Source: Takashimella koratensis (lineage: Eukaryota > Basidiomycota > Tremellomycetes > Trichosporonales > Tetragoniomycetaceae). From it: a stretch of DNA of 64,000 nucleotides. The position numbers were made by a program, and so were the translations under genes. The stretch spans positions 690,149 to 754,148 of the forward strand of contig BCKT01000014.1 of assembly GCA_003116875.1 (NCBI GenBank). The letters run 5' to 3'. Numbering within the stretch: position 1 is the stretch's first letter; every line of letters begins with the position of its first letter. The notes under the pieces were generated by a model. That model did no database searches, had not been told where the DNA came from, and was given only the letters and a program-made list of their open reading frames with translations. Positions 1-64,000 of this stretch are shown here, piece by piece.

Positions 1-755
1 CAAGAGCTCCGACGGGGTGAACATCGTCGTAGCGCATCTCGGAAGCGGGGCGTCGTCGGCGTGTATCAAGGACGGCAAGTCAATCGATACGAGTGAGTGA
101 GAAGATGCCGATACCAGTAGTCGCTGACATCTAGGCATGGGACTGACCCCGCTCGAGGGGCTGATCGGGGGTACTCGGACAGGCACAATTGACCCAACTG
201 CAATCTTCCATCATACCAAAGACTGTGCGTCGGACGCGGGCCTGGACGGGATGAAAGTGACGAAAGCGGAGATGATCATGAACAAGTAGGTCCTGAAGTC
301 TACAATAGCTGACAGGTAGGAAATCCGGTCTATCTGCACTTGCTGGGACGACCAACTTTGCCAAGATCGTCTCTCAGGCTTCCGACACCAAAGCCAAATC
401 GTGTTCCCGAGAAGAACACGAATCATCGTCCCTCGCCTACGCAGTCTACCTCGACCGACTCATGTCGTACATCTCGCAGTACCTGTTCAAACTACTTTCC
501 ACCACGCCAATGGCCGAGATAGACGGGATCGTATTCTCGGGTGGAATCGGGGAGAAGGCCGCCGATCTCCGCCGAGACGCGTTGGGCAAGTTGCAGTGGC
601 TTGGTGTGGAGGTGAACGAGGAGAGGAATGGAGGGAAGAATGAAGGGGCCGTGAGGGAGATTACTGCAGAAGGGTCGAAGATCAAGGCGTGGGTCGTGGA
701 GACGGATGAAGAGGGATGGTGTGCCCGCCTTGCAAGGGAGGAGTTTGGGTTCTGA
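1..755 (+). CDS. ACK1: Acetate kinase, 3' part (5' end outside window)
   Basis: Interconverts acetyl phosphate + ADP and acetate + ATP; in fungi it usually works downstream of phosphoketolase. Three exons read in phase: 1-92, 135-285 and 320-755, with introns of 42 and 34 nt. Joined, they give the acetokinase signatures: the strand [10 protein letters not shown], then [14 protein letters not shown] and [10 protein letters not shown] across the first junction, then [11 protein letters not shown] across the second, and [13 protein letters not shown] near the C-terminus (adenosine/phosphate-binding part of the ASKHA fold). The stop is TGA at 753-755. Only the C-terminal two thirds is present; the N-terminal glycine loop is missing because the window starts inside the gene. 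Family assignment is firm; the symbol follows the usual fungal name. Confidence 0.95.
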
Positions 756-907
756 CAAAGTGTACGGTATTGTTGTTGGGATAGATGCTGCAATGTTAAT
801 ACATCTTGAGTACAAGAAAAGGGTACTAGTGCGAGTGCTACGTGCGCCAGGTAACAGTCATATGGTCCTATGATCCTGCAATGCTACGGAGTTGCCTGAA
901 ATCAAGT

Positions 908-1428
908 TTAGGCGGTGGGCTTGACGCGCTCAATTCCCTCGGTCGCGGAGACCTCGGACTTGCGGCATGTCTGGAAGTTGCCCATACAAGCCTTGCATGT
1001 GTGCACGTCGCTGAGATTGTTAGCTAGTCTCTAGGTACGATATCCTGTCGGCAGCTGGAGATTATGAAAGCTGAACTCTCGCAAAATCCAAGATCCGCTC
1101 GGAATCTGGGAAGGTGGCAAAGGGGTGAATAGTGACGACTCACCCGGTGCACTCCATCGCGACGCAGCCGGCACCGTTGCAGACGGCGCAGTCCTTGGGG
1201 TTGGCAGAGCAGCCCGAGACCGAGTCTTTAGCACAGTCAACCTTGGACGACTAAGGAGGTCAGTGGGTGTGACCATGGGTGGGTTGCGCAAGGGGTGTAG
1301 TGTAAACTCGGTGGCAAGGTGAACTCACGCCGCAGAAGGTGCAGTTGGAGGGGTCACCAGAGCACTGGGGGATGTCAGCGATAACCCGGACGAGAGGTGA
1401 CGCGATGCGAGTCACTCACAGAAGACAT
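908..1428 (-). CDS. 84-aa cysteine-rich protein (12 Cys), possibly metallothionein-like or a small zinc protein
   Basis: Four exons on the minus strand: 1428-1420, 1364-1329, 1250-1144 and 1010-908. The phases close to an 84-residue protein. The first exon codes only Met-Ser-Ser. Cysteines fall at 4, 11, 14, 21, 29, 36, 39, 44, 49, 56, 59 and 66, including three CxxC pairs (CTFC, CAVC, CKAC); the last 18 residues are Cys-free and polar. There is no signal peptide or membrane segment, so a cytosolic or nuclear metal-binding role is the simplest inference, but the spacing matches no family I can name. The presence of Phe and His and the regular spacing could equally mean a compact zinc-ribbon-like or disulfide fold. 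It is convergent with acetate kinase and divergent from the acyl-CoA dehydrogenase, sharing an upstream region of about 370 bp. Splice phase and GTGAGT donors support the model; the function is unknown. Confidence 0.75.
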
Positions 1429-1797
1429 GTTGGTTGGGTTGATGTGTGGGTGAGTAGGAGAATGAGCGATGAAGAAGTCGGAGATGGGGAGGGGGCTGAG
1501 CGTGGTCGGAACGAGACGACAGCCGAGTGACGTAGCCGCGGGATCTCCCGTCAGCCAATCACAGACCACGTGATGGTCAGCCGTTGCTAGGATGAAACAA
1601 CCCTAAGGGTCACACTAAAATTGCTCCATGCGACGCCGGTTTGCATTCCGGGGCGACCAGCACAGTTAACCGGTGGGAAACGACAAGGACACGACACCCG
1701 TGGTCTACATCAACACACCGCGATCACCTTTCCCTCTTCTCTCAACCTCATCCACGCCACCCGCCCACCCCCAACTCACCCACACCACACCACCACC
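1429..1797. promoter_or_regulatory. Shared divergent promoter region
   Basis: The 369 bp lie between the start codons of the cysteine-rich gene (minus) and the acyl-CoA dehydrogenase (plus). Visible elements are a TGACGTA half-site (1528-1534), a CCAAT box (1555-1559) and a CACGTG E-box (1567-1572), clustered mid-way. The plus-strand leader before 1798 is C-rich and T-rich, as for most genes here. Motif presence is seen; use by specific factors is inference. Confidence 0.45.
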
Positions 1798-3398
1798 ATG
1801 CTCAGTCGTGCTCTCCGCTCCACCTGCCCGGCCACTGCCGCCGCGCGCTTCACTCCTGCTGCCCGCTCCTCGCTCCGCGCGTTCTCCGTCTCCTCGGCTC
1901 GCCGCGAAGAGCTTACGCGCCCGGCTATCGATACCCCGCTCAGTCTATGGAACTTTACCGAGGAGGAGACCATGCTCCGCGAGACGGGTAAGTCGATAAC
2001 CCGAGTGGGTAATTAACCTGCAGTCAAGCGGTTCGCGGAAGACGTGATCGCTCCCAAGGTTCGAGACATGGACGAGGCGGAGAAGATGGACCCGGTGAGT
2101 CTTCTCCCTCGACCCTCGCTAATAAACAGGAAGTCATCCAGGGCTTGTTTGACAATGGCGTAGGTAAAGGAGGTGGGGCACGCTGACACTCAGCTCATGG
2201 GCATCGAGACGCCCGCCGACCTCTCTGGATCCGAATGCAGCTTCACGTCCGCGATCATCGCGATCGAGGAGCTCGCCAAGGTCGACCCCTCGGTGGCGGT
2301 GTTGTGCGACGTGCACAACACGCTCGTGAACACCGTGTTCCGCCTGTACGGGTCACCCGAGATCCAGGCCAAGTGGCTCCCGGACCTCGCTACCAAAAAG
2401 GTAAGCATCGCCATTACCATTGCTGAACTCAGGTCGGGTCGTTCTGCCTCTCCGAGCCAGCATCGGGATCCGACGCGTTTGCGCTGCAGACTACCGCCAA
2501 GCTTGACAAGAGCGGCGGCTTCTACGTCTTGAACGGCAGCAAGATGTAAGAGAGATTCAGGGGCAAGCTGACCCTAGGTGGATCTCCAACTCTGCCGAGG
2601 CCGACACCTTCCTCGTGAGTGCCGTGTGACAACCCAACTGACTGCAGGTCTTTGCAAACGTCGATCCGTCCAAGGGGTACAAAGGGATCACGTGCTTTGT
2701 CCTAAGCAAGGACATGGGCGTGGAGATTGCCAAGAAGGAGGCCAAGGTGGGTCAAGGTGAAGCAGCAGCGCTGATGGTAGCTCGGGATCCGAGCGTCTTC
2801 TACCTGCCTGCTCAGCTTTGACGATGTCAAAGTCCCGAAGGAGAACATTGTCGGCGAAATCGGCAAGGGCTACAAGGTGGGTCCAAAATTTTGACCAAGG
2901 CTGATTCCAGATCGCCATCGAGATCCTCAACGAAGGGCGAATCGGAATCGCCGCGCAAATGGTTGGTCTCGCACAGGGCGCCTTCGACAAGGCCCTCACC
3001 TACGCCTACCAGCGCAAGCAATTTGGAAAGGCGATCGGAGATTTCCAAGGCATGGGTTTCCAGTTTGCCGACGTCGCTACCGAGATTGAAGCCGCCAAGC
3101 TCATGACTTACAACGCGGCGCGTCTCAAGGTGAGCCCAGGAGATATGAGCTGGAGCTGACAGTGTAGGAGGAGGGCCGTCCGTTCACCAAGGAGGCCGCA
3201 ATGGCCAAGTACTATTCCTCGGTCATCGCGCAGAAGGCCGCAGGCTCCGCGATCGAGTGGGCCGGGGGTGTCGGGTTCACTCGTGAGACTGGGATCGAAA
3301 AGTACTGGCGAGACTCGAAGATTGGTGCTATCTACGAAGGTACGAGCAACATTCAGCTCGAGACGATCGCAAAGTTCCTCCGCAAGGAGTACGCTTGA
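1798..3398 (+). CDS. Short/branched-chain acyl-CoA dehydrogenase, mitochondrial
   Basis: FAD enzyme that forms the trans-2 double bond in short or branched acyl-CoAs in mitochondria, passing electrons to ETF. Ten exons: 1798-1987, 2024-2094, 2130-2159, 2194-2400, 2433-2545, 2578-2614, 2648-2746, 2781-2876, 2911-3129 and 3168-3398; every phase closes to give 430 aa, the normal length. The first ~38 residues are Arg/Ser/Ala-rich without acids, a mitochondrial presequence. Family marks are [13 protein letters not shown] (first ACAD signature), the substrate-loop region around [26 protein letters not shown], and the C-terminal [14 protein letters not shown]. The catalytic Glu corresponds to the one in IYEGTS. 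It most resembles the ACADSB/short-chain clade; the exact chain specificity is inferred. Introns are 32-38 nt, among the shortest in the window. Confidence 0.96.
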
Positions 3399-4301
3399 AC
3401 ACTTGATAACGAGGAGTAGGCGTGGGAGGATTTGTACTTTAGTTTGATGAGAGCAATGTATCATTTCATTACTGCGATATGTGTAGAGATCTGAGAATGT
3501 GAGATATGACCAATGACTCGTCCAATCGGTCACGGACACCGGCCTACTCTGCCGTTAAGTACCCTTAGGGTAGACTCCACCAAAGGACGGAGACCTACCA
3601 CATCGGACAAGAGAGAAAAGTACGCGAAGCAAGGCCGTAGATGTATATATACGGTCCAGTAGTAGTCTTGTGTCACAGCGCCGTTATCTCGTTAGCGTGA
3701 TAAAGAACTACGCTAAGCCATGAGATCAAGAGCATATATATATATATTCATCACGATTCGTGAACCGATAGATGCTTCTTCGTCGAATGAATATTTTGTC
3801 TTTCTAGTCTACCAGCGGATATCGTTGAATGACTCATCAGAGGGCAACTGCTACTGTACCGCTACGACATCTTGATTTTCCTCGTCAAATGTTGTATTAT
3901 ACAACCAGCATTACTTGCATCGTAGTTGCGGTCACGGTCTACCAAAGGGACCCACCAGTGATACGCCCATCACACGATCGGTCACGACATCGTACACGGC
4001 GTTGTAGACGATTGGCAACCGATGAACACTGTTTCCATCGAGGAATTCCAGACTTCTTCCTCGCCAGAGTTTAAATCCCGAGCAAGAGCATCGATGACTC
4101 ATAGACATCTGTTTTGCTCGTGGGTAGGGCAACGTGTTTGAATGATGGGTCCAGACCGGCTGACGCGGTCTTGGAGGAGGAGCTTATTATCTATAGGGTT
4201 GTATGCGCATTCGTCACCTTGTTCGCGACCGCGTTTTCTCGTTCTGTATAAAGCCTCTTGACTTTCCCACCTACCTACCTCCCTACCCGATAACACTGAA
4301 A
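3399..4301. other. Intergenic region, no gene recognised
   Basis: This ~900-bp AT-richer stretch lies between two plus-strand genes. It holds a short (TA)n run near 3735-3748 and no reading frame with protein-like composition or splice structure. The last ~60 bp is a CT-rich leader (CCTACCTACCTCC) for the next gene. Scattered short frames on both strands look random. Confidence 0.6.
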
Positions 4302-4817
4302 ATGGGCGGCACTACTTCTAAGACGGACAACACGACTTCTGCTAATGATGAGGAGGAGACGTCCGTAAGTGCAAGTACCGGGTCAAGAAGAGGACAGTGA
4401 CATGACGGCTAATGACACTGCGGGGGATAGCTCGGCGTCTCTTCTCCTGGGACCTCCCCTGTGACCTCCAAGCACGACGAGGACGCAGACATCCGCGACG
4501 TCCAAGGCATCACTCTCGACAAGGCGACACCCGACACGTCACAAGAGGTGAGTAAAGCACGTCGTATACACGCTTATAGATAGAATATATCTCCACCGCA
4601 CGTGCCAATTCAGATGCCACCGGCTGGAGATGAACTGTTGCTCTGGCACGCAGAAACGTTCCCGTTTGGTCATCCTCCATTGTCTATCCGTTTCGTTGGG
4701 ACTAATGCCTGGAAGGCGATAAAGGTCGAATTGGAAGATGCCTCTGTGATCTTAAACCGACTTCAGAGCGGAGTGGCAGATGTCAAGGCAAAGCTGTCAA
4801 CTATGAGGGAGGATTAA
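4302..4817 (+). CDS. Small acidic protein of unknown function
   Basis: Three exons, about 4302-4364, 4431-4547 and 4584-4817, read in phase to 137 aa with a TAA stop. The N-terminus starts MGGTTSK, and Gly2 could be N-myristoylated (MGxxxS/T pattern); it is followed by an acidic Ser/Thr-rich stretch. The C-terminal ~75 residues are better ordered: a hydrophobic segment around LLLWHAETFPFG and a final amphipathic helix with ASVILNRLQSGVADVKAKL. No known domain was recognised. The start sits directly after a CT-rich leader, which supports it. It could be a lineage-specific gene. Confidence 0.55.
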
Positions 4818-5324
4818 GCAATGGTTAACAGGCCTGTGGGCAAAGTGGTGGTACGCCCAGCTTGCTTTAGCGATATTGGACGTCGTTGCTTGGGTGAGCG
4901 TAGACAAGAACAGCAAACGCTTGCCGACGGGCTGGTGCCCCTTTGCTCCGTATTAATTGCAGCAATGGAGATGCATATGAGTGCGTAGTGGAATGCAGAG
5001 GACACATAATCTCGCTTTGGGCCCATCACTCGATGCACTCGATAGGTGTAGGAGCCGCTGGACCGCTCCAGGTTTCCCGAGGGTAAAGCTGTCCGACTTG
5101 CCCACCAAGCCCCACCCGCCCAAGAGTCAAGGAGACAGAGGTGAAGATTAGAGAACGAGGGGAGTGTTTTAGTTGAACACCTTCCTTTCTCACGTGTTGA
5201 CTGATTGATGGATTGATGGCTCAACATGATGAGCATACACACCACACACCATGTCCCGAGCCAGTCCACTCACCCCCACCTCCATCTCTACACCATCCAC
5301 CATCCCCCTCACTCGCTGCTCGTC
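4818..5324. other. Intergenic/5' region upstream of SUMO-like gene A
   Basis: About 500 bp. The last 120 bp are strongly C/A/T-rich on the plus strand and contain in-frame upstream ATGs at 5226 and 5229 that would add a His-rich extension to gene A; they sit in leader-like sequence and I treat them as untranslated. Nothing else was recognised. Confidence 0.45.
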
Positions 5325-6023
5325 ATGCAAGATACCCAGACACCCCCGGTTCAGCCCTCGGGCATACCTTCCAACGGCCCCAGGTGGGCGACAAACGACC
5401 AACCTTCTGCTTCGGCGACGGCGGTGGGTGGTGGTGATGATGGAGGTGATGGAGGTGGTAGTGGTCGTGCAGGTAGCGGAACCCTCGACGACGAGCTCTC
5501 GGATGAAGAGGACGAGCAGCTGAAGAAAGAAGGAAAGGTATGGGTTATGCAACGTGGGACTCGCTGACACCCTCTCAGATTCACCTCATCCTCATAGTAA
5601 GCACGAGATCCATGGTTCAGCGCTGATCCCGCAGGGCCAAGACTTCAAATTCAGCGTCCTCGTCAAGCCGAACACCAAGATGCTCAAGCTCTACCTCATG
5701 GTGGCTGCCAAGCGGAACATCGACGTCAGTAAGTCTTCCCCCCCTCCCCCCCCCTCCCCCAGCTTGACCGGCATCGAATAGCTGGCAACAATCTACCAAT
5801 AGCTTGTCCTGCTAGTGAGCTGACATGCGGCCAGATTCGTTCAGGCTCCAGCTCGACGGCAAGGGGCTCCGAAAAGAGACCAAAGTCAGCGAGCACGGGA
5901 TGAAGCTCGGGAGGAGGTACCCCGTGGACATTATGATTCAACAGGTAAGCCATCATGACCACGCGTAATTTTGGTCGAGGGTGGATACTGATGGACGTCT
6001 AGGAGGGTGGGGCCCGGGAATAA
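5325..6023 (+). CDS. SUMO-like protein A with processable Gly-Gly C-terminus
   Basis: Five exons: 5325-5537, 5579-5596 (18 nt), 5635-5728, 5835-5944 and 6003-6023, giving 151 aa. Residues 1-53 are Gly/Ser/Pro-rich and disordered, followed by an acidic motif DDELSDEEDEQLKKEGK (55-71) and then a beta-grasp domain: strand IHLILI, FKFSVLVKPNTKMLKLYLM, the NSFRLQLDGKGL hairpin, and the last strand PVDIMIQQ. The C-terminus is EGGARE, i.e. a di-Gly (147-148) followed by three residues, the layout of a SUMO/ubiquitin-like precursor needing C-terminal trimming. Sequence identity to canonical SMT3 looks low; the fold call rests on pattern (hydrophobic spacing, NS-RL-G hairpin, terminal Gly-Gly). It could alternatively belong to the Rad60/NIP45 SUMO-like domain class. 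Its tandem paralogue follows. Intron 3 is long (106 nt) and carries a poly-C run. Confidence 0.7.
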
Positions 6024-6372
6024 AAAAAGGAGCGAGATTAAGCGCACAGGCCACCAGCTACCTCGCAGTCAGTCTCGCGGTATACTGGGGATATATTGCA
6101 TGTGATCCACTTCAAGGTTTGCTCCCATAGCTGTGTCGTAGGTTGCAGGTCAACAAGAATGAAGATGTATACGTGCAGGGTTTCCCTTCGGTGTCGTTTT
6201 GTAGTTTGGGCGATGATGGCCTGATGGCCGTCACGCTATTGAGCACGTCCCTCCATCAAAACCCGAGAAAAAATAGGTTGAACCACTTGATTCAACTTTG
6301 CAGGATAAGACTGAACCTCATCTTGCATCGACTCATCACCAGCCTTCGCGATAGAAGCCCCAACACAGCGAT
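6024..6372. other. Spacer between the two SUMO-like genes
   Basis: The 349 bp contain the terminator of gene A and the promoter of gene B. No coding frame consistent with splicing into either gene was found; a frame starting at 6143 runs into exon 2 of gene B but lacks protein-like composition before 6474. Confidence 0.4.
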
Positions 6373-7073
6373 ATGGGCAAGAGCACTGGTGAGTACAGCG
6401 CCGAGTAGTGGCGCTGCGATGTGGCACCGGGTAATTGCCAACAACCGCTGCACCCTCACTCACCGTCCCCTAGAGCACCGCAAGCCCATTCGACCCCAGC
6501 CTTACCTTCGGGAGCCCGGTCCACCTGGTGCAAAAGAGTTCTTCCAAAACACATATCGCGATGAATCATCGCCCGACGAATTGGACGAGGAGGATCCGGA
6601 ACTGCTGCGTCAGGGAAGGGTGAGCAACTCTTGATCCCTTCCGCACACGATGCTTGCTGACTGACCTCAATGGACAGATTGGACTCATCCTCAAGGTTAG
6701 CGAGATTCATTTCCGAGACTAACGGCCAGACTTTGACGGGCCGACTAGACGCCGAAGTCGTCGTCAAGCCCAACACGTCTGTCTCGCGGATCGTCGGCTT
6801 GTTACAAAGACTCCAGGGATACGACAGTAAGCTCCTGCCTTTCATTGTGTCGGTGTGCCCCAAGGCTGAATCATCGTTTCACGGAAAAGTCAACCATATT
6901 CGGTTGGTATGCGCCGGGCGGCAATTGAATCTCGAGCCAGGATACAAGTTCTCGCAAACAGGCCTCAAGGTCGGTCGCGTCTACCATGTTTGCGTTGTAC
7001 TCAGGCTGGTGAGTAATGTATCTCTCGGAATCAACTTTGACACGTTCTCAGACAGGTTGTTAGTCATGAGTGA
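6373..7073 (+). CDS. SUMO-like protein B, paralogue lacking C-terminal Gly-Gly
   Basis: Six exons: 6373-6388, 6474-6619, 6678-6695 (18 nt), 6730-6826, 6890-7008 and 7056-7073, giving 137 aa. The layout copies gene A: an acidic motif SPDELDEEDPELLRQGR, the 18-nt exon coding IGLILK, a strand DAEVVVKPNTSVSRI, the hairpin NHIRLVCAGRQLNL, and a last strand VYHVCVVLRL. The protein ends VVSHE, so there is no di-Gly and it cannot be conjugated in the usual way; it may act as a SUMO-like interaction domain. All four introns flanking the domain sit at the same positions and phases as in gene A. The fourth intron (6827-6889) would end in AAG and is also open if retained (+21 codons), so retention is possible. 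The start gives MGKSTEH; a Gly2 as in the gene at 4302 is notable. Function unproven. Confidence 0.62.
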
Positions 7074-7444
7074 ATGAATGAACGTCAGTCGTGCGCGTGT
7101 GTAAAGATCAACCGCGTCACCGATGAAACATTGGAATTAAGCTCGTCACAGTTCGTCGCGTGTATAGACACTAAGGCTACAGGAACTCGACAACTTCGAG
7201 CGGGTCGTCAATTCGATCTGGGTGCGGATTGGGTCTGGGTGCGGAATGGGTATTCAGTCTTGGGTAAGGGAATGAAGATGGCATGGGGATGGGAATGGGG
7301 AGGGAGGGAGGCTCGGCTGTTTATTGCGGATGATGAGAGACTGCCTAGTAGTCTGTGCCAGTGTCAGCGTCGAGTCTATGGGAACATGATTAACTGGAGG
7401 GGGGTAGATGGGACAACAGACTCACCGTTCTTTCTCATCACCCT
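7074..7444. other. 3' intergenic region between convergent genes
   Basis: The 371 bp lie between the stop codons of SUMO-like gene B and the small hydrophobic protein gene. An open frame on the plus strand (7074-7448) has repetitive WGWEWGG-type content and no splice or start context, so it is taken as 3' UTR. Confidence 0.4.
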
Positions 7445-7774
7445 TTAATATGTGCCTACACCTCCTCGGCGCCCGGCTCGGCGACCACCAGAGCAGCAGC
7501 CGCAGGTGATGAAGTTGAAGATGGCGGTCAAAACGGCGGCGATACCGTTGAAGCTATGGGTTGTCAGCGGTGGTCGTGGGGTACAAGGGGTAGATGAGAT
7601 ATGTGAGTTGGGTGGGATAGTCGTCAAGGCTTGGGAGTGGGGAAAGGGGTGATGGGTAGATGAGTGGAGGATGAAGACGAGAAGGGTCGACACTCACATG
7701 GCCATCAAGACGCTAGCGATAGCGGAGACGACAGCATCGAGAGCAGATGCGATAGCAGAGAAGATACCACCCAT
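7445..7774 (-). CDS. 61-aa small hydrophobic protein with CC-basic tail
   Basis: Two exons on the minus strand, 7774-7698 and 7553-7445 (intron 144 nt), give 61 aa. The first ~44 residues form one or two amphipathic/hydrophobic segments (MGGIFSAIASALDAVVSAIA..., then FNGIAAVLTAIFNFITCGCC), followed by a Gly/Arg-rich tail ending GGVGTY. Small fungal proteins with this layout (hydrophobic body, TCxCC, then a GGRR-type tail) are common and uncharacterised; the Cys cluster could be palmitoylated and the protein membrane-associated (inference). A TATA box and CRE palindrome upstream suggest a strongly regulated, possibly abundant transcript. The intron junction restores phase exactly (AT|C). Confidence 0.72.
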
Positions 7775-7980
7775 GATTGTTGTTTAGGTTGTAGGTGTAG
7801 GTGTTGTAGTTTAGTTGTGGTGTGCGTTAAACGATTCGGTTGAAAGGTTGGGAAGTTAGAGGAGTGACAGCTCGGCGGCAAGGAAGGGTGTTACTTTATA
7901 TATACCTTCGGAGGGTTTGGCGACGGCGGCGGCGGTGGTGGTGGTGGTCACTTTGACGTCAAAGACTTGTTACGTCACTG
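7775..7980 (-). promoter_or_regulatory. TATA box and CRE-type sites of the small hydrophobic protein gene
   Basis: On the minus strand TATATAAA lies at 7902-7895, about 120 nt before the ATG at 7774, a true TATA promoter, which is unusual here. Further upstream are a perfect CRE palindrome TGACGTCA (7954-7961) and a second half-site TGACGTA on the minus strand (7977-7971), plus a (GGC/GGT)n run (7921-7948). These fit bZIP control, inferred from the motifs only. Confidence 0.55.
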
Positions 7981-9717
7981 ATAGACGAGAGAACAAAGGA
8001 TGACCTGTGCGGGGGCGGTGGGGTGCGGCGGGTGGCGGCGGGGCCAGGCGCCGAGGTAGGAGGTCGCGAGTGGAGGGGTGGGTGGTCGTGCGCTAAGACG
8101 CAAGGGAAAGCGCAAGTCAAGCTCTGACATGAGGAGTGAGGAGGGGAACGGAAGTGATGAGCTATGACCCGTTGTCGCCACTTGCAATGTAAGGTACAGT
8201 AGGTTCTGGTACTTTCTCCCCTCCTTCCCCCCCCTCCCCCCTTCTGCGCCCCCGCTGGTCGCCACCAGCTAGAGAAATAAACATCGCGGGTCAATGGGCA
8301 CTGACGACATGAACGCTTGTAGCGGTACCTGATACCTGAATCTAATTTGTTACAATGACAACCGACCCCCCCCCCCCCTCTCTTTGCGCTCTCCCTCTCT
8401 GCCTCTCTGCATCTCTGCATCTCTGCATCTCTGCGCCTCTCCGCCCCTAGCCTGGCTGCACTCCGCAGATCCCAGTAGCTCCATTCAGCCCCGAGTGGCG
8501 TTAAATATCACTTTGGCGGGTCGGAGAGTGAGCTTGAGGGCAGGAGAGTGAGGGGGGAAGAGTGGGGAGTGGGGAATGAAGGAAGAAGGGTGGGTGGCGA
8601 GACTACTTTACACTCTCTTCGTCTCGGACAATTCGCGGGAACTACACCACAGGCGATCACTACGTCATTCATTAGGCACGGAAAAAGCGCCACCTCGCTT
8701 CTGCGCTTCTGAGCTTTCTTCCGCATGCTTCATTCCCCCTCCCCCTCCCTTCTCTCTGCCTCCTGCCTCCACCCATCCTCATCACCAACTCCCTACTCCG
8801 TCGCATGCGGGTCGCAGGGCTCGCTCCGCTGGAACGCGATCTAGCTCCGCCCGCAGTCACCAAAAGCATGTGGCCACCCAGGGTCCAAACCGTGCTTTAC
8901 CGACGATCTAGCGCCAACCACACCATTTGTCTCGCGTTGGCTTGTGTAAACCTTGTGGCTATTGGCAGAGGAACCGCTGTGTTAAGAACACCAATTCCAG
9001 TTAGGACGATGCCTGCAAACCCCTTTTACCGCCGGCACAGACTCTGTCGTTTCCATTCACTGCGCATCTACCCACACTGTTGACTCGTCCATGAGACTGG
9101 AGAAGCACAAACACAGAGTGACCCTTCTAGCCCTTGCTCATTACTCAGGAGCATGCGTGCCTTGCTTACCACTCCACTTTGGTCCATTCCCTCACCGACG
9201 CTAAATGGCTAATCGATGCAACTCGTGTTCACCGATACCGCCGGTACTTCCCCTCCCGCTCAGGCTGCTCTCAAGACTTCGACAGTAATTTGGAGATGGT
9301 GGACCATGTGGTGTGGATTGAGGAACGGGTTGAGGAACCGACCTACATACTCCACCTCTTTTTTTGATCCCGAGGGCCGAAGTTGACGGACGGCGGACTG
9401 GGGTCCGGGTCGGCGTCATGAGCGGTCCGATGTCCCCGGAAGCTGAGCTAGCGGTCCTTGATCCCTTGTTGGATAGGTTGATATCGATGAAGTGAAAGTG
9501 ACATCCACGCTGTTCGGAGCGTGCCTCAACACTCCACTTTTTGGTTCCCGCCAACCCGATATCTCATCCCGAAGTCAGCTACTCCCGAGCCGCCGGCGAG
9601 ACGAGTGACCCGTGGCCTCCTGCCAACAGGAACCCCTCGGCCTAGGACCCGAGGCAGTTTTCGTTCCGCATTCTCACGCAACTGTTTACATCAAGGTTGG
9701 CAACGTGGTGCCTGCTA
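7981..9717. other. Gene-poor intergenic region
   Basis: About 1.7 kb without a convincing gene. It holds low-complexity runs: C-rich tracts (8228-8250, 8364-8382), a short CTCTGCATCT repeat (8398-8437), and a TACGTCA half-site near 8659. Frames around 8576, 8805, 9134 and 9201 have no conserved motif or splice pattern. Confidence 0.5.
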
Positions 9718-9805
9718 TAGAAGTCATACTCCAACAACTCGACATGCAATTACATGCTTCCTAGAAGTCATACTCCAACAACTCGACATGCAATTACATG
9801 CTTCC
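9718..9805. repeat. Perfect 44-bp tandem duplication
   Basis: The unit beginning TAGAAGTCATACTCCAACAA occurs twice head to tail, with a period of 44 bp (first copy 9718-9761, second 9762-9804/5). It lies about 140 bp downstream of the OTU1 stop codon. No base difference is visible within the unit, so the duplication is recent or an assembly artefact. Confidence 0.9.
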
Positions 9806-9940
9806 CGACCCTTCTCCTCTGTTCCGGCGCGCCCGGCATCGACCCGTCTTTCTTGACCCACTTGACCCTTCTGCACAACTTCATATGATCATCTCCTTCT
9901 CCTTCTCCTTCTCCCTCTACCCTTGCTCACCCCTTGCCCT

Positions 9941-11367
9941 TCAATACTCGCCAAAATCAACATCTACCACTCTGTCAGCTCCCACGCGCACCTATCCATT
10001 CCAGCACTCACGACCCGTCTGCATCGCATGTTCCCTCGCTCCCTTCTCGCCCGTCAATCCGGCCCCACAGACTGCGCAGCGCAGGTCAAACGTTGCGGTA
10101 TCGGTATAATAATGTCTTGCTTTCAGCTGGGCGACGAGTTTGGATGCCGTTGGGAGGATGGTGTTGTCGGAGATCGGGAAGATGGTGGTGTGGAATGAAG
10201 GTGGCGAGACGGGGAGAGGAGAGACGGAGACGGCGTCGTAGTCTGCAGTCGTGGAGTTAGCTGGTGCAAGCTGAGAGAGGACCTGTCATGACTCACGAAT
10301 TCCAGAGTAGACTAGAACACATCTTGCACAGAGTCAGGACAGTCTGAACCCTCCCAAAAAACGACTCACCTCGAATCGTACTGCCCCTCGCCAAACCGAT
10401 CACATCGACCCGTGGCCACATCAAACGACGAGATCTCCGTCTTATAACTACTCGTAAGGCTTCCTCCCCTTTTCCTTCACTCACTGTTTTGCAAAAACGC
10501 TGAGTTCGATCGCTCCGCCCCATGTGTCCGGTTTCAATATCGTCCGGATATACTCTTCCCTCGGTCGTCTATATCTCAGCCTAGCCCCGATTCAACTTGG
10601 ACTCACCCTAGAACGATATCTGGATAGTCGTCGGGATTCGACCTTATCGCGTCCGCAACAACTGGGCTTTAGTGCGGGATGTACGAAGGGGGGCTTACCT
10701 GTTCTTAATCTAGAGGCTGCTTCCATTCCCCCTTCAAAGGCGATCCCGACAGAGGAGAAGAGACACGAATTGTCGTCAGGGACGACACGGAGTTGGAGGT
10801 ACCCCGCGTCCCGGCCTGGGAGAGGCACGGATTCGGCGGACTCGACGGGAATGTCATTGGAGGCGAGTGGGGACTCGGCCCGAGGGGCTGGGGTAATGGT
10901 AGGAGCAGGGGCAGGAGCGGGAGGAGGTGGCGTAGGAGCAGAGAGGACAGAGTCGAGCCCCTTGACGGACGGAGCGGGTGTGGGCTGAGTGGGTGACGGT
11001 GAAGGAACAGGGATGGAGGAAGGCGGGACAGAAGTCACGATGAGTTGTTCCCCGCGCGTAATGGGGATAGTCGATAAGAGTCCAGACGTCAAAGGTAGTA
11101 ATTTGGGAGGGTATCCGAATTTGACTGAGGTGGGAGTGAGTTAGGTATGTCGAGTGGGGAAGGGTACTTACTCTCTTGCTCGTTTGGAGGGATCTCGCTC
11201 GAGGAGAAGATGAGAACCTTCAGGTCATCGACTGTCTGGGAGTCTGGCTCGATCTCAAGCGTCGTCACGCCCCTTGGATGGCGAAGGCGAACCTGTGAGT
11301 GTGAGGAAGGGGTTGGGAAGAGAGGTTGAGAGGTGGTTAGGTTGGAGCTTACCGGTACGGGTGGCAT
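9941..11367 (-). CDS. OTU1: Ubiquitin thioesterase OTU1 (YOD1-type deubiquitinase)
   Basis: Deubiquitinase that works with Cdc48/p97 in ER-associated degradation. Nine exons on the minus strand: 11367-11353, 11292-11172, 11124-10699, 10661-10607, 10568-10485, 10447-10370, 10322-10297, 10242-10012 and 9963-9941; all phases close, giving 352 aa. Domains: an N-terminal UBX-like region (residues ~1-75, PVRLRHPRGVTTLEIEPD, IKFGYPPK), a Pro-rich linker (~85-145), the OTU core with catalytic DDNSC (Cys166), DTWGGAIELSVFAKHY, and SGIHYD with catalytic His269, then a C-terminal C2H2 zinc finger (LRCAVCGAGLTG ... HAMQTGHVDFGEY). The sixth intron appears to end in AAG rather than CAG/TAG, judged from the conserved RCVLVYSGIHYD junction. 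The complete catalytic set suggests an active enzyme. Confidence 0.96.
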
Positions 11368-11697
11368 GGCTGTTGTTGCTACAGACGGGCGAGGTGGGAA
11401 ATGAGATTGAAGGTTGACGAGATGCCGGTAAGGGGCTCCGGGTATGGAATGGCGATCGCTCACGCGTTGGCAGTTAGGCTAGCGGGAGGAGGGTTTAGGC
11501 ATGCGGATGGACGTGATGTGCCTATATTCCGGGTCGTGACGCGCCTTCTTCAAGGACGATCGCAAGCGACCCGACGACGATCGCGGCAGCGTTTTTGCTT
11601 CCGCCGAAGGGGTATGCTTAATGATTGCGGCCGTAAAATCGGCTGTAAAAGGAAGTGTGACGTCGTTGGGGAGCCCTGAAATAAGGGTAGAAGCTAG

Positions 11698-11705
11698 TGA
11701 CGTCA
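11698..11705. promoter_or_regulatory. CRE palindrome TGACGTCA upstream of OTU1
   Basis: A perfect TGACGTCA sits ~330 bp upstream of the OTU1 start, and a related TGACGTCG lies at about 11658-11665. Both are typical ATF/CREB-class bZIP sites. The match is seen; function is inferred. Confidence 0.4.
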
Positions 11706-13399
11706 CAATCGACTAGTTGTCGCCTGATTGAAAGCAAGAGGAGTCAAGAACCCGAGAAGCGCCCCGAAAAGAGGCATCTACCCCTCGCAACGTACCCTAA
11801 CCGTCCCTAGAGCTTAGTACGCAAGCCCGGGAAGAACAATGTGGTTCGTGTCTCGCGTCGGCTCGTGAGTCATGCGTCAAGGCAGAGAGGGAGAGGATGT
11901 TAGGAGAATAGGCGCAGCAGGTTGGGTTGGGTTGGGTTGAGTTGGGTTGGGGGGCTCGGAACGGCTGTTTTTCAGTGGTGGGCTAGTGAGATGTAGGATG
12001 TAGGCGAGGCGAGAGGACGGAGAAGAGTCAGAAGGGGTAGGGCCGGTTTCGTGGACCGTTGGAGCGAACATGCTTGGCTTGATTGATCCTCGCTAGGGTC
12101 GCCGACGAGGGGGAGTAAGAGAAGCAAAGACGGAAGAAGGCAGGCGGTCGGAAGCACTTAGCAAGTCCTCCCAGTATCATCCCTATAGACAGACCCGAAA
12201 CCCTCAGCCAGCTGATCGGTGTGGTGCAAACGGAACGCGGAGAGTTAGTGCGACCGCATATTGCGTTGGAGACGGAGGGATGGGGTGGGGAGGGGAGGCG
12301 AGGGGAGGGGAGGTACTGGGGGTTGGTGGGTTGGGGTTGAGCGACAGCCGTCCTTTAAGGGAAGGAATGAGCGGTGTCAAGGTGAGCTGCCGACGGCCGG
12401 AGGGGGAAGGAGCATGAGTCAGAGTCTGCCGAGAGAGGAGGGAGTCGACGCAAGGGTAGGGAGGGGAGGGGAGGGGAGGGCGACAGGGCGACAGGGCGAC
12501 AGGGCGGTTGATACCTCTAAGGAATAGGGCCAAGTGGCAATGTAAAAACAGAAAATAAAATATCGCTAAAAACATGCCTGAAGAGGTGCAAAGGACAAAC
12601 ACATGGGCACAGCACAGACACACAGACACAGACACACAGACACACACCCCGTTTCTTGGCTGGCACGAATAGGCGGACGGTAGATTGATCAAACAAGGAC
12701 AGTGACAGTGGTCCAGTGCTTCTTGTCTCATTGGTGATCGCCCCACCGGCCACTCTCACTCTTTGCTCTGGTTCATTCTTCATTCTTCATCCTTATCCTT
12801 CATCCTTCATTCAACATCTACTCATCCACGTCGCCGGCTTCGCTCCCCGCTGCCCCGCTGCCCCGCTGCCCCGCTGCCCCGCCCCCGCCCAAAGGCATCG
12901 ACCTCGACACCCACGCCCACACACGCATCATCGCTGGCCCCCGCGCTCCTTGTCCCTCACCCACACCCACACCCACCGCCCCGACCCCATCCCCACGGCC
13001 AATCCCTTCCCCGAGTCAGCTGTCCATCAACGTTGATCCCTCGCGTTACTCAGCATACCCCTAATCCCCACTCCCCCCACGCATTGTTTGGTTGAAACGC
13101 GCCCCTCGCTCCCTCGCTCCCTCGCCTCCTGGCCTCAACTCATCACAGCATCAACGCATCATTAATCATCGCCGCTCCCCCTTTCTCTCTCTCTCTCTCC
13201 TCTCTGCTCTTCTATTCTCTCAACTCGCGCTCACTTCACCGTCGGTTGGAGTCGACCCAATTTCACCCCAGGCGTCCTGGACTTTTACACTAGCTCAGTC
13301 CCCGACTAGTGGAGCAACGGTGGCTGAAGACGTCCCGACGCTCCCTTTCCCGTCCGCACAGCCGCTCTTGACGTCGTCCCTACCTTCCTCGTGAGGGGA
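11706..13399. other. Intergenic region rich in simple repeats
   Basis: The ~1.7 kb between divergent genes carry four separate simple repeats: GGGTT-type pentamers (about 11924-11951), (GCGACAG)n (12481-12507), (ACACAG)n (12611-12646) and (CCCCGCTG)n (12845-12884). Long open frames here (for example 12204-12746 minus) are Ser/Pro/Cys low-complexity products of the repeats. The last 200 bp are a CT-rich leader for the next gene. Confidence 0.55.
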
Positions 13400-15633
13400 A
13401 TGCACTCGAATTCACTCCCGGTTCGACGACCTCACCCCCAGTTCCACCTCGAGACATCCCCGGACCGACACCCAGACCCAAGCAATCCCAATCCACCTGC
13501 CTCTCACTCCACTTCGACCGCTCCCACCTCCACCTCCGCCTCCTCCCCTTCCTCTTCGACCCACTCTTCGACCCACTCCTCGGCCCGCTCTTCCTTCTGG
13601 GACGCATCCGACCTGGCCCGAGCGGCGCAACGTCGGGACTCGCTTGATCACTCTGCAGAGTCCCGGCGTGAGAGCGTGACCAGTCTCTCCAGCTGGGCCA
13701 GTATGGACCCAGCTTCCAACCCCCAACTGGCCACCGACGATGATGTGCAAGAACCCCCAGGCAAGAAACAGGCGCGACGAGACCCCCCTCCGAAAGCCGG
13801 GTCATTCGACTCGATCGAGAGCGTCTCGTCCTCATCTGCTGTCGACATCACCACACCGGATATGAGTGCAACAACGGGTAGCCCATCCGACCACGTCTTA
13901 TTCTCTACACCACCCATCGAGTCCCCAATGGAAGCAGAACCACCGGTCAACATCTCACCCGTTGGATCGACCATCAGCAGCGCTCACTCCAAGGGGGAGA
14001 ATACACCGCGAGCTGAAATTCAACAACCTGCGTGGCCCCTGTCGTACACCGGCGAAAGCTCCACCTCAACCTTCCGAAGCCACCACGCGGCCACCGATCC
14101 TACGTTTCAGCTCCGAGGCGCAGGACTCGCTCGAGATGCAAGCTGGAGGCGGAAACATGCAAGGTAAGTTGCCTTCCGTCTCGAGGAAACGGCCACCCAC
14201 CGCCGGCAAACCGGTGGAGTCTGTCATCACCCTCCCACTTTCCCACCCCCCCACGGCCCATCCTTTGTAATGTCAACCCGTTGTCCCGTGGAGATCTTTT
14301 ATGGTCTCGACGTACATGACGTCAAGGTCGTCATCCACAACTGCCGTCGCCTAGTCCACGGCAAACCTGTGGCCGTGGTGGTCGTAGTTGTGTTTTTGGT
14401 CGTCCCACCTCACCTTGTTGTTCAAACGCTGACGCACGCCCATTTCAACTCTCTCCTAATTTCCGCATTCCCTAAAATCACCCACCATGACGATGATCGT
14501 CCACGACTACTTTCATTCTCGGCACCATGGACGATCGTACTCTTCGGCTCAAACTCGCCGCCGCTCTTCGGTGACTAAACGCAGCCTTGACAGTCCGGCG
14601 ACAGTCCCCAATCCTTCCGCGGCATTGCACAGCTTCACAACAGGTCTTCGAGACACACCGCCACTCTCACCGTACGCGGAAGAGCCTCGGTCTCGACTCA
14701 AAGCGACCACGCCACCCGCTTTGTCCGACAGCAGGTTTGTGGCCCTTCCGGACCGCCGTATGTCCCTGGGTGCAATGGCCACGGAGGGCAATCGAGTCAC
14801 TGGGAACTTTTTGGGAGGATCGTCATTGCCCATCATCCTCGATCGATCATCGACGACATCGACGGGGGTCTTTGACACCCCTCGATCGTCTGGAGCAAGC
14901 TCGTCGTCCTCTGGCTCATCCAAGGCAGGGTCCTCGGCCAAGGCGCCTGCCCCAAAGCGAGAGGAGAAAGAGCTGTCCCCGCCTCGATGGGCGATGCCAA
15001 CCAAGATGGCCAACTCGATCTCTGGCAACCCGCGTGCGATTCAAGAGGCGCAAGCAGAGCATGTCGACTTTGATGTCGAGCTGTTCAAGGGCGAGAACGA
15101 CGAGTGGGTGGATATCATCAAGGGCGAGCGAGGTCGGATCGCGGTCAAATCGACGCCGGCAATGTACGAGGTCATGGTGTGGCTCCCCGGCATGTCGTGA
15201 GTAAACCTTGTAACTGTGATATTTGACCGACCTGTGCTGACTTTTCCCCAGGCTCGACGGGATCATGGTTGTCACTCGCAAGACGCACGTCCTCCACATC
15301 AGCGCCGACGACTGGGACGGTGCCGACCATCCTCAATGGGATATCCGTCTGGGTGAAGACGCAGTCATGTCGATGATCCGAGCAACATTCAACAACCACG
15401 TCCTCACTGTTGTCGCACCTCGAGAACCGAAACCCACTCGGCCAGTGAGCTTTCGATCTCTGGGAACGAGCAGTAGCTTGAATCGACATGGGAAACCCGT
15501 GATCACTGAGGGCAAGGGACTGGAGTCGCCCGGGTCAAAATCGGCAGAGACGAGGTCGATGACGTCCGCGTCGAGCGGGAGCTACTTTGATGATGTTGAA
15601 GCGAGGATGAATCGAGGGATGGAAGGGAGGTAG
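13400..15633 (+). CDS. HSP20/alpha-crystallin-fold domain protein with long disordered N-terminus
   Basis: Model: exons 13400-14163, 14585-15196 and 15252-15633. The 421-nt first intron restores phase exactly (AG|C), which argues for one gene of about 585 aa. Residues ~1-450 are Ser/Thr/Pro-rich and disordered, with Arg-directed phosphosite-like patches (RRDSL, RRESV). The C-terminal ordered part carries an ACD-like core: GERGRIAVKSTPAMYEVMV, LPGMS-LDGIMVVTRKTHVLHI, then FNNHVLTVVAPR (a GVL/NGVL-like strand). The canonical I-x-I anchor is not obvious, so chaperone activity is uncertain. Alternative: translation from ATG 14487, which directly continues into exon 2 without the intron and has a good CACCATG context, giving a ~360-aa protein; the upstream frame would then be a separate gene or leader. 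The product is probably a signalling or scaffold protein peculiar to this fungal class. Confidence 0.6.
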
Positions 15634-16679
15634 GCTGTCCGAGGATCAAGAGCCACGCCGCTTGTTCGGTGGGGCTGGATACTGCTCGTCTCCAGATCTC
15701 TGCTGTCCACCGCCACAAATTACCCGCCCGATCGTCACCGTTGCGCCACGGAGCCGTACCATCGTTCCTGCTCTCCCTCGACTCACAGCACCCCTTGACT
15801 TCCAGTCTCTTGTTACGAATCACCACCCCTCCCCCTTCCTATCATACCTATCCTCCCCCCCGCTACGATCTATTCTATTTCTGCGTTCGCGTCCTCTACA
15901 CATCGCCTTCATATGGCACCATACACCACGGTCTCTGTCCAACACAGATGCCCATGTTTCCATCACTCTTCGCATATCTGAAAGGAACACCCCGTTTCCT
16001 ACTCCCCGGTAGCGGTCAATATACCAATCATCGACCGATTTAACCCGGCAGAAAGAAAAGTTTCCTCAATCGATTCGGTTTCCTTGACACGCGTTAATAT
16101 ACTGTAGCACCAGCAACCACTGTCTATATTCGTCTGCTCGCCTGCCCTTTCGCCCCCCCGCGTCCCTCTCATCCCCTCGCTCGCTCATCGACCATTGGGT
16201 CTCACTCTCTTCGCCTCGAGCCACGACGCTCGTCGGCGCTCTCTCTGCTTAAGACAAAGTATCTAGGCTATCACCTAGACCTCGTCTACATATATTATCT
16301 GCCAATCCTCCAATCCTCCCAGTCTCTTGTCGACTTGATCGATAGTCGTCGCAACCCGCCCTCGACTCTCGCCACCCACACACGCCATTAGTCTACAGCA
16401 TTGCCGTAGTGACCCCCCCGCCCCCCTCTTTGTTTTCTGGTCTCTTAGCGTATCATCGCATTGCATGTGTATCAATCAGTCAGACACGAGTCAAACGCCA
16501 TGCATACATGTGGCCCAGGTTAAAGGTCGAAATTTTGGGAAGTGAACACAACCGTGAAAGTAAAGTGTATGAGCAGAGGGTGATTAGGTAGCGAACAGGT
16601 GAGTGGGATTTAGAAAAACTGCATCGTGGTATTGTATAGTGAGTGATTGCTGAAAAAGACCCAGACCGAAACTCGTGGC
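15634..16679. other. Intergenic region between convergent genes
   Basis: About 1 kb between the stop codons of the HSP20-fold gene and SPC3. It is T- and C-rich with no protein-like frame; both 3' UTRs probably lie here. Confidence 0.5.
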
Positions 16680-17703
16680 TCATCGCTTGATGACGGGAGG
16701 GATGGTGATGGGGCCCTGGGCGGTGGCTGCGATACCAGACGAGACGATGCCGACGTAAGGCATGAGTGAGTAGTATAGCGTCACGTTGGCTTGGTGAATG
16801 TCCCTGGGTAAATTAGCACGAGCGCGGACGAACGCAACGGTCGGGGGAACACGATCAAGGCAACCCAATTTCCAACCCAACTCTCTAACTCATCCTCCCC
16901 ACCCCCAGCCCAAACCCAACACGATCCAACACGATCCAACTCGACCCAACTCGACCCAACTCGACACAACTTGACCCAACATGACCCAGCTTGACCCAAC
17001 ACGACCCAACACGACCCAACACGACCCAACTCGACGGAACCTGACCCAACCCATGACTCACTTGAACGACCCACTCGGGTTCTTCCAAACATATTTATTC
17101 TTCCCTTCTTCTACCCTCAACTTTCCCCTCCCTTTCTTCTTCCCTCCCCCTGTGGCCACTTTCCTCCCTACGGCTCTAATATCCCTGCTCTCCCCTCTCG
17201 TCACGATCCGATCCCACAGGACCACTTCGTGTCCCTCGCCCGTCAGGTCGTCGGCGTAGTTGGCAGTGAGGTAGAGGAAGAGTTGTTTGGTATTGTATGA
17301 TTCAAGTAAAGGGGTTAGATCGGTTTTGATATCGAATCGAAGAGAGGCGAGGTCCTCTTCACGTGCCCCCCAGCGCTTTAACCGGCCCCTGTGACTGCGA
17401 CCGCAAACCCAAGCGCACAGCGAGTGGCGAGAGGGTAGTGGTATGATTGAAGGAAGAGAGAAAGAGAGACAGAAGTAAAGGTGTCGTGTTAGCGAGAAAG
17501 TTCGAGAAGATTAGAGAAGAGACGTGGCAAAGGGAGGGAAAAAGGCAGGATACGTACACAATGACATCCTGGATATCGATCCGCCCATCATTCACCGTAG
17601 GTAAAGTGAAGAAGGAGGTGAGGGAGATGGCGGCAAGGAGGACCATGACGACGGTAGTTGCCAGGGAGAAGATGTTGTTGAGGCGCTGGAATGACGAGTA
17701 CAT
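16680..17703 (-). CDS. SPC3: Signal peptidase complex subunit 3
   Basis: ER membrane subunit required for signal-peptide cleavage. Three exons: 17703-17558, 17388-17062 and 16803-16680; phases close to give 198 aa, the usual size. It starts MYSSFQRLNNIFSLATTVVM, the diagnostic N-terminus, followed by a single membrane anchor (~residues 14-35), then a lumenal beta-rich domain (SLRFDIKTDLTPLLESYNTK, QLFLYLTANY, HEVVLWDRIV) and the C-terminal NVTLYYSLMPYVGIV with an N-glycosylation sequon (NVT). Both introns are unusually long for this window (169 and 258 nt); the second contains a decamer minisatellite. A basic insert (GGGKKKGRGK) sits between the conserved strands. Confidence 0.93.
16909..17048. 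repeat. 10-bp minisatellite inside SPC3 intron 2
   Basis: About fourteen imperfect 10-bp units of the type ACCCAACACG / ACCCAACTCG / ACCCAACTTG run through the second intron of SPC3. On the SPC3 sense strand the units read GTTGGGTCGT. Variation is concentrated at the third-from-last and last positions of each unit. The array accounts for more than half of this 258-nt intron. Confidence 0.85.
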
Positions 17704-18015
17704 GATGAGGGAGGTGGGGTGATTGCTGACCCGAGATGAGGAGTCAAGAGGAGTGAGAGGGCAGTGAATGTGAAAGAGAGGAATGTCACGTGACTGTTAA
17801 GCATACGCGGTGTTCCAGAAAGTGCCACAAGGGGAAAGCAATGGGAGGAATTGGCCAAGTGCCACGTTGTCACCCCTTCCACGCTGGAACGCGACTTTTC
17901 TTAACCCCTCCCTCCTCCCCCGCGCCCGCTATTAAACTGCCCCTTCTCCCTCTCATCCATCCATCCCCTCCTCTTCTGCCCCACCCCNCCCCGCCTCCCT
18001 CCCTCGCCACCAGCC
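17704..18015. promoter_or_regulatory. Divergent promoter region SPC3 / KAR2
   Basis: This 312-bp region separates SPC3 (minus) from BiP (plus), both ER secretory genes, so shared unfolded-protein-response control is plausible. ATTGGCCAAGTGCCACG (17849-17865) combines an inverted CCAAT box with CCACG, like an ERSE but with non-standard spacing. One undetermined base lies in a C-run at 17988. The functional reading is inference. Confidence 0.4.
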
Positions 18016-20458
<2,443 letters not shown>

Positions 20459-21239
20459 GCGGTGGTCTAGGTCTTGGCCGAGGTCTATACGACCGAAGCG
20501 GACACGAACGCTCCAAATCTTTAACCAATCTTTACATTCCCAACCCTTGCCTACCTACATCAGTCTCCAACCCCAAGCCCAACCCATTCCTGATCCAGTC
20601 TCTCTTTACGCCTGTCACTCGTGACGCTTTTCACGTTACCCCAAAACCCACTCGGTGGATGAGAAGAAGAGTCAGAGTCTAGTGTAGCTACATTACGATG
20701 GCTGAAGAAGCGGAGGGGGGCTGAGAAATACATATCAAGCGACGTGGATGTGACCCATGCATTTGCATCGACGAGACATTAGGCCAGCTGGCTTCATTAG
20801 GAATTGATACATGATATTATGAATGGGAAAGAGCGTGATTAGCAAAGGTTAATGACGTGTGTGTGAAACGTAATGGCGGTGTTTACTGCCAGGGTCAAAG
20901 GAGGTTGAGGGTATGTGAACCAGCCAGGAGAGTGGTTGTTTGGACGCGTGTGATTTTCGATCCCATCCATGTCTCTTGGTCCCATCTCACCCACCACTCC
21001 ACTCAAGTGACCACTTGGTTCACCCCTCACCCCCGTCTTCTCGACCCCTCGACACATCTTGACGGTCCTCACGGTACCCACCACCCGTCTCTCCTCTTGA
21101 CTGCTCTTAAATCCCCCCTTCCTCCCCACCCTTCATCCTTCCGCTCTCTTTCACGATTTCCATCTTGGTCAAAAACGCACAGGACACCCCACCTCACGTA
21201 CACATCCATACACCCACTACACCTCCGGCCCCAACCTCC
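20459..21239. other. Intergenic region KAR2-DBF4
   Basis: The 780 bp include the 3' UTR of KAR2 and the DBF4 promoter. The final ~250 bp are CT-rich on the plus strand with stretches such as CCACCCGTCTCTCC. No gene was recognised. Confidence 0.5.
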
Positions 21240-23995
21240 ATGTCCATCCTCACTCCGTCCCGGGCCACTTTCTTCCCTTCCCAACCTGTCTCGTATGGAC
21301 CTCTCCAACCATCCGCGATGCCGCTCTCCCCGCACTCGACGCGTCGGCTTGACGACGGGCTGGATCGTGAGCGCGACCCTGTCGAGCCCAACCCGTTCCA
21401 ATCCTTCCGAAACCCACCACGATCCGAAAACATGCGCGCGTCTACCTCTACATCTACCTCCACAGCGACGGCCACGACCCACTTTGACGCCGTCCCTGTC
21501 GATCGATTACCGACCAACCCCAAGGCACTCAAGGCGTCTCTCCAGGCCATTACACGTAACCGCGACGCACTGACTCAGGTCAACACCAACCTCACGGGAT
21601 CCGGATCAGGCCTCGACGCGACTGCCAAACCATCTGTCGCGCGCAAGCCCATTGGGAGCGCGATCATGGGCCCCAAGTCAACGACCACGTCGATCCCACA
21701 GGCCGCGCCGTTGCCCGACGTCTTTGGGCCCGACCTCTCGTCCCGTCCTGCTTCGAAACGAAATCGCGAAAGTACGGCAGTAGCCGTCGTTCCCCCTCCT
21801 AATGCGTCCAAGCGCGCACGACCAGATACCTCGGCAATGGTTGCAAACGCTGCGAAACGGCCCAAGGAGGATTCCGAGTCTTGGGCCCAGAAATGGCAGA
21901 GAGTGTTCCCTACCTTGAACTTTTATTTTGAGATCGGGGTCGAGGAAGGTCCAGGTCGGAACGTCAGAAGTCGCGTGTTGGCATTAGGAGCAGTGAGTAA
22001 ATCTCCACAGCATCTGGCTGAACCGTTATAGTCGGTGGATTCCTTCTTCTCGCAGAAAGTGTCCCACCTCATCGTTCGAGGGAACATGTCGCCCCAAAAG
22101 CCTAAACCGCAGAAAGTGGCAGTCAAGCAACGTGACCCGATTCGAGAGTCACCCGGGAACCCGTTCCTCGATGGGACAGGCCACACCGACTTGTCTGAGA
22201 AGGCTCGAGCGATGGGTCTCAAAGTCTGGCCGTTGAAGAGTGCGTCTGCTTTCGAGTTTGCAGAATGAGTTTTACGTACACTGACACGGTGCAGAGCTCT
22301 TGGGTATGCTCGACCAAGTAGCACCAATCCATCCGGCGCCGAAAGCTGCCGATACGCTGTCCACTCTGCTCGCTGATGAGCGGATACACGGGACACGAGA
22401 ACGAGATGCGTCCGCACCTCGACCAGACTACTACTACTTCCGTCCAGGGAGCAAGTACCTTCTCATCGAGGACGCGACGAGCCGATCGCGACCTGTTATG
22501 GTGAAGGAGTACTCCAACAATAAAGATGGACCCGAATGGCCTGTCGTCCACGAAAGCTTCCTCCGTATTTCTCAGGCTTCGTGCATCCACGTCCCTACCA
22601 AGGATATCCGAGAACGCGCGTGGCAGTTGTACGTGGATAGAGTCCCGTACCATGGCGAACAGCCACCGACCGAGTCGGCGGGGATTAAGCCGTCGCAGTC
22701 GATGAGCTCCCTCTCTTTCGGCGAGTTTGCTACGCCCACTGCGTTCCGTGAGCCGCTGGCATACGACAAGGCGTCTGGGAACAGCGTCACGATCACATCC
22801 AACATTGCGTCAACATCGACGGCAGCCAACACACCGGGAATGATGGTCAACGGGCGCCCGGCGTTGGGTCAGAATACCGATCGGAATATTATCAAAATGT
22901 CGAAACGGATCTATGAACTCAAGAGCAACGCGCGACCCAGTTCACTCGCCAAGCGTCGCGCTGCTCAGATGCAGGAGAACATCCAACCGATCAACCAGAC
23001 GATGGCGGAGCATAACGCAAGTGGGGATGCGGTATTTGGACGAAGAGCTTCAACGGGGATGCCACCGCCCCCGAAACCGGCCAAGGAGTTTATGACACAA
23101 GAACAGGTAGTCGCCATGTTGAAGCAGATCAGGGAACCAACGAAACATATCGTCCCGACTGTAGAGCAGAGGAGGAGGAATCGGGAGAAAGTGGATTTGG
23201 GTCAGAAGCAGAAAGAACAAGATACCTCTGCTGGGTACTGCGAGAATTGTCGACTCCGATTCCAGGATCTCTCTGTGGTAAGTCGGCGAGAATAGCTTGG
23301 GGTCAAGTATGAGCGGGATAATCTCTGACCCATGATTGTAGCATATTGCATCTCGAAAACATCGTCGATTCGCCAAGAACCCAGACAACTTTGCGGACCT
23401 GGACCAAATTCTTGAGTTACTGCAACGACCAGCAAAGACGATGAACTTGGTCGTTAATGATTTCCCACCGTGTTGGAGTCGACATACGAAAGATGACCTG
23501 TGTGAGCTTTGTGTAGTCAGAGGAGCCGAGGAGGAAGTTGGGTTGGACGATGAGGATATGTTGGATTTGAGTGGTGGGCAAGGTGAGGAGGAAGAGGAAG
23601 AGGAAGAGGAAGAGGAGGAAGGGTCGGGTGAGGAAGGGTCGATGTTTGTTGAAGAAGAAGGACAAAGCGGGGACGACGGAACGCCCAGGTCGGCCGAGGA
23701 AGACGCCCAAGACGAGCAGGTCGATGAAGTGCAGGACCAACAACTTGACGACGGGACCGAGGATGGTGCGAGCCTGGGTGACGAATCAGTCGATGTCGGC
23801 GAGAACGAGAACGAGAACGAGAACGAGAACGAAAACGAGAATGAGACCGAAAGCCAAGGTGAAGGACAAGTCGAACGGGAGGAGGCCGTGGTCCAGACTG
23901 AGATGGTCGAGGTCATTCAGACTGCTATGGTCCCGGGCTGGCAAGGCGGTGATAGCGAATTGTCCGAACTCTCCGCCTTATCCGACGACGCGTGA
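21240..23995 (+). CDS. DBF4: DBF4-type regulatory subunit of Cdc7 kinase
   Basis: Activates Cdc7 kinase to fire replication origins by phosphorylating Mcm2-7. Four exons: 21240-21992, 22032-22239, 22295-23277 and 23342-23995, giving 865 aa. Parts in order: a disordered N-terminus; a BRCT-like motif N starting FYFEIGVEEG, continuing VDSFFSQKVSHLIVRG; a motif M region (PDYYYFRPGSKYLLIEDATS, then RPVMVKEY); a disordered linker; and the diagnostic DBF zinc finger, C-x2-C-x9-H-x5-H with Cys636, Cys639, His649 and His655 (YCENC ... HIASRKH), split by the last intron. After the finger comes a long acidic tail with an 11-12 residue Glu run and an alternating Asn-Glu repeat (around 23800-23850). The acidic tail is unusual in length and could bind histones or Mcm proteins (inference). 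Family call firm. Confidence 0.95.
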
Positions 23996-25018
23996 AAAGA
24001 TAATAACGAGTTACAAAGTAGCACCTCGAACGTAATCACCATTCGCCACTGTCACCATAGTCATCGTCGCCACCTTCGCCAACACCATCATCATCATCAT
24101 CGTCGTCTCAAATGTCGCGTCGACCGTTTTCTTGTACAATACGTTCACGACCCCTCTCATCTATCACTGTATAAAAGCTCACCTCACGCATGACCTTGGC
24201 CCGTAACACTTGAACACTCCTAGAACCTTCGCAAACCTCTTTTGAGCCACCTTCTCCCATCCCTTCCTCTCACATTGTTCTCTGATAGGTTTTCAATTCC
24301 ACCGGCATGAGCAATTGGTTATTGGTAATTGATAATTGGTGAAAAAGCAGTCTTAGTAGGGTACATATCAACTTTTCTCACCCCTTCTCCCACTTCATTA
24401 GTTGGTTATCATTTTGTGTGTTCAGATCCTTCTCGTACCACTTTTTCACGTAGAACATGTTGCATGTGTTTTGATCATCGGACCAGAATGTTCAATGATC
24501 ATGGTTTCGGGCTGACCATTGACGATAGGACAGTAAGAAAAGAGCACCGGATTTGTGATGTGCATGAAAGATCATGAGAAAGATGAAAATACTAGGTCTG
24601 GGTGTCTGTAGGTATAAAAAAGGTACCAAATATTGTTGTATGTTTTGTGTTGTGAGCAAGAAATGTGGTGGAAGGTAGGGTAGGGTAGGTAGGTGAGAGT
24701 GACCTACAGGAAGGGCAAGATGCGGATGAATGAACGAATCGAACAAGAAGGGCTTGTATGGTCCAGATAGAAAGAAGCAAGAATAAGTTTCCACAACCTG
24801 TTGAGAAAGAATTGGGGTCTGGGGTCTACCGAGTACTTGACTACCGCATTGTGCGTACGTCACGCCTCGCGCCGACCTTTGCGTAACAAATATCCATCTG
24901 TCCATGTAACCTTTCAACTCTCCAACCCTCAAACACATCAAGCCTCGACACTCCGCCTTCGTCGACCTTACTCCCCCTTCCCTCCCCCCTCTCCCCTCTT
25001 ACCTTTCCACCTTTCCAC
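23996..25018. other. Intergenic region between convergent DBF4 and CAS1
   Basis: About 1 kb. It contains a CAT/CGT trinucleotide run (24060-24110) and TTGGTTATTGGTAATTGATAATTGG-type short repeats (24315-24340); otherwise nothing. Both 3' UTRs lie here. Confidence 0.5.
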
Positions 25019-28000
25019 CTAATAGACCCAATTAATCACCCAGAGAACAACAAGGACCAATCCCAACTTGACCTTGTTATTCTTTTGCGCTATCTGACCC
25101 AAGTTTGTCAAGACAGAAACAAGAGTTTGGTCCTTCCATTGCCTATCAACAGGTTGGTATCCCTCTGCGAACCTGCCCGAGATAGAAGCCGCGGTATTCG
25201 ACATCCATTGCTACAACAAGAGGTAAAGGCGTTAGCACCGATCAAGAGATTTCAAAGGAATTGAGATTTTGTTGCGATGAAGGATGAAAGGGTAGACTTA
25301 CAGAGGACCAGCTACCGCGGTGGGGTCGGTCACCGACGGGGGAAGGGGACAACTCGTCGGCTTCTTTGTCGGCTGACTGGTTCATGAGTGGGAAACTCTC
25401 CGGTACGCCCGCGACCGCCCCGTCCTTGGGACCCTCGACGACAGCGTTGGCCACGGCCGCAGGGGTCTCCGGTACCGCAGGCGTCGTGGTCGCAGCTGCA
25501 GGTGACGCCCCGGGCGCTCCTGCTCCCGGAGCCGCAGTCACCGGTGCTGGGAGCTTCTTCTTCGCTACGCCCACCGCCCATTGAGTGATCTCCCCAGTCG
25601 CCCCAGAGACTTTGTAGCTGAGCCAAACAAAGGCGATGGAGGAGACGACGAGGTTGACAGGTCGCCAAGAGGTCGCGGGGATAACGAGGAGGATGGCCTT
25701 GGTGTCGGACGCGAGCCAGGCGTGGAATTGGAGGATAAATGTCTCGAGGGAGATGGTACCGATGAAGCAGAAAAGTTCAGACGATCGGGTACGAACCACA
25801 CTGTTGGCGTTACGGAGGAAGATGAAGCCCGCAATAGGGACAACAGAGACGAAAGGGTGGTAGCCGTTGTAAACGAATTTGTTGAGAGTAAGCTCAAACC
25901 AAAAGTACCATGTGAGGCAGGCGACACCGGCAACGAGGGAAGAGAGCCAGGCGGTACGGTACCATGATCGTTCGGTGATCTTGTGCTCTTGGATCTTGAT
26001 GAATGCGTAGGCAGCAAACATTCCGAGCCAAACGATGAAGAGGTCCAAGGAGACGCGGAAAGTCCATTCCTTCGCTGACCACTGGATCCTGAAGACGACT
26101 CGGAGGAACTCGAACAAGGCCTCCATGATCCAGGTGTTACGCATGAACAAGGTAATACCACCAGCGCAGAGGAGGAGTTTGGACACAAGAAACGCGGGAC
26201 GATCGTTGTACTTGGATCCGATAGCCATGGTTCCGTAGATGATCAGGTACCACCACGAGGTGAGTGGCGCAAAGTAGTAGAACGCGTAGTCGGTGTTCAT
26301 CGTGTATGGGAGCACGACGGAGAGGAGGTTTAAGCGGACGAGGACCATGGCGACGCGCTGAAAGCCAAAATCGACCTTTTTATAGTCTGCACGGGTTAGC
26401 AAGGCACGGGAGGGGGAGAAGAGGGAGGCTTACAGAAGAAGAAGTGGCCATCTGGAGACGTCAGCAATAGCACAGATACGATACGACGACACTCACAGCC
26501 AGTCATGAACAGGTACGCAGCGACGAGCACGCGGATGGGGTTGTAGATACCCGAGATCTTGGACGCGCCGAAGAAGTGGTAGATGAGAATGGCAACTGTA
26601 TGAGAGTCAGCAGTGCTCCGACGGTCCAAGGATCCTCATGATCTCAGAGAGACCTTCCCCCTGCAGCCAAACCCTATCCCGACCTACTCTGCATCCATCC
26701 TTTCCACTCATCGGTGATATCGCGATTCAAGAACCCCAGGTCCTTGCCCTTATCCTTGATCGTGACAAGCCCCACGACCAGTGCGGCGAGGGTGAGCGCG
26801 CCAAAGACATAAGGGTCCCAGTCCTTCTGCTCTTTCCAGAAGATCGAGGTTCGATCGGCGAGGAAGAGGTAGCCGCATGCGAGGCCGAACGTGCTGAGTG
26901 CGGGCGCGACGGATGCGGGCGGGATGGCGCGAAGCAAGGGTGATTTGGAAGCTGTATACGAGACAAAGGACAGACTAGTCAGCGCTCATCACATAAAGGG
27001 TCTGGTCTCGCTTCCGCCCCGCTCTCAAACCTCCTTTCCCCACTCACGCAGCTTGGACGCGAGGAGGCTCGCGATCGGTGCCCAAACGCAGAGGAAGAAC
27101 AAGATCAACCCCTGTGTGATCCCCACTCTATCCGATCGTTTGCAGCACGCTCCATGCGGGCTCTTCTTCTTGACCACGTCGTTACACCTCCACGAGAGCA
27201 GTACCTCTGCCTGTTTCTTCGCAATCTTCTCCGACGAATGGAGCCCGTCCTGCGTCTCGTCATCGACGAGCATATCATTGAATACAGTCGGGATGATGAT
27301 AGGAGGTGGGTCTGCGTGATTGACGCGCGCGAAGAGGTCGGCGTTCATCGCTTCCACGTCGGTATGAACAATAGTCTCTGCGCGTTCGGGGGAAAGCAAG
27401 TCGTCGACGGGGATGGTGATAGGTAGGAAGACGACAGCGTCAGAGAGCGCGAAATCACGAGATGGGTAGGTAGTGGTTGAGGGGCCCTTGGTGATCTTAT
27501 CCCAGGGAGAGAGGAGAGGCCGACCCGGGGAACCTTGGTAATCTTTCAGAGTGGAGAAGGTGTTGTGGATCGTAGTACCCCACGCTGCGAGGCCGCCGGA
27601 ACTAGGGTTGCGAAGGTACCACAATCCCGAGCCAAGGACGAGGAGCGAGGTCGACTGTGCGGGTGAGGAGGACAGGAAGGCGGTGGTCTGTGTCGTATTG
27701 AGATACGGGTCCCTAGAATCTTGTCAGTCAAGTGAAAACCACCAGAAGGCAAAAGTAAAGGAGCGTGAGTACTTACCACCAGAAATCGAATGAGACGGTC
27801 TCGCCATCAGTCCCTCGAATAGAGACCTGACGATCGGAATGTTTCTCCACCTCGCTCTCCCATCCAGCCGGGACCGACCCTTTGGCTCCGTCGACGGTCC
27901 GGACGGTCGCAAAGTACAGCTGGCGGGTGATCGAGTCACCGATGAAGAGAACGCGCCGGTCGTTGCCCCCCAGGACAGAAGAGATTGGGGTGTTGGGACC

Positions 28001-28631
28001 AGGACCGGAGAGGCAGGAGAGGAGGACCGGTCGACTGAGCGCGGATTGAAAGCAGCCTGAACGTGAGCGAGTGGAACGAAGGGCAGAGTCTTACCTTCAG
28101 GTTGCCAGTTGGTATATTTACCAGGGTCGAGCCACTTGCCCGTGGTCAACAGCGCCGTGCACCGCGACGGGTCAGACCAGTCTGATATCGTCGATCGTCA
28201 GTGAGGACTCTAATCGAGCTGTGTCTTGAGCGAGACTTACCTAGGATAGCCCAGCGGAGAAAGTTACCAACGACGATAGCAGCGACGACGGTAGCGCACG
28301 CGTACTGAATCCAGAGCGGGTTCAATCGAGCCGCCGTTGCTGCCTTGGCCGTCTTGGTTGACCCAACGGGACCAGGCATGCTGAATGGTATCAAGGAGGA
28401 GTAAGGCGGCGGGGCCGGGAACGCGAAAGGGTTTTCTTTCTCGGTCAGGTCAACAGTGTCGGTATCGAGTTTGACCAAGAGGTATTTCTCGTCAGAGTAG
28501 AGAGGGGAGGAGGGCGGAGACGAGGGGTTGAGGTTGGGCGTGGGTGTGGGTGGTGGGGAAGGGGAGGATGGGTCGAGAGAAGAAGAGGAAGAGAGACGGT
28601 TGCGGATGTGCTGGTGGTGATCTGAGCACAT
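25019..28631 (-). CDS. CAS1: Cas1-type glycan O-acetyltransferase
   Basis: Multi-pass membrane protein that O-acetylates polysaccharide, known from the Cryptococcus capsule (glucuronoxylomannan). Nine exons on the minus strand: 28631-28241, 28181-28095, 28056-27777, 27712-27048, 26951-26688, 26595-26497, 26451-26434 (18 nt), 26386-25302 and 25210-25019; all phases close, about 1026 aa. Layout: cytosolic N-terminus, one membrane anchor ([20 protein letters not shown]), a lumenal SGNH/PC-esterase-like domain with the Gly-Asp-Ser block [14 protein letters not shown] (GDS at 199-201) and the matching Asp-x-x-His (D408-H411, DGLH), then a ~10-12 helix acyltransferase-like membrane domain beginning [14 protein letters not shown] and including [20 protein letters not shown]. 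The tail is Ala/Pro-rich and ends in a final hydrophobic helix. ATG 28380 (MPGPVG) is an alternative start. Both catalytic halves look intact. It suggests an O-acetylated extracellular polysaccharide in this fungus. Confidence 0.95.
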
Positions 28632-28753
28632 GAGGGCTTAGCTGTTGTCACCGCGGACTGGGAGGGGCAGGAGGTTTAGAAGGGATCGCGGGGAAAGGAC
28701 GGGCGTCGAGGGCTGGGGAAAGGAATCCAAGATGTCACAGCAACTTGGGAGGG

Positions 28754-28794
<41 letters not shown>

Positions 28795-29669
28795 CAGAGG
28801 GAGAGGAGAGGCAGATGGGCAGATGAATACAGACGACTAGGTACTGAGTGCTAGATGCTGTACACGATGGAGGGAGAAGCGGTGAAGACGGTTTTGAAAC
28901 GAGTGGGGACGTTGATGGGAGGGAGACGAGGACTAGGACCATCATCGCCGGGACCTGGGACTTACCGTCGCTATGAATTAGTGAGTGTGAGTGTGAGTCG
29001 GGGTCGAAGCGGTGACCTCGTGCGTGCGCTTGTGCGCTTTCTCACGCTCGGGTAGGCGACTGCAAGACTAAGAGGGTGGAGTGGGAGTGGGAGAGTGAGA
29101 GAGGGAGTGCCGGGACGAGTAGAGTTGTTACGGGGCAAAGTCTTGGGGTGGAGAACGGGACTCGGTGGATCCTGGACGCGTGAGAGAAAAATAAACGTGG
29201 CGTGGGAGATCTCTGCGCACGGGGCCTTGTCCCCTCGGGGTCAAGGGTCAACAGGGCCGTGCTTGTGCTTTGCTTGGTACTTTGTGTCCAGGCACTGAAC
29301 GATACCGCACCGCACAAGCACAAGCGCAAAGCACAAAGCACACCGGGTACAGTATAGGATCACAGGATACAGGAGACTCGGAACACAATGTACAATACAA
29401 CTACTATGCATATATGAACTTTTTCAACATGCAACATCGTAGCCGGGAACCGGGGGACTGTATGCACTCTATCCGTCCACACGGAGGGAGGACGGCGATG
29501 ATACTCCATCAACGGAAGGCGTAGACAAGAGCGTGGGGGCAATCAAGAGTCAAGAATGAACAATATATATATATATATATATATATATGTTGAACACTAC
29601 CAAGACGACGAACGGGAGGTATGAGAGGTATATGAAAACGAAGACGAGGCCGAGATACCTCTATCTTAC
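28632..29669. other. Region upstream of CAS1, with microsatellites
   Basis: About 1 kb between the CAS1 start and the stop of the next minus-strand gene. It holds (TA)n then (GA)n at 28754-28793, (TA)n at 29563-29588 and an imperfect inverted repeat of CACAAGCAC/AAAGCACAAAGC words (29262-29341). No protein-like frame was found. Confidence 0.55.
29262..29341. repeat. Imperfect inverted repeat (GTGCTTTG / CAAAGCAC words)
   Basis: The left arm around GTGCTTGTGCTTTGCTTGG (29261-29279) is echoed in reverse complement by the right arm CACAAGCACAAGCGCAAAGC (29314-29333), continued by ACAAAGCACACC. About 35 nt separate them. It could form a transcript hairpin in the CAS1 5' region, or simply be repeat expansion. 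Confidence 0.5.
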
Positions 29670-32582
29670 TCACTTGTCTTCGGTGAGGAGAAACCTAACG
29701 ACGCTACTGACCTGTTCCCCAATCTGAACCATCCCTTCAAGCACTTTCACCCTTCGTTCAACATCGAGTCGTTTCTGCTCTTGGGCAATCTTACCGCGGT
29801 GCAGGTACTCGAGGACTTTGGCTGCTGCGGTCATCGATTCGCGAGTTTGTTCCGGGTACTTGATCATGACAGTCGTCAATTCTTGCGTGAGCGCATCCGT
29901 GTCGTCTTTCACACCTCCACTGTCCCCATTCACACCACCCTCTTCAACNCCCCCNCCCCCCCCCCCCCCCCNCCCNCCNCNNCCNCCNCCNCCNCCNCCN
30001 TCTCATCCGCCAACGCTATCCCATCCAAAACCTTCAACACCTTCTTGATAAACGTATCAATCCTCGCCGTCGTAAACCCGCGGCCTACAAGCGCCTGTTC
30101 CAATTCTCGACCAGAGATGAAAGCTTCATCTGTCGCGTACAGATCACTCTGTAGACTTCGTCTAGCTTGATCCAGATCAGTCGCAATTAAACACGTATGA
30201 GCGATCCAGTTACTCGTATCGTGTTTCACAAATACATTGTTGACGAGGTCAAGTTGAGCACGGAGTGTCTTGGCGCTGATCTTGATTGGAGATTCTTGCG
30301 GTTGAGATGCAGAGTTGGTCAGGCCGGAAGAGGTCGAGTTGAGATCGGTGGACGCGGAGGCAGGTGCGGGCGCGGGAGGGGGCGTGGGATCAGACTTGGT
30401 AGTCAGCGCGGGTTGGTGAGGCGGGGATGTGAGCGGTAGGTTGGTTGACAGTCCCGAACGATGAGCAGTTAGAGGGGTAGGTGGCAACGTTGGTGTAGTA
30501 AGAAGGTGAGTCCCGCCGTTGGTAGTGGTAGTGGTACCTGGCGGCGGTGGAGTCGTATACGCGTCGAGTTGTTCTTGCTTGACCTGAGGCGGGGGAAGGT
30601 AATTGGGTTGAAGAAGAGCGTGAGAGTCATTATCCCGTAAATTGACGTTAGATTCGTGGTTGTCTGAAGACGTAGGGGCTCGGTTGAATGCTTGAGCGAG
30701 TTTCGACATGGTTGGGACCTCGCGAGCAGGTTTCTTCGGCGACGGTGAGCCAACAGATGACGCAGTGGACCTGAGACTGTCAGCGTCGCGCATATTTCTC
30801 ACTTCTGAGCACTCACGACATCTCCGACACCTCTGTCTCCCTGGCCCGTTTCTTCGAATCGGGGGTCTTGCCCACACCAGGCTTCCCGATCGCGTACCCT
30901 GGCAGCTCTGGAAAATCCTTGGCCAAGCTAAGCGGAACCAACCTCTCCGCATCCGACTTGACCACCGAGAGCGTTCCACTGAAACTCTTCCAAATCGCCA
31001 AATCGTCCTCGTATTTCCTTGCAAAGCTCGGTTCAGGCTGGATCGGTCGTTGGTGTAGACGCTGGATCGCCGCAATGTTTGATTCGTGAGGTTGGGTGTA
31101 GGCGACGTACGCGAATCGGAGGTTGACAGGTGGGATGGAGAAGATATCGACGGATACACTGGAGTCAGTTATGGTCGAGTAGATCGCTTACATTTCGCCA
31201 AATTGGGCAAAGAGAATACCGAGTTCTTTGGCCGACGCCGAATTGGGGAAACTGATGTCAGCGCGGACGGCTAGGCGGACTTACTGGGTGACACAGAGGA
31301 CATCTGCTCGCGGTCGTAGCCCGCCTTCCTCCTCTGCGGCCGGTTCCGCCGTCTCTGCTGGTTCCAACCCGTTTGTGGACGACACGGGCTCGGGGACGAG
31401 GTGGACGGGTGCAAGCGGTGCTCGAGGTGACTGAGGGGTCACCACGGGTCGCTGGAACGGTGCCTTGTGGTGAGACGGGTCTGCATCCCCTCGCTGCCAC
31501 GGACCTGGTATCGAGCTGCTCGGCGGGGCAATGTCACTGCTCCCTGGCCTTGTGTAGATCTCTGGAATCGATCGTTCCTTTCTGCGGCGGAGGTAACTGT
31601 TCGATGCAGCTACGGTTGCAATCTTCAGTGCGAGGCTGTACCCTTCGACCTCTGCTGTGCCCTTTGCGATCCACACAAGCGTCAAATGAGCCTGCAAGAA
31701 ATCCGAGCAAATCCCTCTCCACATATCGCAAAACCTGATGCTCTCTGTTCGGGAGGAAGTATCGATACTGACGATTGCCGCTGGCGAGTCGCAGAAGATG
31801 ACGAGTTCGTGAGAGGTAGGTTTTTGAGCCTTGATAGATTGTTCAAGGTGGGTGCGGAAGGCGTCGATTGCTTTGTTGATCGCTGCGAGTTCGGTATCGA
31901 GTTGGTCATCTGTGTTCACGCACCCACGCATCTTGGTACCCGACATGCCTGAATCCAAGTTCCACTCGAGAGCGGAACACCAACCTTCGCCTGCCCGTGT
32001 GGAGCCGACAGCGTACCAGACCGAGTTGACGATCCCGCTTGTGCAGACGTTGCGGTGTGCGTCGATAGACTCGGGTCCGCTGCACGCAATGTACTTGGTG
32101 ATTGGGAGGTGACTAGGCGGTAGGGAATGCATCCGCATGGGAACCTTGCCGACTGTCATGGTGGTGGGAGGGGTAATGACGGATAGGTCCTGAGATGGAG
32201 AGTCAGTGGGTCGGGACAGTCGCCGGGTGGGTTTAGGCGGTGAGACGGGGCGAGGCGGTAATGCGGACGGAAGGGAGGTAGGTGGGAAAGGAGGCATATG
32301 GGGAAGGGATATTGGAAGGGTAGGCGCCGGCATGGGGATTTGAGAGGTGGACGCGAAAGAGGTCGACGAGGGTTGGTATGGGTCGTAGACGTCTTCATCG
32401 AATGACTTGCGAGGTTGTTCGTATGCGTAAGAAGGTCGGGAGGGGACAGCAGGAGAGTAGTCCTCGTATCGCCCGTACGAAGGGGGTGGGGGTGGGGGGG
32501 TGGGTTGCGCGCCGTGCTGCGGTTTGGGTGGGAAGGGAGGGTACCGCAGCGGTGGCGGCTGGTTGGGCGGTGGTGGGTACAT
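29670..32582 (-). CDS. RNase H-like domain + RRM fusion protein
   Basis: Exons on the minus strand: 32582-31285, 31251-31192, 31158-30817 and 30770 to the end, with a frame break at an N-containing poly-G stretch (29949-30000). Start at 32582 (MYPPPPNQ); an in-frame ATG at 32744 lies beyond a probable leader intron. Order: Pro-rich disordered N-terminus (~160 aa); an RNase H-like fold with DTELAAINKAIDAF (Glu), ELVIFCDSPAAIVSI (Asp) and a late EGYSLALKIA helix; a Pro-rich linker; an RRM with an RNP2-like LCVTHF and RNP1-like LRFAYVAYT; a Ser/Pro/Gln linker; and a helical C-terminal domain (LRAQLDLVNNVFVKHD, then LTQELTTVMIKYPEQTRESM). The first catalytic Asp of RNase H appears to be replaced (ACSGPES), so it may bind rather than cut nucleic acid. 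The final AAGTGAGT could be a donor, so a further exon is possible. Confidence 0.7.
29949..30000. other. Ambiguous (N-containing) poly-C block breaking a coding frame
   Basis: C-runs interspersed with at least 16 undetermined bases sit inside the C-terminal exon of the RRM protein. On the sense strand this is a poly-G stretch that would code poly-Gly/Glu. The frames on the two sides do not match as written: upstream ends LADE, and downstream resumes as VEEGGVNGDSGG in another frame. Most likely the homopolymer length is wrong. Confidence 0.85.
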
Positions 32583-33261
32583 GCTGTGAGCCAAGACGGG
32601 TGGGCGAGTGATCGCGAACGCTGACGTCGAGGTGAGCTGAGAATTGAGAATGTTAGGAGGTCCCGGTGAAATTGAGGTGAAAATGAGTAGACATACGGTT
32701 GAGGTGGATGTGATGGATTTGGGATTATGGGGAAAGGTAGTCAAGGGTCAAGAAGGAGTAGGCGAAAGCTCCTGGGCGACAGCTCCTGGGTGGATGTAAT
32801 TGGCTGTGGATAATGCTAAACGGCTGAGTGGCTGAGCCGGCTGAGGTGGGTGCTGTGCAAGACGAGTCGACAGAAAGGAAGGGTGATCAAGATGACAAGA
32901 ATAAGGAGGTTATGGGTGAGGAGTGAGTGTTAGTAAGCTGGTGAGGGAATAGGGTGTGGAGCGGACAGGGGATCAGAGGCGAAGAACGGAATGGAGAGGA
33001 GGGGAAAGGTGAGTGGTCGAAGTGGCTGGATACGCGGCGTCGAGGCTGGGGTCGGCGGCGATGGTGACGGTGAGGGCAGAGTCGGTGAGAGAGGAGTGAT
33101 GGGTGATGAGGACAGAGTTTGACCGTCGGCAATGCTATCTATACGCGGGACATTATTTGACCCCCCCCACTTACGTTAGACTCAAATGAGATCCATGGTC
33201 CTTGCTCCTCCCCTTGCTCCTTGCTCAGTCGCCTAGACTACAAATACAAGACTCTACCGCC
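32583..33261. promoter_or_regulatory. Divergent promoter region
   Basis: The 679 bp lie between the RNase H/RRM gene (minus) and the 93-aa protein gene (plus). They probably include an untranslated first exon and intron of the former (donor-like GTATGTCT near 32697, acceptor near 32640). A direct repeat CGACAGCTCCTGGG-type (two copies of AGCTCCTGGG, 32768 and 32780) is present. No gene otherwise. Confidence 0.4.
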
Positions 33262-33798
33262 ATGCCTCCCCTCAGCCCAGACGCCAAACGGTTACGCGTG
33301 AGTCGCGCTCATCTTCACCTGCATCAGCTTTCGGCGCTGGCCCAGATGGGGTAGCGTCAGGCGGCGTGGACAATGTAGTTGGGCCGAGACATTGTTTCGA
33401 CCGTGGTGAATAAAAATAGGCTGACTAGAGGTAGACGATCATCGTTGCGTTCCCTGTGTTGTGCGTGACAACCGCCATCTTGTACCGAAGAGGTAAGTCC
33501 CCCCCTGTCGATTCCGCCCGATCTCTCAAGCTGAGAGCTGAGGAGATCAGGAGCTCATGCAGACAAGGGGATATCGGTAGTGTCGTGAAGTGACTGCTGA
33601 TACCTTCCAGCCTTCCTCGGTGAACAACCTCGAACGATCCCAAAGCCCGAAGCGAGCGTTGAGAAGGGAGCGGTCCTGGGGTCAGAGAGTTTGACGGGGA
33701 ATAGTATACTTGGTCGAGGGAACGAGATAGGAGCAGCTCCGTGGGTTGTACAAGGTAACGACCGGTCACAACCTGGACAATCAGGTCCATTTCGATAA
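33262..33798 (+). CDS. 93-aa single-pass membrane protein of unknown function
   Basis: Three exons, 33262-33297, 33435-33492 and 33611-33798, give 93 aa with all phases closing. The N-terminus MPPLSPDAKRLR is positively charged and is followed by one hydrophobic segment (TIIVAFPVLCVTTAILY, about residues 13-29) and then a polar tail rich in Gly/Ser/Pro ending SGPFR. The exon boundary falls exactly before the membrane segment. This shape is common in small inner-mitochondrial-membrane or ER proteins, but no family was recognised. The leader before ATG 33262 (CTCTACCGCCATGCC) is a good start context. Confidence 0.65.
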
Positions 33799-33867
33799 TT
33801 CGCGTCGGAATGCTCCTCACGCTAAACACCTCACACCTCGTATCGCACTTTGCACAGGAATTGCCAT

Positions 33868-33868
<1 letters not shown>

Positions 33869-33902
<34 letters not shown>
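33869..33902. repeat. (CA)n microsatellite
   Basis: Seventeen uninterrupted CA dinucleotides lie just downstream of the 93-aa protein gene. Confidence 0.95.
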
Positions 33903-33905
<3 letters not shown>

Positions 33906-34146
33906 CATGCCCTTCTCATATACGATCTTGTGATTAGATGGATCCGTTGCATTTCGTCGCTGGCTCTATCGCGACCCTTTCTGGCCGATTTTGCGCTGCT
34001 CGATTGATCTCTCTTCAATCCCGACCATGTATCTCTCCCTTGACTATCGTCTGGGTCGACCCATACACCTGCACACGCCCCCATCCTCACCTCCTCCTGC
34101 CCTCAAGACTTGACTCCCTCACACGTTCATGATCTACCGCTTTCGC

Positions 34147-34805
34147 TTAGTTTTTGGACGGCGGGAGGACCTTGGTACCGGGGAGGACGTAGGGGTTGAG
34201 CGAGTAGTTGCACTGAGACCAGAGGTTAGCACGTGCGTAAAAGGGTAAGGTAGGGAAAAGAGGGGTTAAGCTTACATTTGAGTACGCGACACCAGCGCCA
34301 AAGCCGGTGGAGAGAGCGACGGGCCATCCCCGTCCTATGAAGGTCAGCACGAGTTACAAGGCAGGGGACAAGGGGAGAGAACGAGAGAGTGTGAGCAAGG
34401 ATACCCACGTCGGAAGATCAAGACGGACGCGACGACACCGACACCAAAGCCGAGACCAGTGTTGACGAGAAAGTCGGCGAGCTAGGGATGTCAACGATAT
34501 CAGCTTGGGTCATTCATGTCGGTCATTGAGGTGGGCGTGGAGTGGGGACTCACGCAGTTGTCGAACTGTAGCAATGGTAGGTGGAGATATGTCAGCGCTC
34601 AGGACGAGAGTTGGGCTGATCAAGGTGTGGACGGAGGCCTGATCGCAAGGTAATGATCACCGAGGCAAGGAGGAAAGAGGAGGGAGAGAGAGACGAGAGA
34701 CGGGGGACCAAGAATTCCACGCACCTTCTTGGCAATGACGTCTTCGCTGGGAATAGGCGCGGCGACGGCGACAGGCGGGGAGGGGATAGCAGCGGGGGCA
34801 GGCAT
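34147..34805 (-). CDS. MIC10: MICOS complex subunit MIC10
   Basis: Inner-mitochondrial-membrane protein that bends crista junction membranes. Five exons on the minus strand: 34805-34725, 34565-34554 (12-nt micro-exon coding FDNC), 34481-34409, 34334-34276 and 34212-34147, giving 96 aa. After an Ala/Pro-rich N-terminus come two membrane hairpin segments with the diagnostic glycine motifs: TGLGFGVGVVASVLIFRRR and WPVALSTGFGAGVAYSN, separated by the basic RRRGW turn, exactly as in known MIC10. The tail NPYVLPGTKVLPPSKN is short and basic. The micro-exon is supported by phase on both sides and by the Asn-Cys-Leu-Ala-Asp joint expected before the first helix. Confidence 0.93.
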
Positions 34806-35299
34806 GGTGACGATGAGGTGGGATAAGTAGATTGGGAGGATGAATGAGTTGTGGAAACGTCAAGACGAAGACGGATGGGTCGAGTCTGACGTCGGAGAGT
34901 CAAGGTGAGTGCAGGCTAACCCTCTTGCGGGACGGCGTTTGGTATTGTGGCATCAGCCATCACTGCACGGGCCATACACGGGTAGATTTCAACCTCCACC
35001 CGGAGACAACCACCTCGACCTCTTGCTCTCTTTCTCTCTGGGTCAATCGACACGGTACCATCCTCTGATCTTACCGCTGCAAACGACAACACCGAGTGAC
35101 GGATACATCGCAGTCAAGTCGTTGCAGGAAGGAGACCATCGCCAGCGGGGTGCACCGGGACCCGGGACCTCGGCCTAGAGGTTGCTCATCATCCCATCAT
35201 GATTCCTTTGGCCCCTTCTCCTTTGGTCCCCGTCTGCTCCGGTCGGCCGTACGCCGAGGTTGGTTCAATCAACCTACCATACACATACACACACACACA

Positions 35300-35350
<51 letters not shown>

Positions 35351-35856
35351 ACCAATATACATAAATATCTAACGTTGTCACTCACCTCTCGACTCACCAA
35401 ACATCCTTCGTTCACCACTCACCATTCATCACTCACCACTGCCTCGTCTTCTCACTCCATCCTCCTCCCGCAAGTTTCTCCCATCCACTACATCATCAGC
35501 CCCGCGTGCCCCCTTTCTGTCCCGCCCTCCCTCCTCCGCCTTCCGCCCCGGGATCAACCTTTCTCGTCCCTACTCTACCTTCCTCATCCTTCGAACAAAG
35601 CCGTCCTTCCTTCCTCCTTCATCTGGACGTATTCATTCCTCTCCCACTGTCTCACTCCTTGGACTGCTCTTTCCTTCTTCGCCACCGACCCTTCCAGCCT
35701 TCCACCTCCTTCTCAGCCTCTCATCCTTTCACCCTCTCATCCTCTCATCCTCTCGACCTTCGACCTACGCCATCCAGCCTACGCAAGTCTGATATATACC
35801 CTCTCTCAACCCACGTTCACCTCTTCCTCTCTGTCGTTGCCAATCTTCAGCTCAAC
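34806..35856. other. Divergent promoter region with long (CA)n tract
   Basis: About 1 kb between MIC10 (minus) and the M50B-like gene (plus). It contains a 68-bp interrupted (CA)n tract (35280-35347), then ~500 bp of strongly pyrimidine-rich leader containing CCTCTCATCCTCTCATCCTCTC-type repeats (35725-35755). A long frame here (35096-35944) is a product of the repeats. Confidence 0.6.
35280..35347. repeat. Interrupted (CA)n microsatellite
   Basis: CA dinucleotides with a few CATA interruptions run for 68 bp in the upstream region of the M50B-like gene. Confidence 0.95.
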
Positions 35857-37735
35857 ATGGCCCCAAGGCTCCCACATCTCGACTCGTTGGATCTGTTCAA
35901 TACCACCTCGACCAAGGGTCAGTATGCGCTGGTGCAACAACTAGTCGCGAGGATAAATACGACCCCTTACTCTTTTCGTAAGCCGGGTCGTTGACCACTT
36001 CACTCCCTCTTCCTTCCTCTGCCTCTGGACCTCACTTCCACTCGCAGCATCCCCATTGTTCACTCGGTCCATTCTGACCCCAGAGCGGATCGAGACTGAC
36101 CACTTCAGAGACCAACACAATTGTCGTCGCGTGTGTCTTCTTCCTCGTTATCCTGGTCTGCTGGAACCTCCCGATCCTGCGCGATGCCCCCCCCCCCCCC
36201 CCCCTGGGTCCCCCCCCCCCCCCCCCCCCTTCCCCCCCCCCCCCCCCCCCTCCTTCCCCCCCCCCCCCCCCCCNNNNNNNNNNNNNNNNNNNNNNNNNNN
36301 NNNCCCCCCCCCCTCTTCTCCTGTCATCTCTTCGGAAGCTCGGAAATGACAGTGCTAACCTGCCCAGCTCTTCGTAGTTGGCACTCACGAGCTCTGGCAC
36401 CTCCTCATTGGCCTTATCTGCGGCGGTCAAGTCGTCAGTATCTGTATCGACCCCAACGACGGTGGTGCGACACATATCATGGGCCTCATGCGATCTACCC
36501 CAAGAGTGTTTCATGATCCCTATGCAATGCCAACGACGTATGGACAGATCTTCTGGTCACCTAGTGCGGTTATCACCTTGTCCGCAGGGTACGTGGGCTC
36601 GTCGATTGTCGGGTTCTTGTATGTGGTAAGTCAGTCAAGTCGTAGCGTTGGCGTAGACGTTGAATCTAGAAAACGGGGGTGTTGATGGTTGGCTTTCGAG
36701 CTGACGATCCCAGTTCTGCGCATGTAAGTGGTCGTCTTGACACCATGACCTCGCCCTGCGCGCTGACTCATACACCAAGTCGATATCGTCGCCTCCAAGA
36801 TCGCGTCATTCACCATCGCCTTTGGCCTTCTCGTCCCCATTCTCCGCGCCGACCACTGGATGTGAGCCACGACAGCTGATCTGACTTGAGAATTGGTATT
36901 AGATCTTGAACATCTAGCTGATTCGAGCAGCGCGTTCCTTAGTATCATCGGATGCGAGGCTGTACTTATTGGGTTGTGGTTTGGAGACCACGGAAGTGCT
37001 CTCCGATTCTACGGTGGGTCAAGCATTGTCTACTCCCGAGCACGAAGACGTTTTGAGCAGTCTTGAGCGCTAGCTAACAGTCACCAGTCTTATTTGTTGG
37101 TGAGTACGCCCACCCCAATCGTGAACCCTCTTCAAACCTAAATGATCCCCAACCTCACCCCCGCCCCACGCAACGCTGAGACCACAGGCATGATGCACCT
37201 CTTTTACATGGTCTGGGACTACATCGACGAGCGGCTGTTCGATAAACGAAACACTTCCGACTGCGCCCAGTTCTCCGAACTACTCGGCTGGCCTACGAGC
37301 GGTGAGTCCGGCGTGGGCACCTGGCACCGGGGTTGCAGAGCTGGACCGGAAGGTGCGCTGATGAGTGGGAATACAACAGGCTGGGCAGTATTTTGGTTCA
37401 TCTATGAAGGGTTGGTATTCACCGCCGCTGTCTTTGCGGGAATCTGTGTCTTCAAGGTGGGTCTTGGTTCTGTGCTTCGTCCAGTCGTTCTTTGTGTGCC
37501 GTACCTGCCGTTCTGCTTTACTGTCATGCGTCGCGCTGTTCTGCTGCCGTTATCGAAAGCTGACTTGACCAGAAAACACCCGAACAAATGTACTCGGATG
37601 CGTGAGTAGCCGTGTCCAGCTCTGCTTCATCTCTCCCTTCCTCCCATCCGCCCTGTTGAGCTCTCGCTCATCCGCCTGCTAACCTGCTCTCTTCACGCAA
37701 CACGCAACAGAGCGAGCTTCCTCCCCACGCGCTGA
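35857..37735 (+). CDS. Peptidase M50B-like multi-pass membrane protein
   Basis: Exons: 35857-35977, 36109 to ~36187, 36368-36625, 36714-36723 (10 nt), 36780-36861, 36931-37013, 37088-37099 (12 nt), 37188-37301, 37380-37456, 37573-37601 and 37711-37735. The intron around 36188-36367 contains long C-runs and an N gap, so that junction is uncertain. Features: a first helix TIVVACVFFLVILVCWNLPI; the zinc-site motif HELWH in VVGTHELWHLLIGLICGG, followed by ICIDPNDGGAT; then several helices (IASFTIAFGLLVPIL, AFLSIIGCEAVLIGLW, MMHLFYMVWDYIDE) and the DERLFDKRNTSDCAQF segment that carries further conserved acids. This is the fungal M50B-like family, assumed to be a membrane metalloprotease; the substrate is unknown. 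HExxH is intact. Two micro-exons in one gene are unusual. Confidence 0.82.
36187..36313. other. Poly-C block with assembly gap in an M50B intron
   Basis: C-runs of 10-20 nt, broken only by CTGGGT, TT and TCCTT, lead into 30 undetermined bases (36274-36303) and end in another C-run. No GT donor can be read at the 5' side, so the true splice site is probably hidden by collapsed or miscalled homopolymer. Confidence 0.85.
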
Positions 37736-38782
37736 GACACATGTCCCACATGTTCATCTCGGCCGTACACTTCGTATCGAGCCGTGACCCCGTGTCCGTG
37801 CCTCAAAAACCAGAGTGGCACTTTCCCACGCCGCGGCTTTCCGCAAATTACGGCTTTTGCTTTCTCTACCTGTTTTTCTCTTTTGGCTTTGTCTATCCCT
37901 CCTCCGCCCCCCACCTACATCCTGTCATGCGCTGTTCCTATCCGCCTCGAAGCGCAGTTCGGAGTCACAACCAGTTCGATTTGTCGAAATACCTGTCACC
38001 CATGCATAGTTCTGCGTAAGAAACGGACGTTGACTTGGGTGCGACGAGACGGTGGACGAAGCGGTCAGGTGACGTCAAAGGTTAGGCGGGGTGAGAGTGA
38101 CATAACCATAAAACCCCGGCTGGCGTAGCTCTGTCATGATAACCCATGACGATCGATCCAATCGTCTCTGTTGATGCGGTATATATATATATAGTTCAGC
38201 AGAAGAGAATCCACAACCCAAGATAGGTAAACTGACCACCACTTGGCAAAACACGCGTGATACCTCGCTCATTCGCTGAAGCGGTTGAACCATTGAACCA
38301 TTTCAGATCAAACTGCGCAAGGAACAACTCGGTAGCTGTGGGACCCTCGTTGTCTCCGACACCCTTCTCCTCCGGCTCTGTTCAGTCGCCTTGTTTTGGG
38401 ATCGACTTGATCCGCTGTGTTCGATAAGCCACCGCAGTCGCTCTGGCGCTCTCACTCTCGCCGTCCCTCCTCCCTTCGATCCAGTTCGCTGGCTCTCACC
38501 CTCCTCCCTTCTTGCTCGCTCGTACCCTCTGCTCCCCTCTTGTGCCTCCCTTTACCTGCCCGCACCACCTGCCCTCACCACCTGCCCTCACCCGAAAGCA
38601 GATCGACACCTCCCACACATCCCTTTCCCCCCTCCCCCCCCCCCCCCCCCCCGAAGAAAATCAGAAAGTTCTAATCCTTGGCAAGTTGCAACCCTCGGTC
38701 TCTCTTCATGCTACCCCTCCCACCCCCCCCCCCCCCCCCCCCTCCCCCCCCCCCCCCCCCCCCACCCCCTACCTTGTTCGTG
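37736..38782. other. Intergenic/5' region with CRE palindrome and poly-C tracts
   Basis: About 1 kb. It contains a perfect TGACGTCA (38070-38077), a (TA)n run near 38181-38192, and two C-rich tracts (38629-38652 and 38724-38769) immediately before the ATG of the next gene. The tracts may lie in an untranslated exon or leader. No gene was recognised. Confidence 0.5.
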
Positions 38783-40517
38783 ATGGGTGAAATCGCAGAC
38801 AAGGAACACGCAGTATACGGAACCGAAGCGTATGCCGCTACGGGCGCGGCTATGATGAGGTGAGTCGTTCTGGGGCTAGGATGTCTGCGTCCTAAGCTGC
38901 GAGCTGCTAGGCCGCTTGGATAGTTGGGTGTTTGAAGGGCTGAAGGTCGGTGTTCAAATCTGAGGTGTGGGAGTAGTAGAAGCTTATCAACCTTACCTAT
39001 ATCCTCCTTGTTCCCTCATCCTTGACCTATATAATCTGCATCCCTTCTCCCACCTCTCCTTCTCTCTCCTCCCCCTCCTCGACCTCCTCCGTCCTTCCCA
39101 CCGCTCTCACCCACCTGCCTAGCTTCAAACCCATCAACCGGATCCACCAGCACCTCTGTGGTCTCCACACTTACGGGGACGATCGGTCCCGCGCCGTCCG
39201 TGCACACCACTTCTGTACCCACCTACGGGAAGATTTGCACCAGTGTGTGATATACGATAGCGACCAGCCTGGAGCGAGGTTGATCGGTGAGTCGGGCTTT
39301 GATTCCAGCGAAGGTGTAAAAAGGGGGGGGGGGGGGGGGGGGAGGGAGATGTCGCCAAATGCAAGAGAGGTCGGAGGGGTAAGGTGGGCTGACTGTCGCA
39401 GGGATCGAGTACGTCGTACCTGAACACGTCTTCGAGTCGCTTCCAACTGAAGAGAAGAAAGTAAGTAACACCCACCATAGTCCCCCGCCTTGGCCCAACA
39501 GCCACCCTTCATCGTATTCTGCTACTCCCTTGCCGTGAAGATCCAATCCATAACGCCCCAGGCGCATCTCCTTCTTGTGCACACTCAACGCAGCGTCACA
39601 GACCTCTGTCATCGGATCCAGCCACTCCCAAGGGACAAAGACTGACCGCGGACCTCACAGTACTGGCATTCGCACAAGTATGAAGTCGAGTCCGGGATGC
39701 TCAAGCTAGGGACCAAGAGTCTCGTCCCGAGTAGGTTCTTAGGTTCTTCATTCTGATCCGTGGCATATCATTCCGCACCGGGGACTCATCCCTCCTTTGG
39801 GACCATGGGGACTGCCATTGTTCAAAGGCAGCTGGGGTCAAAGCGCCACTGCTCTACTCTCTTGCCATCAAAGCAGCCCCAAACTTACATTGACCATATC
39901 GATCTCCTGGCATCTTCACCATCCTCCCTGCCCTCATCTGCGCCCAATCTGCCAATGAGCCAATGAGCTAATAGCGTACCAGACGCTGTCGGTGGAGCCG
40001 CCGAACGGCCTGCGATGCTTGAGCTACACCGAACGTACGGCAAGACGACGCACACGTGGTGAGTATCTGGGCCCTGGTCTCTATACCCTCGGCTGTTCTC
40101 GTGCCTGTCCCTTCCCTCCATCTAGGTCTTACACACCGCCCCTTCGCCCATACACCACCGCACACGGCTGACTAGACCAGGCAGTACGACAAGTACCCCG
40201 ACCTCCCAATGGGTCCGGCTCAGGTGATGATGGCGTACACGGATGATTCTCATGTCGACCGTGCCCTCCTCCAAGAGCTTGATGAGTATGTATTATCAAG
40301 CAAGGGTATCGAGTATTACAGCCCAAATCCGTCCCCCCTGCCTCCTTGCGCCGTTGATACTCAACAGTCTATAGATTTTAGAAATCACATGGACATCGAG
40401 CTGACCAAAGTCAGATCCCTGGGCGTCTCATCGGATGCGAAACGAAAGGACAGGGAGACGTATCTCAAGCGAGAAGATATGGACCGGCCACCGGCAGAGG
40501 GCGCCGATTCGTGGTGA
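38783..40517 (+). CDS. OBAP / DUF1264 family protein
   Basis: Homologue of oil-body-associated proteins of plants and their bacterial/fungal relatives; possible lipid-droplet link, biochemical role unknown. Exons: 38783-38859, 39123-39286, 39402-39460, 39661-39730, 39983-40058 and 40181-40517, about 236 aa. Family marks: [35 protein letters not shown] (His/Cys-rich), [33 protein letters not shown], and [16 protein letters not shown] ending in the conserved Trp. The C-terminal exon stays open from 40181 to the stop; a short GTATGT donor at 40286 may mark an intron I could not close in phase, so about 30 residues ([10 protein letters not shown] onward) could be intronic. Introns carry a G17 run (39325-39341). 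The start may lie in an earlier exon. Confidence 0.85.
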
Positions 40518-41679
40518 AGCGGGGCTCACACGTAAGCATGGATGTAAACCTGCATGAACGCCTCGCCGGGCGGTGGGCGTGGGCGTGGGGGGTGAGGGCG
40601 TGGGGCGTGGGGCGTGGTACCGGCGCAGGAAGGTAACAAGAAGAAGTGAGAGAAAGAGAAACCAAGGCGAGCGGTTAAAGAAACATACGGATGCACGATA
40701 TGCTTGGCACTGGACTGGACCGTCGCCTCGGCCCGAAAGTTCCTCGGTCAATAGCGACGCCTCGAATCCGTGGGCAAATGGTACTGGTACTGCATGAGCA
40801 ACTGCCAAAAGTTACAAAGGGTTGGCCGTGCATGGATGGCCGTTCACGAGGGCGAAGGGCGTTGATCGTCGTCAAGCTTCGACCGGCGTCGGTGCTGAGA
40901 ACGTATGGGTCGAAACGAACCACTCGGAACCGGATGATTGTTGTTGATTGAGCAGACGGCGATTAGGATGACTCATTCGTCACGCAATGTCGCGATTAGT
41001 CGTCGCCCATCGCCCGTCGCCCATCGCCGCTCGCCGCTCATCTATCGTCCCATCCTCGGTCATCCTACAACTCACCACCCCGCTCCTTCTTCCTACTTGT
41101 ACCCCACCTGTACCCCTGCTTATCCCGCACCCTACGTCCCACCTACACCCCAGCTATACCCTTCGCACCGCTCGACATTGTCCTCGCTGTACTTGCCGCA
41201 CGACCACCTCCACCTCCGCCCTCGACCCCCACTAGACGGATTTCCGAAATCGGCCCATATTTACAGATTGGGTGGTAGTCGGAGTTTATATTATATTTTT
41301 TTTCCCATTTTTCCATATTTCTTCCCCCCCCTGGCCCCTTTTATTGACATCGCCCTACATACCTCCCTCTCGACTCTCCTCCCCTCCCCGTCTCTTCCCC
41401 GCGATCCGAGTCGCTGCCCATCGCTGTGTACCATCACCCACCTTTGCCGCCCATCCATCGCTCGAGCGTGGCCAGCTGGTACCTCGGCTTGGAGCAGATC
41501 GACCCCGTCGCTGAGCCCACTTCTCATCTCGATCGGCCTATCTCCCGATCGAGCATTGACCTAACCTCCCGATCGAGTGCCATACGACCTGCGAGATTAT
41601 CGGATCATCGGAGGATCAGATTAGACCCTCAACTCGACCCGACCCACTTGACATCCCCTCCATCCCTTACCTCACCACC
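40518..41679. other. Intergenic region with G-rich cluster
   Basis: About 1.16 kb. It holds a G-rich cluster of GGGCGTGG units (40571-40620) able in principle to form a quadruplex, (CGCCCATCGC)n-like repeats (41005-41035), and a pyrimidine-rich leader before ALO1 with a 14-nt T-run (41294-41310 area). No gene was recognised. Confidence 0.5.
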
Positions 41680-43646
41680 ATGGCCGACCTTTCCGCTGTC
41701 CCCACCGAGGAGCTGCAGCGCGCTCTCGAGGGCATCTCCGTTCCGTCTCGATCGAGCCTCGCCGTCTTCTCAAACTGGGCACGCACGTTCGAGTGCCGCC
41801 CGCAGCGTGTGTTCGCACCCACCACCGTCGAGCAGTGTCGCCAGATCGTCGAGCTCGCACGGAGAGAGAACGCGGTCGTTCATCCTGTCGGCGTGGGCCA
41901 CTCACCGTCGGACTTGGCGTGCACGAATGGATGGCTGATTAGAATGGTTGGGGTGTCGGGCCTCGTCAGCGTGAGTCACCGAGCCGAACCGAGGTCAATG
42001 GCCGAGGCGATGCCTCCGATCCTCTTGATCTGAGCTTCCACCTCGATCCCTGCTAAACCTCATCCACAGACCCAGCTGGAGAAGAAGACCGCCACCTTCC
42101 TGGCCGGTACGACCCTTCACGATGTCCACAAAGCCCTCGCCTCTTGCTCTCCACCCATGGCATTGCGCAACATCGGTTCCATCTCCGACCAAACCATCGC
42201 TGGAGTCATCTCCACCGCTTCTCACGGCTCTGGTATCCATTTCCCCGTTCTCTCGAAACACGTCCACTCCCTCCGCCTCATCCTTCCGCAAACCGGCGCG
42301 CCCGAGGTTCTTGTCTCGGAGACCCAAGACCCCGAGCTGTTCAGCGCAAGTCTGTGTGGACTCGGCGCGACGGGTTTGATTACGGAGGTCGAGATTGAGA
42401 TTGAGGAGGCGTTTAGACTGGAGGAGAAGAAGGAGCCAAAGACGGTGGATTACGTCCTCCAGCATTTGGATGAGATCAAGGGAAGCGCAGAGCACGTGAG
42501 GGTTTGGTGGTACCCTGATGGCAAGGGAATGATCGTTGCGCGAGCCAACCGCGTCTACGTTGTGAGTAGTCTCGACGATACCCATTCTCGCTGTGGACCG
42601 TTGTTGTTCATCAGTCCTTCCACATCGAGACTGAGCATATAACCTGCCCCCGCCGAGACATGGCTGACGAAACTTCTCCGATAGCCCGCCCAACCCACCG
42701 CCTCGCTTGTCGCTCACGTTCTCGGGTTTCACGTCACCCAGTTCTTCCTCTTTGTTGCACGGGTTGTTCCTTCCCTCACCCCGGCTGTTGGTAGATGGGC
42801 GTGGTGGTTATCCAACGTCGAGAGTACTGTCGTGGATGAGGGTTATCGGGTGCTCAACTTTGACTGTCTGGTGAGTATTCGTCTTAGCGACCCGTCCTCT
42901 CTTTCCCCAATCCGTCTGCCATCATTTGATCCTGTCATGTTTTTGCACAACTCTACTCCAACATCATATACCCTCTTCTCCTCACCCTCCCCGCAGAGTA
43001 CACTGACTCCCTGCAGTTCCCTCAATATGCACTAGAATGGGCAATCGACTCATCCAAAGCCGTCGAGGTCCTCACCGAGCTCCGTACTTGGCTGGACCAA
43101 GAAGCCGCCAACGCCAAGGGTCTTCGTATCCACTTCCCGATCGAGATCAGGTGGTCGTCTGCAGACGACATCTGGCTTAGCCCTAGTTACGGACGAGAGA
43201 CCGTGTGGATTGGGGTGGTTACTTACCGGTGAGTTGAGATTTGACGCAGGCTCAGGTCTGGGTGGACTCGGGCTCATATATTTGAAACCCTGCTGACGAA
43301 GCTGTTCTCGCATCACACTCTCGTCCCTCACACCTCCTCGCCCACTCACACGCTCCCTTTCGCTCGCATACTCACTCACTCTTCCAGACCCTACGGCCTC
43401 CCCGTTCCTTACCGTAACTTCCAAGGCCGTTTCGCTCAAATATGCGCATCCTATGGTGGTCGTCCTCACTGGGCTAAACAACATACCCTCAAACCTACCG
43501 AATTCAGTCAACTTTACCCGAAATTCAACGATTTCAGAAGAGTTATCGATCGAGTCGACCAAGTTGGGATCATGAGGAGCGAGTATGTGAGGAGACATAT
43601 TCAAGGTGATAGTGTCGCCGATCGGTTGTTCAAGAAGAGGCAATGA
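41680..43646 (+). CDS. ALO1: D-arabinono-1,4-lactone oxidase
   Basis: FAD oxidase making dehydro-D-arabinono-1,4-lactone (erythroascorbate) at the mitochondrial outer membrane, an antioxidant pathway. Five exons: 41680-41970, 42070-42561, 42685-42870, 43017-43228 and 43388-43646; phases close to give 479 aa, normal for the family. The FAD-PCMH domain starts around residue 28, with the flavinylation motif VGVGHSPSDLA (His74) and the IAGVISTASHGSG loop. A hydrophobic stretch (VTQFFLFVARVVPSL) matches the membrane-contact region. The C-terminal HWxK motif of aldonolactone oxidases is present as RPHWAKQH. Complete and apparently functional. Confidence 0.97.
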
Positions 43647-44194
43647 GCACGGTTCAGAAGTTCTGAAGCTGTTTTGTTCGGACGGCAGTTGAGGTATGGG
43701 GACAAGACATGCGTCTCATGCCCCCCAAAAAAAAAGATATTCCTCTACCTTTTAGAAACGGTAGAATGATCATCCCCAATAACACCTAGCATCTCTGATA
43801 CTGATATTATAGATATAGACGACCGAACCTGTGACAGCACCGATTTCCAACTGCCCAAATTTTGATACCTCTGTTTCTGCTTCTTCATATACAACATATA
43901 CCGCTACTCATCTGCGTTGTTCAGGCTACCCTTTTTTGTCCGGATTCAAATCTCAATATCGATTCATGTTCGTAGAGGTCGTGGTAGTCGTCATAGTGTT
44001 TGGTCGTGAGTCGCGATTCTGGTCGTTGGGCGAAAATGCATTGTTCCTCTTCTCAGTGAAACTGTGATCCCTCTTCTTCCTGCTTCTCGTCTTCAACCTG
44101 CTCAAGTCGCCACGCACCGACTGCAGCAAGTAACCAAGCTCGCAAACTCCAAGCAGCGCATCCCATTCGCCATCGCCCTTCACTTCACCACATC
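43647..44194. other. Intergenic region between convergent ALO1 and the ERCC6L2-like gene
   Basis: The 548 bp hold both 3' UTRs, an A9 run at 43726-43734, and nothing else recognised. Confidence 0.5.
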
Positions 44195-47100
44195 TCAATC
44201 ATCATCACTCAGATCAGCCAAATTTTCTTGCTTATCCTTTGCCCTCCTCGCTTCAACTCGCGCCACGACACTCGGTGCAAATGCCTCATCATCGTCCCCA
44301 GCTCCCTCATGCCTTGACCGCTTCGTATTCGCTGCACCGCCACTACCTCCACCTCCGCCGCTACGTTTCAGATTGACCCTGCCTACATCGTTGGCGCGCA
44401 TATGCGCTAGGTCAGGACGAGATTTTAGGATCTGCGTGGTCGGTCAGCTACGCGTGGCCGGTGGAAAAAGAAAGAAAAGAAACTGGGTCGAGAGGTAGTG
44501 AGGCGTAGGTATGAGACATCATGCTACAGAATAGACTCACCTGTAGACCTATCTCGTAGATCCTTCGTTCTTCGGCCGAGTCATGGAACCCATGTTCGTG
44601 CTCAAGTACTAGCCGAATCAGCATTCTTCTCGCTTTTGTTGACCTTTCCAATTCACCTGAAATCCCATATGAGCTGAGGATCCCTTCTTCCCCGTTCAGT
44701 CCTGCAAAGCAATCAGCGACTTCTGCTCCGACCACGTTGACAGCCAGTTATCTTCACCATTCTCCTTCTTGTCCTTCCTAGACAGGGCAAGTCGTTGTTT
44801 AGCAATCTGCAAAGCTCGAGCCTTGCGCTCCTCTCGACGTTCCTCTCGACGTTCCTCTCGACGATCCGCATACTCGTCCTTTCCGCAAACATTAGCACAC
44901 GCCTAAACCACCTCGTGAATCAACTCACATCCGCCTCGTCAAGTTCTTCCATATCAGAGCTAAACTCCGCCTCGGCTTGGTCGCTAATGAATCTATCTTG
45001 CGCAAGGCGGACGCGTTCAATCTGGTTCATTCGATCAGTATACCGCCTTTCCTCAAAAAATCAAGTACTGACGTTGCCCTTGACGAACCCGCGAGGGTCA
45101 AATTTAAAGATATTGGGCAACCCAAAGAGATCACCCTGAGATTCCTTGTTCGTGGCTCGGTCGTAACCTTCATGAATCCGCCATTCCACAGCGCCGTCAT
45201 TGAGCTGCCTCGCTCGTTGTTGTTTATGAACTGCTCGTGTCAGATGTGTTATGAGCAGGACCTACTTTGCCTCTCATAGATGAGCTCCTCCAGTGTGCCC
45301 TGGCTGATGAGGCGGTACACGTCCCTGTTCGTCAATCATGATGACACCCAGTACTTACACAGGCCGTTTTTGGCCAATTCGGAATGCCCTGTCCATCGCT
45401 TGCAGGTCGTTGGCCGGGTCTGGTCTCGGTCAGCTTTGTCAGAAGGTTCAACTCACTCCAGTTTGGATCAAAGATAACCACCTTGTTCGCCTGTTGTCAG
45501 TAGATACGCGGTTGCCGGTACCCACCGCAGTCAGGTTGAGACCCACACCGCCGGCACCGGTGCTGACGATGAGAATCAAATGATCCCCTTTGGGATCTTG
45601 GAACCTATCCACCATGTCCATGCGGGTTTCTTGGTCCACCTCGCCAGTGTACACATCCATGCCGAATCCTCCCACTGTCGTTGTCAGCACGTTCATTTTG
45701 CAGATTCCACTCACAGTGAGTAGACAGGTTGATAAATTGCTCAATCATCTTGATCAAACGAACCGAGTTGGAGAAGATGAGGACTGTCAGTCAGCTTTAC
45801 CAGTTCATTGTACTGACCTTTGTTGTTGGCTGACGTGTCCTCGCGCCATTGAATGAGCAGTTCCTCGAGAAGCTGGAGTCAGCAAGCACTTGCCGCAGTA
45901 CTCACTGTCCATTTTCCACAATTGGATGGGTTCCTGGACACAAGCGATAAGCGACATGTAGAGTGTTTACTCACAAGGCATCCTTCAGAGAGTCGCGCGC
46001 TCTCAGATCGTAATCTTCGCCAGTCTGATTCTTGTCAGCTGGTAGATAGAATACAAAATCAACTGGACTCACGCAATTCTTGAAGATCCTCTTATTTGTT
46101 TCGATCTGCAAATTTCAGCGTCGACATTGAAGGCACCTACCAAACGTTGTGGGTCACCGGGGGCTGCGACGGTTAGCGCCGGATGAGACACCAGAACTGA
46201 TCTAGCTTACAGAGATACAATAAGCCGAAATGCTGGATCGCTTGTCAGTTGTATGCCAAAGCTACACGTCGACATAACTCACATTGGCAACTTTACGAAT
46301 CGCGCTCATACTGTGCCGTCAGCGCCTAATGTCTACCTTACTTACTTCTTGAACAGCGCTTCCTTGAAGGTTTCACCATGTGCGTTGAGCTCATGACAGC
46401 ATTGAGCACTTGGCGTTTCCGACCCGCAATCGCACGGAGCGCTTCGGCCCAGGATAAATTGGACGTCTTAGATGTCAATACTAGTGTAAAACTGGACCCA
46501 CCTTCCGACTCGATCAGCCGCTGGTATGCCGAGATTTGCTTCTCGCCGAGAGGGCAGAGTACGACGAGATCTCGCTTTACTGGTAGCTATGTGTTGTTAG
46601 CTCGTTGTCTGCTGCAGCACCTTACTTCATGTGCGATGAGGCTCTTGTCTCGCCGAATATAGAAATGAGGAAGGATTCTCTCGCTGACGAGGCCCAGCCT
46701 CCACTGGCTTCATCAGCAATAAACCGACGGAGACTACTCACGATCATGACTGTCACATCTACAACCTCGCCCTCTCGCCTATGACCCTTCTTGATGGGGT
46801 CTGCAAACCTCCTCCATTGTTTCATAGTCCCAGCCCATCCCCGATGCACCTAGAGCGTAAGCGATACTCCATTCATCACTTACAAAGTCTAGTACGCTCC
46901 ACATTTCGTCCATCCGATTCTGGATCAAAGTCCCCGTAAGCGCGAAACATGCCGAGCACTTGATCTTCTTACACGCAAGCGTAAGACTTGCGTGTGGGTC
47001 CTTCATCCGATGAGCTTCGTCCACAAACACTGCTGAGATGGGGAGATCCTTGATATCTTCAATCGTGCGCTTGACGAAATCGTGCGAAACGACGATGATG

Positions 47101-48488
47101 TCAAGGTATCCATGGAGAAAAGCAGTTTTTGTCTCCTTCAGGTTGTCATTCTTCAGAACGGCGTACTCAAAGTACCCCCACGTCTCGAGCTCCCTTGTCC
47201 AGTTGCGAACCAAAGACGCGGGACACAGGATCAGCGCTGTCGCCCATTTTTGCGCAGGGATGAAACCCTTGCCGCTTCGAATCGCGTCCTTCCGCCGGTG
47301 GTAGTCCTTTTTCGTTCCCGTCTTCCTCATGATCGCCGACAGCTATGGTCAGCGGATTCCAACCTGGCTACATACAAACGCGATGACCTGAATCGTCTTG
47401 CCAAGACTGATGTCAGCTACCGAACTAACCTTTGCTCACCCCATATCGTCACCGAGAATCCCGCCGGCGCCCTCGATGTATCTCTTGTAGAAGAAACGGA
47501 CTCCATCGCGCTGGTATTCTCGTAGAAACCGATTGATAGGTGCGGGTACAGCCACGCCGCCAGGCATGCCGTCGAGGGATAGAGGTCCAATCTTAGCTTG
47601 CTCCGGCGTGGGCAAGAAGGCTGGGCGCATTCCGCTGACGTCGAGTGAGGCGGTGGGGAGGGAACTGATGCCAGAGCTAGGATCACGTGGGGCTATGTGT
47701 CAGATCAGATAGTAGGATCTCTTACCAGGTCCAAACTCGTCCTCAGAGAACTGCTCCTCTTCCTCTGGCGGGGGAGACGGAGACGACCTGATGGTCGGCC
47801 TCATCGCCAGTTCATCTTCAGGCCCAAACTCTTCTTCTTCGGCCTCTGCCTCTTCCTCCTCGTGTGGCTCCTCGGCAGATGGTTTCGACTCCACATTAGG
47901 CTGAGGCTTCGCCTTGACCATAGCCTCGAGCTCTCGCTGAGCTCGTGTCGCACTGTCCCCACCGGCGTCCTTGATGCCTTGAGTGAGACTTTGCTAGAAC
48001 GAACAACTTACCGGCTAGCCGATACAACGCATTGAATGGGAGAATCACCTCTGCGTGTTAGCCATGATAAGATTTCAGTACTCACGCCCCTCGTACTCGA
48101 GATTATCGTCACCGTCTGCGGCAGCTCCTACACCCTCGTCGCTCTTGTCGCCGCCGGTTCGCTGCCGAGTCGACTTCTTAAGCTTGGCCGGCAAAGTCAG
48201 CGTCTTGACCCCATCCCGTCGACGTTTCTTGTTCTCCGCCTTGATCGAGGTGCGTGAAGCCACGTTCTTCTGCAGATCGGCATAGGTCTGGGCCTCGAGC
48301 TTGGCCTCGCGGTCGAAATCGTCGTCGGAGACTGACAAGGGTGTCAGCAGCGCTCGGAGGTTACACGGTCAATGCTCACTGGGGTCGTCTTTGACTGATT
48401 GAAAAGGTTGGGAGGCTGCGGAGGGGCGGGACTTGGATCGGCTAGAGGTAACGGTGCGAGACTGCCCGCTGCTCGAGGTCGACGGCAT
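44195..48488 (-). CDS. SNF2 family helicase, ERCC6L2-like (Rad26-related)
   Basis: DNA translocase of the ERCC6/CSB branch, probably in DNA repair. Junctions checked in phase for the N-terminal half: 48488-48380, 48331-48086, 48050-48012, 47977-47726, 47692-47440, 47406-47376, 47342-46884 and 46849-46742; a further ten or so short exons lead to a TAG/TAA stop at 44195. Parts: acidic N-terminus; helicase lobe 1 with Walker A GDDMGLGKTIQV, CPASLVRNWTRELETW and DEAH box FVDEAHRMKDP; QWRRFADPIKKGHR; an inserted Cys cluster (APCDCGSETPSAQCC) typical of ERCC6L2; lobe 2 with VLIFSNSVRLI, YTGEVDQETR, STGAGGVGLNLT and DRAFRIGQKRPVDVYRL; then a Hebo-like segment near FGLPNIFKFDPRGFV. The C-terminal exons (44.2-45.0 kb) are only partly resolved. 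At least two introns seem to end in AAG. Confidence 0.88.
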
Positions 48489-48739
48489 GGGATTAGTGGG
48501 TGGGTCCAGTTGAGAAAGAGTAAAGCAAAGTGGCCAAAGGACCAGAGGAACCAAATAGACTCGGTTGAGTGGACTGGCTCATATAAGTCACGTGAGGTGT
48601 CGGATGAAATTGCCACGTGGTCGAGTGGAGGCCCATCATCGGGTTGGGATGGAAAAACAGAACGACAGAAAAAACAGAACTGACAATCTCGACTCATACC
48701 CTCATCGATAACCTACCTGCCTGGGACCAGCTGCTGAGC

Positions 48740-51700
48740 ATGCGGCTGCTGTCGCCCGTATCGAGGGTCCCGAGGGCCCTCTCAATATATCGCTGCTCGC
48801 CTCGCTCCAATTGCCTTTACCGATACGCCAGTACCCAGCCCGTCGATAAGCGGAAAGCGTACTCGGCGACCTTGCTCTTGCCCAAGACCCCGCTCGCGCT
48901 CAAGCCGAAGAACCTGGTCAAGAATGAGGAGCCGTATCGATCCAGATCGATGAGCGACCTGTACCAGGCACAGGTGGGTTAGAGTCAGTAGGGGCTAAGG
49001 ATAGGAGAAGAGCTGATGGTAGCAGTCGGCATTGGATGCGCCGTTGTTTGTTCTTCATGACGGCCCGCCATACGCCAACGGGCGATTGCATATGGGTAGG
49101 TTGGTATAGGTGACAAGTACTGACAACTGTAGGACATGCTTTGAACAAGATCTTGAAAGACATGATCAACCGATATCGTGTTATTCGAGGTTATCGAGTC
49201 CAGTGAGCTCCGACCCTTTCTCTAGCTAACCCCAGCTACGTCCCAGGGTGGGATTGTCATGGTCTCCCTATCGAGCACAAAGCTTTGAAAGAGCTCGGCG
49301 TGAGTATCCTTTACCACAAGCGCTGACGACAGAAATCACACCTAGCGATGGACCCGACGGTCGTGCGATCCACTGCGCGGCGGTTCGCGCTCGAGGCTAT
49401 CGAGGTGCAGAAGAAAGAGTTTCAGAGTTTGGGGATCATGGCGGACTGGGACGCAGAGGGAGGAACTTATCGGACTCTGGGTAGGTAGAAGAGTGGGAAG
49501 GGCTGACTGTAGATCATGGGTTTGAGATTCGACAGCTCAAGTTGTTCAAGAACATGGTGGAGAAAGGTGTGTAGGGGATATGGGCGCGCTGACGGTAGGA
49601 TTTATTTCACATCGGTTACGGCCAACGTATTATTCTCCGTCATCACGAACCGCGCTGGCCGAGGCCGAGCTCGAGTATATGGACAAGAAGTCAACGTCGG
49701 TCTATGTGGTCTTCCCTGTTGCTTCAGACGACATGAGCCCCAAGCTCCGAGAGATTTACAATACGGATGGTGCAGAGTCGCTGAGCCTCGCGATTTGGAC
49801 GACCACGCCGTGGAGTTTAGCAGGGAACTTGGTGAGTGGGAATCTGAGCGGCGCTGATAACAGGGCGTGGCGGTTGGATCGGACATGGTGTACAACGTCG
49901 TCAAACTAGGCGATGGTCGATTGGTCGTGGTTGCGGAGGACCGGTTGCTCGCACTGCAAGAGGTTCTTGGGGAGGCATCGTTTGTTGGCCGACTGACAGG
50001 TAGGTAATTGTGATATCTTGCTAAACCCCAGGCCATGAGCTGTCCGAGACACGGTATACACATTTCTTCCATCCAACATCCTCCCCCTCACCTCGGCCGG
50101 TTGTTTTCACGTCCAAGCACGTCACGGCAGACTCGGGTACCGGTTTGGTCCACTCTGCCCCTGCACACGGTCACGAGGACTACGAGTCGTTCATTGCTGC
50201 CGGGTTGTTGCCGGAGCAGATCCGGTGCCCCATTGACGATGACGGAAAGTTCACCGCCGAGGTGGCCGAATGGGCGGGCGGGGTCGCGGATGGTCTTATC
50301 GGACAAAGTGCACTGGGCGACGGGACGAAAAGCATGGTGGAGCTGTTGAGACAGACCGGCGCGCTGCTGAAGGAGGAGCCAATATCTCATCGGTATCCGT
50401 TTGACTGGAAGACAAAGCAGCCAGTCATGATTCGGTAAGCGTTTGGACTGATAAAGCTGATCCAAGAACAACACCGCAGTGGTTTGCAGATGTCGAGGGG
50501 TTGAAGGATACGGCAAAGGCAGCGCTGGACGAGGTCAACTTTGTCCCGGCAACAGGTGAGTCATAGGGTGACGTCGCTAAAGCCAGGTCGAAATCGACTC
50601 ACCGCGACGGTTATGTCTCGTACCGAATGGTGCATCTCTCGTCAGCGGAGCTGGGGTGTTCCGATCCCGGCGTTGTTGGACGCCCAAGGTGCTCCGGTGC
50701 TCACCGGCGAGTCGTTGGAACACATCATCTCGGTTCTGGAGGACAAGGGGGTAGACTATTGGTGGACTGGACCGGTTGAGGAGTTTACTACTCCTGGCCT
50801 CAGTGGGCAGTATTCCAAGGGCACAGATACGCTGGATGTCTGGTTTGACAGCGGGACGTCGTGGACGCTTCTCGAGAGCCGGGGAGACCAGCCGCCGGCG
50901 GACGTCTACCTCGAGGGGTCAGACCAACACCGCGGCTGGTTTCAGTCGTCGCTGCTCACCCGGCTAAGCAGCTCTCATGCCGCCGCGCCGTACAAGAACG
51001 TCGTGACGCATGGATTTGTCATGGACGAGCGAGGGGACAAGATGAGCAAGTCGGCAGGGAACGGATTGTCCCCGATGGAAGTGATCCACGGTACCAAGGT
51101 AGGTTAGGCATTGAATAAGCTCACGACAGGACACTCCTGCGTACGGGACCGACACGCTAAGAGTTTGGGCGGCGGGTGTGGACTACACCGGGGATGTGAT
51201 TATCGGGCCGACGTCGATCTCGCATGCCGCGGAGATTTTGCGGAGATTGAGAGGCGCTCTCCGGTTTCTTGCGGCGAATACGGCGGGTTACCAACTAGGC
51301 GCGGTCAAGATGTCTCTAGTGGGTTGAGTTGGAGGCAAGGGCTGAGAACCAGATTGACAGCTACGTGATTGGGGAGTTGGACGTGTTGGAGAAGACGGCC
51401 GCAACGGCGTACGAGAGCTTTGCGTTCAATCGAGGTAGGTCTAAGCGAGGTCTGGTCTGACAGCAGTGATTCAATCCGTATCGACATTTGCGACGACGTT
51501 GTCGACGTTTTACTTTGACACGATCAAGGATACTTTGTACTGCGATGCTAGGGACAGTGAGGCCCGGGTTGCCGTGATTGCAACGTTGCACCAGGTGGGT
51601 TGAAACGAGTGCGTAAACTGATGACAGATCTTGACTCGGCTGGTCAAGATCATCGCACCGGTCACGCCTCATCTCGCCGAGGAGATTTACGAGCATATTC

Positions 51701-52202
51701 CGGCACTGGAGAGGAAGTCGTCCGTCTTCCTCGACCAGTGGCGAGAGACCCCGCAGTTGGCTAATGTCAAGGAGGATGTGGGTGTACTGCTTGAAGCACG
51801 GTCGGAGGTGTTCCAGATGCTAGAGCAGGCCCGAGCGGCCAAGCACCTCCGCTCAGCGACCGAAGCCGACGTGTACCTTGGAGCCGATGGGCCCCTCAAA
51901 ACCCTGCTGGAAACACATGGTGAGTGTCCTTTAGATCTCGCTAATCACAGACGTGCTCCTCCCCGGCCTCTTTGGCGTGTCCCGAGTCGTCCTCGCCACC
52001 CCTCCCTCATCGGACTCTTGGTCCGCCTCCAAGGACCTTGCGACTGGTGAGTCAGCGTCGTTCGTCACTGACGCCAGCCCACGGTCCATTATCCATCACC
52101 CTGGTTCCAGCACAGCAGAGCCAGTGTCCCCGGTGTTGGCTGTACACCAGCGGCGAGCCCGACCACCTGTGCGACCGTTGTCACGGAGTTGTGGAAGCAT
52201 AG
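48740..52202 (+). CDS. ISM1: Isoleucyl-tRNA synthetase, mitochondrial
   Basis: Charges mitochondrial tRNA-Ile. Starts at ATG 48740; residues 1-35 are Arg/Ser-rich without acids, a mitochondrial presequence. The gene has about fifteen exons separated by 35-50 nt introns. Signatures in order: the class I HIGH site as [43 protein letters not shown], the CP1 editing domain with [57 protein letters not shown], the KMSKS site in [13 protein letters not shown], and the anticodon-binding domain ([16 protein letters not shown]). The C-terminus ends with a zinc motif, CPRCW then CDRC, as in bacterial-type IleRS. Stop TAG 52200-52202. The gene is divergent from the SNF2 gene with only ~250 bp between starts. 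Confidence 0.95.
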
Positions 52203-54216
52203 AGTGATCGGGCCTGGGCCTAGGCTTGGCCTGTGCCTTTCCCTCAGACCCCTAAACTCACCACACCCTTGCAATTGAGTGGGACGCACGCGCGCTTCGC
52301 ATGGGTCCTCGGCACGCTTCGGCACGCTTCGGCACGGTGGGGCAGTGGGCAGGAGGAGAGAGGAGCAGGGAAAGGTGTGGAAACCTGATGCATGGATTTT
52401 TACCCAATACGTCATTAGGCCACACACGGAGTTTGCGGGAATTGCTTACGATTCCCACACAGCGGTACGAGTTTATTCCAAAGGAGGGTGTTTACTGTAA
52501 TTCACCCAAACAAGTTGGTCTAGTCTGTTTTTGCGTTCTTGCCCTGCCCCGCTTACCCCTAGTCCCTCTTCCTTCCCCGGCACCGTCATAAGCTCTGCTA
52601 ATCGCACGAGGCGCAGCAAGGCACGCCAGGGCCTAGGTCTTGGATGGATGGAAGCAAAGGAGCTGGGCGCGCGAGCCAAGCAAGGGGAGGTAACCCCGGC
52701 AGACCGGAAGATGCTGTCATCAGATGCATGCAGTGACACCCACGCAAGTCAAGGCTAATAAACAAGATGGGGGGATTAGGAAAAGAACATCAGCAAGCTG
52801 GGTTCGGTGCATACAGTATCAACTTGATTAACCTGCTGACAGAAGCTTACCGCCACGTTGCGGATCTACAGTAGCGCTGAAACGATGACACTGTCGATGA
52901 CCTGATCTGATGACATGCATGACTGATGTGTGTACGTGAAATGATGAGTGGGGTGGTCGAAGCTGCATGAGCCGCGGCCCAAGTTGTGCTACTCTTCCAC
53001 CCCTTCTCCCGCGCATCCCCCAACTTGCAACCTCTGCTCTCACCCGTCCGTGTTTGGGTGTGGGTGGGAGGGAACTGGCGGGCTAGGGTCAAAAATTCCT
53101 GGGCCCTGAAGGAGGAGTCAATTTCGACCGCGTTTGCTGGAATCGAGCGATGTGCCCAGCCAGGCGAGCAGAGGTCGGAGGACGGAGATGCAGGGAAAGT
53201 GATCATAAGTGGGCAAGGCGGGCGAGCGGAGGGAGGGGGGGAAGGGAGGGAGGGAGGGAAGGGAGGGAGGGAGGGAGATTCTATGAGGCGAGGTAAAGGC
53301 AAAGTGGGCCGGGATGGAGGGGCAGGAGGAGAGGGGAAGAAGTGACAGAAAGGAGCTGGGCGCGGCCGCCGTCAACACGGATTCACCGAGTCAAAGAAGC
53401 GAGCGGCGGCGGCGGGGTAGGCGTGGTATGTATACGGCGGCCCAGCCTCCCAGGTTCCAGTGTATTCGCATTCACATTCGCCGGGAGACAGAAAGAGTCC
53501 AGTCCTGTCCTGTCCAATCCAACAAATCAAGACCTGAAAATCGCCTAGTGAGCGACAGAGACGGACAACCTACTCCTGTACCCCTACGCTGGAAGGAGAA
53601 AAAATAACTCCCTCAAAAGCCGCTCCCCTATTCATCCCCCTCTTTTCCATCTTCTCCCTCACCCACCTATCATCACCAAACCACCCTTCACCTCCTTCAC
53701 CACCCACCGACCCACCCTCCCCTCCTCCCTTCTCAACCTCCTCTCCCTCTCCCTCCGTCCTCCCGACCCCCCCGGGACGCGCCGCTCTATCCCCGCTCAT
53801 TCCATACCACCGGCCCCGGGGCCAAGACTCAATCCCTTGTTCCTTCCCTCAACTGGACCCAGCACAACGGTCCCGGTACTTGGGGTTGTTGCGTTTATTT
53901 TTTGGGTCACTCTTGGGGAGCTTTCAAGCGATCGGCCAGGATAAAACCGACCTCGTTACACACACTTCGGCATCGTCTTTCCATTCTTCCGTCCCAAGTG
54001 AGCAAGCATCCTTAGTCACTGTGTCATTTTTTTTTCTCTACTCCCCAGCTCGCCGCTCACCACCACGACTATAGCGAACGACCACCAACCCCAGTGGATC
54101 TGGTGTCCTCTCGTCCACACTTCCACCCCGCCATGCAGTTGCATCGTAATCATCACTCATTCCCCATCTCGTGATCGCCTTCAACCCATGGTTTACACAT
54201 AAACACACACGCCATC
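52203..54216. other. 2-kb gene-free region with simple repeats
   Basis: No convincing gene. Contents: a GGCACGCTTC direct repeat (three near copies, 52307-52340), a purine run of GGGAGGGA units (53226-53278), a C-rich block (53690-53800), and a T10 run near 54028. The last ~200 bp before 54217 are a leader for the bZIP gene. Confidence 0.5.
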
Positions 54217-55438
54217 ATGTCTGAACCATCCCCAAGACCGAACGTTACCCCTAGCCGGCCCACATCCTCCCAAACGGTCTCACCCCTAGTCGAGACCAAG
54301 CCGGCTTTACCAGCGGACACGGTCCGGTCGTCACGAACAGCGTCGGCAGGCCCTTCCACTTCGTCGCACGGCAACGCGACTGATACATCCACAGACGCCG
54401 ATATGGCCGGAGGCGGTGGCCATCTACGAGAGAGAGATCGCGAACCGGATTCACACGAGGACGACGGTCTGAGAGGCGGAGGAGATGATTCCATGGCTCT
54501 ACGTCGACGTGAGGCGAATCGTCTAGCAGCGCAGCGATTTCGTAGTAGGAAAAAAGGATACCAAGACAGTCTTGAAGAAAAAGTACGAGCGCTCGAGGAG
54601 GAAAAGGGAGCATTGGCGCGACGACTCGAGCGAGTTGAGGATGCTGGGATCGGTTCGAGCGGTCGTCATCACGGGTACGGGTTGGACGACGACGGGCGAT
54701 TTGGTCGTGGCGGTGGTAGTCAAGTCCGGCGATCTCCTTCTTCTGACTTGTATGGCTCCAGCAGTCGAGGCGCTCGGCACAGTGGGCGTTCTGCCTCCCC
54801 AATACTTCGGGAAGCACGGGACGGTTTATCTGATGCCGAAGTCCGTGTGACCGGGTTGGAAGCGGCGAACCGAAGACTTCAGGACGAGCTTCGTAGCGTA
54901 TACGAGGAAAACGACAGGTTGCGAGCCGAGTTGGATCGATGGAGAGAGTGGACGAGAGAATCGCGCGAACCACCAAGGGGCGGCGAGCGCGATCGCGAGA
55001 GAGACAGAGACTACCACATTGATGTGAGTATATTTCGAATGGTTTTACGCGGCTAGTTGTTGACACCGCCAGTATCTCGAGCGCCATCGGCCTACCTTGC
55101 TCCCAGTGGATATGGGCGCGGCCCGATACCCTACGAACTCAGTATACCCCGTTCCGCCGAGCAAGCCGACCATTGAGCGCGGAACTTCATTTGGCAACAG
55201 TGTCCCAGTAACGCGCGCATCGCACGCACAGCACGCAACGTCACCTAGCATTCAACTACCACCGCTACGGCTCCCCCCACTCTCTGGCGCTCCGCCGATG
55301 CGGCCGCTTCTGTCGCCGCAGATGGCTCCGCCAATGCCACTCTCTGCGACTGGGCCACCCCCAAACGCGCCGTTTGCGCCGCCGCCAGACCGTCAGGCCA
55401 AGGATGGTCACACCCAGCCCCCCTTCCCTCGAGCCTAA
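54217..55438 (+). CDS. bZIP transcription factor
   Basis: Two exons, 54217-55023 and 55073-55438, give 390 aa. Residues 1-90 are Ser/Thr/Pro-rich and acidic. The basic region RRREANRLAAQRFRSRKK (96-113) shows the N-x7-R rule (Asn101, Arg109), followed by a heptad zipper with Leu119, Leu126, Leu133 and Val140 (only ~3.5 heptads). A Gly/Ser/Arg-rich insert follows, then a second strong coiled coil (about 205-245, VTGLEAANRRLQDELRSVYE, NDRLRAELDRW). After the intron the tail is Pro-rich. A bZIP of this kind with a split coiled coil could recognise CRE/AP-1 type sites such as those found in the window (inference). I cannot assign it to a named orthologue. Confidence 0.88.
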
Positions 55439-55981
55439 CAGTGGTGGTACCACTCTCCATGATTGTCAAAACTTCCTTAATCCCTGTCTATATCTTCCTC
55501 GCAAATCATCAATTTTTCTCTTTTTTGGAACCAACTTCAATATGCATCAAACCAACAAGGCAACAAGCGCGCTCTTGGACTTCGAGTCGGATCTGATTGC
55601 TTCGGATTATGTTCCACCAGTGGTTGTGGTCATTAGCGAATTTTGATGGAATGACACGTTTTTGTCAGAGGGATTTGAATGAAAAGCTGAGAAGGAGTGC
55701 CAGGGGCCGGTATGGGATGGTCACATGCATGATGTTGTGCATGTGTTGTTGTGCAGAGGAGGGTGAGGTTTAGGTGTGCAAGTGATCGAAAGTGTGGGTG
55801 GAGATGGAGTCGACTGCCACGACGCCACCTGGGAGCCCGGAGGAGACGACGACGTCAAAACAAACAGCGAGGTAACCGTGCCACCCCACCCACCAATCCC
55901 TTTGTTCATTTCTATCCACCCATCACCACATCCCACATCCCACATCCCACAATCCACAATCAACCGTTCACCCTCAACCCA
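55439..55981. other. Intergenic region bZIP-SEC12
   Basis: The 543 bp include the bZIP 3' UTR and a leader with a CATCCCACATCCCACATCCC repeat (55930-55955). A poorly structured frame over 55374-55646 was not accepted. Confidence 0.45.
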
Positions 55982-57673
55982 ATGACGCGCACAGCGCACC
56001 ACCCACATGCGACACCGTCGTTCCCGGTCTACTGCCTGGATTGGGCAGATAGCGAGACCCTCGTCCTCGGTGGAGGCGGCGGCGCCAGCCGGTCCGGGAT
56101 TGAGAACAAGCTGGCAAGTGTCACTCGAGCTTGCAAGATCCACTATACATGCTGAGGGTTGGTTCGCTAACATGCCGTAGAAACTGTGCAAGGTCTCAAA
56201 GGACGGCAGGTCGGTCAAGTACGTCGACGAGCTTGCGCTGGCCAAGGGCGAGGACGCGCCAATGACCATGGCCATGGATGTCAAGGTGGGTGATGGCTAG
56301 GCCAGGGTGATCCGAGCATCTGGTCTCAAGGCAAGAGAGGATACAGGACTCATGCTCACTCACGCAGACAAAGAAAGTCATCACCGGTGTCAACGCCGAG
56401 GCGTCGTCCTTGAAGGACGGACAGAACAAGCACTGCCGAGTGTACTCTTACGCTGATGATAAGTGGGTCGATCCTCCATCCCACCAGCCCTACACTCGCA
56501 GCTGATCCGCACCAGACTCGCATTTGTCAGCTCGCAGCAGACGTTGACCGCACCGTGGTCAGACGACTACCCATACCAGGTGAGCAACCCCCCACCCCTC
56601 ACCCCATCACTCTGTTTCTCGACCTGACTCCTGTGCAGAAATTCACTTCGCTGTCATCTACCAACCTCCTGGCTGTGGGTACGACGGATGGAGTTGTCTC
56701 GATCCTCTATTTCCCTTCGCTCGAGGTTCTGCTCCCGTCTTTCTCCATCGAGGGGGAAGACCTTGTCGACGTTCAGTGGAGTGCTGACGGAAAGACGGTA
56801 GGTCCGAGCACCGGGACGAGGGCTGATACTCAGCTTGCACTGGCGACTGCGTCGAATCTTAGAGTGTACCGGGTTGTCGAGAAAGAGAAAGGCAAAGCCA
56901 AGCTGGAGCTCGCGCAGACGATTTCGGCCGTTCAGGCAGAGGGCAAACACACGTTCCGGAGTGTTCGGTGAGTTGGGCTCTACTGGCATTGATCAAGACA
57001 TCAAAATTGATCGCCCAAACCCGGATTAGGTTCTCGTCCACACCCACTCCGTACATCTTCGCAACGACCAACACAGCGCGAGCGGTTAAGCGAGGCGCGC
57101 CGCAAAAGGCCTATGTGCTCAAGTTTGGCCTCTCGCCTGCAGGTGACAAGAAACAAGCCGAGTGGGCATTGCTCAACCGGAGAGAGATTGCGTCCAAGGC
57201 AGTCACCACATTTGATATCAGGTGAGCCAAGAGTCAATCCGGACCTCTTCATCACTCTCCATTTGTTGATTGCCCCAGTACCGACGGCAAGCTTCTATCC
57301 TTTGGCTGCTCAGACCTTTCCATCGGGATCCTCGACGCCTCCACGCTTGCTGTGAGTTACAAGCTAAAGACCTGATCCCAACTGACATCCCCAGCCGCTG
57401 TTGAGAATCCTCCACGCCCACTCGTTCCCCCCCACGGCGCTCAAGTTTAACCCAACCGCAAATTTGCTCGTCTCCGCAAGTGCGGACAACACAATACGCG
57501 TCATCGTCGTCCCGTCTTCCTTTGATTCAGGTGAGTATCTGGTCCTTAAACCCTGTCGGCTTGGTGGAGAGTGATGGTGATGGTGCTGATCGAGTTCAGT
57601 GTCGTTTTACCTCATCGCTGTGGTTTTGGCTATCCTTGCGATCCTTATCGCGCTGGTCCTGGCGAGACGGTGA
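55982..57673 (+). CDS. SEC12: SEC12/PREB-type guanine nucleotide exchange factor for Sar1
   Basis: ER membrane protein that activates Sar1 to start COPII coat assembly. About nine exons. WD40 propeller features in order: FPVYCLDWADSETLVLGGGG (N-terminal blade with the Gly loop), VSKDGRSVKYVDEL, FTSLSSTNLLAVGTTDGVVS, VDVQWSADGKT, TFDISTDGKLLSFGCSDLSI (over an intron), LHAHSFPPTALKFNPTANLL and VSASADNTIRVIVVP. The short C-terminus is one membrane segment, VSFYLIAVVLAILAILIALV, ending LARR with a TGA stop, giving a type II-like topology with the propeller in the cytosol and almost no lumenal domain. The N-terminal 15 residues are His-rich. Family call strong from the layout. Confidence 0.9.
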
Positions 57674-57924
57674 GATGCTCTCGGTCGGTGATCGTAATCG
57701 TGGTAGCCGTAGCCGTAGTCTTCGTAGTGGTCTCCATGTATTGCGGCGGGTTGTTTGGTCCCGCTGGTAGATATTCTCGCAACCGGTCCATTTTCCATCT
57801 CGCGACTCACCCTTTACCACCGACTCATCATCCATCATCCACCCCCACCACTCCACCTTGGACCTGTCAGCCTACACCTCTACCTAGATTTGTATGGTGA
57901 CCTGGTCGTCGCCCGACTACAATC

Positions 57925-59675
57925 ATGGATCTCGCCGCGCTAGACAATCAGCGTCGCGCCGACCGCTGTACGTGCTTCATCATTCCTTCCCGCTCTCCCC
58001 ACCTCCACCTCATCCCTCCTCACCACCTCCTTTTGCAGATCTGCACGATAGACTGCTCTCTGACCTAGATACAGGGGACAAGGGGATCAAGATCGGTGAA
58101 GGAACATTCGCAAACGTGTACAAAGGTGTGTATCTAGCTGAGCCAGGTTTAGAACTGACGATGCCAGGATCCGAGAAGACGACGGGGCGGAAAGGTGAGT
58201 GCGAGAGATGAGGATAGCAGACGATAGGAGAGGACACCAGAGTAGTAGAGCTGAACCAAACTGCAGTAGCTATCAAGAAGATCAAAGTGGGCGAGATGAA
58301 GGATGGGCTAGACATGACGGCGCTTCGAGAAGTCAAGTTTCTGCAAGAACTACACCACCCTAACATCATCGCGGTAAGTGACTGGCCTGAATCTTGTTGA
58401 TTGGGGAGAAAAGCTAATTCTTATGTCTCCCTATACAGCTCCTGGACGTCTTCTCGGTCAAGCAAAACGTCAACCTCGTCCTCGAGTTCTTGGATACAGA
58501 CCTCGAAGCTGTTATCAGGGACAAGACGCTCATCTTCCAAACTGCCGATATCAAGAGCTGGACGGTCATGTCTCTTCGCGGTCTCGATTACATCCACCGC
58601 AACGGCGTGCTCCATCGTGTAAGCAGTTTGTGGAGCTCAGCGTTGTGTGGGGAGCGCCAAGGAGGAAGGATAGCCTTAGCTGATTAGGACAGGATTTGAA
58701 ACCAAATAACTTGCTGATCGCGTCAACGGGCGAGCTCAAGATTGCGGATTTCGGTTTGGCAAGGGAGTTTGGGGAAGCAGCGAGCAAGATGACTTGTCAG
58801 GTGATTACGAGGTGAGATTGGGTCTTGACATCAATCCTGCTCTTCATGCCTCTTGCTTGGTCTCCCCAGTCACTCCGTGTTCCTCTCCTACCCCAGAGTG
58901 CATTACTCACCTCACCAACCCAGGTGGTACCGCCCTCCCGAGCTTCTCTATGGCTCGCGCTACTACTCAACCGCCGTCGACATGTGGTCCATTGGCACTA
59001 TCCTCGTCGAACTCGTCCTCCGCGTCCCGTTCTTGGCTGGAGATACCGATATCGACCAATTGAAAAAGACGTTCCATGCAATGGGATCGCCAACGGAGCA
59101 AGATTGGCCGGTGGGTTCTCAGTACTCCTCACCTCACCAACCCACTTGACTGGAGAGATACACGTTTCAATCGTGCTAGAATGACTGAGACCCATGGCTG
59201 ACCCTTGGGCACAGGGACATACAAAGTTACCGGATTACCACGAGGTAGCGGGGTTCCCCAAGAACCCGTGGTGGAACCTGGTCGCGTCACTAGGCAAGGA
59301 CGGGCAAGATCTGGTCAGGGAGCTACTCCGGTTCGACCCACTTGCCCGATTATCCGCAAAGCAGGTAAGTGGCTCGTTACTTCGTCGCGTCTCCAATCTC
59401 CTACTGCCTCTTATCATCATATCTCGCTCTGTCAATCATACTAAACGCCCTCATAGGCCCTACACCACAAATTCTTCTCGTCCCTTCCGCGCCCAACAGC
59501 ACCCAACAAGCTACCCAAACCCTTGGCCGAGCTGCGCCCGCGCGCAATGGCACCAGATGAGACAAAGGGCAAACCGTTGCTCGTTGGGACAGGAGGGATG
59601 AAGCGAGGCGCCGAATCGCCCAACCCGCTGGATGAGGCGGATCATAAGAGGGTCGCGAGGCGCTTGTTTGCGTAG
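57925..59675 (+). CDS. KIN28: Cyclin-dependent kinase, CDK7/Kin28 type
   Basis: Kinase of TFIIH that phosphorylates the RNA polymerase II CTD. The ATG at 57925 gives [15 protein letters not shown], then the P-loop [13 protein letters not shown] 16-residue insert ([16 protein letters not shown]) precedes the ATP lysine in [18 protein letters not shown]; the segment could be taken for an intron but is only 21 nt between GT and AG, too short. Next come [17 protein letters not shown], the catalytic HR|DLKPNN (split by an intron), DFGLAREFG, the T-loop [20 protein letters not shown] with the activating Thr, [12 protein letters not shown], and a tail with KRGAESPNP and KRVARRLFA. Eight or so exons. 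The PSTAIRE position reads [10 protein letters not shown], as in CDK7/Kin28, not Cdc28. Confidence 0.88.
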
Positions 59676-59818
59676 GAGTCGGGTAGAGTTGATTAACGCA
59701 TTGTTGTACCACCATCCCACCACCATCACAACCAATGTCTAGATATCGCGTACATCATGTCATATGGGTATAAGTATGCCGGGTATAGCTACTGTACAAT
59801 CTCAAAGTCGCATCCTTA

Positions 59819-62112
59819 CTACTCAGTGAACCTTGCGCTCCAATACACGGCGGCATCGTCGTCTGATCCCGCGGCAACCGCCTGGTCCACCGCCTGCTTC
59901 AACCGCCCCTCGTCCCACGGTATCCAAGCCGCGGCCATGTTCAGCGCGAGCCGCCTTGATTCGGCGCGTCTCAACTTCGACCAGGGACCGGACACCGACC
60001 CCCTCGTTGGGTGCGTGATATTGAAGAACGGTGCGATCTTGGCCGCGATCGTAGGGCACAACTGTAAAAGTATCAACAGCGTTCCCAAGGAAGTGCAGCA
60101 CACTTACGTCCTTGCCCACTGCCGACGGCTGCTTCTTTGACCCTTGTCTGAAGGCAACACTTGTCAAGAACGCCATAATCTCACACGCTGCGGTATCGTC
60201 CTTTGCCCCAACTTCCCACAAGTTCCTCGGCAAGTCCTCCATCCATCGTCGGAGATGAGTTGATGCCGCGAGTTGACCAGCCGCCTGGTCACTTGCGAGG
60301 AGACTGAACAGGAGCTGGTTCCCTTGTCTGCGAATCGGATCGGTGGATCCCTGAGACGCAAGGTGGTTGAAGAACGATTCGCGTACGGACACACTGGCTT
60401 CGGCTCCGTCACGGCCAATCACAGCGTCGTTGCCGACCAATACGGGGGTGATGACGGGCAGCAAACTGATATACTGCGCCAAGGGGAGAGTGCGCGATAT
60501 ACGGTCCTCCGATGACTGGTTGTTAGAGTTTGGCGTCGTGTGGTGCTTACTAGAATGGTCGAGATCCACTCAGCGACCTGCTGCAGACCGTCGGGCTCGT
60601 GCTTTCCCTTTCGGCTGACAACTACCGGCTCCGTCGGCGCACTGGAGGCCAGCGCAAGGCAGAGCTTGGCGTACGCGAGGCACAATGCGAAACCAGGTAC
60701 CGATACTGCGTAGTCTGTGGACGAACACAGCGACGTCGCAGCGGAGAACCACGCTCCGAGTCTCCGCGTCAAGTCGACCACTTTCTTCCGCATCTCGACC
60801 GACGACGCGTTAGGCTCCTTGAGCACCGCTTCAGTGAATACCGCCACGAGCTGGGTGACGACCGAGCACAGGTCGAGAGAGGTTGTGTTGGGGTCAGAGT
60901 TGACAAATGCTGTAGGCGCGGCTTCCATGAATGTCGATAGGAGCAGCGGGTGAAGCGAGGTGTAGATAGTCTAGAGTCAACTCAGATCATGCAAACACCT
61001 ACTGCCAGGAGATCCCCAACCGACTCGTTCTCTTCCAATCCCACGTGCAAATCGCACACCTCGATGGGAGCGGGAAGATCGATAATGTATCGAGCTGCCA
61101 ACCAACCAGACCCCGGTTTAGCCTCGGTATCTCGAGCCACAATCTCCTTGTCCTCCCCTTTTGTTTCTTCAAACGCATGAGAGACAAATCCCAACAGGGT
61201 ACGAAGCACGACCAACTTGGATGCCGGGTTCATACTAAACCCATGCTGGGTGGACGAGCCCGACTCGGATCCCAAACCTGCGGCCAGCCTGAGTCCCTCG
61301 AAGACGGTCGAGTCGCCATCCAACGGGGTGGTCTGTGAACCGCTGCTGCGTGGCCAGGCGCCAACGACGTCGCCGGCGGAAAAGTCGAGGAGCAGGGAAA
61401 CGAAACGGCACGCGTCGATGCGGATCTCAGGAAAGATGTTGGATAGCGCGGAGGAGACTTGAAGTCGGAGCAGCGGGAAGTAGGGGATGACAGTGGACTA
61501 CAGGGGTCAGCGATTATTTTACGATGCTATGCTCACTTTTGGGGCAACACCAAGGTACCATGATGAGAAGCTGAGCAGAGCTTTGCGGACAAATGAGTCC
61601 TGCGGTCAGCTAGGCAAGACGAGCAAACCTACATCATCATTGACAGCTCCGCCGATCGCACGGATGACCGTGCCGGGCTCGTAGGTAGTTTGAGCCATCT
61701 GCATCCCCGCGACTACCACCTCCTTCAAACTGGTAAATGCATCCTTGCGCGAGCCGGCATTCGGGTGGCGTAGCTGTAACACGACCTCATCGATGGTGAG
61801 ACCGCGAGAAGTGGTTGCAACTCGGGAGGGGCCTGCCTCGGATGCGAGAGACCGTGCAAGGGGTGTTTGGGATGGGAGAGCGATGGCTATGCAGAGTTAG
61901 TAGCGATTCGGGTTATGTAGAATAGGCTAGGGAGTTACTCACACCGCGCCTTGAAGGAGGTGTCGGTGGCATTGTTGGCCGGCTTCTTGCCCTTGCCAAG
62001 CTTGAACTTTGCTTTCTGCGGGACGATGAGCGCGTGGATATAGGGACTGGGGAGATGGACGTACCACAAAGTCAGCCTTCTTGTCCTTGGCTTTCTTAGT
62101 TGCTTTGGGCAT
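59819..62112 (-). CDS. IPI1: Pre-rRNA-processing protein IPI1 (TEX10 family)
   Basis: Component of the Rix1/Ipi1 (rixosome) complex needed for 60S ribosome maturation and ITS2 processing. Starts at 62112 with MPKATKKAKDKKADFV, a Lys-rich nuclear N-terminus, then KFKLGKGKKPANNATDTSFK over an intron (the hallmark of IPI1/TEX10). It continues into an Armadillo/HEAT-like solenoid: TIDEVVLQLRHPNAGSRKDA, YFPLLRLQVSSALSNIFPEI, IDACRFVSLLLDF. The last junction (GKD|LCPTIAAKIAPF) and the stop at 59819 give a normal 3' end. It is long (about 700 aa), as expected for the TEX10 form rather than the short yeast IPI1. Convergent with the CDK7-type gene, with only ~140 bp between stops. Confidence 0.9.
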
Positions 62113-62646
62113 GGTTGAGGTGGGTTGGAGAGGAGAGGAGAGGCAAGAGCAATCCGAGATTCAAGATTCAAAAGATTTCAGACGACCTCCACCCGAGCCA
62201 AACAGGGGCGGAGAATAGGCACGCAACACGAACTCTCGGGGACCTCGGTGTCTCCTGCGTGCCTATCTTGTGTCTACCAGCCTGCGTGTGCCTTCATAGC
62301 CTCCTGCCTCCTCCTCGGTCCCGTGTATGTGTGTGTGTGTGTGTGGTCATTCGGCCAAGCCTTTTGGTGTTCTTTGCAACCTGCCGACGCGCATCGCATC
62401 ACATATTTGTTTGTCCATATCCACATCCACCCCCATCCATCACCTCTTCACTGCATCCACCCCACCCCGTTTGCCCCTGCCCACTCGGCCCTTCGCATCC
62501 GACACGGCCGTCTCGTATCGGCGCGTACAATTGACCGACGGACATAGCGACGGTGTCCAACGTTTGACCGCCTGACCAAGACTGCGAATTCCTGGCATTG
62601 CATTTTTTACTCGCCCTCGACCACCTTTCGTCCCATCTTACACAAC
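62113..62646. other. Divergent promoter region IPI1 / CDC50
   Basis: The 534 bp lie between two start codons. There is a (GT)9 run at 62327-62343, and the C-rich leader precedes ATG 62647. Nothing else was recognised. Confidence 0.5.
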
Positions 62647-64000
62647 ATGCCTCTCTTCAACCGAAAAGCCAAGAAGGAGGAGGCAACCGAGCCCGAGCCG
62701 ACCCAGAAGGAGAAGGTCAAGTTTTCCAAGCGACCAGCGAGTGAGTAGTGTCTCCCTCACCGTAGCATTCTTTCAATACTTTCTCTGTCCTCGCCTCAAC
62801 CCGTCCCGGACCACCGCTCACACTCGCAGACACCGCATTCAAGCAGCAGCGTCTCAAGGCATGGCAGCCCATCCTTACGCCCAAGGCCGTCCTCCCTACG
62901 CTCTTCCTCATCGGTGTCATTTTTGCGCCCATTGGCGCGCTCATCGTCTGGGGCAGCGGGAAAGTGACTACCATTACTCTTGATTACACCCAATGTGACG
63001 CATCGGCCCCAACCGATGGCTCGTTTGCCGCCATGCCCAGTGGTAGCTACAGCTGTGAGTTGGGCACAACGCTGCGTCTGTGTCCATGCTGACTCGCTGT
63101 AGACGCCCTGGCCACCTCCTCGTCCGTTTCCGCCTCTTCCATCGCCGCACCCACATGGTCCTTCGACAACAGCACCTCTCGCGCTGTCGGCCAGCAGGCC
63201 CGCTGCCAGATCCAGTTCAACGTTCCATACGACATGGGTGAGTGCCCAAGCTGTCGCGAGTACACGAACCAGACTGACCCCCGTAGGCCCGGGCGTCTTC
63301 CTCTACTACAAGCTCACCAACTAGTATGCGATCACTTTCATCGTGGCCTATGCTAATCCGCGCAGCTACCAGAACCACCGCCGTTACGTCCAGAGCTTTG
63401 ATACCGACCAGCTCCTGGGCAAATTCCGATCTGCGTGAGTCTACCCACAGACGCACCGGCTCACACCCCAGGTCCAACCTTGACAGCGGCAACTGCAAGC
63501 CGATCACATCGAACAATGGCTTGCCTTATTACCCTTGCGGCCTGGTTGCGAACAGCGTGTTCAATGGTGAGTAAGAATTGTACCATCAATACTGACTCGC
63601 AGACACGTTCCCGTCCGTCAACCTCATCAAAAACGCTGGTGAGTAACATACAACACTAGTGTCAATCATTGACTCCTCTCAGGCGGCTCGTCTTTGAACC
63701 AGACGTATAACTTTACCGAGTCCGGTATCGCGTGGAGCGGAATCGCGAAGAACTACGTCACCTCCCCGGGCTACGCGTCGCCCACTGACGTGCTGCCGCC
63801 CCCCAACTGGGCTCTCCGATACCCCAACGGTTATGCAGACACGGGCTTCCCGAATCTGCGTGACGACGAACACTTCCAAATCTGGATGCGTGTCGCCGCG
63901 CTCCCTACCTTCAGGAAGCTGTGGGCGCGCAACGACAACGAGGTCATGGCGCAGGGGACGTACCAGGTGACCGCGTACATGAGTGAGTCGGGCGTGATTT
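62647..64000 (+). CDS. CDC50/LEM3 family, P4-ATPase flippase subunit (3' end outside window)
   Basis: Beta subunit that escorts and activates phospholipid flippases. The N-terminus MPLFNRKAKKEEAT is charged and cytosolic, followed over an intron by the family start NTAFKQQRLKAWQPILTPK, and the first membrane helix VLPTLFLIGVIFAPIGALIV. The ectodomain follows with conserved blocks: YTQC, VPYDM|GPGVFLYYKLTN, YQNHRRYVQSFDTDQLLG, YYPCGLVANSVFND (Cys), and NYVTSPGY plus LRDDEHFQIWMRVAALPTFRKLW. Exons are short (some under 40 nt) with introns around 40-60 nt; the second transmembrane helix and stop lie beyond the window. N-glycosylation sites (NSTS, NQTY, NFTE) are present. Confidence 0.95.

Follow-up and report, generated by a model that had tools for sequence, protein, structure and literature searches.

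The SUMO-like domains of Rad60, Esc2 and NIP45 are carried inside larger proteins, have no Gly-Gly and act by binding. The number of SUMOs is given as one in yeast and eight in Arabidopsis in PMC8415633; PMC7096222 likewise describes a sole SUMO protein in S. cerevisiae and lists, by BLASTP, the SUMO machinery of four medically relevant fungi. In plants, according to PMC6680281, SUMO genes occur as tandem copies (Arabidopsis SUMO2/3, SUMO4/6 and SUMO7/8, and the grass pair GSUL2/DSUL), some family members are without diGly and some have been called pseudogenes. The same paper describes, ahead of the fold of the archetype plant SUMOs, a motif QEE[D/E]KK*P that is probably an internal acceptor site (PMC6680281). 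Searches of the open literature turned up no account of a second, divergent pair of SUMO-like genes in any basidiomycete.

The locus described here is a tandem pair of small genes, A and B, in Takashimella koratensis. The stretch of DNA analyzed (the window) comprises 64,000 nucleotides, C14:690149-754148, of an assembly of 25.1 Mb in 24 contigs. Joining the predicted exons yields open frames of 151 aa for gene A (exons 5325-6023) and 137 aa for gene B (exons 6373-7073), both on the + strand. Every exon below was defined by a predicted splice join, and any additional support is given in brackets.

Gene A exon 1, 5325..5537, + strand: Gly-rich and acidic tail, ending ...DELSDEEDEQLKKEGK
Gene A exon 2, 5579..5596, + strand: 18 nt, strand beta-1, IHLILI
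Gene A exon 3, 5635..5728, + strand: beta-2 and helix 1 (Pfam ubiquitin and Rad60-SLD)
Gene A exon 4, 5835..5944, + strand: beta-3 to beta-5 (Pfam)
Gene A exon 5, 6003..6023, + strand: 21 nt, EGGARE and stop, that is, Gly-Gly plus three residues
Gene B exon 1, 6373..6388, + strand: start uncertain (upstream frame open to 6131)
Gene B exon 2, 6474..6619, + strand: tail, ending DELDEEDPELLRQGR
Gene B exon 3, 6678..6695, + strand: 18 nt, strand beta-1, IGLILK; donor GTTAGC
Gene B exon 4, 6730..6826, + strand: beta-2 and helix 1
Gene B exon 5, 6890..7008, + strand: beta-3 to beta-5, ending VVLRL (ubiquitin similarity)
Gene B exon 6, 7056..7073, + strand: 18 nt, VVSHE and stop, without Gly-Gly

The introns are 41, 38, 106 and 58 nt long in A and 85, 58, 34, 63 and 47 nt long in B, and all nine are GT-AG. 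Several acceptors are preceded by CTGAC, CTGAT or CTAAC-like sequences, read by eye, which we take to be branch points. The weakest intron of B is intron 3 (34 nt, donor GTTAGC), whose retention introduces an in-frame stop; the least certain point of the gene is its start, because the exon 2 frame remains open upstream.

The C-termini of the two proteins depend on the last splice of each gene. Gene A ends in QQEGG-ARE, a Gly-Gly followed by a removable tail, as the original prediction had stated, provided that this splice is right. Three acceptors of the last intron place GG directly after QQ or one residue further on (5980 giving GGY, 6003 giving EGGARE and 6006 giving GGARE), so the diGly does not depend on any single acceptor, the one at 5980 being poor-looking (GAG). 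For gene B the most plausible splice gives LRL-VVSHE, and the predicted ending without Gly-Gly also stands under the nearest alternatives: the neighboring acceptor at 7052 gives LRLTGC and retention of the intron gives LRLVSNV...VMSE. When the acceptors up to 7506 were listed, keeping only the ones that reach a stop within 60 codons, 28 were obtained, namely 7052, 7056 and 26 others, and only two of these 26 (7303 and 7307, purine-rich upstream and poor-looking by eye) place GG directly after LRL. A psi-K-x-E-type site occurs once in gene A (LKKE at residue 66, in the N-terminal tail encoded by exon 1) and nowhere in gene B. Compared with the plant acceptor motif, the tail of A is similar (EEDEQLKKE, with the one LKKE), whereas that of B reads EEDPELLRQG and has no site.

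The upstream acceptor within the last intron of A (5945-6002), which gives QQ-GGY and a stop, can be compared with the library SUMOs that end in VGGY (P0002, P0020 and P0026, from Kwoniella and Cryptococcus). Among the Tremellomycete SUMO annotations, three models appear to be wrongly spliced around the last mini-exon, where the SMT3 of T. koratensis has an exon of 20 nt. Gly-Gly is missing from P0018 (Vanrija) and P0019 (Cutaneotrichosporon), and P0040 (Saitozyma) keeps VGGC after an insert.

The paralogy of A and B is evident from both their sequences and their exon structure. BLASTP aligns them with 34/93 identical residues at E 1e-13, and their alignment score was reached by none of 1000 shuffles (z 16.8). 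The joined exons confirm that both have an acidic motif directly before the domain (DELSDEEDEQ in A and DELDEEDPE in B) and a common 18-nt beta-1 exon coding the predicted I-x-L-I-L, and the duplication proposed from these features is thereby upheld. The related claim of four introns at the same positions and phases holds in part. Four introns are common to the two genes with phases 0,0,1,0 in each; introns 1 and 4 fall in the same alignment column, intron 2 falls in the same column in one alignment and two columns off in another (depending on gap placement), and intron 3 is one codon apart. Because B has a fifth, 5' intron that is absent from A, the count of four applies to the shared introns only. 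The alignment also places in both proteins a two-residue insert before the last strand (RRYPVD in A and RVYHVC in B) that is absent from ubiquitin and SMT3. Across 94 aligned codons the two genes have the same base 37, 51 and 41 times at the first, second and third codon position, respectively, so the duplication is old. A search of the genome found no third copy, and the matches beyond the pair itself were weak (E 0.35 and above for A, and ubiquitin at E 0.09 and 0.24 for B). It is therefore well supported that the pair arose long ago by tandem duplication from a ubiquitin-like gene so far unseen elsewhere.

Both proteins are predicted from sequence to have the ubiquitin fold, clearly for A and more weakly for B taken alone, and the beta-grasp-like domain of the original prediction is retained with this distinction. 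At 14 chosen positions of the presumed ubiquitin core, all 14 residues are hydrophobic in A and in B; none of 100000 random draws equaled this, a figure that overstates the case because the alignment was a manual one and the core positions are presumed. A contiguous piece of gene B (6730-7008, without beta-1 and with intron 4 retained, which is in frame because this intron is 63 nt without a stop) gave a predicted structure with a mean pLDDT of 49.2, too low for the fold to be read from it.

Gene A scores just over the Pfam cut-offs for both ubiquitin (25.9 bits against 25.4) and Rad60-SLD (PF11976; 24.9 bits against 23.8). In the PDB the closest sequence matches of A are to SUMO chains, at E 5.3e-4 (a fusion matched partly over its Gly-rich linker) and at E 6.6e-4 (5jp1). 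Against a profile of 61 library SUMOs it scores 19.2 bits, the best of 4000 shuffled decoys reaching 8.3; the Rad60 SLD2 of the organism itself, a domain without Gly-Gly, comes close to this value on the same profile (18.8 bits). Shuffle z values for A are 7.4 against its own SMT3, 4.4 against its own Rad60 SLD2 and 1.2 against its own ubiquitin. At ubiquitin positions 8, 44, 68 and 70 it has Q, Q, D and M, followed by I-Q-Q-E-G-G. The expectation of a SUMO-like protein with a processable-looking tail is thus supported by Pfam, by the SUMO profile and by QQEGG-ARE, and A would appear to lean to SUMO, if modestly.

Gene B behaves differently, and its description as a SUMO-like gene was not sustained. 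Its z values are 9.6 against its own ubiquitin, 0.8 against its own SMT3 and 2.3 against its own Rad60 SLD2, and its 5.3 bits on the SUMO profile lie inside the range of the shuffled decoys; B as a SUMO was rejected by sequence, the scores against SMT3 and on the SUMO profile being at noise level. Pfam gives it ubiquitin only, at 16.3 bits and E 0.0082, below the cut-off of 25.4, with no Rad60-SLD match at E 1. Among the best 60 of 254 PDB matches, those to single ubiquitin and NEDD8 chains have E 3e-4 to 7e-3, and the lowest E-values arise because polyubiquitin repeats are summed. Like ubiquitin and NEDD8, B has a KTLTG loop, AG-x-QL, an LRL tail (at 71-73) and L, V and V at ubiquitin positions 8, 44 and 70, with C at 68; it differs from them in having VVS where ubiquitin has RGG, an N-terminal tail and the two-residue insert before beta-5 that is also found in A. 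Because A leans to SUMO and B scores with ubiquitin, the two SUMO-like genes are better put as one apparently SUMO-leaning and one apparently ubiquitin-leaning gene forming a single divergent pair.

Neither gene is the canonical SMT3 of the organism, in agreement with the original prediction. The genome search identified a separate SMT3 at C6:206878-205904, with five exons, phases 1,0,2,1, a last exon of 20 nt and the ending QVGGSF, and A as SMT3 was accordingly rejected. Of the 61 library SUMOs scored, the closest to this SMT3 is that of Cryptotrichosporon argae (Tremellomycete, Trichosporonales), with 83/101 aligned residues when the hand-typed SMT3 sequence was used. SMT3 and A share an acidic N-terminal tail followed by a ubiquitin-type domain and, in a mini last exon (20 and 21 nt, respectively), Q-x-GG plus a short tail, but A is only 30% identical to SMT3, its domain is basic (net charge +7, compared with +6 for B and -3 for SMT3) and its intron phases differ. 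B, in contrast to SMT3, has no Gly-Gly and no SUMO-level score. The introns of SMT3 are unlike those of A and B, the last being two bases from the last intron of A in the protein alignment, and the first exons of three ubiquitin genes (L003, L008 and L001) have their donor after 20 nt, compared with the 18-nt beta-1 exon of A and B; such near coincidences could reflect common ancestry or be accidental. Near C6:1270868 lies a Rad60-like gene, so named from its domains, two of which are SUMO-like. The SUMO-like domains of Rad60, Esc2 and NIP45 differ from A and B in being part of a larger protein, and the z of 4.4 between A and SLD2 compares with only 2.3 for B.

The descent of the pair was approached with a tree and with a joint profile. 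In the tree A and B grouped with ubiquitin and apart from SUMO at 99/97, a grouping that carries no weight because the end branches are so long (10 changes per column for ubiquitin, 10 for SLD2, 7.8 for B and 3.2 for A). A profile of A and B searched against the PDB returned polyubiquitin first, with summed repeats, and then SUMO and ubiquitin chains mixed.

Searches for orthologues used a protein library that holds Tremellomycete SUMOs. Gene A alone yielded 99 candidates, all of them weaker than E 10, and the core of A and B yielded 27 candidates and no match; diverged orthologues could be missed because these searches need shared 5-residue words. A three-row alignment that included SMT3 retrieved 61 proteins at E 0.01, and the 33 of them inspected by eye were all canonical SUMOs or SUMO gene models. 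An orthologue of A or B is not apparent among the 61, since the best single matches reach only 27.5 bits for A (P0045) and 13.5 bits for B (P0029). NCBIfam, whose models serve prokaryote annotation, gave nothing.

Searches of the genome exon by exon, with limited candidates, revealed no second conjugation set (E1/E2), and a second copy could be missed by searches of this kind. The Uba2 UbL domain gave one match (C11), at 25 bits alone and 39.7 bits with its frame neighbors against a cut-off of 30.8. Nine matches came up for Ubc9. The one on C13 has 77% identity; the remaining eight, which include the top match by E-value (C4, 43%), lie at 32-48%, in keeping with other E2s. C48 protease matches were found on C10 (three pieces) and C13 (one piece, with a TAG inside).

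No enzyme partner was seen adjoining A and B when Pfam was applied to 28 of the 45 non-overlapping ORFs of the window and to two shorter pieces, a scan that lay beyond position 4400 and took in the frame at 4584. Matches were obtained in 7 of the 30 sequences scanned: HSP70, Dfp1/Him1, Cas1 acyltransferase, SNF2, class I tRNA synthetase, Ipi1 and NAD-GH, the last of which, on the strand opposite HSP70, is probably spurious. Upstream of A lies a small acidic gene (4301-4817, + strand, joins read by eye) whose last exon probably starts near 4615 (MPPAGDELLLWHAETFPFGHPP...), and downstream of B a gene for a small hydrophobic protein (7445-7775, - strand, by eye); neither the piece 4584-4814 of the former nor the piece 7445-7690 of the latter had a Pfam match. 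Farther upstream, the window contains at 1-760 and 1798-3400 (+ strand) what appear by eye to be an acetate-kinase-like end and an acyl-CoA-dehydrogenase-like gene.

The reading that we tentatively favor, to which we give somewhat less than an even chance, is that A would be a second SUMO-type modifier served by the enzymes of SMT3, and that B would stay unconjugated and act as a binding partner or decoy. The two might, as first suggested, work as a local regulatory pair. Gene A would be translated as a precursor from which a Ulp-type protease removes the residues after Gly-Gly, and would then be conjugated, at a low rate or onto few targets, by the Aos1-Uba2/Ubc9 set that would also serve SMT3; its tail keeps the Gln that SUMO has two residues before Gly-Gly. 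Lacking Gly-Gly, gene B could not be conjugated; it might exist as a free protein of the ubiquitin fold whose contacts with partners are non-covalent, perhaps made at ubiquitin-binding surfaces and not at SUMO-binding ones.

Several results weigh against the favored reading: SLD2 does nearly as well as A on the SUMO profile, the joint profile returns SUMO and ubiquitin chains mixed, the long-branched tree has the pair beside ubiquitin, and the codon score of B is weak. The SMT3 enzymes may refuse A, because its domain is basic (net +7) and that of SMT3 is at -3. This reversal of charge, together with the failure to see a second E1 or E2 in the exon-wise searches or an orthologue among the library proteins, would suit a reading in which both proteins bind without being conjugated and the Gly-Gly of A is an unused leftover; we consider it rather unlikely, given that at 30% identity to SMT3 gene A still keeps the Gly-Gly, the Gln two before it and the short tail. 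If A is instead conjugatable, its reversed charge would imply a different set of readers, and the pair could be a lineage-specific two-gene module in which A carries a SUMO tail and B, whose binding face is ubiquitin-like, is an inbuilt competitor that stands between the SUMO system and that of ubiquitin, an arrangement that we judge improbable.

Only A may be functional, with B a decaying copy on its way to becoming a pseudogene. We hold this to be unlikely and nonetheless a real rival. B has lost Gly-Gly, its third intron is only 34 nt with the donor GTTAGC, and its codon score is weak, being reached by 217 of 5000 random stretches of the window against 42 of 5000 for A, figures that are conservative because the random stretches include real genes; the plant tandem copies, moreover, include pseudogenes and diGly-less copies (PMC6680281). 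Against such decay, B is open over six exons with all sites GT-AG, a run of 136 random codons having a 0.15% chance of containing no stop, and it retains the hydrophobic core (in the hand alignment) and its similarity to ubiquitin. It is far less probable still that the exon joins are wrong and that the locus holds a single gene or encodes a fusion of two domains: the start of B is unsure, its frame being open upstream to 6131, but A has its own stop at 6021-6023 and the joins of the two genes give matching phases and homologous domains.

The fungal pair is real and divergent, and its close precedents are in plants. In plants too, tandem copies exist beside an archetype SUMO, and some members of the family are diGly-less and conjugation-deficient; the plant copies have been traced to SUMO by collinearity and trees (PMC6680281), whereas the fungal pair may descend from SUMO or from ubiquitin. 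If A is a second modifier beside a Gly-Gly-less sister, the pair would offer a natural test of two questions: by what route new ubiquitin-like modifiers arise, and whether the loss of Gly-Gly turns a modifier into a decoy.
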